64,000 nucleotides of DNA, from contig CM049306.1 in assembly GCA_026874595.1 (NCBI GenBank), positions 7,189,519 through 7,253,518 of the forward strand, read 5' to 3'. Positions 1 through 64,000 of this stretch are shown piece by piece. Every line of letters starts with the position of its first letter. The stretch's first letter is position 1. The position numbers were made by a program, and so were the translations under genes. This DNA is from Sipunculus nudus (Eukaryota > Annelida > Sipuncula > Golfingiida > Sipunculidae). The notes beneath the pieces are model-generated. The model worked only from the letters and a program-made list of their open reading frames with translations. It ran no database searches and was not told where the DNA came from.

Positions 1-3000
1 CATGCAGCAGGCTGAAGCTAATAGATGCTAGAAAAGAGATTGGAAGTGGCATCTCTGCTGCACTCGATTGTAGCACTTGATTACAGAAAAATAACTTTCT
101 GCCTATGACCTGCTTTAAATTTGTCACTGCAAACACTTTGTAGCCCACAGACACATTGCTTGATTGGGATGCCCCAAGTTCTCTAGTTATATTTATGGTT
201 ATTGCCAAGAGAAAAATGGCCACAAAAAACGTTCCTGATTCATGATGGGTGTGGAGATGGAGCTCGTAGAGAGGCTAGGGGTTGTGAAATAAGACACACC
301 CGAGCGGATCTTGCTGCTACTGCTGCTGTTGTATTGATCACTGCGGCTCTCTGAATGTCGTTTTTTTGGTCCAGCATCCCTTTGGATGCCCAATATCCTT
401 AGTGTCATGCAGCAGAGTGTGCATGCGAACTTATCTCTGGGGTTTATCTCCTCAACAAACACTCCCCTATGAAGCTAATGTCCAGTGAGTGTTTTAGACA
501 TTACCATCAATGCAGTGATGGTATCAGTGTCTACAGCACCTCCTGTTTGGGGGTTTCCTGTTTTTCGGCTTTGACAGGAGTGCTTTATTTAGGGATGTGA
601 CACTTGGGAGAGGGATGAGCAGCAGGAGTTTTGCAACATCTGCAACATCTGTGTCACATGATAGGAGTTATTCAGGAAGCACACTCCGGGCAGGTTTTGA
701 GTTTTGCTCCCGCAGGCAAGTGGAGAGCAGGTTACAGCAGCTTGATTTACATGTCAATATTTATAAGACCCGCAAGTTTCCAAGTTCCTGCAAGATTAAC
801 CACAAGTGTTCAAGCTGCCTCCACATGAACAGACAGCCCAGCTGGAAACCAGCAAATTTGTGGGCTTCTGCAGATTATTTAAACTTTGGTGACTCATGGA
901 ATTTAATATGTAAAATCCAAGTATTTCAGTCATGACCGTTTTATAATCTTATCACATCCTTGAAAGTTATTATTGAAGTTTTGCTCTGATGTTTTGACTT
1001 GGGGAAAATATCAGGTTGTCTATTCCATATTAAGTGGTAAATAATGTGAAGCTAAACCAATGAGGAACATCAAATTCCTCTTTTCTTCGCTTACTGTATG
1101 TTATTTGCTCTTTTTTTTAAGTAACCATGTCTTTGGCAATTCTGGTGTCTTACTCTTAAGGGTGACCCTTTTAAAGATATATGGGTTATTGGTGAATGCA
1201 AAGTGCTGTTGCTTGTTACACAGTTATTTATTTTTTAAGCAAAATAATTTAAACAACATATTGTTTGCCAAATTCAAATAATATATTTGAAAGTTTTTTA
1301 AATGTCATAAATGATAAGTTTTGATTGCACCTAGAAACAAAAAAATTATGTAAAAAATTCTGTAAAAGATTATTCAGGATGGTAAACACCACAGGATTAC
1401 ATCTGTGATGTTCATAACAAAAATTCTTATAGTATGAAGAACCTACAATATTCATATAAATGCCCTCACTTTAATCACAGAGACACAACAAATAAAATAT
1501 CCAGGTGCAAACAGTTCTTAAAATAATTATATGTTAGAGAAATGTTCACTAGATAGAAGTCTTAAATCATGAATTTTAGCCTGATATCACTCTTGATGTC
1601 AGGTTGAAAAACTAGGTGGATAAAATTCAGTTTAAACTTACAGAAAGAACCTACTGTACATGAAACTCAGACATGGCACAAATACCAAAATAATGTACAA
1701 GTAGAGTTAACAAAGAAAAAAAAATACAGATTGTATATCTTTATAGATTGGGGGTTGCTATGTGGGTTTCCTGTCCCTGTAAGATGACACTCACATACTG
1801 TGATAAGTCAATCAGCCTCATGCTGATTAAGGTGCCGCTGTAAGACTGCTGATATCAAAAGCGTTGAACGTAGCAGACCTGTGAGACCCAGCTATCAGAC
1901 AGTTTGTTCTGCTTAATCAGCACTCCGCACTGTATAATGTTTTATTACCACCTCGCTCACTATATCCCTCCTGGAGGATAGATACAGCGAACTGTTAAAT
2001 GATGAGGGTCTCTCAATTATTTCTTTGAAAATTCTACTCAGGACATTTTGTGGTCCATAAAGACTAATTTATCATTGTTTCTTTTGTTGGTTTTTAGACA
2101 TTCACTTTCATGCTGTTTAAGTTTCCATCAGCTGGGAAGGACAAGGGAATATATTTATTTCCCTTGGGAGCAAGGTGTTTGACTAAGTATGCGTTGACGA
2201 AAGAAAAATGAGGTGCTTAATGATGTGCCTCAGAGGATAGCAGGTTTTATTGAGATAAGGTAGTAGATGGCCTTAAAAACATACATGAAAGACAGGAAAG
2301 CCTTGGCAGACTTTTACACTTGGGGGAGTAATTGTAGAAGGCTGTCAGGCTTATTGTATCCTAATTAATTTGAAGGTGCCTTTTTATACATTATTCAAAC
2401 ATTGTATTCTGTTTGGATTTCACTGTAAATATAAGAGGTAGAGAACCAGTCTGGTTTTACTGCAGATCTGTCTGGCTGAAAGTCAGTCTTTTTATGCAGG
2501 TGTATCAGATTTCTCGGAGTTTCATCTCTAAATGTGTCTTTGCAGTTTTTGTAATGTGGTCTGAAAAAAAAAATTGAGTATCTGTTTATCTATCAAGTGG
2601 TAGTCCTGTTTTGACTGACAGCTGTGATAATTAACTGGTAAGCCATTTCAAAACCAATCCAGCTGTAATAATGATTTTCTTTTTTTTTCTTTTTCTTGAG
2701 TCGGCTCTGATTTATACCAGCGAAATGAACAGATATGATAGAAGATTATTTAAGACTTGCTTGAGTGATCTCATGGTAAAATTATGTGAACAGCCAAGAT
2801 AAATTACACCGTCAGATTGTCTGAGCTTCATGGAAATCCTGTGACTGTAAACTGATAAGAAGCAATAACGAACACATTTTGTAATAAATGAATGTGACAG
2901 TCATCAAATTTTGACGCCATAAGAATGCAAATGAAATCCAGGAAACTGCCAGAATTATTTCATTTTTGTCGATGGAATCACTTGGCCTGATTGACAGGGA

Positions 3001-3216
3001 TGGAATAATTACGTGACCTGAGGCCAAGCCATATTTCATTTTGCTTATTTTTATTCCAGAGATAGAATAAATGAGGGGTTTATTTCATTTGTGTTGAGAG
3101 ATGTTGTTTTGTTAATCAGAACTGAGCCAATAAAAGTAATATTAATTATATTAAACCATTCTCATGTGAAATTTCTTCATGCACAACCAGCCAAAGAAAT
3201 GACAGGACATCCATTA
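1..3216. other. Non-coding stretch without recognised features
   Basis: I see no exon, RNA gene or clear mobile element here. The short open frames have no plausible splice context or family resemblance. The sequence is AT-rich and mostly unique. It could be intron of the plexin gene further right (the missing upstream exons must lie to the left) or intergenic DNA; the sequence does not decide. Confidence 0.5.
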
Positions 3217-4983
3217 CACAGCAGTAAGCATGCAGCATACTTCTACCACAGCAGTAAGCATGCAGCATACTTCTACCACAGCAGTTAGCATGCAGCATAC
3301 TTCTACCACAGCAGTAAGCATGCAGCATACTTTTACCACAGCAGTAAGCATGTAGCATACCTCTACCACAGCAGTAAGCATGCAGCATACTTCTACCACA
3401 GCAGTAAGCATGCAGCATACTTCTACCACAGCAGTAAGCATGCAGCATACTTCTACCACAGCAGTAAGCATGCTGCATACTTCTACCACAGCAGTAAGCA
3501 TGCAGCATACTTCTACCACATCAGTAAGCATGCTGCATACTTTTACCACAGCAGTAAGCATGTAGCATACTTCTACCACAGCAGTTAGCATGCAGCATAC
3601 TTCTACCACAGCAGTAAGCATGCAGCATACTTTTACCACAGCAGTAAGCATGTAGCATACCTCTACCACAGCAGTAAGCATGCAGCATACTTTTACCACA
3701 GCAGTAAGCATGTAGCATACCTCTACCACAGCAGTAAGCATGCAGCATACCTCTACCACAGCAGTAAGCATGCAGCATACTTCTACCACAGCAGTAAGCA
3801 TGCAGCATACTTCTACCACAGCAGTAAGCATGCAGCATACTTCTACCACAGCAGTAAGCATGCTGCATACTTTTACCACAGCAGTAAGCATGTAGCATAC
3901 TTATACCACAGCAGTTAGCATGCAGCATACTTCTACCACAGCAGTAAGCATGCAGCATACTTTTACCACAGCAGTAAGCATGTAGCATACCTCTACCACA
4001 GCAGTAAGCATGCAGCATACTTCTACCACAGCAGTAAGCATGCAGCATACTTCTACCACAGCAGTAAGCATGCAGCATACTTCTACCACAGCAGTAAGCA
4101 TGCAGCATACTTCTACCACAGCAGTAAGCATGCAGCATGCTTCTACAACAGCAGTAAGCATGCAGCATACTTCTACCACAGCAGTAAGCATGCAGCATAC
4201 TTCTACCACAGCAGTAAGCATGCAGCATACTTCTACCACAGCAGTAAGCATGCAGCATACTTCTACCACAGCAGTAAGCATGCAGCATACCTCTATCACA
4301 GCAGTAAGCATGCAGCATACCTCTATCACAGCAGTAAGCATGCAGCATACTTCTACCACAGCAGTAAGCATGCAGCATACTTCTACCACAGCAGTAAGCA
4401 TGCAGCATACCTCTATCACAGCAGTAAGCATGCAGCATACCTCTATCACAGCAGTAAGCATGCAGCATACCTCTATCACAGCAGTAAGCATGCAGCATAC
4501 CTCTATCACAGCAGTAAGCATGCAGCATACCTCTATCACAGCAGTAAGCATGCAGCATACCTCTATCACAGCAGTAAGCATGCAGCATACCTCTACCACA
4601 GCAGTAAGCATGCAGCATACCTCTATCACAGCAGTAAGCATGCAGCATACCTCTATCACAGCAGTAAGCATGCAGCATACCTCTATCACAGCAGTAAGCA
4701 TGCAGCATACCTCTACCACAGCAGTAAGCATGCAGCATACCTCTATCATAGCAGTAAGCATGCAGCATACCTCTACCACAGCAGTAAGCATGCAGCATAC
4801 CTCTACCACAGCAGTAAGCATGCAGCATACCTCTATCACAGCAGTAAGCATGCAGCATACCTCTACCACAGCAGTAAGCATGCAGCATACCTCTATCACA
4901 GCAGTAAGCATGCAGCATACCTCTATCACAGCAGTAAGCATGCAGCATACCTCTATCACAGCAGTAAGCATGCAGTATGCTTC
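3217..4983. repeat. 30-bp minisatellite, about 59 copies
   Basis: An exact 30-bp period runs without length change for about 1.77 kb. The unit contains AGCAGTAAGCATGCAGCATA followed by a variable block (TTCTACCAC, TTTTACCAC, CTCTACCAC or CTCTATCAC). Because 30 is a multiple of 3, any frame free of stops stays open, which gives long false frames on both strands: decapeptide repeats starting MQHTSTTAVS on + and MLHAYCCGRS or MLTAVVEVCC on -. Variants are not randomly placed: TTCTACCAC and TTTTACCAC dominate the left part, while CTCTATCAC dominates from about 4291 on, as expected from local amplification. I regard it as non-coding tandem DNA. Confidence 0.97.
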
Positions 4984-5099
4984 TCTGTGTTCTCATGTGG
5001 TGTGTCACTCTTTAGCCCTCAGCCTTAGAGGATTAAGGGCTATTGTCATCACCTAAGCCATATGTTTGTCCAGCCGTCCATCCATCCAGCGTTTGTTAA

Positions 5100-5365
5100 C
5101 TTTTACCTTGTGAACTGGATATCTCTAAAAGGATTCACCGTAGGAATTTTATTTCTTAGGTGCAGATGTATATTAACAAAATCTCTGTCAAGCTTGAAGA
5201 TGGGTGACTGAGACATATTTTTCAAAGTTTCAGGGCTAATTATAGAAAAAAATCTCAGATGTTTATTTCTCAGGAATCACTGGGTGGATAGTTTTAAAAC
5301 ATGCTAAGATAATTGGCACTGATGGTCTATAACTGCTGCACCAGTTTGGGGTGCCATCTACAATT
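5100..5365 (+). repeat. Dispersed repeat, diverged copy of 9715-9945
   Basis: Both copies share, in the same order, an 'ATATCTC(T/C)AAAAG(G/T)ATTCA' start, a '(A/T)AATCTC(T/G)(G/A)TCAAG(C/T)T(C/T)GAAG' block, 'CACTGGGTGGAT' and a 'TTTGGGGTGCCA' end. They are diverged and interspersed, so this is an old repeat family. No coding capacity is seen. Confidence 0.6.
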
Positions 5366-5394
5366 GTTTTTTTTTTTAGCGAACCTGTGAGCTA

Positions 5395-6960
5395 ATGCGA
5401 TGGTGTGGCGTCGTCCGTCGTCTGTCGTCCGTCGTCTGTACATTAACCTATACTATCTTGAAAACGGCAAGAGTTAGCATCACGAAATTTCATGCAAAAA
5501 ATTAGTCATCTAAAAACTCTATCGGATTTTGCTTATTTTTTGGCTAACTGCATTTTCTTAGATTTTATAGGGAAAAAGCTAAAAAAGCTTTAAAAATCAT
5601 CTTCTCCGAAACTTTTCAGCCAAATTGTTCAATATTTCACAGAAATGATCCCTGGAACAATCTCTCTCAAGTTTGTTAGAATGGTTTAAGTTTGGGGATT
5701 TTTGGCCGAGTTACAGCTAGTTGAACTTAGTCATCTGTCCAAAAAAGCATACTAAAATTACAGTCTTAGAAACGGCTGGAGCTTTCATCACCAAATTTTA
5801 TGCCAATGTTGGTCACATGAGTCATATCTGAAATTGGTGGCGCCACCTGCATTGGCCTGTTTTGTACAGGGGTCATCAGTGCCTGTATCATACTGACAGC
5901 TACAAAAAACTTCTTCTCTGAAACCATAAGGCCAAATTGTTTAATATTGCACAGAAATGATCCTAGGGTAGTGCTTTCTGAAGTTTGTTCAAATGGTTTC
6001 AGTTCAGTGACTTTTGGCTGAGTTATGGGAAGTTGAATTTAGTCATATGCCATAACAGCCCATTTTAGCTCAGTGGCTACAAAGATCTTCTTCTCAAAAA
6101 CCACTGGGCCAAATTCTTAAATCTCACACATTAATTATCCTTAGATGTTGATAATTCAAGTTTGTTCAAATGATTTTGGTTCAGTGATTTTTGGCTGAGT
6201 TATGGGAAGCTTAACTTAGCCATTTTGCTTTATTTTCCCATATAAGTTATAAACCTGCAAAACGTTTTTTGACTGACACCACTGAGGCCAATTTGTTAAA
6301 TATTTTACAAGAATAATCCCCTGAAGAATTCTTATTTAGATTTCAGGTTATTTTTGGTTAATATTGACAAGAATGTTTTTCAAAAACTTTTAGAAAATGT
6401 AGATTTATGATTTTAGATATTCCTCATGCCAGGCCATGTTTACAATCACAGGTATGTGTTAACCCATACTATTTCGAAAATGACTGGAGCTAGCATCATG
6501 AAATTTAATGCAAAAAATTAGCCATCTGAAAAAATCTGCATTTTCTCAGATTTTATAGAGAAAAAGCTAAAAAACCTTTAAAAAATCTTTTCCTCCGAAA
6601 TGGTCAAGCCAATTTGTTCAAATATTTCACAGAAATAATCTTTTATACCATCTCTATCAAGTTTGTTCAAATGGTTCAAGTTTGATGAATTTTGGCGGAA
6701 TTACAGGAAGTTGAACCTAGTCATCTGTCCAAAAAAAGCATACTAAATTGACAATCTCAAAACCGCCGGAGCTATCATCACCAAATTTTCTGCCAGTGTT
6801 GGTAACATGAGCCATATATGAAATTCAGGTATTGGTGGCGCCACCTGCATTGACCTTTTTTGTACGGGTATCATTTACCCATAATTTCTCAGAATAGCAG
6901 GAACTACCATCCCCAGATTTTATGCAATAATCTGTCACATATCAAATGTTGTGGGATTCA
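5395..6960 (+). repeat. Diverged tandem-core repeat block with GGTGGCGCCACC palindromes
   Basis: About five degenerate copies of a unit containing 'CCAAATTGTTCAATATTTCACAG', 'AAGTTTGTTCAAATGGTT' and 'TTTTGGC(T/C)GAGTTA' follow each other. A larger duplication makes about 5440-5880 resemble 6460-6880 (offset near 1 kb). Each large copy ends with the palindrome GGTGGCGCCACC (5836-5847 and 6834-6845). The left edge has a short CGTC/GTCT-rich tract at 5409-5440. It looks like an old, tandem-core mobile element; the termini could not be fixed. Confidence 0.6.
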
Positions 6961-7124
6961 GCTTATTTATGAAAGAACTGCATCTTTTATTATTATAGAT
7001 ATTTTGATAAAAAGTTTATGAATATGTCAGCTTGAAAAAATGCATTCTAGCCAAAGTCTTTCAGTATGTGTAAACAGATTTGCCAACAGGCTAAGATTGT
7101 GTCTGTATATTAAAATAGGTTAAG

Positions 7125-8205
7125 AAACTGCCAACTGTTTCAGATTTGGCAATAGATCAAGAGTTCATTCAGTGCAGCCAGATATAGGTCAAGAGTTCAG
7201 TCAGTGCAGCCAAGCACAAGGCATGTGATCCCCTCATGGGTGACATGTGAACACCTCATGGGCACCATGTGATGGGTGTCATGCCTCTCAGAGCTGCATG
7301 TGGAGCCAGTCTATTTATAGCTTTGGCAGACTGCCAACTCTATCAGATTAGGCAACAGGTCAAGAGTTCACTCAGTGCAGCCAGGTACAGGTCAAAAGTT
7401 CACCCAGTCTAGCCTACGCTCCCGAGGCAGCGGAAATCTTGCGCTTCTAAAGAAGCAACTGATTTTCATGCTGCCAGCTTTGACCGTTTATGATATATTT
7501 AGACACCAGATGGCGGTTCGTTGTCCGTTGAAATAAACGTGCGTATGATGTAACAAGCAGCCAACCACGTGCCAATAAACAAACGCTTGACAGGCCTCCT
7601 GGCTCCGCCCATTGCTGCGCTTCAAGCGCCGCTTGGTGAGTTTCCGGTTGAATTTAAATTGCTCCCTCTGCATTCTCGAATCATCGACCGGTTGGATTAT
7701 GACATTATGACTGTGTTAGCGTAGCCATGTACCTGTTGTCTGCAGAATTGAAACCAGCCAGCGAGGTGTGCAAGCAGCCTTTGTTGTTACGTTTCGTTTG
7801 AATTACATCTCACCGGCCGAGCATCCTATGTGCCCAAGGCCCTAAGCAAACCACGTCAGGGGCTATTCTCTCTGAGACTGTGGCCTGTTCAGACGGTTAT
7901 GCGGGGCCATGAGCTGTCACTCAAAACGAAATAAACATGATTGGCTCCGTTTATTCCTCACTTGGCTTTGTCTTCCAGCACAAGGTCTCATCTGATTGGA
8001 CAAAAATACAGTGCTCCCCTCTGGTGTAGCAATTCAGGATACGAGGACATAACAAACAGCGCCTTACAATATAGGAAGTGGCCCTATAGGTAAAGCGCTG
8101 TGTAAAGAGCTTAAGTCTAGCCAGGTGCAGGTCATGAGTTCACTCAGTGCAGTAGCCTGAGCCAGCAAATTTATCACAGTTCACTCAGGGCAACTGCCTT
8201 TCTCA
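7125..8205 (+). repeat. Degenerate ~32-bp tandem repeats interrupted by an insertion
   Basis: Units resembling 'GAGTTCACTCAGTGCAGCCAGG' repeat imperfectly at 7150-7414 and continue at 8114-8200 after the inserted block 7415-8113. When the block is removed, the repeat phase joins cleanly (AGTCTAGCC then AGGTGCAGGTC). Confidence 0.6.
7415..8113. mobile_element. 699-bp insertion with 9-bp target-site duplication (family unknown)
   Basis: The block is flanked by identical 9-mers AGTCTAGCC at 7406-7414 and 8114-8122. Its composition differs from the surroundings: it is richer in GC and CpG, with CCAAT/ATTGG boxes at several places and a CAGATGGCGG motif near 7508. The ends show weak inverted similarity (TACGCTC...CAGCG against TAAGCTC...CAGCG read from the other strand). 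A 9-bp duplication with short TIRs would suit a Mutator- or hAT-like MITE, but no transposase is present and the family is not recognised. The retained promoter-like motifs make a 5'-regulatory fragment an alternative. Confidence 0.55.
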
Positions 8206-8219
8206 CCTAAGCATGGTCA

Positions 8220-8690
8220 GCCCCATGCATCAGACTTAAGGTAAGTTTTATGTATTGGCCTGATATTTTGACCTGTCTATGCGTCTTTGATGGGTTTCTC
8301 GTTCACAAGACAGGGGTCACCCTCTATAATGAATTTTGCACAGTGTGTGACTTTTGTGCCTGCTTATTTCTATAGAGGAATTTGATATATCATCCTGAAA
8401 TTGGGCATATATATACCTATTGAATAGCTTTGTTGTATACAAGACTGGTGGTGCCACCTACAATAATTTTTGCACAGTGTGTGTCCCTACTTATTTCTCA
8501 GGAGGGGTTTGATATATCAGTCTGAACTTTGGCATATGTATATATCTCTGATAGCTTCGTTGTATACAAGACTGGTGGTGCCAGCTACAATCATTTTTAG
8601 CACAGCTGACTGTAAGTCAAGCATTATACCTGGTGTATTTCCCAATGTACAGGTTCGCATTAGGCCTGTAGGCCTTGTTTACTATAAAAT
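8220..8690 (+). repeat. Three ~115-125-bp tandem units and a hairpin 3' end
   Basis: Units end with GGTGGTGCCACCTAC-like sequence followed by 'TTTTGCACAGTGTGTG' and include 'TTTGATATATCA' and 'GGCATATGTATATAT'. They correspond in layout to the core units of the element at 56915-58153 (TTTGACTAATT..., GGCATACATATACATC, GGTGGCGCCACCTAC). The block closes with 'GCATTAGGCCTGTAGGCCTT', containing the small hairpin AGGCC-TGTA-GGCCT. The same terminal 70 bp recurs at about 9622-9692. Confidence 0.6.
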
Positions 8691-8759
8691 GACAACAATC
8701 ATGTCAGTTTCTCAGCTGTCGTTACATCTGGTGTCCCAAAACCTGGTGTGTTTATTGAT

Positions 8760-9570
8760 CACAAGTGGATGCCCTATACTAATCACCCTGTCTGTAAGTC
8801 TGTCTGTTTGCATGTCTGTCTGTCTGTCAATCCGTCCATCCACACAAATTAGTTTCCAGATGATAACTCCAGTTAAGTTTGATATATTGGTTTCAAACTT
8901 AACTTATAAATGGCCCACCACTAGGGAATGTGTATGCATTTGAAGCCAAACTTTTCATCGCAAACCTTCCATCTTCAAGATATGGCTAACCTGCCACTAG
9001 GGGAAGATTCTGTTTGATTTTTGGGTCATAGGTCAAAGGTCAAGGTCACAGGACCCATCCATTCACAAATTAGTTTATGGATGATAATTCTGCTTTGGAT
9101 AGACAGACTGGCTTCAAACTTGATTTAATAATGACCAACCACATATGTAAATTCATTTTGATTTTCAGGGTCCAGCGATCTAAGTTGAAGGTCACAGAAG
9201 CCACATCTTTAAAAAGATTGTGGATGCACTGTAAATCAAACTTTTCATCCTGAACTTTCCAACGTTCACGCATGGCTTACTTGCCCAAAGTGAGGAAACC
9301 TGTAGAATTTGAGGTTATCTGGTCAGAGGTCAAGGTCACTTTTTTAAAAGATTGTTACAATAATCCTAATGCTGCAAGTTCAAGGATATTAAGTTCTCAG
9401 ATTTTTTGGTTACAAGGTCATTGGTTAAAGTCGCAGGACTGTCATTCTGAAAAATTTCTTTCAAAATATCCTTATAGACAAATTCAACTAAGGGTTGAGA
9501 CCCATGGGTCCCTAGTGGTGTTGTGTGCACCCATGCCAGAATTTCAGCAGTGATGTTTGTGTAATTGTTT
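8760..9570 (+). repeat. Tandem repeat block with AGGTCA direct repeats
   Basis: Diverged ~145-bp units carry 'GATAA(C/T)TCC(A/T)G', 'TTTCAAACTT' and the block AGGTCAAAGGTCAAGGTCA (perfect at 9030-9048; degenerate at about 9190, 9330 and 9413). The same core occurs in the plexin introns at 30.7-31.8, 42.1-43.3 and 49.4-52.7 kb. Confidence 0.65.
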
Positions 9571-9621
9571 CTTATTCAAAATGTTTAGTACCTGCATTGT
9601 TCATATACATGAGAAGTCATG

Positions 9622-9692
9622 GTCTAGCATTGAAGCATTATACCTGTTGTATTTCCCAATGCACAGTTTCGCATTAGGCCTGTAGGCCTTGT
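9622..9692 (+). repeat. Second copy of the ~70-bp 3' terminal sequence
   Basis: This repeats 8617-8684, including 'AAGCATTATACCTG', 'GTATTTCCCAATG' and the AGGCC-TGTA-GGCCT hairpin, and ends in a poly-T run. It is probably the 3' end of a second element of the same family. Confidence 0.6.
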
Positions 9693-9714
9693 TTTTTTTT
9701 ATTTTTAACAGAGT

Positions 9715-9945
9715 TTTCATTTTTTGGCCTTGTTAGAGGAATATCTCCAAAAGTATTCAACACAGGAACTTCATTTCTTCAACCAAATCTCGATCAAGTT
9801 CGAAGGTGGATGACCTTGACCTACTTTTTAAGGTCACAGCTAATTTCTAAGCAACCACTGGGTGGATTATTTTGAAACATGGTATGGTCATTTTCCATGG
9901 TGATCTGTAAGTGCTGCATGAGTTTTGGGGTGCCAGACTTGCAAA
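9715..9945 (+). repeat. Dispersed repeat, diverged copy of 5100-5365
   Basis: This is the counterpart of the copy at 5100-5365, with conserved order of blocks and a shared 'TTTGGGGTGCCA' end. No coding potential. Confidence 0.6.
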
Positions 9946-12900
9946 TGTACCACATGCCTCTCTAGTTCAAATTTATAACTTGAACAAGAGACATATGTAC
10001 AGATATACATCCATGTGAGAACAAATATTTCATACTTGTTACTGTTACCACCCATAAACACTGTTCTTTTGGCTGAGGGCTTTTGTCAGTTTTTGCTGAT
10101 ATTCTAGTTACTTTTTAGTTAGTTTTAATGCTCTATACTTTTCAATGATGAAGCTAATATCCACATTTGCACAAATATTTTGAAATAAAAGGATAAGCCT
10201 CCTGAAAAGGTGGACAGTATAAAATATTTAATAAATAGATCAAATTGGAAGAAAAAAAAGGAGTCTAAAATTTGATTTCCACATTGTAAATATACATAAA
10301 TGGATAAGTACATAAACATCGGTATAATGTGTACCATATTGCAATATGCTTTTTGTGCCTCTACCATTGTCCAGCTGTCAGTATGTGTGGAAGGAGTGTT
10401 TTTGACGTTATTTAAAGTAGCTTGGTGTGTATAATATGGGGAGCAAGTGTATATCATATCCCGGTAATCTTCTGCATTTTCCTAAGCTGCTGTATATGTG
10501 CTATTTGTGCAGAGTTTGATATTTATAAAGTGCCGGGCTGGACTTAAAGTGGGGATTTCCTCTCCGTAAGCGGAAGTGGCTCCAGGAACTTGCGGGGAGA
10601 CCAGCCGGTCTGTGGTACACATGTTTCTCCAGATGTAATACTCCTCAGAGGCTTGAGATTAATAGTCACTGACAGCCGTCAACATCAAGTGCAGATGGAC
10701 AAAGACACTTAGCATCCATTTGGTATTAATTACAATTACCATCACTCTGTGTCAGTGTGTTGTTGATCACAGACACAGACACAACCTGGCCACCATATCT
10801 GAAACATCAGGAAGCCATAATAGTTGTGTCATTGGGTGAACTTATTTCCTGGTGCGTTAGAGACTGGGGTACCAAGAAGTGTGCCACCCTCTCACCCTGC
10901 TGCTGCATGTGGGGTGATGCTGCCAGTCTATCTGCAGCACTGGTGTCTGCCCCTGGGTCTGATATCACACTGTGACCTTGCTATACACAGTTACCATGGT
11001 GAAAACCTGGATAACCTTGTCTTATACTTTCAGTCATGCTCTCTGTCTAGGGAGACTTGGGTGGTTACCGGGTTGATAGCAAGTCTTTGATCTGCCATAT
11101 GGCTCATTTAATGTACTTGCAGTAGATGAATGTCTGGAGCGGCTGTCAAAGAGAACATTGTTACTGGCCAGTGGTGGCCACCACCCTGGTGCTGAGCCCT
11201 TTATGTACAAGTGCCATCATTCACTGCACATTCATTACCTCAGCCAAGGAGATTATGTTTTCACTCCTGTCTGTCAGTATTTTGGTTGGTTTGTCAGAAT
11301 GATTATGCAAAATCTACAGTACAAATTTCCACAAAACATTGTGGAGGGATGGATCATAGGTTAGGGAAGACTATACTAAATGTTGGCATAGATAAAGGGA
11401 CAGATCCAGTAGAGTTGTGTTGCCTTGGCAGAGGTATGCACTCTACTGAGAGCTTTTCTAATTCACTGTGGATTCAGATTTGTATTTTCCTGGAATATCC
11501 CACGTTAACAAATGTAAAAACACAATGAAACTTTGTTAAACTATCCATTTCAAGACAACTGATCAGTCACCATTAGCATAAAACAACTCATGTCCTACAT
11601 GTTACATGTCAAATGCTTATATATAGTTATTTTGTCAAAGCTATCTAGTATTACTGTAAGCTCCAAGTATTTCATTTATAAGAAAAAAAAATATCCTTCC
11701 TTTTGTTCTGGGTCCATTAAAAAATCACAACAGTTACAACCTTATGAAATGCTATAGAATGTGAATGAATCCACAAAACATTTGAATTTCTCAACCCCAA
11801 CCCCTGGTGCCCCTAAAAAGTTTATTATTGTATCTTATATAAAGTATGTCATGATTTGCTTCACCTGTTTTCAAGGGGTTTAAAATTAAATAATCTCAAC
11901 CTTGCATTTGTATTCAAACAAAAAGTATTAAATACAGTAGTTTATATGATCACTGCATATTAACAAGTACATTTATAATGTTCAATCTTATATAACATTC
12001 AGGCATCCTTAATTTACTGCAAATCCTGTATAGGATTAGGTGTTGGTTAATCCCTGTATCACATGTACAGCTGCCCCTTTGGATCTGGCGACAGAAATCT
12101 TATTCCTGTTGGGATGAAGGAACAGAGCCATTTTCTTATCTGTCTGTCTGAGTGGCTTGATGGGGCCATTACTCCCTGATTTAAAGCCTCATGGTCAGCA
12201 AGTGTTTTTGTAACTGTGCCATCCATGTTGACCTTGAGGATGTAGTTGAGCTGATGTGAAGTTGTATGTTTTGTTTTCAGGGGGATATGGCTTGTTCTGC
12301 CCTGCCATTAATCCCTAATCTGTTGGATGTGTTTAATTATAAACATTCAGATAAAGCTAATCACTGGTCTGTTGATAAGATAGATTCAATGCACATATAC
12401 TGAAAGTCTAAAACCAAAGCTAAAAATTAGTTACAAAATTATCACTAAGCCTCTATATGTTATTTTATACCTTAATTCTTTTTCTCATAATTATTTTAAA
12501 ATATCTATATATACATGACATAGTTTCAACCCTAAATCCAATTATTTATAAATATGTGGATTTTACTTTAACCCCAATTATTTATAAGTATGTGGACTTA
12601 CTGAATAAATATTAAATACTACCTTTCCAAATAAAGTTTCCAGTAAACAGTATAAAAATTATTTGTTTCATGTCTATATTGATCAAGTAAATTATATGTT
12701 TTTATATGTTCTAAAATACATATCATATAAATAAGACTGAAGGTAAGAAAGCATGCATAATTGAGACAAGGTATCTAGTGTTTATCTAGTGTTTGGCACC
12801 TGTGATGGTGGTTTTTGTTGGGGCATCCAGACCTGGCTATGTGGTCAGCTGTAGGGCCCGCTGAGTTCTCACACACTCACTGAGACAGCTTGTTGATGCA

Positions 12901-13215
12901 CACAAAGCTGAGCAAACCCACAGGGCAGGCTGGACATGTCTCACTAATGCCAGCATCAATTTAAAGTAGTGTCACACCCATATGGCCAGCACCCGCAGAA
13001 GAAGCACTGTTACAGCCTCCCAGCCACATGGCCTGAAGGGGGGGGGGGGGGGGGAGCTTTTGTGTATGCAGCATATGGATCATTGCATATCCCACTGCAG
13101 GGTTGCAGCATATTTTTAGTTGATTTTGTAGTGAATGTGATGGAATCACCATATCAGTGTGGGTGTGCTTGAATGTGTGTGTCTGTGTGATGGAGGGGGC
13201 AATGCACATCTGTGG
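9946..13215. other. Non-coding stretch; only simple-sequence features
   Basis: No exon or RNA gene is recognised. There is a poly-G run of about 17 bases near 13038-13055. Open frames here are short and unlike any family I know. Confidence 0.5.
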
Positions 13216-13228
13216 GGTTAGACCTGTT
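13216..13228. repeat. Target-site duplication, left copy (13 bp)
   Basis: GGTTAGACCTGTT here equals 15939-15951 exactly and brackets the reverse-transcriptase element, marking its insertion point. Confidence 0.75.
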
Positions 13229-15938
13229 TCATGAATGAATAGAATTTTATTCTGAAATAAAAGGCCTCAGGCCCATGGTTCCACAAAGAGCATGTGTTAA
13301 GAATCATAAAAATTCAACAATAACAAAATGTAACAGCATAACATGAACTAACAAAACATGCATTAAAACACAATCTTGTATGAAAATGTATGAAAAACCC
13401 ATGTTTGCAATATCTAAACACAAGCAGAAATTTTGTAATCACATATTTCATTTCATTTAGAGGTCATGAATAATAACAATAATAATACCAATTATAATAA
13501 TAATAATAATAAATAAGTGAACATATAAAACAAACAGTAGTACAATGCATCGATTGAAAACAGTTTATCTATTTCTTAATTGGCAGATGAATAAGTAAGT
13601 GAATAAATAGATTACTTAGATGATAGCTTTCAATTCATCATCTCTCCTGATAAAGGCATAGTGTACATAGGTTGCTAATTGTTTTATTGTGTGGGCATTA
13701 TTATCTGCCATCAGAGATGTAAATGTACTTAAATCATCAATATACTTGATTCTCAAGTCTGTATACAATGGGCATTTCATGATAAAATGATGCTCATCTT
13801 CAACAACAGCTTCCCCATATCTTAGACAATATTTACAAAACCTTTCATCCCATGGAGTATTACTATGCCTTCCTTTTTCTACTTCTAAATTATGTGATGA
13901 ACATCTTAGTCTTGAAAGACTTTCCTATAGTTAACATTCTGTAGAACTGTTAAATATTTTTCAGTGTTTAAAGTTAATTTAAAAGTTGAGTATGTGTTTA
14001 ATCGACGATTATTAGATATACTACTCGTCCAATCCTGCAATAAAGAATCATTTAATCTCTGTTTCAATACTGAGATAAATAATTTAACATCCCCTACATC
14101 TTGTTCAATCCAAACATAGCAAAATCCTTGCGAGAATAATATTTTCTTTATATTAGTTACCCAGTTCTGTTTTCCTGTTTCATCTAAGTGATATAATTTA
14201 TTATACAATTGCTTTGGTAATCTATTATTTGTCATATTTATCAATTTAGTCCAATAAGTTATAGCTCTTATTATATAATGAATCTTCAAGGGCAACCGCC
14301 TACATTCTCCTAGTACTGCAGCAACTGGTTTATTCATATTAACTTGGAGAATATACTTACAGAACTTGGTATGTACACTTTCAATATTGTCACATGTTTC
14401 AAAACCCCATAGTTCACTACCATAGCACAGAATTGGAAGGACCATCCTATCAAAAAGAAAGAAGGATTTACAAATAGATAGTTGCTTGTATTTTGAGATA
14501 AATTGTTTGATTATTATTAAAGCTTTGTTTGCTTGACAAATTAGATTCTGCTTCATTTTTGACCAATTTAGTAAGCTTGTAAATATGCCTCCCTGGTATT
14601 TATAATAATTGACAACTTCTAAGCGTTTACCTTTATAAAACCATTTTTCATATTTTCTCAAAGTTCCCCCATTTCTAAACACAACTATTTTAGTTTTTTC
14701 AACATTGACTTTCATTCCATAATTTTTACAAAATACTTCTAATTTATTAATCTTGGATTGTAATCTGCCTGCTGTGTCTGCAAAGCAGACCACATCATCA
14801 GCAAACATCAGCATTAAAAGATAAGATGATTCTGGACCTATATTTATACTGTCTTCCTCAGAATGTATCGTGAAATAAAATTTGTTCATAAAAAAGTAAA
14901 AAGTAAAGGACTGATCATACATCCTTGTCTTGCGCCAACATTGCATTTAAAATAACTAGTTATTCCTTCATTTGTTAAGACACAAGACTGTAATTTCGAC
15001 TACATTGACTTAAATTTTTTTCCTCTAATGCCATATTTATGAAGTATATAGAATAATAAGTCATGTTGAATACAGTCAAACGCCTTGGAAAAATCTATAA
15101 AAATTGCATAAAATTGTCCTTTCTTCCTTGATAAGTATATTTCAATAAGTGCCATGAGGGTATACATATTATCAATTGTGCTATATTTTCTTCTATATCC
15201 AGCTTGTTCTTCTATGAATTTATTGTGTTTTTCTGCCCAGGTAATTAATCTCTCATTAAGAACTTTAGTAAATAATTTATCTATAGTATTTAAAAGTGAG
15301 ATACCTCTATAATTATTTAGGTCTAAAGAAGAGCCCTTCTTGTGTAATGGGAACAAAATTGCTTTGGACCATTCAGTTAGGAAATGACCAGAAGTAAAAA
15401 CTTCATTAAATATCTTTTATAATACCTGACTTAAAACTGCTATATTGTCTTTCAAAAGTTCTACTGATATACCATCTGCTCCAGGTGTCTTGCCATTTTG
15501 CATAAGTTTTAACTGTTTTACTAATTCTTCTTTACTTATATAAAAATTCATTTCATCGTCCATATTTATATTGGAGGCATCTTCATGAAACTGATAGTTA
15601 TTTATATGATTCTTAACTCCTGGATTTACAGGGTTCATATTATCATTCAATAGTTTTTCAAAATAGATTAACCACTCCTCCCCAGAAATATTATTTTTAA
15701 TCTGTGTCCTTTTACAGATTTAATCTTTCTGAAAATTTCATTTGTAGAGTTGCATGCCATTAATTCAGTTACAGTTGAATTTGCTTTTTCCTTCTTTGAC
15801 TTTTTATACAAGATTTTAAATTCTGATTTTAACTGTTTATAATTTTCAAGGTCTTTCATAATATTTGTTTGTCAATATTCATTTAATGCATTGTATTTTC
15901 TCCTCTTTAATTCTGTACACTCCTGATTCCACCATAGT
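13229..15938 (-). pseudogene. 5'-truncated, disabled non-LTR (LINE) retrotransposon
   Basis: Read on the - strand, conserved reverse-transcriptase blocks appear in order: 'LHKKGSSLDLNNYRGISLL' (about 15300-15350), 'QAGYRRKYSTIDN', 'IDFSKAFDCI', 'GARQGCMISPLLF' (about 14890-14930), the catalytic FADD box in 'MFADDVVCFADTA' (about 14790), then 'NVEKTKIVVF'. A pre-RT stretch with 'NGKTPGADGISVELLK' lies at about 15480-15510. The endonuclease region is missing. The frame is broken by an in-frame TAA at 15417, a TAG at 15000-15002 and at least one frameshift near 14880, and the pre-RT fragment at 15668-15859 is in another frame. The 3' end (left) carries a short TTCA-type repeat instead of poly-A, as in CR1/L2-like clades. 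A 13-bp target duplication flanks it. The clade is not certain. Confidence 0.85.
13486..13512. repeat. AAT/ATA microsatellite
   Basis: A short run of AATAAT triplets lies inside the 3' region of the broken LINE. Confidence 0.8.
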
Positions 15939-15951
15939 GGTTAGACCTGTT
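15939..15951. repeat. Target-site duplication, right copy (13 bp)
   Basis: GGTTAGACCTGTT is identical to the copy at 13216-13228. Confidence 0.75.
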
Positions 15952-18900
15952 GCATATGAATTTGTGCCTGCCTCGCAGCAAGGGCATTACATACTTAGTT
16001 TATCCTTAATGTTTATGTATCACTGACCATATTTGTTTGTATGTGCCAGAATGTGTCAGGATAAGGGGATGCATAGTATTAACGTTTAATTGTATTATGA
16101 AATATTCTGTTTATATATCATTTTGGCATATTAAATTGAAAGTTTTTTTCTTTTAATGAAAAAATTGATTTGTTTTACTGATTACCAACAGAATTTATGA
16201 GCAGGATAAAAGTAGTTTTAATGGGACTCTTTTCTGACTACAAGTGTCACTGTGATAAGATAACACAATATTGTGACATACTGTCAGGGCCTAAATATTT
16301 ACAGTGAAATGTACAGGTCAGTTCTACAGAACAAGATGAAATATACAAAACCCCTGTATGCTTAGTTGTTTACAAAAAAAAAGAAGTAATTCGCCAAGCA
16401 TGTTCTCAGAGATATACAAAATAAAATGTATATTGTCTCTACCCAGTGAAGGTAGGCCACTCAACTCTCATAGCTCTTCAGTAAAATTTGGTCTTAAATG
16501 TAGAAATTTAACAAAAGGGGGGAAAGAAGAAGAAATGTCTTCGCTTCAGTTATCAAGTTTTTTGATGAATGAGAAAAAAGATTAACTTGAATATCGGCAA
16601 CGTTTGTCCATTTTCCAGTGTTCAACCTTACCTGCCTGATGGTACATTAACTGCACTGTTTTAGCGATATCATTTGTCCATGTGCCAGTTTTACTGGGGC
16701 TGTATTTTCCTGTGCCACTTTTTTCTGTGCAACCTTACCTTGTTATTTCTAGTACATTCACTGTAATGAAAGTGGCAGACATGCAATACTGAAATGGGTT
16801 ATGTGAATATAGAAAAAGAGTTTTGTATAAAAACATATATACCTGGGAAGATAAGCAGGTGTCCCAGGGATGCTGTTTACAGGTCAGGATGCAGAGAAGA
16901 TAAAAAAGAATAATGGTGTGTGCTTTCCTGCCATCGTTAAAGCCTCCAGAACATGAGAAGGGAGTCTGGAAAGTATTAATATCTGAGGTGATAGAGGATA
17001 TATATTGTCGGGATGGGCTGATGTCAGGCCTTGAGATGTTCCAGGTCTAGCCAAGTAACATAATGGACTTTTCTGTGAATGCTATAAACAAAAAACCTGT
17101 TTGTCTTGCCCGGTTGTATCTGCATGAGGAAGCAGCCATGGCCGGGCTATGTAAAACGTTTAGGTGCTAAATCCCCATCCCCCCTCCCCAGGCTTTTGTT
17201 GTCACATATGGGGTTAATAATCCAATCAGATAAACTAGTTGTGTGGATCAAGATGCCTCACTGATGGCTGGCTGTTATTGTTTATGATATTGTTGATAAA
17301 AGACTGGCTCTGGGGGTAGATTGCATGAACCTGTCACGTCATCACATGAAGAAACACCAGTCAGCTGTTTAAAGTATCACCAGCTTTACTAACACGGTGT
17401 CTATGTGATGAAATATATGTAAAATCTTATGACTTAACATGCCACCAGTGATGATGATAGCAAAGATGAGGAAGTGGTCTTTTTGTCCAGGGGTCTTTGT
17501 TGTTCCAGATAAGATGAACAGATATTTGCTCTAATGTGTATGTGGATAGTCACCCCATTACCAGTAAAAACTCAGACATCAGCTGCTTATGTTAAATTGG
17601 GCTTATCCCCTTTTCTGTTTTAAACTTATGTTTACAAGTGGCTCACTTTTTTTTCAGAATAACCTCAACATGCCAAGGTTTAAGACTTGACACCCAAAAC
17701 ACACATGCAGAATTGATGTGATAAATATGATAATCCACATACAATATACACAATATAGCAGCTGTGTATACATGTCCATGTATTAATTTGTGAAAATTTG
17801 TTTGCACCAAGCATTTTACCATTTGGCTGTCCAGGCCACTGCTTTGCTTTAATAGATTGGTATGGAAAAAAAAAACAGTGTGAGACTCTACCAAGATATA
17901 GTGCATATGAAAATGTAGGCTTCTTGTTGTCTTCCTCAGGGGCGTTAGGTACTTATGTTTCTGCATGACCACAGCTGTTTTTTATTCCGTATGGTCATTT
18001 AAATAAATCTTACAGACTCTCTTATTATAAAACATATCACTATTTCATTAATCAGCGTTTACTAATAATAAATATCAATTTCCTCTAATTGTCAGCCTTA
18101 ATTTAACAATATTACATCACTGATCCCGTTCTAATAATCAATACAGACATTCCCGGTAGTCAGGCCAGTAACAAACCTCAGCATACAGTCACTGAGCAAC
18201 ATGACAGGCTTTTCAAGTTTAATCCATGATGTTTCTTTGAGGCTGATTTGACCACAGAGATGAAAGTGAATTTTTTTATGCCTTTTTTGGTCTGTTAAGC
18301 TTGTGATAAACCACTGAACATTTGTGAATAAACATGGAGTCACATTTTATTCAACCTCAATGGCTTACATAATAATGTCTGATGTTTTTATGAGCAATTA
18401 GTTACAAATAATTGGACTGAACCTTTTCACAGTAGTTGATTTTAAAGAGCTATTAATAATGGAAAGGTTTCAGGTTTTATATTTGAATAATATTACATAA
18501 ATAATAGTTTAATGATTTATGTAACTAAGTTATGTTTAACTGAATATTTAAAATATGTCAAAAGACTGAAGATATCCAATATGATAGATCAAGAAGCAAA
18601 TCCAAAATGACTTTAAGAGATTTCTTAGTGAATCATTTGATTGATAAGACCTGGAGAGTTCTATATTAAGCAGTAATTGTGTGCGCCACTCTCAGGCGTT
18701 ATCTCACAGATCAATGAAATTTCACTTGCAGGGTCAACAGTGTTTTTTTGCAGTGGAATAGAACTAAATTGACTTCGCATGCAAGAATGTCTAGAGGTGG
18801 TTTGATGGCCCGGCTGTCAGACAGAGGAAATCTTTATCATGATCAGTATGTGTAATCCCGTTGAATTATGTAAAGAGAGCCACCGTGTACAATCTTTATG

Positions 18901-21900
18901 CAGAATAACTTCAGAATATGCAGGAAGTAGATCAATGATAACGTGAGAGGTCCAGACAGACCAAGATAAGAATAAAAAATATTAATCCATGTCTGGCTCA
19001 AATATATTCCTTAAAAAAAAGGGAAAATAACCGCATGTGACAGTCTGATCTGGAGCCCATGTAATTACAAAATGAGTCATAGATGTGCTAGATGAACTTT
19101 GCCTTGGCTTATGTTTGTCTATATTTTTGTGGTATGATAAAAATGCTGGCTCAGCAGATTAGTCAACCATAGTTGATCTCCCTCAATTTGTTTTGTACTG
19201 CTCCATGATCCTGTGTAAGGAATGTTGATCACTGTGTGCCTTTCTTTAATCACCGTGTGCCCACAGTAAACGGGATTCCTGAAAAAAAGGGTTCAATGAT
19301 TAAAAACCTGATGTACATATTTTATCTGATAATGACACTCATTCATGGTTCTCACTGAATACAGTACACACCTTTCTAAAGCACTGTGGGATTTCTGGTC
19401 ATGATTGCCATTCATAACTTCTGTGACCTTTGACCTGCCTGTCAGTGGGGCATGTGATAAATCAAGACCAGTGTTGTTATGTGTGGGCAGTGTTTGACTC
19501 CACTTCCTTTCATTGTTAAGTGGTGTTTTATCACTGGTACAAGTTCAGCCTAGCATTGTAGATATAATTAAAATGTTTTAATTTATTCATTCATTAGGAA
19601 ATTTCCTGTGATATTGGATACAGTCCAGTCTAGATGTATTCAGTCTCCAAGGGATCCTGATTGTTTCAGTATATTCACCTTTTGAAACAGTTGTGTCAAG
19701 TTTTATTTTATTTTTAATGATTCTATTTGGTTTAGCTAGCTTTTCTATTTCTACTAAAATGTATATCAATATGCTATATGTTAATATTACATTGCTTTTA
19801 TGAACTGTCACATTTTACTGGCATTTAATAACTTTTAATTTATGGACAGCTCTGAAGCAAAATTGTTTTTGGTAGTTTGTAGAACTTCAGTTGAAATAAT
19901 TGATTAAGCAGAGAATTACCATCAGTGTCTTAATGACCTAATAGATGCCTAAGTAAATTAATTCCTGATTGGTATAAAAAAAGATGCAGTGCATACATTA
20001 AATTAACACTATAATCATTGTCAGTTTGTTCCACAGACAATATCAAATTTGTCAGTCTCCACAGCTAACATGCTTGAATGAATACAGACACTTGCATGGT
20101 GTCAGCCATTATCATAAATTTATGTTGATATCCCCCATAATGGAGCTTATTGCCAGGAGGCGAGCTTAGCGATGCTTTGAGATGAGTATGAAACATGAAA
20201 CTGTCCAGATCGGCACATCTGGTCTCGTGATGTAAACCTTCATAACCATTCATAAAAAATTAATAGTTTGTATACGGGCCAACAAAAGCCGGTAACTTGT
20301 TTGTATAACTCGTTATATAGACCTGTACCTGCCCCATTAACAAATAACAGGTATGTGACAAATATTCTATGCAGAAAAAGGGGAGCCAGAATAAAATGGT
20401 TATTCCTACTGAGCCACCTGGGGGGCAATAAATGCATCGACTTGTAGCGAGTCTCTGTGGGTGCGAGGTGACAATCCCAGGTGTAGCAGACCAAAACACA
20501 ATAAAACACAATTTACGTTGATGCTTTAGTCTATGTGGTATTAATGGTAGACCATTTGGGACCAGCCCTGAATGAACACATATTGCTGTTTATTTGTATT
20601 GATCCATAGAACCATGAAACCCCTGGAAATGTTGTCTTAAAACCTGGAAGACCATCCAGCCTTCTTTGCCCAGCTCACAAGGTTAAAGATGATTTTAACA
20701 CTTCATTCTCCTCACCTAGAAACATCAGAATTGCTGCAAAGTGAGCCTCTCTCATGTGATGTTTATATTACAAATAAAACAATATTATCACATTTCAGAT
20801 TATCAAGAAATGAATATGCTGCTGTGTATTACCTACTTTCAACCATTATCATCAGATTGCTCTGTCATGTGTAAGACTAAAACAATTAAGAAATAGAGAA
20901 TTATTCAGTAATCACATATTGTGATATTATAATGATTTAGTGAAATGTTTACTTCTTCCCATTATTCTTTATCTAAAGAAACATTATTGTCAATAATATA
21001 ACAAAATGCTGTTTCTGTTTTTGCTGATTCAGCTAAATATGTCAGGGGCTTACGTGTCTGTGTGTGCATACACCCACACATGGTAAACCATGTTGAAGTT
21101 GAAAGGAAAAAAAGAAACCCACATCCAATGTTTTACAGGGGCACATTTTGTTGTAAAATTTACAGAAACTCTTTATCTTATAACTTTAACCCAGATGAGG
21201 TATTTAGATTTAGATAGTTTAATTAAAATGTTTAGTTGTTTATATAATGTGTGTGAATGTACAGTGTGAGGTATCCCTATATTCATTTTTTCAGTCACAT
21301 TAGAAAGACCACTTGATACCTATATTTAGCATACAATTGGTCAAAGGTTACAAACTTTAGTAAAATAGCATGAAAACTTCATAAGATATTGATTTTTATT
21401 AGCATCACATGGCCTGTTTGAGATTTCCATTAGGAACTGTGATGATATAAGATGTTTGTGACTCTAAAACAAGAAGTCAAGCAGCTGTTGGGCTGTGTTT
21501 GAGCAGTGTCAGTATGACTGTTGGAGGTTGGTAAGGGGCTTGTCTCAGTGGTTTATGGGTGATGTGTGGTATAGAGGTGCTGTTCTTCACAGAACCCAGG
21601 TGAGCCGTGACCCTGACTGCCGTTACTCACGGAGGGATGCAGGTTGCAGCGGAGCATGTGTTCCTGCGTTGATTCACTTTTCCCTGTTGCTATTTCTGCT
21701 CAGTACAACTCCAGTATAAGAACTGACATACATCTGAACACACTGTTTTTATATGCCTCGTACACCTCTCATCTCTGGTCTGTAGACTTGCACTTTAGTT
21801 GAATATTTTGTGAGTGCCGTTTGTGCCATGTTGTTGCCTCAAGTATAGTAGTTGTTTGATGGGCAAATTATATGCTATCTTCACCAGTTAAGCTGGCAAG

Positions 21901-24357
21901 CCATCCTGTCAGGGCTCGGTAAAATGTCTGACCAAAAAAGATATTCAGGTTCGTCTGATCCCATTAGACTCGCCAATAAACCTGGGGGTTTTTGTCTTGC
22001 TCCGTGAAACATGTTGGGACACAGCAATCTCCAGAGTGTCTTGAGCTTTATCGGTCTCCAATCTTATCTGCTGGCAGGCTTCATCTTGTCATATTTCAGA
22101 TCACTGTCAGTACAGCTGTTCAGTTTTTTGTTTTATTAAATTTTCAGTTCAAAGGTCAATAGAGTTTTCGGTTCAAAGTTCTAGGTATTATTAGGCTTTT
22201 GGTTCAAAGGTCAAGGTCTATGAAGGCCATGTACCATTCTCTTAATTTTCTCATTGAAAATGTATATTTTACGAGAGACTCACAAAAAAAGAAAATGTAA
22301 CACAAGTGCTTAAATATTAAACATTTGAAGAAAATTATTTTTTTATGCTTCATATATTAAAAAAAAATGTTTAGTGTAATGTCATCTAACAGACCACATG
22401 GGTGAAATTTGTGATGGTAACACAGAGAATGAAGCAGTAAATAAAATATATTTGTGTGAGCTGCCCTGTCATGACCCACACACACACAAACACCTGTGCA
22501 TGCAAATATTGCACACACATCTGTCTACTTTCTGTTACCATGTCTAACAAAGACTGATATAAGACAAACTGTCCTGTTTCTTGTTTCCCCGTACTGCTGA
22601 TAGAGGGATTGATGGTATGTGTTTCTGTGTATTGTTTACCATGTTAACATTATTGCATATTTTATCAACTTTAATTCTATTTGCATGTATGTGGATGATG
22701 CACTTGCACTTAAAGGTCTCCCACAGGAAACTCAATCAGTGATTTATGAGCACACCCACACACGTACACAGGTTTGCTTTTTTCAGTGTGTGTATGTTTC
22801 AGTGTGTTTCAGTGTGTTATTACCATTGGTGAGGCCCCATTATGACTGACTCGTGGGTGGTTTAACGTCAGACAGCTGTCCAGCCATACCTACACCTCCC
22901 TTTACTGTGCCACCTGGAGCTTCTACCTGGGTTCATCGTTCACTTTGCTTTTCTGTCTGTTATTCTAACCTCCTGAATTCCAGCTGCAACAATAAACTCT
23001 TAATCATCATCATCACCACCACCACTACTATCATCATCATCATGAGTACAAAAAACCTCAGATTTATAATATGTTGGTCAATGTGCTTGGCTTCATTTTA
23101 AATTGGCCATCTCATGAATAGGAAGGGAAAATCATAAGCATCATTATCACCATAACGCAAGGTGCAAGAAATTATTAACATTAATTGACTAATTCCTTAC
23201 CACCAGAAATGAAACTACAAATATCACTCATGCAACCTAAGTTTAAAAAATCACTGTCATTTTATCATCCTTAGAAAGAATGACCACAAATGATTATATC
23301 ATGGTAACTGTGCTAAACCTAGCTGTCTGCAAATCACTTTTATTACTCAGTAATTTATCACTTTATTGATTAACACTGATAAACCTACCAGCATCTGGAT
23401 CACAATTTGCTGTCATAAATGTTAACAGTTTAGACCTAGGCAGAAGGCCAAGAAAATTGCTGTACTGTCATTATGGCTACCAGCACCTGCACCAATAAGC
23501 AACCATGGTTGTTGCCATAGCAGTCACTGCTATCACTATCAGAACTTTCATAGCACTGCCACTGGCATGACAACCAAAGTCTCTTATCTGTTAAGCTATC
23601 ATCAGTATTAACATATCAGTAGTATCATCATTGGAGAAGTTCAGAGTATGACAACACTTACCATAGACACTCACCATGGCAACGTTTATTTTAAAGAAAA
23701 AAAAGAATGCTTTCTCAATGAGAATTCTATTTTCCATTTAAACAGTACTGATAAAACTCTTTCGCTGCACTGCACACAGGACTTGGAGAAAGTTGTTGAA
23801 ATAACAATGGATGCACTAGCTATTGACTTCACAAACACTTTATCACTTTTCATGTCAAGGATTTTTATTTGTGGACTTGTATGTACATGGGCATGATTGT
23901 TAATGTTATCATAATGCTCCACAATATTGATTTCTTTACATTTCACTAAATCAAATCAGAATGAAATGGAAGGTCAGTATAATGTGAAATTTAAAAATAA
24001 AATCTAAAGAATGCTTTCACTCCGGGGAATATCAGTTTTCAGGATTCAAAATGTCAGCTGGTGATGAATAAAGTATGTTGGAAGTATTTTACCGCCTTCA
24101 GGTTGACTGTGAAATTTGGAGAAGCCAAGAAATTCCAGACATGTCAGTCTGGGTGATGTATTAGTTCCGCACTCCTTGGACAGGCTGAACATTTGTAGGG
24201 TTTCATGTGAATGCTTTCTTATGTATCTTTCATCATATTAGATATACATTTTTGACTACAAGCTGACTTAGTTATTCTGTTCATACATATGTGTTAACAA
24301 CTGTTATAGCTACAGACGTGTAATTAAGCATATTGGTAATTTTTGTCCTCTTAATCA
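15952..24357. other. Non-coding stretch without recognised exons
   Basis: About 8.4 kb of mostly unique AT-rich DNA. I looked for PSI- or Sema-type exon fragments with AG/GT borders and found none I could defend. Simple sequence only: an ATC/ACC-rich stretch at about 22998-23043 and CA-rich patches near 22480 and 22760. Likely intron of the plexin gene or intergenic. Confidence 0.5.
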
Positions 24358-24445
24358 TTAAGGTAGGGGGGCTTTTGACCGGGGGGGCTTTTGTCCGGGG
24401 GGCTTTCGACCGGGGGGGCTTTTGTCCGGGGGGGCTTTTGTCCGT
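24358..24445 (+). repeat. G-rich ~18-bp minisatellite, about 5 copies
   Basis: The unit is roughly GGGGGGCTTTTGTCCG (or GACCG), with G runs of 6 to 9 bases. The strand has several adjacent G-tracts, so a G-quadruplex is possible. It abuts directly the inverted-repeat arm starting at 24451. Confidence 0.85.
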
Positions 24446-24450
24446 ACCCC

Positions 24451-24600
24451 TGCTTCAACAGCTTGTGCCGGGGATCAGATTGGGGCATTTTTATGATTTG
24501 GTTCAGACTTGCATGTAATATTCTTTGTCTGTCTATCTGTCTGTCAGAAAGACTCACAGTTGAATGCAAACAGTTTAACGTGCTATTTATTATACAAATA
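24451..24600 (+). repeat. Inverted-repeat arm, left copy (~145 bp)
   Basis: The reverse complement of this stretch is found at about 25930-26085. Shared blocks include 'ACAGCTTGTGCCGG', 'GGCATTTTTATG', a GTCTGTCT-type run and 'TTGAATGCA'. Both arms have their inner edges at TA tracts. Either two SINE-like copies in opposite orientation or the ends of one ~1.6-kb inverted structure. Confidence 0.7.
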
Positions 24601-24610
24601 TATATATATG

Positions 24611-24660
<50 letters not shown>
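24592..24660. repeat. TA microsatellite
   Basis: Nearly pure TA dinucleotides with a few G/C interruptions. Confidence 0.95.
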
Positions 24661-24663
<3 letters not shown>

Positions 24664-24713
24664 CTCAGACTCACACAGACAAACACATACACTCGCTCTC
24701 TCTGACACCTTCA

Positions 24714-24715
<2 letters not shown>

Positions 24716-24749
<34 letters not shown>
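24716..24749. repeat. CT microsatellite
   Basis: An uninterrupted CT run. Confidence 0.95.
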
Positions 24750-24751
<2 letters not shown>

Positions 24752-25299
24752 AACCTACCACAAAGCAATATATTGGAAACTATTAACCTAACTATGCATA
24801 AAATAATGAAGAGGTATATATATTGTTTACTGGCAATTTTTTTGGAAGGAATAGTTTTTAGGGTGTATTTATATGTATATGTATATGTTATATATATATA
24901 TATATATATATTTATGCAAAATGTATCAGCATTGCCTCTAAAGACACATGAACATTTATTTTCAGGGCAAACATGCAAAAACCAATTCAAATTTATTATT
25001 TATGGATGCACTTGTAACAAAAAAAACAAGAGGAAACACTACAGAAGACCAACTGAATATTGAATTATTTTGATTTTTCTTAGGTGTGTTGATACCTGGA
25101 CAAGTATATTTATATAGTATATAAATATGTTAATTGATATGACTGGCACTTAGGTATATTTACAAAGAGAATGAGTTCTGCAATATTATCCTACATTTGT
25201 ACACAATACATGTATTTGAAAATAATATATACCAATGGCAAATATACAAAATATATACACTGACACATATGATGGAACTATAAGATATATGTATAACTA

Positions 25300-25301
25300 T
25301 G

Positions 25302-25366
<65 letters not shown>
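25300..25366. repeat. TA microsatellite
   Basis: About 30 uninterrupted TA units. Confidence 0.95.
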
Positions 25367-25370
<4 letters not shown>

Positions 25371-25735
25371 CCTTCACAAAGAAACCAGGAGATATGTAGA
25401 ACTAAGTCAACTCAGAAATTCTAAACATTACTGGCAGAGGAGTACACTGACACTGATGTTTTTTTTATTAACAAACATCCATTCAAATAATGATCAGTCT
25501 GCACACCATAGAAAGAAACAAAATAATTCAATATTCAGTTGGTCTTCATTAGTGTTTCCTTTTTATTTTGTTACAAGTGCATCCAAAAATAATAAATTTG
25601 AATTGTGATTGCATTAATATAATTTTTAACGTGTCTTTAGAGACAATGCTGCAACATATTGCATATAGTTAGATTTTTTTTGTGTTGGAGATAGTATGGT
25701 GATATTTAGTATCTTATAGGATATAACTATATATT

Positions 25736-25751
25736 TATATGTATATATATA

Positions 25752-25844
<93 letters not shown>

Positions 25845-25845
25845 T
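25736..25845. repeat. TA microsatellite
   Basis: The longest TA tract in the window, about 110 bp with few interruptions. It is self-complementary and could extrude a cruciform. Confidence 0.95.
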
Positions 25846-25929
25846 ATACACTACACAATATAGCATATCCCTATGAAAACACACTAAAAACTTTTCATTC
25901 CAATAAAATTGCCAATAATCAGTGTATAT

Positions 25930-26085
25930 TGTATAATAAATATTATGATAAATCGTCTGCATTCAAATGTTAGTGAAAGTTTTTTTGACAAACAGATAGA
26001 CAGACAGACAGACAGAGAATATTCCTTGCAAATCGAACCAACCCATAAAAATGCCTCAGATTCCGGCACAAGCTGTAGAAGCACT
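25930..26085 (-). repeat. Inverted-repeat arm, right copy
   Basis: Reverse-complement partner of 24451-24600, with GACAGACA-type runs at 26000-26018 and 'CCGGCACAAGCTGT' at its outer end. Confidence 0.7.
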
Positions 26086-26138
26086 GGACACTGGCAGCTA
26101 AAGCACAAGCTGTGGAAGCACTGGACACTGGCTTAGCT
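26066..26138. repeat. 37-bp tandem duplication
   Basis: Two copies of GCACAAGCTGTAGAAGCACT followed by GGACACTGGC; the second differs by A to G and at its tail. The first copy overlaps the outer end of the inverted-repeat arm, so the duplication arose from that arm. Confidence 0.85.
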
Positions 26139-26551
26139 ACTGCATGCACAGATTTCTTGCTGTCCAGGGCCTGAGTTCAGGCAGGAGAGCACTGAACACC
26201 AGTGACACAGAAGGGTGATCACTTGATTAGATAATAATGAGGTGTGGCTAATTACCAGATGTCTTCAGGGAGTAAACAGGGTAGATTCTGCCAGGCAAAC
26301 CAGGGATGTGAGTGCTTGGCCTTTAACAGCACTAATACTGGCCATGCACTGTAACCATATTGCTTAAACTGAAGATCTTTTTTTGCTATCAAACAAATAG
26401 CAATACAACCACTAATAGTATACCTTGTGCAGTGAGCATTTCAAACTTTAATTATGTTTATGTTGTCTGGTTAACATCTGAATGCTTAACTTGAGATATT
26501 TTATCTTGAGTTTACTGCTCTTTGTTTATCTCAGCCTGTTGTTTGTTACAG

Positions 26552-26652
26552 ATAATGAAGATGAGGGTGCATGACTGCTCTCGATTCAAGGCCTGCAACA
26601 CTTGTCGATCTGCAAGAGATCCCTACTGTGGCTGGTGTACACTTGAGAAGAG
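26552..26652 (+). CDS. Plexin exon 1 of window: first half of PSI1
   Basis: Acceptor TTGTTACAG, donor GTAAGG; starts in phase 0, ends with 2 extra bases. Residues 1-33 include [12 protein letters not shown] and the PSI hallmark DPYCGWC. The preceding exon, which should end the Sema domain, was not found in the 26.5 kb upstream, so the intron to the left is very long or the upstream exons are highly diverged. Confidence 0.95.
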
Positions 26653-29600
26653 GTAAGGAAAAGAGAAACTAGAGTCAGCAGCACACTTCCCTTAATTAAG
26701 GCTGGTTAACACTCAGCCATTGTTAAACAGTTGTGTCCCAATGTGTAATCCCAATGTTCTCCTGATATCACCCAATAAATCAAAGAAAATTGACCAATGT
26801 CTACCAAAGTCCGTCTGATTGTCCTGATATTATCCCTGTGTTTTACCCAACAAGAAGATTGTCAGATGACAGAGACTGGTGTTGGGCTAAGAATAACATA
26901 ACGTTATAATGAGCACAAGGTAGGTACAGTAATTTAATATACATACTTTGGTTGGTAGGATAATAGTGATTACTAATTGCCTACAGGTTACTTTAGTTCC
27001 AAGGTCTGTGACATAATTAGCGTGAATAGCTAAAATATAAATGTGTATGTTTAAATCAGAGTATTTCCTCTTGACCCTGAGTTGGGCATTTTAGATGATG
27101 ATTTTGTATTTTCAGTTCAGGTGACACTTTGAGTATGATGTTCATTATTTTTACAGGTGTACCTTGAGAGAGGAATGCCCCGATTACGCGGTGAAGAGAA
27201 GATGGGTGCCATACACAGAAACCCATTGTACCAATATCACCCGGGTTGTGCCTGATAAAATCAAGCTCAAGAAATTACAGACAGTAAGTTAGATTACGCT
27301 TGTTTATTTATAATGACCACTATTGGCAGGGTCCTGTTATCTAATATACTGCCTGCATGAACTAAAATAATGTTTAGCATGATGATGTAATGAAGATAAC
27401 ATTGGTCTTTTAACTGTGAGTTCTTTTAACTGTGAGAACTGTTTAGTTCCAACTTTTTCTCTTGTTTAAAGACCCCAGGCTAAGGTGTTTGACATACATA
27501 TGTGCCATCCTCACCCAGCATGGATGTCCCTTGACAAGGATGGTTGCTTTATTGGGATTGGATAACCCTTAGGAAATTGTGTTGACTGTTTTTGTTTTAT
27601 GAATCACAACAAGCTTAGAAAAAGGTTACAAAGGGATATTGTCAGTGATGAACTATAAATCTGCAGCATTTTAAATATGAGATATCTAAGCTTAGTGAAT
27701 AATCAAGGGAATTATGTAAATGCCTTTTAAATATGTTATATTGATTTTGCTTGTGTTTTAATGTAGCATGTCTTTGTTTTTACCTGGATTCTGTAAACAC
27801 ATTTTTTTATACTGGGTCATGGGTACTTTAAATATTGCGGTGGGAAAATTTTACTTTTCCCCTGGGCAGATGAAGAAGAGGCTCAATGTGATGACATGTC
27901 CTTGAATGTTGACAGCAGCATTTTTTTGCACATTTCAGTTGACTTTATCAGTGAGAAACCTTCCAAGAAATAATGGACAGGAATACAAATGCGTGTTCAG
28001 TTACCCAGGGTTCCCTGATCGGGAGACGCAGGCCACACTGGCTCCGGTACCAGACGGGCAGAGGGATGACCCTGATACCTTCACATGTGACACGCCTCCC
28101 TCTCACATGCTACCAGCGATTCCTACTGGAAAAGGTGCTACAAATTATTCAGACGGTTTTGACATGTATAACTGTCCATGGGGGGAACAATTAATCCACC
28201 TGCTCTCCCCCTGGATTGACGGTTATTTATAAGCTCACCTGCCATCCAATGGTGCCTTGATGTTGTGTTTGTCTGTCTTGTAAGCTGAGGATACCAACTC
28301 GATAACTGATTCCATATCTGGATCAAAGCTCACATATACTGATTACAAAAGGAAATTGTATAAAATATCTTATTTTGACTGTTTACTTGATTAAAACTTA
28401 ATATGTCAGTGGGAAAGATTCTAAAGAAATTTTAATTTTACAAAAGTTATTTTTGGAAGTAATGAGATTACCTGGTTAAACTTTATCACTTTACTTATAA
28501 AGAGATATTTATATGTAAATAGATGTAAAAATGAAAGGCCAACAATTTTAAAATGCATCAAGGATATTTATAATATTTAAAAATGTATTGCTATGAATAG
28601 AGGAAAATTGGAACAACATAATTCAAAATGAAAACCATTGCATTGTCTTATTAAGAAATAAGATACATTGTTTAGGCTATTTTCACATGCATAAGTTTAC
28701 TTGTTTTACACACCATCAGAATGTGTTTAGGTATATTTTTAATGCTGTCTTTGTATGTCCATGTTTGTGTAATTGTATGTATATGTATTCAAAAAAAAAA
28801 ATTAAAATCTTGAAAAATAAAAGACTTTGAATATTGTTAAAATAATAAAGACTCTGAATATTGTTAAAATGTTGTTGTGTCAAATGAAGCTTTGGCTTAT
28901 GCACTTTTGTGTCAAATACTTAAGGTTTCTGAAAAACTGATAGTTATATCAAGTCATTCTTTTATATGTTTAATATTTTATTTGTTAATAAATGTTTTCT
29001 CTCGTCCCTTCAACTTTTAGTGCATTGAGGCTCAACTGCATGTTATATTTTAAATGATATTTTGTTTTATAATTAAATATTTGAAATATATCAGATAGAA
29101 AATTATATGGACCTTAAATTATAAAATGCTTGTCCTTTAGGTTGTTATAATACTATGACTAACAGGCTTACAGTGATGGAAAAACATTCCATTTTGCATT
29201 TTGTGTAGAGAATACTTTCATTTTGCACACTTGATTAGAATCGGTTACTAACACTTATATATGGCTGTGACTTTCAGATCACTTCAGCATGCAGCTGTCA
29301 ATCAAGGTTTTGGGCAGCAAGTTTGTCTTCACTAGAATCATCTTCTTTGATTGTCAAGTACACAACTCGTAAGTGCATGTGCCCTCTACCTCTTATCAGA
29401 AATTTGAATAACTGTACTGCAGTATAGGACTCATAAAGAGAAGGCTGGGCAGGATGTATGGGGATGCTGAATGTAAAGACTTGCATATTTAAAGAACATG
29501 GTGATTTTGCAAAATATTTCTCATCTGTGTAAACTATTGGATGAAGTAGGTGCAGAAATGCTTTCTTCTCATATGATACTGAAGCTTAAATTAAATGATC

Positions 29601-32600
29601 ACTGAAGCTGAATTAATATACTCTGTTTGAATATGATTGTTCTTGTTGCTCAGTCACTAAGCAGAGACTTGGCCTTGGGTTAACTTATTTGCTGGACTAA
29701 TATTGAAATCATATTAACATATTTGTGTTTGATGGACTTTGATATCAATAAAACATATGTTCACTCATAATCAAAATTTTTATTTATTGTACTCATCAGG
29801 TGCACAAGTTGTACCAACAGTTACTACCCGTGCACGTGGTGTGTGAAGCGACATATATGTGTTAATAACCATGAACAGTGTGACAGAGATGACCGTCACG
29901 TCAATGGATTAAGGGTGAGTCTGCAACTTCATAATGTCGAACCTGTACATTGTAATAGTGATAATCTTTTACAGGTGTATTATATTACCTGGTGTTTTTC
30001 CTGTATTATCTTGTCACCCAATTAGCAGAAATCACACCAATGAAGTCTTTTCTTTTAAACTTTCCAAGATGTGTTGTTTATTTGCAAGTAATATGATTTC
30101 ATCTAAATCATTGATTTAAGGTCTTGTACCTTATTTTCAATAGTCTGGTATTTATAAACAGCTGATTTTATTAATCATTATAATTGTTGAAAGACCTTAT
30201 TCCTTCATTTTTAGCATGATATTGCTATCTAGGAATATTATTAGAAAGAACATGTGAAAGTTTGGTTGTGGTAAATTAGCTAGGAAAACCTGATGGTGAT
30301 CTTATGTCTGTATAATCAATCCAGACTGGTTTAGGCCAACTTTATACTAAACTTGGATTCTTGCGATGACTGGTTAATTGTGTGATAATTTTCTGACATG
30401 CTCCTTAATAATGTGATGATAATATTTACTTTTCAGGCTAATGGAGGTTCTGACAGCAGAGGACCAGAATATTGCCCCAAAATCAGCAGCGTGTCTTCAG
30501 AGATTCTGGTGCCATCGGGGACTAGTATGACAGTGTCAGTAGCGGCCAGTAACCTTCAGGTAATATGCAGCCAGCATACTAAACTTTGAGCAGTAGCTTG
30601 AAGTTACGTTTCTAACCATGTTTTTATCTAAACTAATTTCAGTCGTTGTACTGTATAAACTTAGAGTCCTTATACTGTCTTTTTCTTGATGTTATCAGGG
30701 CCCCACTTCAATAAGTAGTTGCCCAATCGTAATCACCCTGTCTGTCCATAAATTTTTATTATTTGTTTCCGGATGATAACTTCTGTTTCGATTGACATAT
30801 GGATTTCAAACTTAACATGTATACATGGCCCCTCACTAAAGCAAGAACCCTATTGAATTTGGGGTCATGAGCTCAAAGGTCAAGGTCACAGGCCCCTCAT
30901 CTTTAAAAAGATTGTAGATGAATATTAAGCAAAACATTTCATACCAGACCTTCCATCTTGCACATACAGCTCTCTTACCAATAGGGAATGATACCTTTCA
31001 ATATTGATGTCACAAGGTTAAGGTCACAGGAGCCATCTGTCTACAAATTGATTTCCAGATTATAACTCCTGTTTGGATTGACATATGGATTTCAAACTTG
31101 ACTGATGTATGGCCCACTACTAAAGTAAGGACCTCTAGATTTTTGGGGTCATGAGGTCAAAGGTCAAGGTCACAGGACCCACATTTTTAAAAAGTACTGA
31201 ATGCCTTTAAAGCCATATTTTTCATCCAAGACCCCCCCCCCCCATCTTGGAAATATAGCTCACTTGCTCACATGGAAAGATCTCTGCTGATTTTGGGGTC
31301 ACAAGGTCTAAGGTCAAGGTCACAGGGGCCATCTGTCCAAAAATTTTTTGTTTAATCATAACTACTGTTTTGATTTACTTTTTGCTTTCAAACTTTGTAT
31401 ATGGCCCAACACCCAAGGAAGAAGCCTTTTCATTTTGGGTTCATAAGGTTAAATGTCAAAGACACAGACCCTCTTCATTAAAAAGATTGTTCATGCATTT
31501 TCAGCCAAACTTTTCATCCCAAACCAACACCCTGCTTCAGTTACACTAGACAGTGTTGCCTAGCAACCACACTTGACCTTGCATTGGGTCTTCCAGCTAC
31601 CAGTTCAGCACACTCAGTGGCTCTGGGACCATGCTGCAGCTACACTGGACACTCCACATAACTCAGGGAGACAGTGCATTTTCACAAAAACTACTCAGGG
31701 AGACAATGCATTTTCACAAAAACTATTATATTTGTGGGGCACTACCTGACCTGTCAGTATTCTAGTTTTATGGCTGGTACCAGGAACAGTAAACTCCAGG
31801 TAATATTTGTATGGTGATGCACATTGATTATGCAGGATTTGCTGTGACAGTATATTATATTTTAATTGTATTGCCAGACATAGTCTGGAGATACTATGGT
31901 TTAGGCACGGTCGCGCCGCCGCCGCCGCAGAGATTTCTTTTGGACACAATAACTCAAAAAATATTTCACTGATCTTTACCAAACTTGGTATATGTATAGA
32001 TATGGGTGAGAGGACGACGCCTATTTAAAATGAGGTCATGACCTCAACTAGGAGAGTAACCTTGACCGTGAATAGGTTCAATTTTGGGGAAATCACACAA
32101 ATTCTTAAATATTTCAAGAAAACTTGCATGGATTGATCCCAAAATCAAGTTGATCGAAGATCATGGATAGGGTTGTCATGTTCCAGAAACTGGTGGCGCC
32201 ACCTATTATTCTTTACTTGTTTTCATGCCGTTTAATATCCCCAAAATTGCTACTTGACAGTACTGTGAGCATTATAAGTCAAAAACTAATGGACAGATTT
32301 TTTTTCATATTATGCAAATACATAGATATGGGTTATGGGATGATGTTTATTTAAATTTGGGTCATGACCTTTCCTATGAGAGTGGCCTTGACCTTGAATA
32401 TTGCCATATATGGTGAAAATCACACAAAATCATTAATTTCTCAATAAGGGATGCATGCATTGGTCCAAAAATCAACTTGACCGAAGATCTTGGATAGTAA
32501 TGTCATGTACCGGAAACAGGTGGCGCCACCTGTTATTCTTTTACTTGTTTTCGTGCCGTTTAATACCCCATCATTGCCACTTAACAGTACATTTATAACC

Positions 32601-35600
32601 TGTGAGCATTATAAGTCAAAAACTAATGGACAGATTTCTTTCATATTATGCATATACATAGACATGGGTTATGGGATGATATATATATAAATTGGGGTCA
32701 TGACCTTTCCTATTAGAGTGGCCTTGACCTTGAATATTGCCATATATGGTGAAAATTACACAAAATCATTAATATCTCAATAAGGGATGCATGCATTGGT
32801 CCAAAAATCAACATGTTCGAAGTCTTGCGGATCAATAACAGCATGAGCTGTGTCAGAAAACCTGTCCTGGACTTCACATACATTAGATTTAATCTGGAGA
32901 AACATTTAATTTCATCTGTGGTGCCAGAGACATATGGGTGGGAGTATCTTCTTGACCGTGATGGGTGGCTGCCATGTTTACCAGCTGAGCAAGGTCATGG
33001 CTGTGAAGAAGTTAGAAGTATTGGTCAGGGATGCCACCAGAAACACCCGGCAGAGCAGTGTATAAATATTTGTCATAGTGAGAATAAATAGGATGCTGTT
33101 ACACTGATAATGTATCAGATTTTACCAAACAGATGATGTTCCTAGGTAGAGCTGAAAGGTGAGAATGATAAACATCAATACAGGACAAAAGCTTATCTCA
33201 AGAAAACTTGATGTATGACAATCTTAACATGAGAGATGTGTGTTTGACTTTTTCACAGGATTTCCAGACAGAATTCAAATGCCTGTTCAGCATTGAGGGA
33301 ATTGTACACAGGACCCCGGCCAAGGCTTCAATCAGTAGAAATGGCATCGAGTGCCAGTCGTTTGAGGTGGGTTTGTAGTCTGTTGATATTTACAGAAGCA
33401 CTAAAGCACTAAGTAAGACTTCTTAAATCTTATGTGATGTACTGGAACCAAATTATTGGTTAGTAAAATACCCATGAGTGCATATTTCTGTATGATAAAT
33501 AGAATTTGAATAGTTCTCTCAATAAGATGTTTCAATAGTAATACCCTAGTTCATTCAAATTACTCTACAAAATTTCATTGAAATTGGTTCAGTCTTTTTG
33601 CATAATCCTAAAAAAAGCAAACTAATAAGAAAAATTGGTTGAAACAACCCTCCTTGGCAGAGGTAATTGGAATTTTATTACAAATTGTGTATTTTGTTTT
33701 ATTGAGAGTGATGACTACTGATGGGGACATTTGTTTGCAGTTTACTTACCAGGCAGGCAGCAAAATGCTGAACGTACCATATAAAGTGGTGTGGTTAAAC
33801 CGTAGCTCTAAAGAGCTGCCTCTTGATAACCCAGACAACATACAAGGTAGTGTTATGCAATAATTATATATCTATCATATCTGCATCAGTCACTACTTAA
33901 AGACATTCTGTGATCATAGTGTATTATAATGCTTCACCATTCTCAGGAGCAGTTTGGCTCAGTTTTGAAATGTTCCTTTGAATTTACATTTCAGTGTATG
34001 GGTGTACATTTCATGTCCAGTTTTCAGTTAAATCACATGAAGGTCATATTTCTATATTATATCTTTAAACAGGTTCAACTGCGCAGGTTAAACAAGTGTT
34101 ACAGTAAGATTAGTAAGATTAAATTATGGTTATATTATGATATAGTTACTATATTCAAATATATTTTGTTTTATGCATTTATTTTTTTATATTAAATTAT
34201 TTATCTAATGCATTATCAGTATGGATATAGAAACAAAATTAATATGTTCAACAGTTGTAAGTTATTTAAAAAATACAGAAACTGTCAATGTACATACAAC
34301 TTTTACATAGATATGAAGTGCTCTCCTATAATTTCATTAAAAAAATTTGTCCTGTTTTAATGTCTTGCAGTTAAAGTGTACAAGTGTGATGTCATGGCAC
34401 CAAACTGTGGCCAGTGTCTGAACATCGAACATAAGTTTAAGTGTGGTTGGTGTGAGAGATCGTGCAGCATACAGTCAAGTTGCCATAAACGATGGCTGGA
34501 TTACAACAGTGACTGCCCCAATCCTGAGATAACCAGGGTATGTTGTGCTGTCATAACAGCAATATGCACCTGTTAGGTTTACCAAGTAGAAATACAGAGC
34601 ACTGAATTTCAATAGCTTCCGCACAAGAAAATATTTCATAACCATTTTTGCTTAGTATTAAGAATAATTTGATTTTTAAGGAATTTCTAGAAATGTATGT
34701 GGAATCATTTTTTACTGCATTATATATTTTTATGGTTCCATTGTAAAAAGGATATGTTTAAGATTTATTGATATCATTATTAGGAACACAATAGATTACA
34801 ACATGGATATATAATTGATTCCATAGTTCATAGTGTAAAAGTATTAATTTTTTACATTGGTGTATTTGTCAGTATGAAAATAAGTCAGCTTACTGTCATC
34901 TTGCAGTTTTACCCGGTGTCTGGACCAGTGAAGGGCGGGACCACTGTTACTATTGAAGGGGTAAATCTGGGTAAGAGATTTGAGGAGATTGAACACGAGG
35001 TAGACATTGCTGGAATCAAGTGTATACCCATCAAGAACAAGTACATCAATGCCACCAGGTGAGTGATCAAGGAACTATTCTTATCATTTTAAATATGTTT
35101 ATGGTTGTATGGTTATAGATCATCAGAAAAACTTAAAGACACTGAAGTAATCAACAGAAACACTCCTGCAACCTTTTGACTTGAAATTTGTTTGCTGTCT
35201 TACTTGAAATATTGTCATAAGAGCATGAACACAGGTACTGGTATAGACTATAGCATTCTTAATATATGTGTATTAAATTTTTGTAAATGTTTGTTTTCAT
35301 TGCTGAGGCAAAGAATCTCATATTTAATTGTATCAGATAAAGGTATCAGAATTTAAACAATTTTTAAGTGTCATTATATCTTTAGTCATTTCAAGTAATA
35401 ACAAAACCCAAATCTTAATTTTGAAACTAATTCTGTTCTTTCAGAATTGTGTGTGTAACACAGGAGAGTTTTGAGGAAAAAGGAGGCTTTGTTAATGTGG
35501 TTGTTAATCGTCGGTACAGAGGAATATCCAAACAAAAGTTCAACTTTGTGGTATGTTCAGTTCACTTTTAAGTATGTAAAATTATACCATGAGAACCCTG

Positions 35601-38600
35601 CAAAGTTAATATATCGAAGGTTTGGCCAGAACTTTTAGACATGCATGTTAATAAAACATTCATAGACTGAAAATGTGTCACATTTGTCATATTCTTTGGC
35701 CTTGGCCATGCGTGCTTGCTCAGCAAAATTTGGCTCATCAATAAATATTTTGACAATTGTGATTTAAATATTTTATCAGTTTCAGTGGTGCATGAAAGCA
35801 GTTGAATACCCTGCAGTCTGACATAGAGCACTGTGTTTATAAATATTTGAAAGGTCCATGCAGTGGTTCATGGTTTTTGCAATTTTAGTAGATCAGATTG
35901 GGAAATTATACAATTTCATGGTATTATTATGAAAATGCTGTCATTTTAAGATAATAGTTATATCTTGGATAATTAGAAAATTGGCTGCATGCATTAACTA
36001 ATTGATCAGTGTACCGTTTTCAAGATACAATCAACAATTCTACATTAAATGGGGCATAAGATATAAAATTGATAAGATATACAACATAATGCTTGTAGTT
36101 TTGTATGCAGCAGTGCTAAAACTTTCAGTCCTAATAAATATCTGTATGTTTCAAAACTGTTATTGAGAGGAGAAAGCATATTTTTACATTGACAGGAGCC
36201 TGGTATTGTCAGTATACACCCATATTTTTACATTGACAGGAGCCTGGTATTGTCAGTTTACATCCATATATTTACATTGACAGGAGCCTAGTATTGTATG
36301 TTTACATCCATATTTTTACAATGATAGGAGCCTGGTATTGTGTAGTATATACCTATATTTTTTACATTGACAGGAGCCTGGTATTGTCAGTTTACATCCA
36401 TATTTTTACATTGACAAGAGCCTGGTATTGTGTAGTATACATCCAAATATTAACATTGACAGGAGCCTGGTATTGCCAGTATACACTCATATTTTTACAT
36501 TGTCAACAGCCTGGCATTGTCAGTATACTTCCATATATTTACATTAACAGGATCCTGGTATTGTCAGTATACACCCTTATTTTTACATTGACAGGAGCCT
36601 GATATTGTCAGTATACATCCAGTGAAGGGTCCTCAATCTGGAGGAACACGTGTAACGCTGACTGGACAGAATCTGAACACAGGGTCATCTGCCAAGGTTA
36701 ACGTACTTGGTGAAGAATGCCCCATATATGAGTAAGTGATTCTCAAGAAAAAAAAATGATATACTGACAGCTTTAACAGACCAGATGATGAGACCTTGTG
36801 CAAATGAAAATGTTCATAACTTCCCTCTATCTATCTGTCCATCACCTGTTCTTAACATCCCTCTATCCATCTGTCCATCACCTGTTCATAACATCCCTCT
36901 ATCCATCTGTCCATCACCTGTTCATAACTTTCCTCCATCCATCTGTCCATCACCTGTTTGTCCCTCTCTGTCTGTCCTGTCATATAAAGCACCTGTTGTT
37001 CCCATTTCACCAGGTTTAAGACCAGCTGTATTGTATGTGATGGTGATATTATGACTAAAAGTGACGTCTTTCATGTTGATAGTTTCACAGTTTTGTATCA
37101 TATCATGGAGAGTTTAATGTGATGTAGCAAGTCTGTAGCAAATCACAAAACAGGCCCTAAGATGTGTTAATGTCACTTATTATAAAGAATTCCTATGACC
37201 GGTTTGTAGAAATTAAATGAATTTTTTTTATTGCCTACTTATTCTGGTTTTAACTGTTTGTGAAGATATCACCAAATATATGCATATTTACACAATATTT
37301 ATGTAGTAATGTAAAAGGTTAAAAGTCTCTCAATAGTCTCTCGTAATTCAGAAGAGTTATAAACTATTTGGATCAATTTTTCAGGCAGAGTGACACCACC
37401 GTAGTGTTCAGTACTAACAGTGTGGCAGACGCACCGATATATGCACCACCCAGTCTACAGATTGACAAAGCAGCGATCAAGGCACCCGCTGACTTCCAGT
37501 ATACACTAGACCCTACCATCAGTAGTGTCCACCCTAAAAGTGCTATATTGAGGTTTGTTTTAGAGCTATTTTATATAAACATTTTTTTTATCTATTGAAA
37601 GCATGTTGTAAATGTAAAATAGATAAAAAAGTTTTATAATATAAATTTCTTTGTTGTAAATATACATGTACAAAAATTCATAGCCAAAGGGATTAAATGT
37701 GGTCATCATTTCTAGTTTGACTTAATTCAGTTTTATATTTAAGACTAAATGAAATAGTCAGTTATAAAAAAGAAATGATTAGTCACTTGTTTAATTGAAT
37801 AAGGATACACCAGCTTTTTGTACAAGGCCTGTTGCTGTCGTTTCAGTGGGGGAAGACCAATCACTGTTACAGGCAGCTATCTGGACTCCGTGCAGGAACC
37901 AAAGCTCTACATGAAAGTCAATAATACTGATGTGACTGGGGTAAGTTTACTTGTTCAATCACTGAAGTCAATTAAAACTTATTCTTGTAAGTGTAAAATG
38001 TGTTCATGTAGTGGTGACTTTATCTACAGTGTCATAATGTCAGATTGTATGATTAGTCCATCACTATCTAATTATTAGTTTCAAGAAATTAAAGGTATTT
38101 ATGACTCTGATTTGCATAAACAGAACAAAACAGCTGAGTACCTGATTCATTTTCTGTCAGATTCAGAAAAAAAAATGGAAATACCAAAGATCAATTTAGA
38201 ATAAATCTGCTGCATCTTACAGATAATTTACCTAACACTTACCCAAACCCTTAAAGTAAAAGTAGCACAGTGTATATGTCAGCACTTTGATGGTCTGTGT
38301 TATTTACACAATTTTAATTTGTTTGGTTAAATATGAGGAAAGTTGAGGAAACCCAAAAGAATTATAGTGGTCAGACATTTATGGGAACAAAAGTTATATG
38401 GTAAGTTAGTCACTATAATTATGTAAAAAAAAAATTAATAATCTGTCACAGAAAATAAACCAAAACTATTTCTAATGGTAAACTACTTATAGAGATTTTT
38501 CATCATGAATAAACATGAATACTCTCTTCTATGAATAAATTTGAATGTATTATATTTTCCAGGACTGTGATGTGCAAGACTCCCACCACATGGTTTGTGA

Positions 38601-41600
38601 ATCTCCATATGTCAAGCTCCTCCTAGTGGAGACAGCTGATACTAATTTTCATACCGTATCATTTGGGTTTTTAATGGATGGAGTTGAACCAGTGAGGAAC
38701 CTCACTGACCACCTCGGCCCGGAGTACAAGTTTAAATTTTTCATTGACCCAGCGTTTGAAGCATTTGAGGAAATCAAGTTCTTTCAGTCTCGTGGAGGAT
38801 ATGTCACCATCAACGTAGGTTTATTGGTTTTGATTCATGTACATATTTTATCAGGCTAACTATCAAGTGGATTACTTGAAGGCATCATGTAGACAGCAGC
38901 TGTAACAGTCAGATATGTCCCCTGTATTTTATGACACACATTTATATTCAATCTTGATTTGCCAGTAATTACCATAAATGATCAGAACTACACAACACAA
39001 GGTGCGCAGCAAGATGGCACAGAGGACAGTACCAGGATATTCTTTTTCATTACTTCAGAAAGAAAATGGATTTAACCAGATTTGAGCAGCAAGGGTTCCT
39101 GTTTACAAGTCCAATAACTGACATGTGATATCTGATTTTTGTTAATCTACTTGTCAGTAATAATCTTACAATGTAACAGGTAATATTATTTATATTTTAT
39201 AATTGTTGATTCTTTTTACTGCATCAGACTTTGACTGAATTGTTTATTTTACTTGATTCAGGGCAAAGACCTGAACTATGCTCTTAGTAAGTCTGATGTG
39301 ACTGTGAAGATCGGTGAAGGCTATTGCAACGTGACGTCCATTTCACAAACCCAGCTGACGTGTGAACCTCCTAAACCTGGATCAGCCAGTTATCAGCATA
39401 AAGGCCTCGTCACTGTAAGTTGGAAATGTGTATGATGAAAACTGTCAAAAATAAAGTACAGATGAATCAGTTTTGATTTTAGTGTAATCTTATCTTTCTG
39501 TACCATTGTATTTGCTTAACTCCATTGTACATTTATATTATTTTAACATAAAATTTATTAAAATATTAAATTTTTATATTGTATTTTTATTTCAACATGG
39601 ATAACCATTTAGAATTTAAAATGCATCTTAACTGAAGATTTGTACTCTCACAATAAATATCAGTGTTTAAATAAACAGTTTTGATGACTGGAATATGTTT
39701 GGTAATATATCCAGAAACAAGGCTGTTATCTTTATGCCACTGAATTCTGTCTGCAGGTTACAATTGGTAAAAACTTTACGGTGATAATCGGGGAATTTGT
39801 GTATGAGGGACCAGGAGGTTTTCTTAAGATGCCAGCCATTATTGGGATCGCCAGCGCGGGTGGATTCATTCTCCTCTTAATCATCATCTGCTCTGCTGTG
39901 TTCACACGATATCGTCGTAAACTCAAGGAGAGTGACAGGGAACGCAAACGCATGCAAAATCAGATGGATGCCCTGGAGACGAAAGTGGCTAAAGAATGTC
40001 GTGAAGGTAGGTTTATTTAAAACAGAGCTATGTGCTACTTACTGGTGTAGTTTATTGGTGTTTTGCATTGCAACAATTAAAATGTTGCTATGGCAAATAA
40101 AATACTTGAGACTGTATCTTAAAATTTAAAATTATCCTTTGTACCATTTTGGTTTCTTATTGCCAAAGCCAAAAATCAAGGATCAATTGAAACCAAACTT
40201 TCGGATGCTGAATTTAATTTTTGAAAATAATTGGTACAAAGTACTAATGTTTATGAATGATGCAGTTTATGATGTAGAGGGAAGTAAATTTTGGCAGAGT
40301 AAAAGCTGAAAACTGTCACAGTTAGTGTTATTTAACTACAGCCAGCTTTGCTGAGATAAACAGCTATTTTACACTGATGTTGACAGGGGTCTATCATGGT
40401 TGTTGCTTGTAGCATTTTTGGACTTACAAACTACTTCTAACTACTCTTCTGTCAGTAGTTGGCTCTCGGCGTGGTGTCTCCATGGTTTGTATGTTCTCTG
40501 AGTGTTTCACATTGTTGGTAGTTTTTTCTCACCTTCAAGTTTTGCTTTGTCTTGTATTGTTGTGCACACAACTTGTGTGACTCATATTTTGATTATCTTC
40601 TCATATTGTTCTCCAGCAAGGCACAACAGTTAACTATTATATATGAAGGATGTATATATTTGTATCATAACAATACATATGTCCCTTTTACAGTTACCTT
40701 AGTTGTCAGGTAGACTATTGTCATCTGTAAAATTTAATTTTTTTTAAATAAAAAAAATTACATGGATTGTACAAGTAGTTTTAATAACAAATGCTATAGC
40801 ACAGTCTATTATTTGGAGTGTGGTTTTTGGTAGTCAGTAGGTTGGAGGAAACAGGAGGACCCAGAGATAACAACCAGCCTTGGACTGGCAACTATTACCC
40901 ACTTTAACAGCTAAGCCAGGGATCAAGAGAGGGCCAAGCTCTTTACCACTCCACTATCAATTTGTTGCACAGAATATCAATCTGCCAGTCAGTCAAATGT
41001 TATACTTCAGGTTACTGGTAGTTGTACATTCTCTGTTTACAAACAGCTAAGCTGACACTTCAAAAAATGAAATTATACACGTGTATGCACTGATTCCAAC
41101 AGAGCCTGATCAACGATGTTTTGTTTGTGAGCACGGAGTGGTGCACCTTTACTTGTCACTTTCTGTGTACATCAGAAATAATCTCATTATATCTGCACTG
41201 TACATGCTTATACCAAGAGAACTGCATTTATGTCCAGTTATTACTTCATTTTGATTTGTGCACAGATTCTGCACGTCACAAGAGACAAAGGAAATAGTTG
41301 AAGTATGCACTTCAGTGACACTTTTATGATGAATAATGTTCTTGTTAAGATAAAATGTATTATTATATATATGCATGCTGAGGAAGCTCAAATGACAGAT
41401 AATAATCTTAAAATAATCTCACTTCTGATGTTATGATAAGACAGCAGATATTTAAATCCTGTTTCTGCACAAATATTTGCTATCTGTGGTCAGTACAAAA
41501 TGTTATGAAATAATAAGTCTCCCCAGGATCTGTATGTTATTTCTACGCTGCTTCATCTGACATCAGAATTTCTGTGGTTTTAATCAACTTTTCAACCTGA

Positions 41601-44600
41601 AATAACCTTCACAAAGTATATATACATTGTTATATAAACTAATTATATCAAATACTGTATGTGCTAAAAGTATAAACTATTATTAATGGAACATCAAACA
41701 AGATTAAATTAATGTTAATTACGGGCAGATTTACGGGTAACATACAAGATCTGTTCTTTATAATATCAATCTTTCACCTTTTTGACTTGCCTTTGATGAA
41801 TGAGCCTATTATTCATGAAGGTTTTAGTTTTGTGAATATTTCCCTTTCATGAATAACGACAACAAAAAGACAACCACAGTTATGAATGCAGAGTCCTATA
41901 AAAAAAGAATGTTTTGTCAACTAAAAGTGAATACAGTTTTTATTTTCTCTGTGTTGTGCACAGCCAAGAAGGGAAGACAAGATTGAACATTTAGAAATGA
42001 TGGAATTATAATGTTACCAAACTTGACATCATTTCTATAGATTTGCACAATATAAAAAAGTAGGTTGTCATACCCGTGGCATAACCTTCTCAGAGTTATT
42101 CATCAGTGTATGTTTTGTGAACAATAATAATTATTGTATCCCCAGACAAAGTCGGGGGATACTATGTTTTCATACCGGTCCCGCCGCCCCCGCCGCATAT
42201 AAATCTTGTTGATTTAAATTGGGGTCATGACCTTTCCTATGATAGTGGCCTTGACCTTGAATATTGCCATATATGGTGAAAATCACACACCTCTTATGAT
42301 ATCTCCAGTGTTGATAGCCATATGGATTTCAAACATGACTTATGTATGGCCCACCACTAAAGTAAAAAGCCATAGGTTCTAGGGTCATGAGGTCAAAGGT
42401 CAAGGTCACTGGACTGGCATTTTAAAAGATACTGTGGATGCATTTTAAGCCAAACTTTCATCCTAGGTCTTCCATCTTGAATATATAGCTCACTTGCCAA
42501 TAGTGGATGATCCATATCAATTTTTGGGTCACAAGGTCAAAGGTCAAGGCCACAGGAGCTATCTGTCCAAAAATTAGTTTCTGGATGATAATTCCTGCTT
42601 TTATTGATGTATTGATTTCAAACTTGACTTATATATGTCCCATTGAAAAAGCAAGACTCCAATTGATTTTGGGGTCATGAGGTCAAAGGTCAAGGTTACA
42701 GGACACATCTTTAAAAAGATTGTGGATGCATTTTTAGCCAAACATTTCATCTCAGACCTTTCATCTTGCACATATAGTTCACCTGCCAAGAGATGAAGAA
42801 CCCTATCAATTTTGAGGTCACAAGGTCAAAGGTGAAGGTCACAGGAGCCATCTGTCCAAAAATTAGTTCCTGGATGATAATTCCTTCTTTTATTGATGTA
42901 TGGATTTCAAACTTGACTTGTATATGTCCCATCCGAAAAGCAAGACCCAAATTGATTTTGGGGTCATGAGGTCTAAGGTCAAGGTCACAGGACATCTTTT
43001 CATCTCAGATCTTTCATCTTGCACATATAGTTCACCTACCAAGAGAGGAAGAACCCTATCAATTTTGAGGTCACAAGGACAAAGGTGAAGGTCACAGGAC
43101 ACATCTTTAAAAAGATCAAGGTCACAGGACCAACATCTTCAACAAGATTGTTGATTGTTAGATGGAAGAAACAATCAATATGCCAAGTGTCAGTATATGC
43201 TGCTAAAAATGGGGGTCTATTCTTGAAGGGGGGGGGGCCTACTATGTCTGGGGATACTCTGGCACCTGCGGTGCCAAGAAATGTCTAGTTTAATTGATAT
43301 TGACAGCTTTGTTATGAAATATTTAGAGCTGTAAGTTTATGATACAGTTGATTTTTCCAGCATAAGTATTGTGATAGTATTGAAGGGCACCTTAGTATAG
43401 ACGTGATACTTGGTATTTCAGCATTTGCAGAGCTTCAGACGGAGATGACAGAATTAACTGAGCAGTCTGGTCCTCTCGGGATTCCATTCAGGGATTACCG
43501 CAACTTCTGTATGCGTGTTCTTTATCCGACGGAGAAGGAAGATCATCCAGTCACCAGGAGGCTTGAGGTAAGACATGCACCACCGCTTACATCATTGTAA
43601 ATAAAACATATCATGTAAATGAAACAAACCGGGAAAAAGCTACTATGGCTGTGCTCATACTTAATCCCAAGCTATTTGTACCATGATGTATATTGTACTA
43701 ATTAAAATGTCAATAAAATAACCACTGTATTAGACTGTTATATTTCTGACTACGTAAAAAAGTTGATTTTTGATTTGTAACATAAAAGTGATATATTTCA
43801 AAATTGCCCTTTAAGTTGTAATATTGGAGTCATACAAGTTATTGAAGAAAACTTTTTTTCAAAACTTTTGCTTGTAAGACTGAAATCAATATCTTGTAAA
43901 GTACCTAATGAATGCTTGGAATATGGGACCACCACAGTTACCTCATAATAATCTTCAGATTAGATTATAAACAGAATATAATGCTATGGTCAACTTAAGT
44001 ATAACAGGTATACATTTACAAAGAAAATGGGTAAATATGTTTCCCAAACTGTTAACAATGTGGTGACATTTGGTTTATTTCATCATTGAAGATGCAAATG
44101 CAAACAAGTTTTAAATGCACAGTCAGCTACAGTGTGACTGGCCGTTACCTCGAACATCCTGTTTTCATCTTGTGAACGTTTGTTCAGGTTGACCCAGCTA
44201 GGATGGAGAGCGTGTCCCGGGGGCTGAAGATGTTTGACCAGCATCTCTTACAGAACAAGACCTTCCTCCTCACGTTTATCCGGACCCTGGAGAGCAGCCA
44301 TACCTTCTCCATGAGAGAGAAAGTCAACCTTGCCTCGCTCGTATCTGTCTGTCTGCAGGGCCGCATGGAGTACTTCACAGAGTAAGAGTTCTACTTCTAA
44401 AAAGTACATACTCCGCATGCTTCAGTGACCATTCAGTAGTAGTAAAGGACTTGTTTACAAAAATGGCTGCAGGTGGCAGCACCCATCAGAGAATTCCATG
44501 TCTGTTTTTATCCAAGGAAACACTGATTGGTGATAACATATAAGAATTATCTTACTATCCAAATGTGTGAATATTGTTTCAGTTTGATATAATTATGTAG

Positions 44601-47600
44601 GTGTGTCAGACAGAGATTTGTTTGTTTGTTTATGTAAGATTTTAATTCCTGTTGATAATATTTGTGGTGTGATGATGTAATTTTATAACATTTTAAATAC
44701 TGGTTACATATCGAACATGTTATTAAATCTCTGGTGGTTATCTTAATTAAAAATTTAAATATTAACAAATTTATACCATGTGAAATAGGTGCTGGTGTGC
44801 ACAGATAGCTGGATGATTGTTTGCCTTTTATAAAAAAAATGAGCCTCAAATTTACACTAATAGATTTTATTGAAGTTTATTCTTCAATAAAAGAATGTTC
44901 ATTGGCTGAATAGTGAAAAGCCTGGAATGTTTAAATATTCAAAACATTCTGACAGAATAGCAAAGCATAACATTTTTCAGATACAAGGCTATCTGTAATA
45001 CAAAGCTATCTGTAATACAGGGCTATCTGTAATACAAAGACTCACCTGTTGAGTACTCTGACATATTATTGAGTACCTTTTCTTCACCAGCATTCTGAAG
45101 ACACTTTTATCAGAGCTTATTGAGAGGAATATGGAAGGAAGGAACAACCCCAAGTTGTTGTTACGGAGGACAGAATCTGTCGCAGAGAAGATGCTCACCA
45201 ACTGGTTCACATTCCTGCTCTCAAAATTTCTCAAGGTACTGCTTTGATCATAATCATTCCTGTGGTCTTTGGGAGTAGTATGAGGCATCTAAATTTTTAT
45301 TTGAGTGACAGTGAGTGACATTAAATTTTCACCAGAATAGAGATCATTCCCGTCTCATTCAGTTACATTCACATGCTTTTAAAAAAAATTTGTTTCTTGT
45401 AGATATGTTTAATATTTAAATATGTAATAATAATATAATAATATTGTAATAATTATTTAATGCTGATTTTGGTTAAAATGCATATTTTTAGTATTTTGTA
45501 AGAATAACAAGCTGAAGTATGCTTATAGACATGCTTTTTTTATTCAAATGTATATCTGTAATAGAAAAACTTAACAATGTACTTACACACTTTGACCTTT
45601 GACCAGGAGTGTGCCGGTGAGCCTTTATACATGTTGTACCGAGCCATCAAGCAGCAGCTGGACAAGGGACCAGTGGACGCTGTGACCAGCGAGGCCAAAT
45701 ACTCCCTCAGGGAAGACAAGCTCATACGTCAGCAGATTGACTACAAAATGCTGGTCAGTCTCGCTCACTGTTACACACATCCAATTAAACAAAAGGCTGT
45801 GATGGGAAGAAATACATGTCTTTAAGGGTGTTTCTTCTAAAAGTGTGCCCAAACAATATTTGGCCTAGACTTGTGAGATATATCAGAATGTTAAGGTGAC
45901 CATTATAGAGGCATTATTATTACATGGTATTTAGAACTGTTCCAGGGCTTAAATACAAAGTAAAACAGAAACAGGCTCCAAGTCTCTCTCCCTGCTGTTC
46001 TTGAAATTATAATGTAAACACTTTGTAATGTTATTGTAGTACATTGTTAGGTGTAGTCACTATGTCTTTGGGCACCAGATGGCACCACTAAAGGAAGGAG
46101 CTCAGATATAAGTGATACTTCCAGGTACATGGAGCCTTGAGTACATAACAGGTCTTGTGTCATGATGTTAATAATCAAAGCTGAGTAAGATTTGTAATAA
46201 TTTGTAATGTAACAAAAGAAAGTCCAGATGAATTTTAGTACAACTACAATTAGTAACTGTTGTTAAACTTTCAACACTGGTATTCTAGTTCATCAGACTT
46301 AACACACCGTCAGGTCAGGCACTTTACCTTATCTAGTTATCAGGTTGTGTTATTGATGTTACAGACACTGAAGGTGGTGGACCCTGACAACCAGTACATG
46401 GGTGAACCCCACCTGGTCAAGGTGCTAGACTGTGATACCATTTCACAGGTCAAAGAAAAAATCCTCGATGCCATTTATAAAAATACTCCGTGTTCAGCCC
46501 GCTCTGACAAGGATGATCTTGATCTAGGTAATATTTACAAAGAATTTGAAGCATTATCCAGAAAAAAGTGTGTTTATGTAACTGAAGCGGAGATTAGGTT
46601 CTTATTTAAGTTTTCTTTAGACTTGTTCATCTGCCATTCCAGCTACACACCTTAGTCGAGTGAATTTATCATTATTCTTATTAAATTCATTATTAAACTA
46701 TTAATCAATTTTGTTGTATATTCTCTTAAAGTTAACAAATATATCTATATTATGTTAATGTTTCTTGACCAAAAGGTCATTCACACACTTAAGCACAGCT
46801 TAACCACAATATATATGTACTTGTACTAAGCTTGTCCAATAAAATGTAAAATATTGTTGTGTCAAACTTGCACAGACTTGAAAACTGTATGTTAAACATC
46901 CTGTGTTAAGGTCCTGAAATTTATGTTCCAGATAAAAAATCAGTTAAGCTGATCTGTATTTAAGGTTAAGATTACCTTGTTACGTTGGATGAATCAGCTA
47001 TGTGTTGATTATTGTTATATATCTGCCTATTTAAATAAAGCTGAAAATGAGAAGGTAACTGTAAATGGCCCATTAAACAGCCATCTCACAGATTCATATC
47101 ATGAATGTTCACTTTTGTTCACAGAGTGGAGACATGGAGAAAGAGGGCGCCACCTCCTGCAGGATGAGGACATGACGTCCAAAGTAGACTGTGGTTTTAA
47201 ATATCTCAATACACTTGCTCATTATAGGGTAGGTAGTACACATACTCTAGCTGAAATGTGAAATCTGTTTATGGGAAAGAATATATATAAATTCATATTT
47301 TGTGTTTATTTGACCTGAAACTATAACACCATGTACATAAGAGTATTAAATATATAAAATAAACATGAACTGTTTTACACCAGAATATGCTGAGGGTCCA
47401 TGTCAATTTATGGCTCAGATTTCCTGGAAAATAAAAATAAAATGGACATGTCAGTTACTATATTATCTTTTACCGAGTTAAAAATTAAAATTACCACCAA
47501 ATCCCTTATAGGTATTTAAATTAATAAATCCAAGGTAATGTCAGAACCAGCACGATTGATTTAAGATGTAAAAGGGTAATAGAAAGATTGTTTTATTTAC

Positions 47601-50600
47601 ATTTTATCAGGCATGTCAACAGTGCTAGTAGTAGAAGAAAGCATATTTTTACCTGATAGATTCAATTCAACTGCTTCTTGGTTTATCACTTATAAAATAT
47701 CATATAACTGGTTAAACTCAAGTTTAGGGAATTTTAACACCTTTTCTCATACCATGTAATGATGCACTGAGATTGCTGTTTTCATAATGACATGTACACA
47801 CACAGCCTGTATATGACATTTGACATTTTATTCACAGGTACATGACGGAGCGATGATGGCGCTGGTGCCCCGTCAGGTGCATTCCATATACAACACACAG
47901 ACCATATCATCTTCCAGAAATGCTCTATATTATGATGGTGAGTACTTGGGTATACCTGGTAAAATACATATGATGCAATGATGAGAGACAAGAGTCAGAA
48001 ACTACAGAGATCAGTATCCATGACTTAATCTGATAAATTATAGTTTCAGCTGAGAAAAGACTCAAGTAGGTGATAAGCAGTATATAAACACTTCTGGAAT
48101 TAACATAGAATATTATTATAAACTCTTTGAAATAGTTTAAAACAGTCTTGTCCACTTTGTTATATATATTACAGATTTCCATGAGGAGACACTTAGTCAT
48201 AATAAATTTATGCATGTGTCACTGTTTTGATCTGTCACATCTCTTGTAGCAGTTAAGAGAAATGCAAAATACATTACTTTTATGCTGAATAAAACATTTT
48301 GCTCTCTCTCTCTCAGAAAATAAAGAAAGGTAACAGTGATCTCTTGTTATCCAGCATTGCAGGCTGAGAATGTTATGTATGTTTTGCCTGTATTGTTTTA
48401 CAGATTCATTTTCAACATATGTAAAAATGCAGGGGAGCCCCTCAAGCACCCTGTCACCCAACTCCAACTATGACATGGAGACTGGAGATATGAAATATTT
48501 CCACTTGGTATGTACAACCCTGTTAATATCAGTGAAGTCAGTCAGATATTACATGTATCAGTATTATCTTACAATCTGTTTGCTGAATTATACAAGCATG
48601 TTCAGATTTCCTCATGAATATACATGAATTATTTTTCTTTTTACAACTTTATAATGTATGTCTGGATGTAAGCAGGAACTGGATATATGTGGTCACTGAA
48701 TATGGTATGCCCCATAGACTTAATGCATATTGTAATATTTGATGGACAGCCCACAAAGCAAACTACTTGTCCTAATTACCGTAGATCCGCATTTTGCCGC
48801 CGCGGCTATAAAATAAGACTTACAGCTGAAAACCCTGACTAATATTTCTCGACAAGGGATGCGGCTATAAAACGCAGGTTAGGCTAAATTCAAACATGTA
48901 CAAGAGACTCGACGGCCCGCCGAGGCGCAATGGGTGATAATAGGCTGAGGAAGGAGGAATGGAATACTGAGAACGTATATTTAATGATACTGAATATTTT
49001 TATATTAATTTTATTCATTGTTAATTTTATAAAATGTAAAATTGATATTAAACAGGCTTATATGTATTATTAAATTTTTTTGAGTCAGTCATAAACCACA
49101 GCCATTTTCACGCAATGATTAATAAAAGATCGATATTCACTCGCCAAATTATGCACTCTAACCAGACTAACGGTTGTACCTATATTTGAGTATGGCTGCA
49201 ATATCGGTAAAACATTATTTTAAGATATTTCTTGAACATATCATTTCTTTTAAAATAAACTGTAAAACAAAAGATAACCAAAGACCATACGTTCTTCGGC
49301 AATTAATCCTGCGTTCACGTTCAGACTCTTCTTGGTTCATCACATTGTCAATAGGTGGCGCTCAGAGGTCATAACCTCACCAGCTTGTTCCGTAATTGTA
49401 TCCCCAGACAAAGTCGGGGGATACTATGTTTTCATACCGGTCCCGCTGCCGCCGCCGCCGCATATAAATCTTGTTAGCGCGATAACCCAAAAAATATTTC
49501 ACGGAACTTTACCAAACTTGGTATATGTATAGATATGGGTAAGAGGACGATGCCTATTTAAAATGAGGTCATGACCTTTACTAGGAGAGTGTCCTTGACC
49601 TTGAATAGGTCCAATTTTGGGGAAAATCACACAAATTCTTTAATATCTCAAGAAATCTTGCATGGATTTATCCCAAAATCAAGTTGATGGAAGATCATGG
49701 ATAGGGTTGTCATGTTCCAGAAACTGGTGGCGCCACCTATTATTCTTTACTTGTTTTCATGCCGTTTAATACTCCCAAAATTGCCACCTTACAGTACTGT
49801 GAGCATTATAAGTCAAAAACTAATGGACAGATTTCTTTTATATTATGCATATACATAGGTATGGGTTATGGGATGATGGTTATTTAAATTGGGGTCATGA
49901 CCTTTCCTATGTTAGTGGCCTTGACCTTGAATATTGCCATTTATGGTGAAAATCACACTCCTCTTATGATATCTCCAGTGTTGATAGCCATATAGATTTC
50001 AAACATGACTTATGTATGGCCCACCACTAAAGTAAGAACCCTATAGGTTCTAGGGTCATGAGGTCAAAGGTCAAGGTCACTGGACTGGCATTTTAAAATA
50101 TACTGTGGATGCATTTTAAGCCAAACTTTCATCCCAGGTCTTCCATCTTGAATATATAGCTCACTTGCCAATAGTGGATGATCCATAGAAATTTTGGGGT
50201 CACAAGGTCAAAGGTCAAGGCCACAGGAGCTATCTGTCCAAAAATTAGTTTCTGGATGATAATTCCTTCTTTTATTGATGTATGGATTTCAAACTTGACT
50301 TGTATTTGACCCATTGGAAAAGCAAGACCTGAATAGATTTTGGGGTCATGAGGTCAAAGGTCAAGGTCACAGGAAACCTCTTTAAAAAGGTTGTGGATGC
50401 AATTTCAGCCAAAAAATTCATCTGAGATCTTTCATCTTGCACATATAGTTCACCTGCCAAGAGTGGAAGACCCCTATCAATTGTGAGGTCACAAGGTCAA
50501 AGGTGAAGGTCACAGGAGCCATCTGTCCAAAAATTAGTTTCTGGATGATAATTCCTGCTTTTATTGATGTATGGATTTCAAACTTGACTTGTATTTGACC

Positions 50601-53600
50601 CATTGGAAAAGCAAGACCTGAATTGATTTTGGGGTCATGAGGTCAAAGGTCAAGGTCACAGGACACATCTTTAAAAAGGTTGTGGATGCAATTTCAGCCA
50701 AAAAATTCATCTGAGATCTTTCATCTTGCACATACAGTTCACCTGCCAAAAGATGAAGAACCCTATCAATTTTGAGGTCACAAGGTCAAAGGTGAAGGTC
50801 ACAGGAGCCATCTGTCCAAAAATTAGTTTCTGGATGATAATTCCTGCTTTTATTGATGTATGGATTTCAAACTTGACTTGTATATGTCCCATTCGAAAAG
50901 CAAGACCAAAATTGATTTTGGGGTCATGAGGTCAAAGGTCAAGGTCACAGGACACATCTTTAAAAAGATGTGGATGCATTTTCAGCCAAACATTTCATGA
51001 TCATTCATCTTGCACATATAGTTCACCTGCCAAGAGAGGAAGAACCCTATCAATTTTGAGGTCACAAGGTCAAAGGTGAAGGTCACAGGAGCCATCTGTC
51101 CAAAAATTAGTTTCTGGATGATAATTCCTTCTTTATTTATGTTTAGTTTTCAAACTTGACTTGTATACTGTGGTTGTCTTTTTGTTCGCGAGGGTTTTAA
51201 TTTCGCGATATTCGCGAATGGGAAATAATCGCGAAAATGAAACCATCGGGAATAATCGGCCAATTGAGAATGTCCTTCTTATTCAGTGTAATCAATACTT
51301 GTATGGTAATAGGTTAAAACAGTGAGAATTTTTTTAATAAATTACATCCTTGCAGGTATAGGGAAATGTAAGCCTTAAATTTGAACTAAACCACCTATGC
51401 TGTGTGTGCGGGCCTATCATTATATAAGAAAATGATACAAACTCATGACTTATTCTCATTTTATAAAACACTCAGGTATATGGCTTTGCCAAAGATTTGA
51501 TTAGGTTATGGTGAGATCGCAAAATGAACCTTCGCAAAACATTAAAAATGGAAAAATCGCGAAATTTCAGCCTCGCGAATATGAAGCCAACCACAGTATG
51601 TCCCATTGGAAAAGCAAGACCAAAATTGATTTTGGGGTCATGAGGTCAAAGGTCAAGGTCACAGGATACATCTTTAAAAAGGTTGTGGATGCAATTTCAG
51701 CCAAAAAATTCATCTGAGATCTTTCATTTTGCACATATAGTTCATCTGCCAAGAGTGGAAGACCCCTATCAATTTTGAGGTCACAAGGTCAAAGGTGAAG
51801 GTCACAGGAGCCATCTGTCCAAAAATTAGTTTCTGGATGATAATTCCTCCTTTTATTGATGTATGGATTTCAAACTTGACTTGTATTTGACCCATTGGAA
51901 AAGCAAGACCCAAATTGATTTTGGGGTCATGAGGCCAAAGGTCAAGGTCACAGGAAACCTCTTTATAAAGGTTGTGGATGCAATTTCAGCCAAAAAATTC
52001 ATCTGAGATCTTTCATCTTGCACATATAGTTCACCTGCCAAGAGTGGAAGACCCCTATCAATTTTGAGGTCACAAGGCCAAAGGTGAAGGTCACAGGAGC
52101 CATCTGTCCAAAAATTAGTTTCTGGATGATAATTCCTGCTTTTATTGATGTATTGATTTCAAACTTGACTTGTATATGTCCCATTGGAAAAGCAAGACCC
52201 AAATTGATTTTGGGGTCATGAGGTCAAAGGTCAAGGTCACAGGACACATCTTTAAAAAGATGTGGATGCATTTTCAGCCAAACATTTCATCTCAGATCTT
52301 TCATCTTGCACATATAGTTCTCCTGCCAAGAGAGGAAGAACACTATCAATTGTGAGGTCACAAGGTCAAAGGTGAAGGTCACAGGAGCCACCTGTCAAAA
52401 AAAATTAGTTTCTGGATGATAATTCCTTCTTTATTGATGTATAGATTTCAAACTTGACTTGCATATGTCCCATTGGAAAAGCAAGACCCAAATTGATTTT
52501 GGGGTCATGAGGTCAAAGGTCAAGGTCACAGGACACATCTTTAAAACAATCAAGATCACAGGACCAACATCTTCAACAAGATTGTGGATTGTTAGATGGA
52601 AGAAACAATAAATATGCCAAGTGTCAGTATATGCTGCCAAAATTGGGGTTCTGTTCTTAGGGGGGGGGGGGGCCTACTATGTCTGGGGATACTCTGGCAC
52701 CTGCGGTGCCAAGAAATGTCTAGTCTTTAAATATGGCACGTTTTGCTAGCACACGGTTCGGGCACCAGTGTGCATATATTATGATCAGCAGGACCCTGGG
52801 AGTAAGCGTAAAGGCTCAACGCGGGATTCGCTTATTCAAAGGTTTTGTCAAGGTTGTTAATTGACCGACATTATATAGAGTGTAATTAAAAGCCATCACA
52901 AAGAGTACCATTGGCTTTCATGTCCCATTGAAGTTTAATTAGCCAGGGCAAAGGCGCAAGGTACCCCAAGGCCCGCTAGTTCCGTAATCATTTTATGTGG
53001 CATGTTTTGCCGGTTGAAGGTTCGGACACCATTTTGCATATATTATGATCAGCACAACCCGAGGTGTTCTGGCAATATGATCACCGACGCGGGTGTCGTT
53101 TATTTAAATGTTTTGTTGTTAAATGACCGACGATGTATAATGTCTAAATAATATTTAAATTACTGTCGTCCCATACTATGCGTTGATGTCCCATTGTACT
53201 TTAATTAGCCAAGTTAAAGGCGCAAGATTCTCCGGCATTCAGTGATGTGTCAAATTAATTTCGTGGCCCTACTAGGATTCGTCTTGGATGAGTCATCATA
53301 AACCGAACAAATTTTCATCTATTCTAATCGGGTAGATCAGGCGGTTTAACCAATTAATTAAATTAATTAATTAGCAAAGCCAAGCAACATACACAGTTGC
53401 AACTGTTTCCCAAAACTCTTATGCCTGACCGCATATCAGCATACCGCAGCAAACTCTGTGTCCCTAGCTGCAGCCTAGCGTTTAAGAAAAGAACCTTTTT
53501 TCGTTGTGTTCCCATACACCACCCTGCAATGGAACGTGGTGAGAATGTGGTGCGGCCATTAAGTAAGGTTTTGGGAATTTTTTACTCCAGCGAAGGAGCC

Positions 53601-54394
53601 TTCCAGATATTTTACGAACATGGGGTGCGGCCATTAGACGATGTGCGGTGGCAAAACGCGGATCTACAGTATATGAAATCTAGTTGAACGGGTAGTAGCA
53701 ATTTACACATTATTAAAATATATTATTAGAGTAAGATATTTATATATAAATCAAAAGACTTTCTGGGGGAATTTGTTAATAATTTTTGGGTCAAATAGTA
53801 ATGAGCGTGTAAGAACAGAGCAATATTTTATCATTTCAGGTGAAACCACACGACTCAGAGGCTCCGAGAGAGGGTGACAGGGGGAGTAAGATGGTGTCAG
53901 AAATTTACCTGACCAGGTTACTGGCAACAAAGGTGTGTACAACAAACAATTAAAAAGCATCCAATATGGGGACGCAAACCTTGAGCAGAAGATAGTGATA
54001 TGGAGTTGTATTTAACCCTGTGTTATTCCTGTGAAAAATACCCTTGTAAATCGTGGAATTGCTGTACTTTGCTATAAACATAATGAATAACAACCATACC
54101 CCCCCCCCCCCCACCATGATGTATGTCGGTTTAGGGACACCTTTCAGGGAAAAGGCACAAGGTGGAGGTCATTGTCACCTGTGATGCTAGGATGACCCTC
54201 GACAGATGGCTGTCTGGTCACATGCAACAAGTGCAAGTGTAAAAATGTGCTATAAAAACCCATAAAACACTCATTCTAGGGTTATTTACGCTTTGATTTA
54301 CACTAAAATTGAATTTCATCAACACTTTCACAACACCAGCCTATAATATGATAAATATCAATAACGTGATATACTCTCTCCAGATATCGTCCAG

Positions 54395-54425
<31 letters not shown>

Positions 54426-57400
54426 GAATCGAGTGAAAACAATAACCCTCGCTCTGCAAAGGGTTAATAAACCTGGCACATCATCGGGGGTACATGCATC
54501 GGGTGTTTTGTTTATTATAGTACACCGTTCATGCCGATACATTCCTCTTGGTTTAGTCCACTTGCTTCAGAAATTGCTCTTGAAGCTGTGTTATCAGATA
54601 TGAGATTGGCAGGTTTTGTTGCATCCACTGCCATGGACTTAGAGTAAGATATTGGAGATTGGTCTGTAGATGTAGTAGACTTATTCCTATCCTTGTAGAA
54701 GATGTAAGATGTTGGCATGGTAACTCTTGGACTACACAAACTTTGTAATAACATACCCACTGTCTTTGATGGGAATTATTTGGATGAAAGTGTAGCCATG
54801 TTTGAAATCTGGAAAACTGTCAAACCCTGTATGAGCAAGATAAAAAGTACAGGTATAAAGTAAGCAATGGACATGAAGAAAACCAGAGGATATACCTGTC
54901 AGAAAAATGTTTGAATCAGTTGAGGTTTACAGTATTAGTTCATTGTTTGAGCATTCAGCAGATCCCGCTTGGCATATTTTTGTTTACAGGGCACATTTCA
55001 ACAGGGTCCACTTGGTGTATTGTTGTTTACATTGCACATTACCGCAGGTTTCACTTGGTGTATTGTTTTTTTACAGTGCACATTTCAACAGGTTACATTG
55101 GGTTTATTGTTGTTTAAAGGGCAGATTATAGCAGGTAACCCTTCATTTATTGTTGTTTACAGTGCACATTTCAACAGGTTACATTGGGTGTATTGTTGTT
55201 TACAGGGCACATTTCAACAGGTTACATTGGGTGTATTGTTGTTTACAGGGCACATTTCAACAGGTTACATTGGGTGTATTGTTGTTTACATTGCACATTA
55301 CAACAGGTTACATTGGGTGTATTGCTGTTTACAGGGCACATTTCAACAGGTTACATTGGGTGTATTGTTGTTTAAAGGGCAGATTATAGCAGGTAACCCT
55401 TGGTTTATTGTTGTTTACAGGGCACATTACAGCAGTACGTGGATGATCTGTTTGAGACCATCTTCTCTATAAACCACCGGGGCAGTGCATTACCTCTGGC
55501 CATTAAGTACATGTTTGACTTTCTTGATGACCAGGCTCTTAACCACAATATCCAGGACCCTGAGGTGGTTCATACGTGGAAATCAAACAGGTGAGTAATT
55601 GATTTTATTTCCCAGAGAGGTCTGATATAATCTAGTGGATAAAACTTTCCATTGAATTTGAAGTTGACAACCTCTTAATTGTTTGAATCTTATTTTTGCC
55701 TTAGAAATAGTAAAATGGTTTGATGCCACAATAACTTCTTTGAATTTTCCCATTCTTATCTGGACTTTCACTATGAAAACATGAAAAGTTTAAATGTTTG
55801 ATGATTTCAGTGAATATAAAATATTGTACATGAGTTGAACATTCATTTTATACCAGATTTGTGTTCAGTCTAGGAGCCGTACATAGAAAACCAGGTGTAT
55901 GGCTTAATATGGTTTGAAAATGCAAAGAGAGAAAAGGTTTTGTCTCTGATGCAAAAATAGAAATTGTTTAACATGTATTACTGATCTGTTTATTTTCATT
56001 TCAGTTTACCGCTGAGATTCTGGGTTAATGTGATAAAGAACCCTGACTTTGTGTTTGATGTGCACAAATCTCCGATTGTGGATGTGTGTTTGTCTGTGGT
56101 AGCTCAGATATTCATGGACAGCTGTTCACTCGCTGAGCACCGACTGGGTAAGGACTCACCGTCCAGCAAGTTGTTGTATGCCAAGGACATTCCCAAATAC
56201 AAGCAGTGGGTGGACAGGTCAGTATATTTTAATACGTTAACAACCCATGATCTATTTTTTAGAATGCAAAATACTTGTGTTGATATTGGAGAGGCATTTA
56301 TTTTGAACATTATCAAGATCATATGTTTTTTAGGACAGTTTTATTTCCCACAGTCAATTTAATTGTGTTGTACTTTTGAATAATAATGATTTCTTTAAAT
56401 GCTGAAAGTTTCAATATCACATGCACAAAGAGTAATGGAAATAATTTCTGTATTGTTATGGAAAATATTGCATTCTGCACAAGACAGGTTACCACCGATC
56501 ACATCTTATAATATGATTATTGTATATGTGCTTAAATTTTTACAGGTATTACCAAGACATAAAAATGATGCCACAGATCAGTGACCAGGATATGAATGCA
56601 ATACTAGCAGAAGAGTCAAGAGTAAGTGCTTTGCTATTACACATCTTGATTACATTTCAACAGCTTTTTCAGTCTTTAAGGTGACATGATGTTCATATTA
56701 TACCATAACATAACTTCTGTCATAGTGTTACTAGGCATAACCATTTAGTTTATAAGAATAATAAGATATAAATTAAGAAAGAACAGCTTTTTGCATGTAA
56801 ACATGACATTGCCTCTTCACGCCATGACATTGCCAATGCTTTTCACATTATAGCTATTTCATATTATAATAAACACCTTTTTACCGTGGTATGGGTTTTA
56901 ACAATTATAGTCATTGTATCCGCCAAAACGAAGTTTTGCGGATACTATGTTTTTGACCGGGTTCCGCCGCCGCCGCCGCCGCCGCCGCGTTCGTTTCCGG
57001 AGAACTCCTCTGAGACTACTGGACAGATTTTTCCGAAACTTACACAAATTATCGGGTCACATGTGAACTGGTGCCTAACCAAGTGACCTTGACCTCTGAC
57101 CTTTCGTCTCTGCCCAGCGTCCGTTTGTGCGTCTGTTTACACACATAAACCCATATATCTCGGGAACCGTTTGACCGATCCGGAAAATTTTTTTACACAA
57201 ATGTAGCCCTGGGATAGCTTTATAACATACACAACAAAAGGTGGCGCCACCTGCAACCATATTTGCACAGTGTCCATCTGTTCATCTGCCTGGGGTTAAA
57301 ATCACTCATATCTCTGCAGTGGTTTGACTAATTCACCTAAAATTTGGCATGCATATACATCCTAGATAGCTTTCTCAATTTTATGACAGGTGGCGCCACC

Positions 57401-59146
57401 TACATTCACGTTAACGCTCCACACATAAACCCATATATCTCGGGAACCGTTTGACCGATCCGGAAAAAAATTTTACACAAATGTAGCCCTGGGATAGCTT
57501 TATAACATACACAACAAAAGGTGGCGCCACCTGCAACCATGTTTGCACGGTGTCCATTTGTTCATCTGCCTGGGGTTAAAATCACTCATATCTCTGCAGT
57601 GGTTTGACTAATTCACCTAAAAATCGGCATACATATACATCCTAGATAGCTTTCTTGATTTTATGACAGGTGGCGCCACCTACATTCACGTTAACGTTCC
57701 ACACATAAACCCATATATCTCGGGAACCGTTTGACCGATCCGGAAAAAAATTTTACACAAATGTAGCCCTGGGATAGCTTTATAACATACACAACAAAAG
57801 ATGGCGCCACCTGCAACCATGTTTGCACAGTGTCCATTTGTTCATCTGCCTGGGGTTAAAATCACTCATATCTCTGCAATGGTTTGACTAATTCACCTAA
57901 AATTCGGCATGCGTATACATCCTAGATAGCTTCCTTGATTTTATGACAGGTGGCGCCACCTACATTCATGTTAACGCTGCAGACATCCAAGCTCATATCT
58001 CGGGAATCATGTTTATGTGGCAGAGATCCAATACTAATATTTTACATATGTAACTCTATATCCCCTTGCCACTCAATCCATGCCTCACTTCACCCGTCCT
58101 TCTCTGATTTTGGCGGATACACGTAGTCGCTTGTCGACTACCCGTATTCTAGTTTAATCATGAGTCAGTTATAATTTATGATCCTCAGACCCAAGGTCTG
58201 TGCTCAACTGCTCACACATGAATAATGAATAACATTAAATACTTGTCATTTAAAGTTATAAATAATGGTTGATGATAAGGTTGGATCAAAAGAAAGACAA
58301 TGGTAAATGTAGAGAAAATTTCATTTGTTTTTTTTTCCTAAACCATTCCATAAAATAAACTCTGTTTACATAGAAGAAAAATACTTAAAAATTAGATATA
58401 TAATTTATATTAAACTTCTCAAGCAATTTGTTTTCTTCTTTCCAGACTCACAGCCAGGAGTTTGTACAGGAATCTGCCTTGTATGAGTTGTATATGTATG
58501 TCGACAAGTATTTTGATCCGGTGAGTCAAGTGCTTCCACCTGTTGGCAGACAGGAGTAAATTCTGAAATATTTAATTAAATGGTACCAACATATTTAACA
58601 TATTTCAAAGAGAAACACCCAAAAAACCAAAATGCAGTTTCCCGAAAGCTGATGGTCTCCATGTCAGTTCAATTAATCAGATATATCAAATTTTTTGTAT
58701 TATCAGTCTTATCAATCAAATCTGTTCAACTATGATACAATACTGAAAGATTCTTTTTTGAAACCCCTTTAACATCTGTTACCAGTAAATCATGATACAC
58801 TGTCAAACCTTGCCTAACAACCACCTCCATTTAGTGACCACTCAAAATAATGACCACTTGTTTACAGTCCCAATTCTTATTTGCTCTTCATATAAGACCT
58901 CACTTAAACGACCACCTAAAAAAGGGGAACACTTTATAAAGGGCCCATTGGTGGTCTAAATTTAGATGATGTTACTGTTTATGCCATATTTGCTTAGCTC
59001 TACTATCTATGTAAATAGCTTATATTCTTCTTTTTCAGATTATGGATAATCTTCATGAGGATGAGTTTGCCCGTCAATACAGACTCCTGATGAAGCTGCA
59101 GAATGTTCAGAGTTACATGGATTACCCAGGGGACAGTGTTGTTTGA
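26552..59146 (+). CDS. Plexin-A-type semaphorin receptor gene, 3' part, 31 coding exons
   Basis: Cell-surface receptor for semaphorins, acting in axon guidance and cell repulsion; the intracellular part is a GTPase-activating protein for Rap-type GTPases, controlled by Rho-family binding. Joining the 31 exons listed separately gives 1427 residues plus TGA with every phase matching. In partial-protein numbering (ATA at 26552 = 1): PSI1 about 7-58, IPT-like 77-172, PSI2 173-210, IPT-like 211-322, PSI3 323-378, IPT1-4 379-755, transmembrane helix about 759-782, juxtamembrane coiled segment and GAP part 1 783-1026, Rho-binding domain 1027-1130, linker to about 1183, GAP part 2 1184-1427. The cytoplasmic region resembles class A more than class B (for example [44 protein letters not shown]). 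The Sema domain, signal peptide and start codon are absent from the window. Confidence 0.97.
27157..27283 (+). CDS. Plexin exon: end of PSI1
   Basis: Completes the split Arg codon and gives CTLREECP, then a linker with [13 protein letters not shown]. Acceptor TTTTTACAG, donor GTAAGTT. Residues 34-76; ends in phase 0. Cysteine spacing fits PSI. Confidence 0.95.
27939..28134 (+). CDS. Plexin exon: IPT-like segment after PSI1
   Basis: Residues 77-141, with YKCVFSYPG and FTCDTPP, corresponding to the 'Y.C.F' and 'V.C..P' strands of the region between PSI1 and PSI2. Acceptor CATTTCAG. The donor is the weaker GTGCTA, chosen because it preserves the phase into the next exon (Asp codon, 'DHFSMQLSI'). 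Confidence 0.92.
29278..29368 (+). CDS. Plexin exon: end of IPT-like segment
   Basis: Residues 142-172, [11 protein letters not shown]...FFDCQVHNS, the strand pattern that precedes PSI2 in plexins. Acceptor ACTTTCAG, donor GTAAGT. Confidence 0.95.
29800..29914 (+). CDS. Plexin exon: PSI2
   Basis: Residues 172-210 with [15 protein letters not shown] and RHICV; the cysteine pattern and the CxWC core are those of the second PSI domain. Acceptor CTCATCAG, donor GTGAGT; ends in phase 0. Confidence 0.95.
30437..30559 (+). CDS. Plexin exon: segment after PSI2, first part
   Basis: Residues 211-251 with EYCPKISS and [13 protein letters not shown]...NLQ, matching the strand that follows PSI2. Acceptor TTTTCAG, donor GTAATA; exactly 41 codons. 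The following intron (2.7 kb) hosts two mobile repeat elements. Confidence 0.94.
30690..31766 (+). mobile_element. Probable Helentron-like element with AGGTCA core
   Basis: The right end has a small hairpin CTGAC-CT-GTCAG followed by TATTCTAGT (end 31766), the same terminal plan as 58153. GCCCCAC (30700-30706) pairs with GTGGGGC (31734-31740). The core consists of diverged ~145-bp repeats with AGGTCA sites (perfect AGGTCAAAGGTCAAGGTCA at 31154-31172). The left edge is less certain than the right. Confidence 0.5.
31867..32818 (+). mobile_element. 3'-truncated Helentron-like element (leader part)
   Basis: Starts TGTATTGCCAGACATAG, then a (CCG)n tract and a leader clearly related to 49480-49960, with about two ~330-bp tandem units each holding GGTGGCGCCACC (32192-32203, 32519-32530). 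No 3' hairpin or TCTAGT end was found, so the right part is missing. Confidence 0.6.
33259..33366 (+). CDS. Plexin exon: segment between PSI2 and PSI3
   Basis: Residues 252-287, [20 protein letters not shown]...IECQSFE; compare the family pattern 'Y.C...I.G..HR.PA..'. Acceptor TTTTCACAG, donor GTGGGT; phase 0 at both ends. Confidence 0.94.
33741..33846 (+). CDS. Plexin exon: strand leading to PSI3
   Basis: Residues 288-322 with [11 protein letters not shown] and LDNPDNIQ, the 'DNP..L...LYKC' approach to PSI3. Acceptor TTTGCAG, donor GTAGTG; ends with one extra base. Confidence 0.94.
34371..34537 (+). CDS. Plexin exon: PSI3
   Basis: Residues 323-378: [15 protein letters not shown]...[16 protein letters not shown]...DCPNPEI. 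Eight cysteines in PSI spacing. Acceptor GTCTTGCAG, donor GTATGT. Confidence 0.96.
34907..35058 (+). CDS. Plexin exon: IPT1, first part
   Basis: Residues 379-428: [27 protein letters not shown], then [10 protein letters not shown]. This is the classic IPT start 'P.SGP..GGT.VTI.G.NLG'. Acceptor TCTTGCAG, donor GTGAGT. Confidence 0.96.
35445..35550 (+). CDS. Plexin exon: IPT1, second part
   Basis: Residues 429-464, [20 protein letters not shown]...KFNFV, closing the IPT1 fold. Acceptor TTCTTTCAG, donor GTATGT. Confidence 0.95.
36176..36621 (+). repeat. 44-bp tandem array made of a splice acceptor plus exon start
   Basis: Ten copies, spaced 44 bp (one 45, one 46), of TTTACATTGACAGGAGCCTG followed by GTATTGTCAGTATACACCCATA. 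The last copy contains the true acceptor (ACAG at 36591-36594) and the first 27 coding bases of the IPT2 exon. The coding copy fits the IPT consensus (EPDIVSIHP), so the exon edge is the likely source of the array. Confidence 0.95.
36595..36731 (+). CDS. Plexin exon: IPT2, first part
   Basis: Residues 465-509: [44 protein letters not shown]. Start fixed by phase and by the IPT consensus. Its first 27 bases belong to the 44-bp array upstream, which places many look-alike acceptors ahead of it. Donor GTAAGTG. Confidence 0.95.
36826..36970 (+). repeat. ~38-bp tandem array in intron
   Basis: About four copies of CCATCTGTCCATCACCTGTT plus a CATAACATCCCTCTAT-type tail, directly downstream of the IPT2 exon. 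No coding role seen. Confidence 0.88.
37385..37552 (+). CDS. Plexin exon: end of IPT2 and start of IPT3
   Basis: Residues 510-565: [43 protein letters not shown]. The 'DPTI..V.P..A.LSGG' motif that opens IPT3 is split over this exon and the next. Acceptor TTTTTCAG, donor GTTTGT. Confidence 0.94.
37847..37940 (+). CDS. Plexin exon: IPT3 core
   Basis: Residues 566-597: [20 protein letters not shown] then [12 protein letters not shown], very close to the plexin IPT3 pattern 'SGGT.LT.TG.NL.....P.'. Acceptor CGTTTCAG, donor GTAAGT; phase 0 at end. Confidence 0.95.
38563..38814 (+). CDS. Plexin exon: end of IPT3 and start of IPT4
   Basis: Residues 598-681 (84 codons, both ends phase 0). Includes [26 protein letters not shown], the [10 protein letters not shown] strand and [12 protein letters not shown] opening IPT4. 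The Asn-Leu-Thr at the end of the first half is a potential N-glycosylation site. Confidence 0.95.
39262..39414 (+). CDS. Plexin exon: IPT4
   Basis: Residues 682-732, [37 protein letters not shown]; the 'T..Q..C.PP' closing strand is characteristic of the last plexin IPT. Acceptor GATTCAG, donor GTAAGT. Confidence 0.95.
39757..40006 (+). CDS. Plexin exon: membrane-proximal stalk, transmembrane helix, juxtamembrane segment
   Basis: Residues 733-815. A hydrophobic stretch ([20 protein letters not shown] then AVFT, residues 759-782) is followed by the stop-transfer cluster RYRRK and the charged helix [20 protein letters not shown] that forms the juxtamembrane coiled coil in plexins. Acceptor TCTGCAG, donor GTAGGT. 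The next intron is 3.4 kb and holds a Helentron-like element. Confidence 0.97.
42135..43289 (+). mobile_element. Helentron-like (HINE-type) nonautonomous element, short copy
   Basis: Begins TGTATCCCCAGACA. GTATCCCCAGACA (42136-42148) is matched as an exact 13-bp inverted repeat by TGTCTGGGGATAC (43245-43257). Next to the 3' end is a perfect hairpin GGCACC-TGC-GGTGCC (43261-43275), then the terminus TCTAGT. Inside are a CCG-rich tract, a leader shared with 49397-52724 and about six ~145-bp core repeats with AGGTCA sites. Insertion is without evident target duplication. The architecture matches pearl/HINE elements of the Helentron group; the family assignment is inference. No protein is encoded. 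Confidence 0.75.
43422..43567 (+). CDS. Plexin exon: GAP domain part 1, N-terminal segment
   Basis: Residues 816-864: [41 protein letters not shown]. Matches the conserved start of the cytoplasmic GAP of class A plexins. Acceptor TATTTCAG, donor GTAAGA; ends in phase 0. Confidence 0.97.
44188..44381 (+). CDS. Plexin exon: GAP domain part 1
   Basis: Residues 865-928: [36 protein letters not shown], then [16 protein letters not shown]. Strongly conserved plexin GAP helices. Acceptor TTGTTCAG, donor GTAAGA. Confidence 0.97.
44987..45045 (+). repeat. 18-bp tandem repeat, three copies
   Basis: Three copies of GGCTATCTGTAATACAAA-like units lie 45 bp upstream of the next plexin exon. Confidence 0.85.
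45091..45235 (+). CDS. Plexin exon: GAP part 1 with first catalytic arginine pair
   Basis: Residues 929-977: [45 protein letters not shown]. The Arg-Arg pair (codons CGG at 45164-45166, AGG at 45167-45169) corresponds to the invariant first arginine site needed for plexin GAP activity. Acceptor TCACCAG, donor GTACTG. Confidence 0.97.
45607..45753 (+). CDS. Plexin exon: end of GAP part 1
   Basis: Residues 978-1026: [49 protein letters not shown]. Both ends phase 0. Acceptor TTGACCAG, donor GTCAGT. Confidence 0.97.
46365..46527 (+). CDS. Plexin exon: Rho-binding domain, first part
   Basis: Residues 1027-1080: [20 protein letters not shown] and [10 protein letters not shown], the ubiquitin-like RBD that binds Rac/Rnd GTPases in plexins. 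Acceptor TGTTACAG, donor GTAATA; ends with one extra base. Confidence 0.97.
47125..47228 (+). CDS. Plexin exon: Rho-binding domain, second part
   Basis: Residues 1081-1115: [29 protein letters not shown]. The split Glu codon joins 'DLDL' to 'EWR', the typical RBD strand. Acceptor TTCACAG, donor GTAGGT. Confidence 0.97.
47838..47937 (+). CDS. Plexin exon: end of Rho-binding domain and linker
   Basis: Residues 1116-1148: [20 protein letters not shown] then a serine-rich linker. The 'V.DGA..ALV' strand ends the RBD. Acceptor TTCACAG, donor GTGAGT. Confidence 0.95.
48404..48507 (+). CDS. Plexin exon: linker and start of GAP part 2
   Basis: Residues 1149-1183. A serine/proline-rich stretch ([13 protein letters not shown]) ends in MKYFHL, equivalent to the 'WHLVK' segment of other plexins. 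Least conserved cytoplasmic exon. Acceptor TTTTACAG, donor GTATGT. Followed by a 5.3-kb intron, almost all mobile DNA. Confidence 0.93.
49397..52724 (+). mobile_element. Helentron-like (HINE-type) element, long copy with expanded tandem core
   Basis: Same ends as 42135-43289: TGTATCCCCAGACA, exact 13-bp inverted partner TGTCTGGGGATAC (52680-52692), hairpin GGCACC-TGC-GGTGCC (52696-52710) and TCTAGT end. Leader with a (CCG)n tract, then a 289-bp higher-order tandem repeat of two ~145-bp halves. The empty site is visible in the host element: TTCCGTAAT then CATTTTATGTGG at about 52975 matches the flanks TTCCGTAAT / CTTTAAATATGG, so the termini are well supported. It contains a MITE at 51168-51596. 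Confidence 0.8.
51168..51596. mobile_element. 429-bp MITE inserted at TA in the tandem core
   Basis: Ends CTGTGGTTG...TTCGCGAGG and CCTCGCGAA...CAACCACAG are inverted; TA is duplicated at 51166-51167 and 51597-51598. Removing the element and one TA restores 'TTGACTTGTATATGTCCCAT' exactly as in neighbouring core repeats, so both edges are certain. Several CGCGA motifs inside. No coding capacity. Confidence 0.92.
53840..53932 (+). CDS. Plexin exon: start of GAP part 2
   Basis: Residues 1184-1214: [31 protein letters not shown]. Both ends phase 0. The class-A signature '[20 protein letters not shown]' supports the subclass call. Acceptor CATTTCAG, donor GTGTGT. Confidence 0.97.
54375..54426. 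repeat. CATA/CA microsatellite; poly-C run nearby
   Basis: CATACATACATA passes into CACACA. A run of about 13 C lies at 54100-54112. Confidence 0.9.
54947..55441 (+). repeat. 43-bp tandem array made of a splice acceptor plus exon start
   Basis: Eleven positions at almost perfect 43-bp spacing (acceptor ends at 54989, 55032, 55076, 55119, 55162, 55205, 55248, 55291, 55334, 55377, 55420). The unit is TTGTTTACAGGGCACATTTC followed by AACAGGTTACATTGGGTGTA. Some copies have lost the AG (TTTACATTGCAC) or carry AAAG. The last copy is the genuine acceptor and first about 20 bases of the next exon. Confidence 0.95.
55421..55590 (+). CDS. Plexin exon: GAP part 2
   Basis: Residues 1215-1270: [47 protein letters not shown]. 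Highly conserved. Start fixed by phase and by the family pattern 'TKGTLQ.FVDDLF'. Its first bases are the last unit of the 43-bp array. Donor GTGAGT. Confidence 0.97.
56005..56217 (+). CDS. Plexin exon: GAP part 2 with second catalytic arginine
   Basis: Residues 1271-1341: [53 protein letters not shown]. The arginine of LPLRFW (AGA at 56015-56017) is the second invariant GAP arginine. Acceptor CATTTCAG, donor GTCAGT. Confidence 0.97.
56546..56621 (+). CDS. Plexin exon: GAP part 2, late helix
   Basis: Residues 1342-1367: [20 protein letters not shown] then LAEESR, a conserved plexin block. Acceptor TTTTACAG, donor GTAAGT. Confidence 0.97.
56915..58153 (+). mobile_element. Helentron-like element of a second subfamily, three 280-bp core repeats
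   Basis: Starts TGTATCCGCC; GTATCCGCCAAAA (56916-56928) pairs exactly with TTTTGGCGGATAC (58108-58120). 3' hairpin GTAGTCG-CTTGT-CGACTAC (58123-58141), then CCGTATTCTAGT. A (CCG)n run follows the left end. Three units with exact 280-bp period start at about 57141, 57421 and 57701, each with two GGTGGCGCCACC palindromes (one is GATGGCGCCACC). No protein is encoded. Same plan as 42135-43289 with unrelated terminal sequence. Confidence 0.78.
58446..58520 (+). CDS. Plexin exon: C-terminal helix of GAP
   Basis: Residues 1368-1392: [25 protein letters not shown]. Acceptor CTTTCCAG, donor GTGAGT; exactly 25 codons. Confidence 0.95.
58798..58990. repeat. Possible pogo/Tigger-like MITE remnant
   Basis: 'CACTGTCAAACCTTGCCTAA' followed by repeated (A/G)ACCAC motifs, with GGTGGTCT near the right edge, resembles end sequences of pogo-like MITEs. 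Termini were not fixed. Confidence 0.3.
59039..59146 (+). CDS. Plexin last coding exon and stop
   Basis: Residues 1393-1427 then TGA (59144-59146): [35 protein letters not shown]. The 'YRL..KLQ' helix is the usual end of the GAP fold. The extra tail ending Ser-Val-Val fits a class I PDZ ligand. Acceptor TTTTTCAG. Confidence 0.96.
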   Translation: MMDNLHEDEFARQYRLLMKLQNVQSYMDYPGDSVV

Positions 59147-60305
59147 TCCAACACCATGAAGCAGATGACATGATGTGTACCTGTAGTCTCTAATGCTGGC
59201 TCGTCAGGAACATGAGACAAGATCTCTGACACTCAAGTGAAGTGATTATATGAAGATCCTGACTTACTGATCTCAAGAATCTAAATGATATAACGATCAA
59301 AGCTTAACGAATCTCCTGTCAGCATGATGTGAGCTCCACAACAGTCTGCTTGTAGTGAGCTCCACCACACTTGCAGTGGTCTCTCAGTTTCTAGGATTGA
59401 CACCTTGCAGTTGTTTTATTTGGCTATACCACACTGCATTAGTTAAAGCACAAGATTGTATCTCCATTTATGGGAAATTGTAGCTATCACTTATTAGCTC
59501 AACCACAAGCATGAGAAAGTTGATATCTCTCAGTGCCTCTGCATGTATTGTAATATCTATTGTAGGCTAGCACCACATGCTATCATAGATACATGTACCC
59601 CTAATTAGCTCCACAAGCTTTCTGAGAAAAAGGGATGTCTCTCAGTACCTGCACATGTATTGTACCGGTAATATGTGTTGTAAACACCCACATATTGTCT
59701 TCAGTTGGTTTTCAGATATAGCACAAGCTTTCAGGTAGGGGGTATTACAGTGTATCCATGTTTATTGTAACTTTCCAGCTAAAACAAAACAATTTTAGTA
59801 CTACTGCAGCTTCCACAATATGTATTATTTTAGAAATCTTTGTTTACAGTGCATGTTGGAGCACAAGCAGTACTAGATATGAGATATCTGCTCAGCATCT
59901 CCAAGTGTATTGTAAGCTTTCAGTAAATGTTTAAATTAGAGATACCCGTAAAGCATCTTTGAGTGCAAGACTTCACTGTATGCTGTATTAGTTTGGAGGT
60001 ATCTTTCAATATCCTCAGTTATATTTTAGGCTCCCACCATTATCATTGTATCTGTTGTAAATGTTCACTACAAAGTTAGGTAGGAGACTCACCTCAGTGT
60101 CTCAACAGTAGCTCAATTTCAGTCAAATTATATCACATCTGCAAATGTTGACATTTACTACATTTATAAGATGCACTACTGAGTTTCTTTTGGAACATTT
60201 ACACTTCAACACTTTGAGATTACAAAAGATACTTTAGGTTTCTGTACCATTTTGCACTGAACTCTATGGTCAAGCCTCTATTTTGAAATAATAAAATATG
60301 CATTT

Positions 60306-60310
<5 letters not shown>
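59147..60310 (+). other. Plexin 3' UTR (minimum extent)
   Basis: Follows the stop codon with no further open frame of note. The first well-formed polyadenylation signal is AATAAA at 60290. The UTR may continue much further because later AATAAA signals exist. Confidence 0.6.
60290..60295 (+). promoter_or_regulatory. Candidate polyadenylation signal
   Basis: AATAAA about 1.15 kb after the stop codon, followed by a TA tract. Further candidates: near 61615, 63034 and 63993. Confidence 0.45.

Positions 60311-60311
<1 letters not shown>

Positions 60312-60344
<33 letters not shown>
60312..60344. repeat. TA microsatellite
   Basis: A run of about 16 TA units. Confidence 0.95.
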
Positions 60345-60347
<3 letters not shown>

Positions 60348-63300
60348 TCATAACTATTGTTAAAAAATGTTAAAACCAAAACTGTTAAATTTGTGATATA
60401 TACGATTTATGGAACTATAGGCCGTTGATTCAATACATGCTTGTGCAAAACAACTTTATAATTGTACCTGCACATTGTTAAAAGTACCACTACATTTGAT
60501 TAATTTGTCAGTACTTATGGTTGATAAGAAATGAATGTTTCACATTAATCATGAAAAAGAAGAAAAATTTAAAAGTAGGTAAATGGAAGAGTATGACCTT
60601 GAAATTGTCATATTTTGATGAAGTGATGTGATGCTTAATGCACAGACCAAACAAAACTATGCATTTTATGGGATTTTTTTTTCCTCAGGAAGAATAAAAA
60701 ATTAGAAAAAGATTTGTATTATAGATTTCCTTTATACAGAAATTTGAATAGCTGGGCCACATTCTGTGTAATTTAACAAGTGTGCTCAGAATGAATCAGC
60801 CATTGTTCCAATTCATTGTAGACTCACACGAGCATCTTTACAATTATAATCAATGTATGTGTGTGAGAGCTTGTAGTCTATATACATTTCTGTAAATGTA
60901 GAGCTGTAGTGTGTCTTCCATGTATTATTGGTGCTTGTCAGAGATTGGTTTTGTCCCGGAGTAGGCCTTACTGATGCGACCAGCCACTTGTTTACGCAGT
61001 CTTCCATGGTTAGACTGGTGCTGTTAGATTGCCAGAGTTGTGAAGGACAAGGCAGTTGTTGAATCTTAATTAATTAGAGTTGGGCGATAAACTGGCATTT
61101 AATTGTGAAACACTTGTACTATAAATTTTGCTGTTATTTTTTTAGAGATATCAGGAAAAGAGACGTATGGAAACTTTCTTTTTCTAGTATTTCATGTCAT
61201 GTTTGTTTTCTATAATTTAAGGACAATGACACCCTGAAATAACTTATGCTGCAGTGAACATGACTGCCATGTTTTGCATTATGTTCACATGTTGTAAAAA
61301 CAGTCACATAGATGAATTCACTACAGTTATTGAGGTTTGTGGAGGGCATTTATTTCATAATCAGGGGATATACTTACATGTGTTTCATAGGAATGCGAAA
61401 AGAACCATGCTACAGTTTGGACCAGCATAAAAGGATTATATCAATATTTCTTGGGCTGATATTTAAATATAGTGATTGATACCAATTATCATTTGACTCC
61501 AGGGATATATCATGCTATATTTTGTGGTTGGCTCCATATATGTTAGGTTAAATTAATGCAATATTCACTTCATCAGTACTGCATAAGGTTTCCATTTTCG
61601 CAATTTCATCATACAATAAACTTTACAGAGTGTCCACTTTTATATGAATTCTTTGGTTTATGCAGAAAAATCTTAAACATTTGTGAAGGACATGGGAGCA
61701 CCTATTTAATGAAAGGTCTTGTTGATTAAAAGCAGATAATGTAAAAGATCCCATATAATTAATTATCTTTGATTTCTTGATAACAAAAAATCTGTAATTA
61801 TTCATTAAATCAATCTTTTTCTTTGTAGTGGTAAAGGCATAGATAATGTAAATGAGACACCAGTGGGGCTTTAAAAAAATAAACTGTTCACCTGTCTAGA
61901 TAGGGTCTGATTCATTATGAATATTTTTGAAACCCTTGTAAAAAAAACTCCCAACCACAGAATAGCAAGGCATATCTCTCAGCTCTAATGACAATAGTAT
62001 TGTTCATACTATGCTTGGGGATCTGTGTGTCATTAATATAGATAAATATTGTAGATTGACAGCCCATGTGTCAGTGGCACAGTAGTTGAGCTTACTTGAA
62101 TTACTGATCTTTAAATAAAGGCAGCATAAGACTGTGAATGGTCAAAATACAGCCAGAAAGTAGAAGCTCTGTGTGTAGCTTCTATACTTCTTAGTGTCAG
62201 GCTAGATTTAAAAAAAAAATGGCAGTTACAAACCTTCAGTGGATGAGGGGAAAGTGTTTGAATTTGAACTGTCAAACATTTCCTTGTATTTTTAGTTGCC
62301 ATGTGTTTAAGTCATAAATATGAGGGTAGACCAAAGCAACTCTGAAACAAAAAATATTAGACATTATTGAGCAGGGAATTAGTCTACTGTATGTCGCTTA
62401 TATTAATGGCTGCTAGATGGCGCTGGACCTAGCTATCTGGTCTTTTTGTCACATGGACTTGTTCTCAGTTGGTTAATTGAAAAGAGGTGGATAAAACAAG
62501 ACTAGTTCTGAGGGTATGTTAACAAAATAAAAATGAACAAAATCTGGCCTTATCATTACGGCATGATTTGCAGTATTTGCAGTCATAGATGTAGACTCAG
62601 TGCTGTTGTTAGGATGCACTGGTTAAACTCAACATCACAGCTACAGAGCAGGATGATATTACATGGCTGTAATCATTTGCAAAGATTTATGATAAAAGAA
62701 CAATGTGATATGTTAATGTTAGTTTATTCATGTGTGTGTGTGTGATGTGTGTTTGTAGGGATATGCAACAAGTTTTTAAATGTCCATGTCCATGTAAACT
62801 ACTGTGGACTGAACATTTGGGTGTATATAAATAAGAAATTAATGTACAGAGTAAACATTGATGTATTTATTTTTGTAAAGAAAAAATGTTCATGATGAAT
62901 GCAATATGCTTATTGGGGTTAATCCCCCTGCTGTAAGTTGTCAGTTTATTGAAGGCGCAAGTCTTCAGTATAGTCTAAGTTCAAAAAAGCACTTTTTATA
63001 TTGAATCATGTTTGTATATATGAAGAATGTTGTAAATAAATCATTAATTTTTGTGCATGAAAAATATTCTTTCCAGTATTGTGCTTGTTTCTGTCAAAGA
63101 GTTATGGTAGCTGGGTAGCCATTTCAATGATGCTATGGCAACCTGGTGTGAATATACACACTTGAAATTTAAAGATGCATGGTAGCATGCAGGGATTTGA
63201 TGAGACAGATAACCAGTGACAATTTTTAGCTCTATGTAAAGAATATGCATGATCAAGTAGCATTTGCTTCTGTTGAATGTGTGTGTATCTCGTTACTTAA

Positions 63301-64000
63301 GAACTGGCATCTGTAATTAAGCTTTCATTTAGGAACTTTTTAAATGGGGCTTTTGCTGAAAATCATACTGTTCATTAATTTATTAATTTAAAGTGCTCAC
63401 CATTGTGTTCGTTTGCTTCTGTTCATTGATGCATTTTACTCTTTGATTCAATGAAAATCTGTTATGTAGATTGCCTTTTCAAATGACATCATGCAAGTTC
63501 TATGGCCAAAGAAATACATTAATGCAGGGTCTCCTGTAGCCAACAGTGTGGCCAAGACTACACAATATTTGTTCAGTGTGTGGAGGAGTGCTTTCAGAGA
63601 TTGATTAATTTTATAAACAGAAAAGAAGCTAATCAGGTTGAAATGTTTTACCAAATATATTTAAATTATTAGAGACTGAATTTTGTAGACTTTTGCTAGT
63701 ATTGTTATTCCTTGAAAGTTTATGATACAGTTGTTTTAAATGCATTAAGAGAATTTTATTTTCTTCATCGGCTATGCATTCTGCTCAGAATTTTTAGCCT
63801 TTAGGGTTTGTAACTCTAATCACAAGTCCGTCCTGGGCTTCGAAGAGAACTGCTACGTATTTTTTAAATGATGTTAGTCATGCTTGTAGCAAGTTTTAGA
63901 AGTTTTGGTGATTAATGTTACTAGGATTATCTACTTATGCAACTTGGCAGTTGGCAACAAGGCTTGTTGAGATGTAATGACCTTGTACATCAATAAATTT
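60345..64000. other. Downstream DNA or long 3' UTR; no second gene seen
   Basis: Unique AT-rich sequence without recognised exons or repeats. It contains additional AATAAA signals (near 61615, 63034 and 63993) and three UGUANAUA-type Pumilio motifs at 62822-62829, 63013-63020 and 63031-63038, which would suit a long plexin 3' UTR. Confidence 0.4.

Follow-up and report, generated by a model that had tools for sequence, protein, structure and literature searches.

Mirages are minisatellite-like duplications of an intron-exon boundary. As far as the amphioxus report is represented here (PMC3087553), they were named in that animal, where they occur in Adh3 and in the globin genes BflGb6 and BflGb9. 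According to the same source, the repeated units measure 150-160 bp in BflGb6, 157 bp in BflGb9 and 10-72 bp in Adh3, many but not all of them keep the AG or GT of the splice site, and both boundaries of an exon can be affected. Units within a cluster evolve in concert, with those at the boundary excluded, and RT-PCR of BflGb6 and Adh3 suggests that splicing is undisturbed (PMC3087553). De Grassi and Ciccarelli described internal tandem repeats that lie at exon-intron boundaries within segmental duplications of the human genome (part of PMC2812944), and models in which minisatellites are born from short direct repeats go back to Haber and Louis (1998) and Taylor and Breden (2000), as described in a section of PMC3389668. 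In the literature searched, mirages in the sense of minisatellites at introns came up in the amphioxus paper only, and no report from another animal was recognised from titles and the beginnings of abstracts, although this does not prove their absence. The array in a plexin gene of Sipunculus nudus that is the subject of this study had been presented in the original prediction as belonging to no named system; in view of the amphioxus mirages (PMC3087553, in the part consulted) that statement was wrong.

Two Tandem Arrays at Exon Edges of a Plexin Gene

The window analysed is a stretch of 64,000 nucleotides (assembly GCA_026874595.1, contig CM049306.1, positions 7,189,519 to 7,253,518), and positions below refer to it. 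All features of the plexin gene given here lie on its forward strand. The 43-bp array (54962-55435) starts in an intron of 1488 nt (53933-55420) and terminates within the plexin GAP-domain exon (55421-55590; Pfam Plexin_cytopl). The exon upstream of this intron (53840-53932) ends with ...LLATK in phase 0, and the GAP exon opens in phase 0 with GGC ACA TTA CAG CAG (GTLQQ); its closest PDB matches are plexin A3 (E 7e-67) and plexin A1 (E 2e-66). Each unit consists of 28 nt of intron tail and 15 nt of exon head (GGCACATTACAGCAG in the GAP exon), and the last of the eleven units is the real exon edge itself, which reads TTTACAG followed by GGCACATTACAGCAG and encodes GTLQQ directly after ...LLATK.

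The predicted number of eleven units at nearly exact 43-bp spacing was confirmed both by TRF (54975-55435, period 43, 10.7 copies, 84% matches, score 598) and by the positions of the eleven acceptor heptamers (54983-55414), which are 43 bp apart except for one gap of 44 bp. The accompanying claim that the units contain TTTACAG holds for seven of the eleven; two have TTTACAT, in which the AG is lost, and two (units 4 and 10) have TTTAAAG, and the AG is kept in eight of the ten decoy units (6 TTTACAG, 2 TTTAAAG). Two variant unit types had also been thought to be interleaved. Variants do exist, but the type with TTTAAAGGGCAGATTATAGC is present in only 2 of the 11 units, again unit 4 (55092-55134) and unit 10 (55350-55392), and falls within a lag-6 pattern: the mean identity of units six positions apart is 87% (5 pairs, among them 2/8 with 86%, 4/10 with 98% and 5/11 with 88%) versus 77-85% at lags 1-5, 7, and 8. 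A six-unit block of 258 bp is secondarily duplicated, which accounts for the interleaved variants. Units 6, 7, and 9 are 98-100% identical to one another, whereas unit 1 shares 67-81% identity with units 2-9, the end units having diverged. Across the genome, a 701-bp query found no match other than itself, in a search that skips very common words and scores the best candidates only, and within the window the 43-bp unit reaches a top score of 27 elsewhere versus 157 within the array.

Compared with dinucleotide shuffles, the RNA of the array (54962-55461, forward strand) folds more stably (z -3.2), none of 100 shuffles reaching so low a value, and the GTAACC variant is complementary to the GGTTAC present in other units. 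This folding could be a by-product of repetition, but it could also reflect a structural role, which would count against the simple mirage explanation.

The same gene contains a first array of ten 44-bp copies (array 1; 36177-36621), which lies at the acceptor of an IPT/TIG exon (36595-36731), repeats the head of that exon and covers 27 nt of it. The claim that one gene carries the same intron/exon-edge architecture twice, built from unrelated unit sequences, was thereby borne out: the units of the two arrays show no resemblance (local score 16, matched by 42 of 500 shuffles), and the array-1 unit scores at most 28 outside its array within the window. A common origin of the two arrays was considered and is, on this score, unsupported. 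Elsewhere in the gene, at 47937-48433, the plexin exons on either side are out of phase with one another, and either a small exon or a different splice site was probably missed there; exon e48.4, whose phase does not join, was left out of the counts but retained in the splice weight matrices.

Decoy Acceptors and the Choice of the Splice Site

When scored with a weight matrix built from 25 other acceptors of the plexin gene, five of the decoy acceptors equal or exceed the real one (10.3-11.0 vs. 10.0). The first bases after these sites are 54990 (11.0), 55077 (11.0), 55206 (10.9), 55249 (10.9), and 55335 (10.3), the last strong decoy. The decoy of unit 5 at 55163 scores 8.0, and six decoys are within the top 2% of intronic AGs by score. 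Of the gene's other acceptors, 16 score at least 7, and at these at most two upstream AGs within 500 nt match the score of the real site, whereas weaker real acceptors are preceded by up to 12 such AGs.

Reading frame separates the real site from its copies. From each of the eight alternative unit acceptors with an AG, translation runs into a stop within the coding region tested, whereas 209 codons stay open from the real one. Use of the unit 4 acceptor would bring a TAG into the exon frame, and splicing at 55163 would add 258 nt in frame but with a stop among them; among the nine unit acceptors only 55421 retains the conserved protein. Array 1 behaves likewise, as all seven alternative acceptor coordinates with an AG lead to a stop, the eighth having no AG. 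Frame and conservation together indicate that 55421, the last acceptor, is probably the one used. The real unit (unit 11, 55393-55435) combines GTAAC at -24, a candidate branch site, with TTTACAG and the exon head. GTAAC at this position is limited to the real unit and to unit 5 (55135-55177), which have the GTAACCC intron variant in common, and consequently most units may be incomplete acceptors.

We suppose that the array is tolerated because the copy adjoining the exon retains a pyrimidine tract, an AG and a candidate branch site of its own. By exon definition, the spliceosome would pick this last copy, since the exon body and its donor lie only downstream of it, and enhancers in the exon body may also help this choice, while wrong acceptor choices would be lost as mRNAs with premature stops.

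Exon-Edge Arrays Elsewhere in the Genome

The assembly (1.43 Gb, 153 contigs) was surveyed at 60 loci around the best exons encoding the myosin head (30 of 75 matches) and the dynein AAA_6 domain (30 of 93 matches), which were picked by match score and not by repeats. These loci correspond to 41 blocks (157 kb) with 114 exons, of which 94 were family-matched and 20 came from tblastn, two of the 22 tblastn hits being left out as they lay inside arrays. The blocks hold 15 distinct arrays (period at least 20, at least 2.5 copies), and seven of these, one of them putative, cross an exon edge by eye. The suggested recurrence of such arrays at exon edges is thus borne out, and it extends to acceptors and donors alike. 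The three acceptor arrays have units of 82 bp (L010), 53 bp (L055), and 31 bp (L021) and the donor arrays units of 77 bp (L034/L061), 55 bp (L044/L052), 36 bp (L027, 27.8 copies), and 21 bp (the putative L026, 52.8 copies), so that the seven span 21-82 bp and 5.8 to 52.8 copies. Their coding side matches the myosin head or AAA_6 (Pfam) in six cases, in L021 below the curated cut-off, and is without a Pfam match in L026. L055, where the overlap is too short for the rule, and L021 and L026, whose exons are outside the independent annotation, are mirages by eye and do not enter the statistics on single-locus arrays given below. The sampled rate, 7 of ∼232 edges or 3%, is close to that in the plexin gene (2 of 52), and two arrays in one gene are therefore about as expected. 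Exon-edge arrays seem unexpectedly frequent in this genome, as judged from a small sample of two gene families.

Two further features of these loci deserve mention. In L021 the unit contains a donor-like ACT/GTAAGG behind its acceptor, and at G000:C2:44848559-44852248 (reverse strand) several matches in succession fall on nearly the same part of the myosin P-loop region (profile about 109-204), suggesting an array of alternative exons.

The original prediction would fall if arrays were no commoner at exon edges than at random intronic positions, and the answer depends on the unit of counting: per array the single-locus arrays lie above random, with all arrays together marginal, while per position there is no enrichment. 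The per-position test comprised 149 of 188 edges, i.e., those with a splice score >3 and enough room. Only 2 of these 149 lie in strong local repeats (28/36 matches) versus 76 of 781 intronic controls, so that edges are in fact poorer in repeats, and at the loosest threshold the numbers are 4 of 149 and 105 of 781. Within the window, arrays cover 20% of intronic positions, compared with 2 of the 26 acceptors and none of the 26 donors. The per-array test used random placement sparing exons and independently annotated exons; 6 of all 23 arrays (myosin/dynein and plexin) cross an edge versus 2.9 expected (P 0.055). For single-locus arrays this becomes 6 of 13 versus 1.8 expected (P 0.0038), with 0 of 10 for arrays of dispersed families. 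However, the single-locus subset was post hoc, listed by eye after the arrays had been inspected and then confirmed by blastn, and for this reason the excess is suggestive only.

Other rule sets were applied as well, some of which show no excess. With the independent annotation (114 exons), 4 of the 15 block arrays cross an edge (P 0.18). For the window only (15 arrays with a period of at least 10, 27 exons), two arrays cross an acceptor versus 0.37 expected (P 0.054), with 0.88 expected for any edge (P 0.22); without exon e48.4 the expectations are 0.35 (P 0.0445) and 0.81 (P 0.19), respectively. Under a loose rule, 4 of 15 block arrays (P 0.33), 2 of 8 arrays of the plexin gene (P 0.33) and 6 of 23 for both (P 0.20) cross an edge, and under a strict rule 3 of 15 (P 0.26), 2 of 8 (P 0.13), and 5 of 23 (P 0.08). 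Lower probabilities were obtained when three extra exons were added that had been noticed because of their arrays: 7 block arrays under the loose rule (P 0.03) and, under the strict rule, 6 of 15 (P 0.009) or, with plexin, 8 of 23 (P 0.0015).

The window also holds other repeats. Tandem arrays at 31996-32827, 42321-42994, 50053-51166, and 51597-52546 also match other parts of the window and a further locus block, the last three having a common 146/289-bp unit rich in AAGGTCAAGGTCA. At 3217-4984 there are 59 copies of a 30-bp unit with CACAGCAG, and both strands contain long open frames; at 13909-15416 (reverse strand) two open frames match reverse transcriptase (Pfam RVT_1), apparently representing a broken element.

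Origin and Maintenance of the Arrays

The GTLQ exon start is identical in the aligned solved plexins A1, A3, and B1, which identifies the exon edge as the source and the intronic units as copies. Directly 5′ of unit 1, CAGCAG (54956-54961) occurs in register with the end of the last unit, where CAGCAG forms exon positions +10 to +15 (55430-55435); the match comprises 6 of 6 bases. In the inferred ancestor these two copies would be one unit apart, the layout expected from slippage between short direct repeats, and they are therefore the candidate founding pair. The array may have been founded by slippage or microhomology-mediated duplication between the intronic and the exonic CAGCAG, and its subsequent growth would be ordinary minisatellite turnover. 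The in-register match at the ends of array 1 is only 2 bp (CA), and direct repeats of several bases are thus not general. A decayed twelfth unit 5′ of the 43-bp array was considered and rejected, as its local score of 16 was matched by 403 of 2000 random stretches. We consider it very probable that the plexin array is a mirage, i.e., a minisatellite confined to one locus that arose when the intron-exon boundary was duplicated in tandem, and most likely it is mutational in origin and tolerated.

Other explanations have to be weighed against this. If a pre-existing intronic minisatellite had lent its 3′ end as acceptor and exon start (exonisation), the array would terminate inside an exon, as it does, but the start of the GAP exon is common to the solved plexins and array 1 likewise adjoins a conserved IPT exon, which makes this course of events highly improbable. 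Just as improbable is an assembly artefact of a repeat, given that the units differ among themselves, the end units have diverged, and arrays of other unit lengths in other genes have the same architecture. The units could also be spliced as 15-nt microexons, each with an acceptor, GGCACATTTCAACAG (GTFQQ) and the donor CAG/GTTACA, which would supply optional insertions of five residues before GTLQQ. Their length is in frame at phase 0 and in most units the exon-like stretch is followed by a GT, yet these donors score 0.4-1.1, a level met by 30-36% of intronic GTs, and two units encode a stop after GRL. Donor-like GTs throughout the 43-bp array score at most 1.5, whereas 26 of the 27 real donors of the gene reach at least 4.0, which argues against microexons and decoy exons; with such donors no internal acceptor is paired with a usable donor, as a cassette exon would be. 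The 28-nt gap between successive units is, moreover, below the minimum intron length. The microexon reading was rejected on donor strength, and we regard it as extremely unlikely.

The original prediction offered two causes for the recurrence of these arrays, selection for decoy acceptors and a mutational mechanism acting at exon edges. Selected decoys would titrate splicing factors or divert splicing to stop-containing mRNA and so tune plexin output in the manner of a poison or decoy exon. The high scores of six decoys and the stops behind all eight alternative acceptors would fit this, as would the full conservation of the decoy dinucleotide in four of the nine arrays (L010, L055, L021, and L027), although in these 16 to 42 other adjacent pairs per unit are likewise fully conserved. 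However, over the ten decoy units of the 43-bp array the AG columns are conserved in 10/10 and 8/10 versus a mean of 8.9 over the unit, the AG being lost in two and the heptamer altered to TTTAAAG in two more, and 25 of 42 adjacent column pairs are conserved at least as well as the AG pair. Over the nine arrays, with the putative L026 included, the decoy splice dinucleotides are 0.95 conserved versus 0.93 for whole units, exceeding the mean of the unit in four arrays and falling short of it in the other five. As the decoy sites are thus hardly better conserved than the units, selection for decoy acceptors is unsupported, and the weak donors also make decoy exons in the usual sense unlikely; we consider regulation by selected decoys quite improbable. 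A mutational process aimed at exon edges, whether linked to splicing or transcription or favouring splice sites, which makes arrays genome-wide beyond the chance birth of minisatellites, finds some support in the single-locus excess, the lack of crossings by dispersed-family arrays and the fact that acceptors and donors are both affected. The marginal result for all 23 arrays, the scarcity of repeats at edges per position and the drawing up of the subset by eye speak against it, and we are inclined to doubt such a process without dismissing it. The same tentative standing applies to the wider proposition of a lineage-wide class, at ∼3% of sampled edges, that arises by edge-preferring mutation at acceptors and donors and leaves thousands of genes with decoys ignored by the spliceosome.

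Significance and Comparison with Known Systems

Mirages are already known as a kind, and what is unexpected here is their apparent frequency in the genome. Each array amounts to a natural competition experiment, in which several near-identical acceptors follow one another and the frame is preserved only by the one nearest the exon. In a genome rich in such arrays the rules of exon definition, branch-site choice and enhancer action would become measurable at scale. Such a genome would also offer material from which introns could be gained when boundaries are duplicated, following the model set out in the part of PMC3087553 considered here. For annotation they are a warning, as gene finders can choose a decoy edge.

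Like splicing decoy exons, as far as the case of OGT is described, the plexin array puts extra splice sites inside an intron, but decoy exons also have a usable donor whereas the donors of the array are weak. SF3B1 is another case of a splicing decoy exon. Like the plexin array, the human boundary repeats (PMC2812944, as excerpted) are minisatellites placed where exon meets intron, with a bearing on gene structure; they differ among recent paralogues and make exons longer or may give rise to introns, whereas the plexin exon and its frame are unchanged. The CAGCAG at both array ends, one unit apart in the inferred ancestor, agrees with the short-direct-repeat models as summarised in PMC3389668; in array 1 the corresponding match is only 2 bp. 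From the amphioxus mirages the plexin array differs in its eleven 43-bp units and in occurring in another animal, whose genome of 1.43 Gb contrasts with one of about 0.5 Gb in amphioxus and is represented here by one assembly. It resembles them, however, in spanning the boundary with units that join the intron end to part of the exon, in keeping the AG in most (8 of 10) of its decoy units, and in combining homogenised inner units (6, 7, and 9) with a diverged unit 1.
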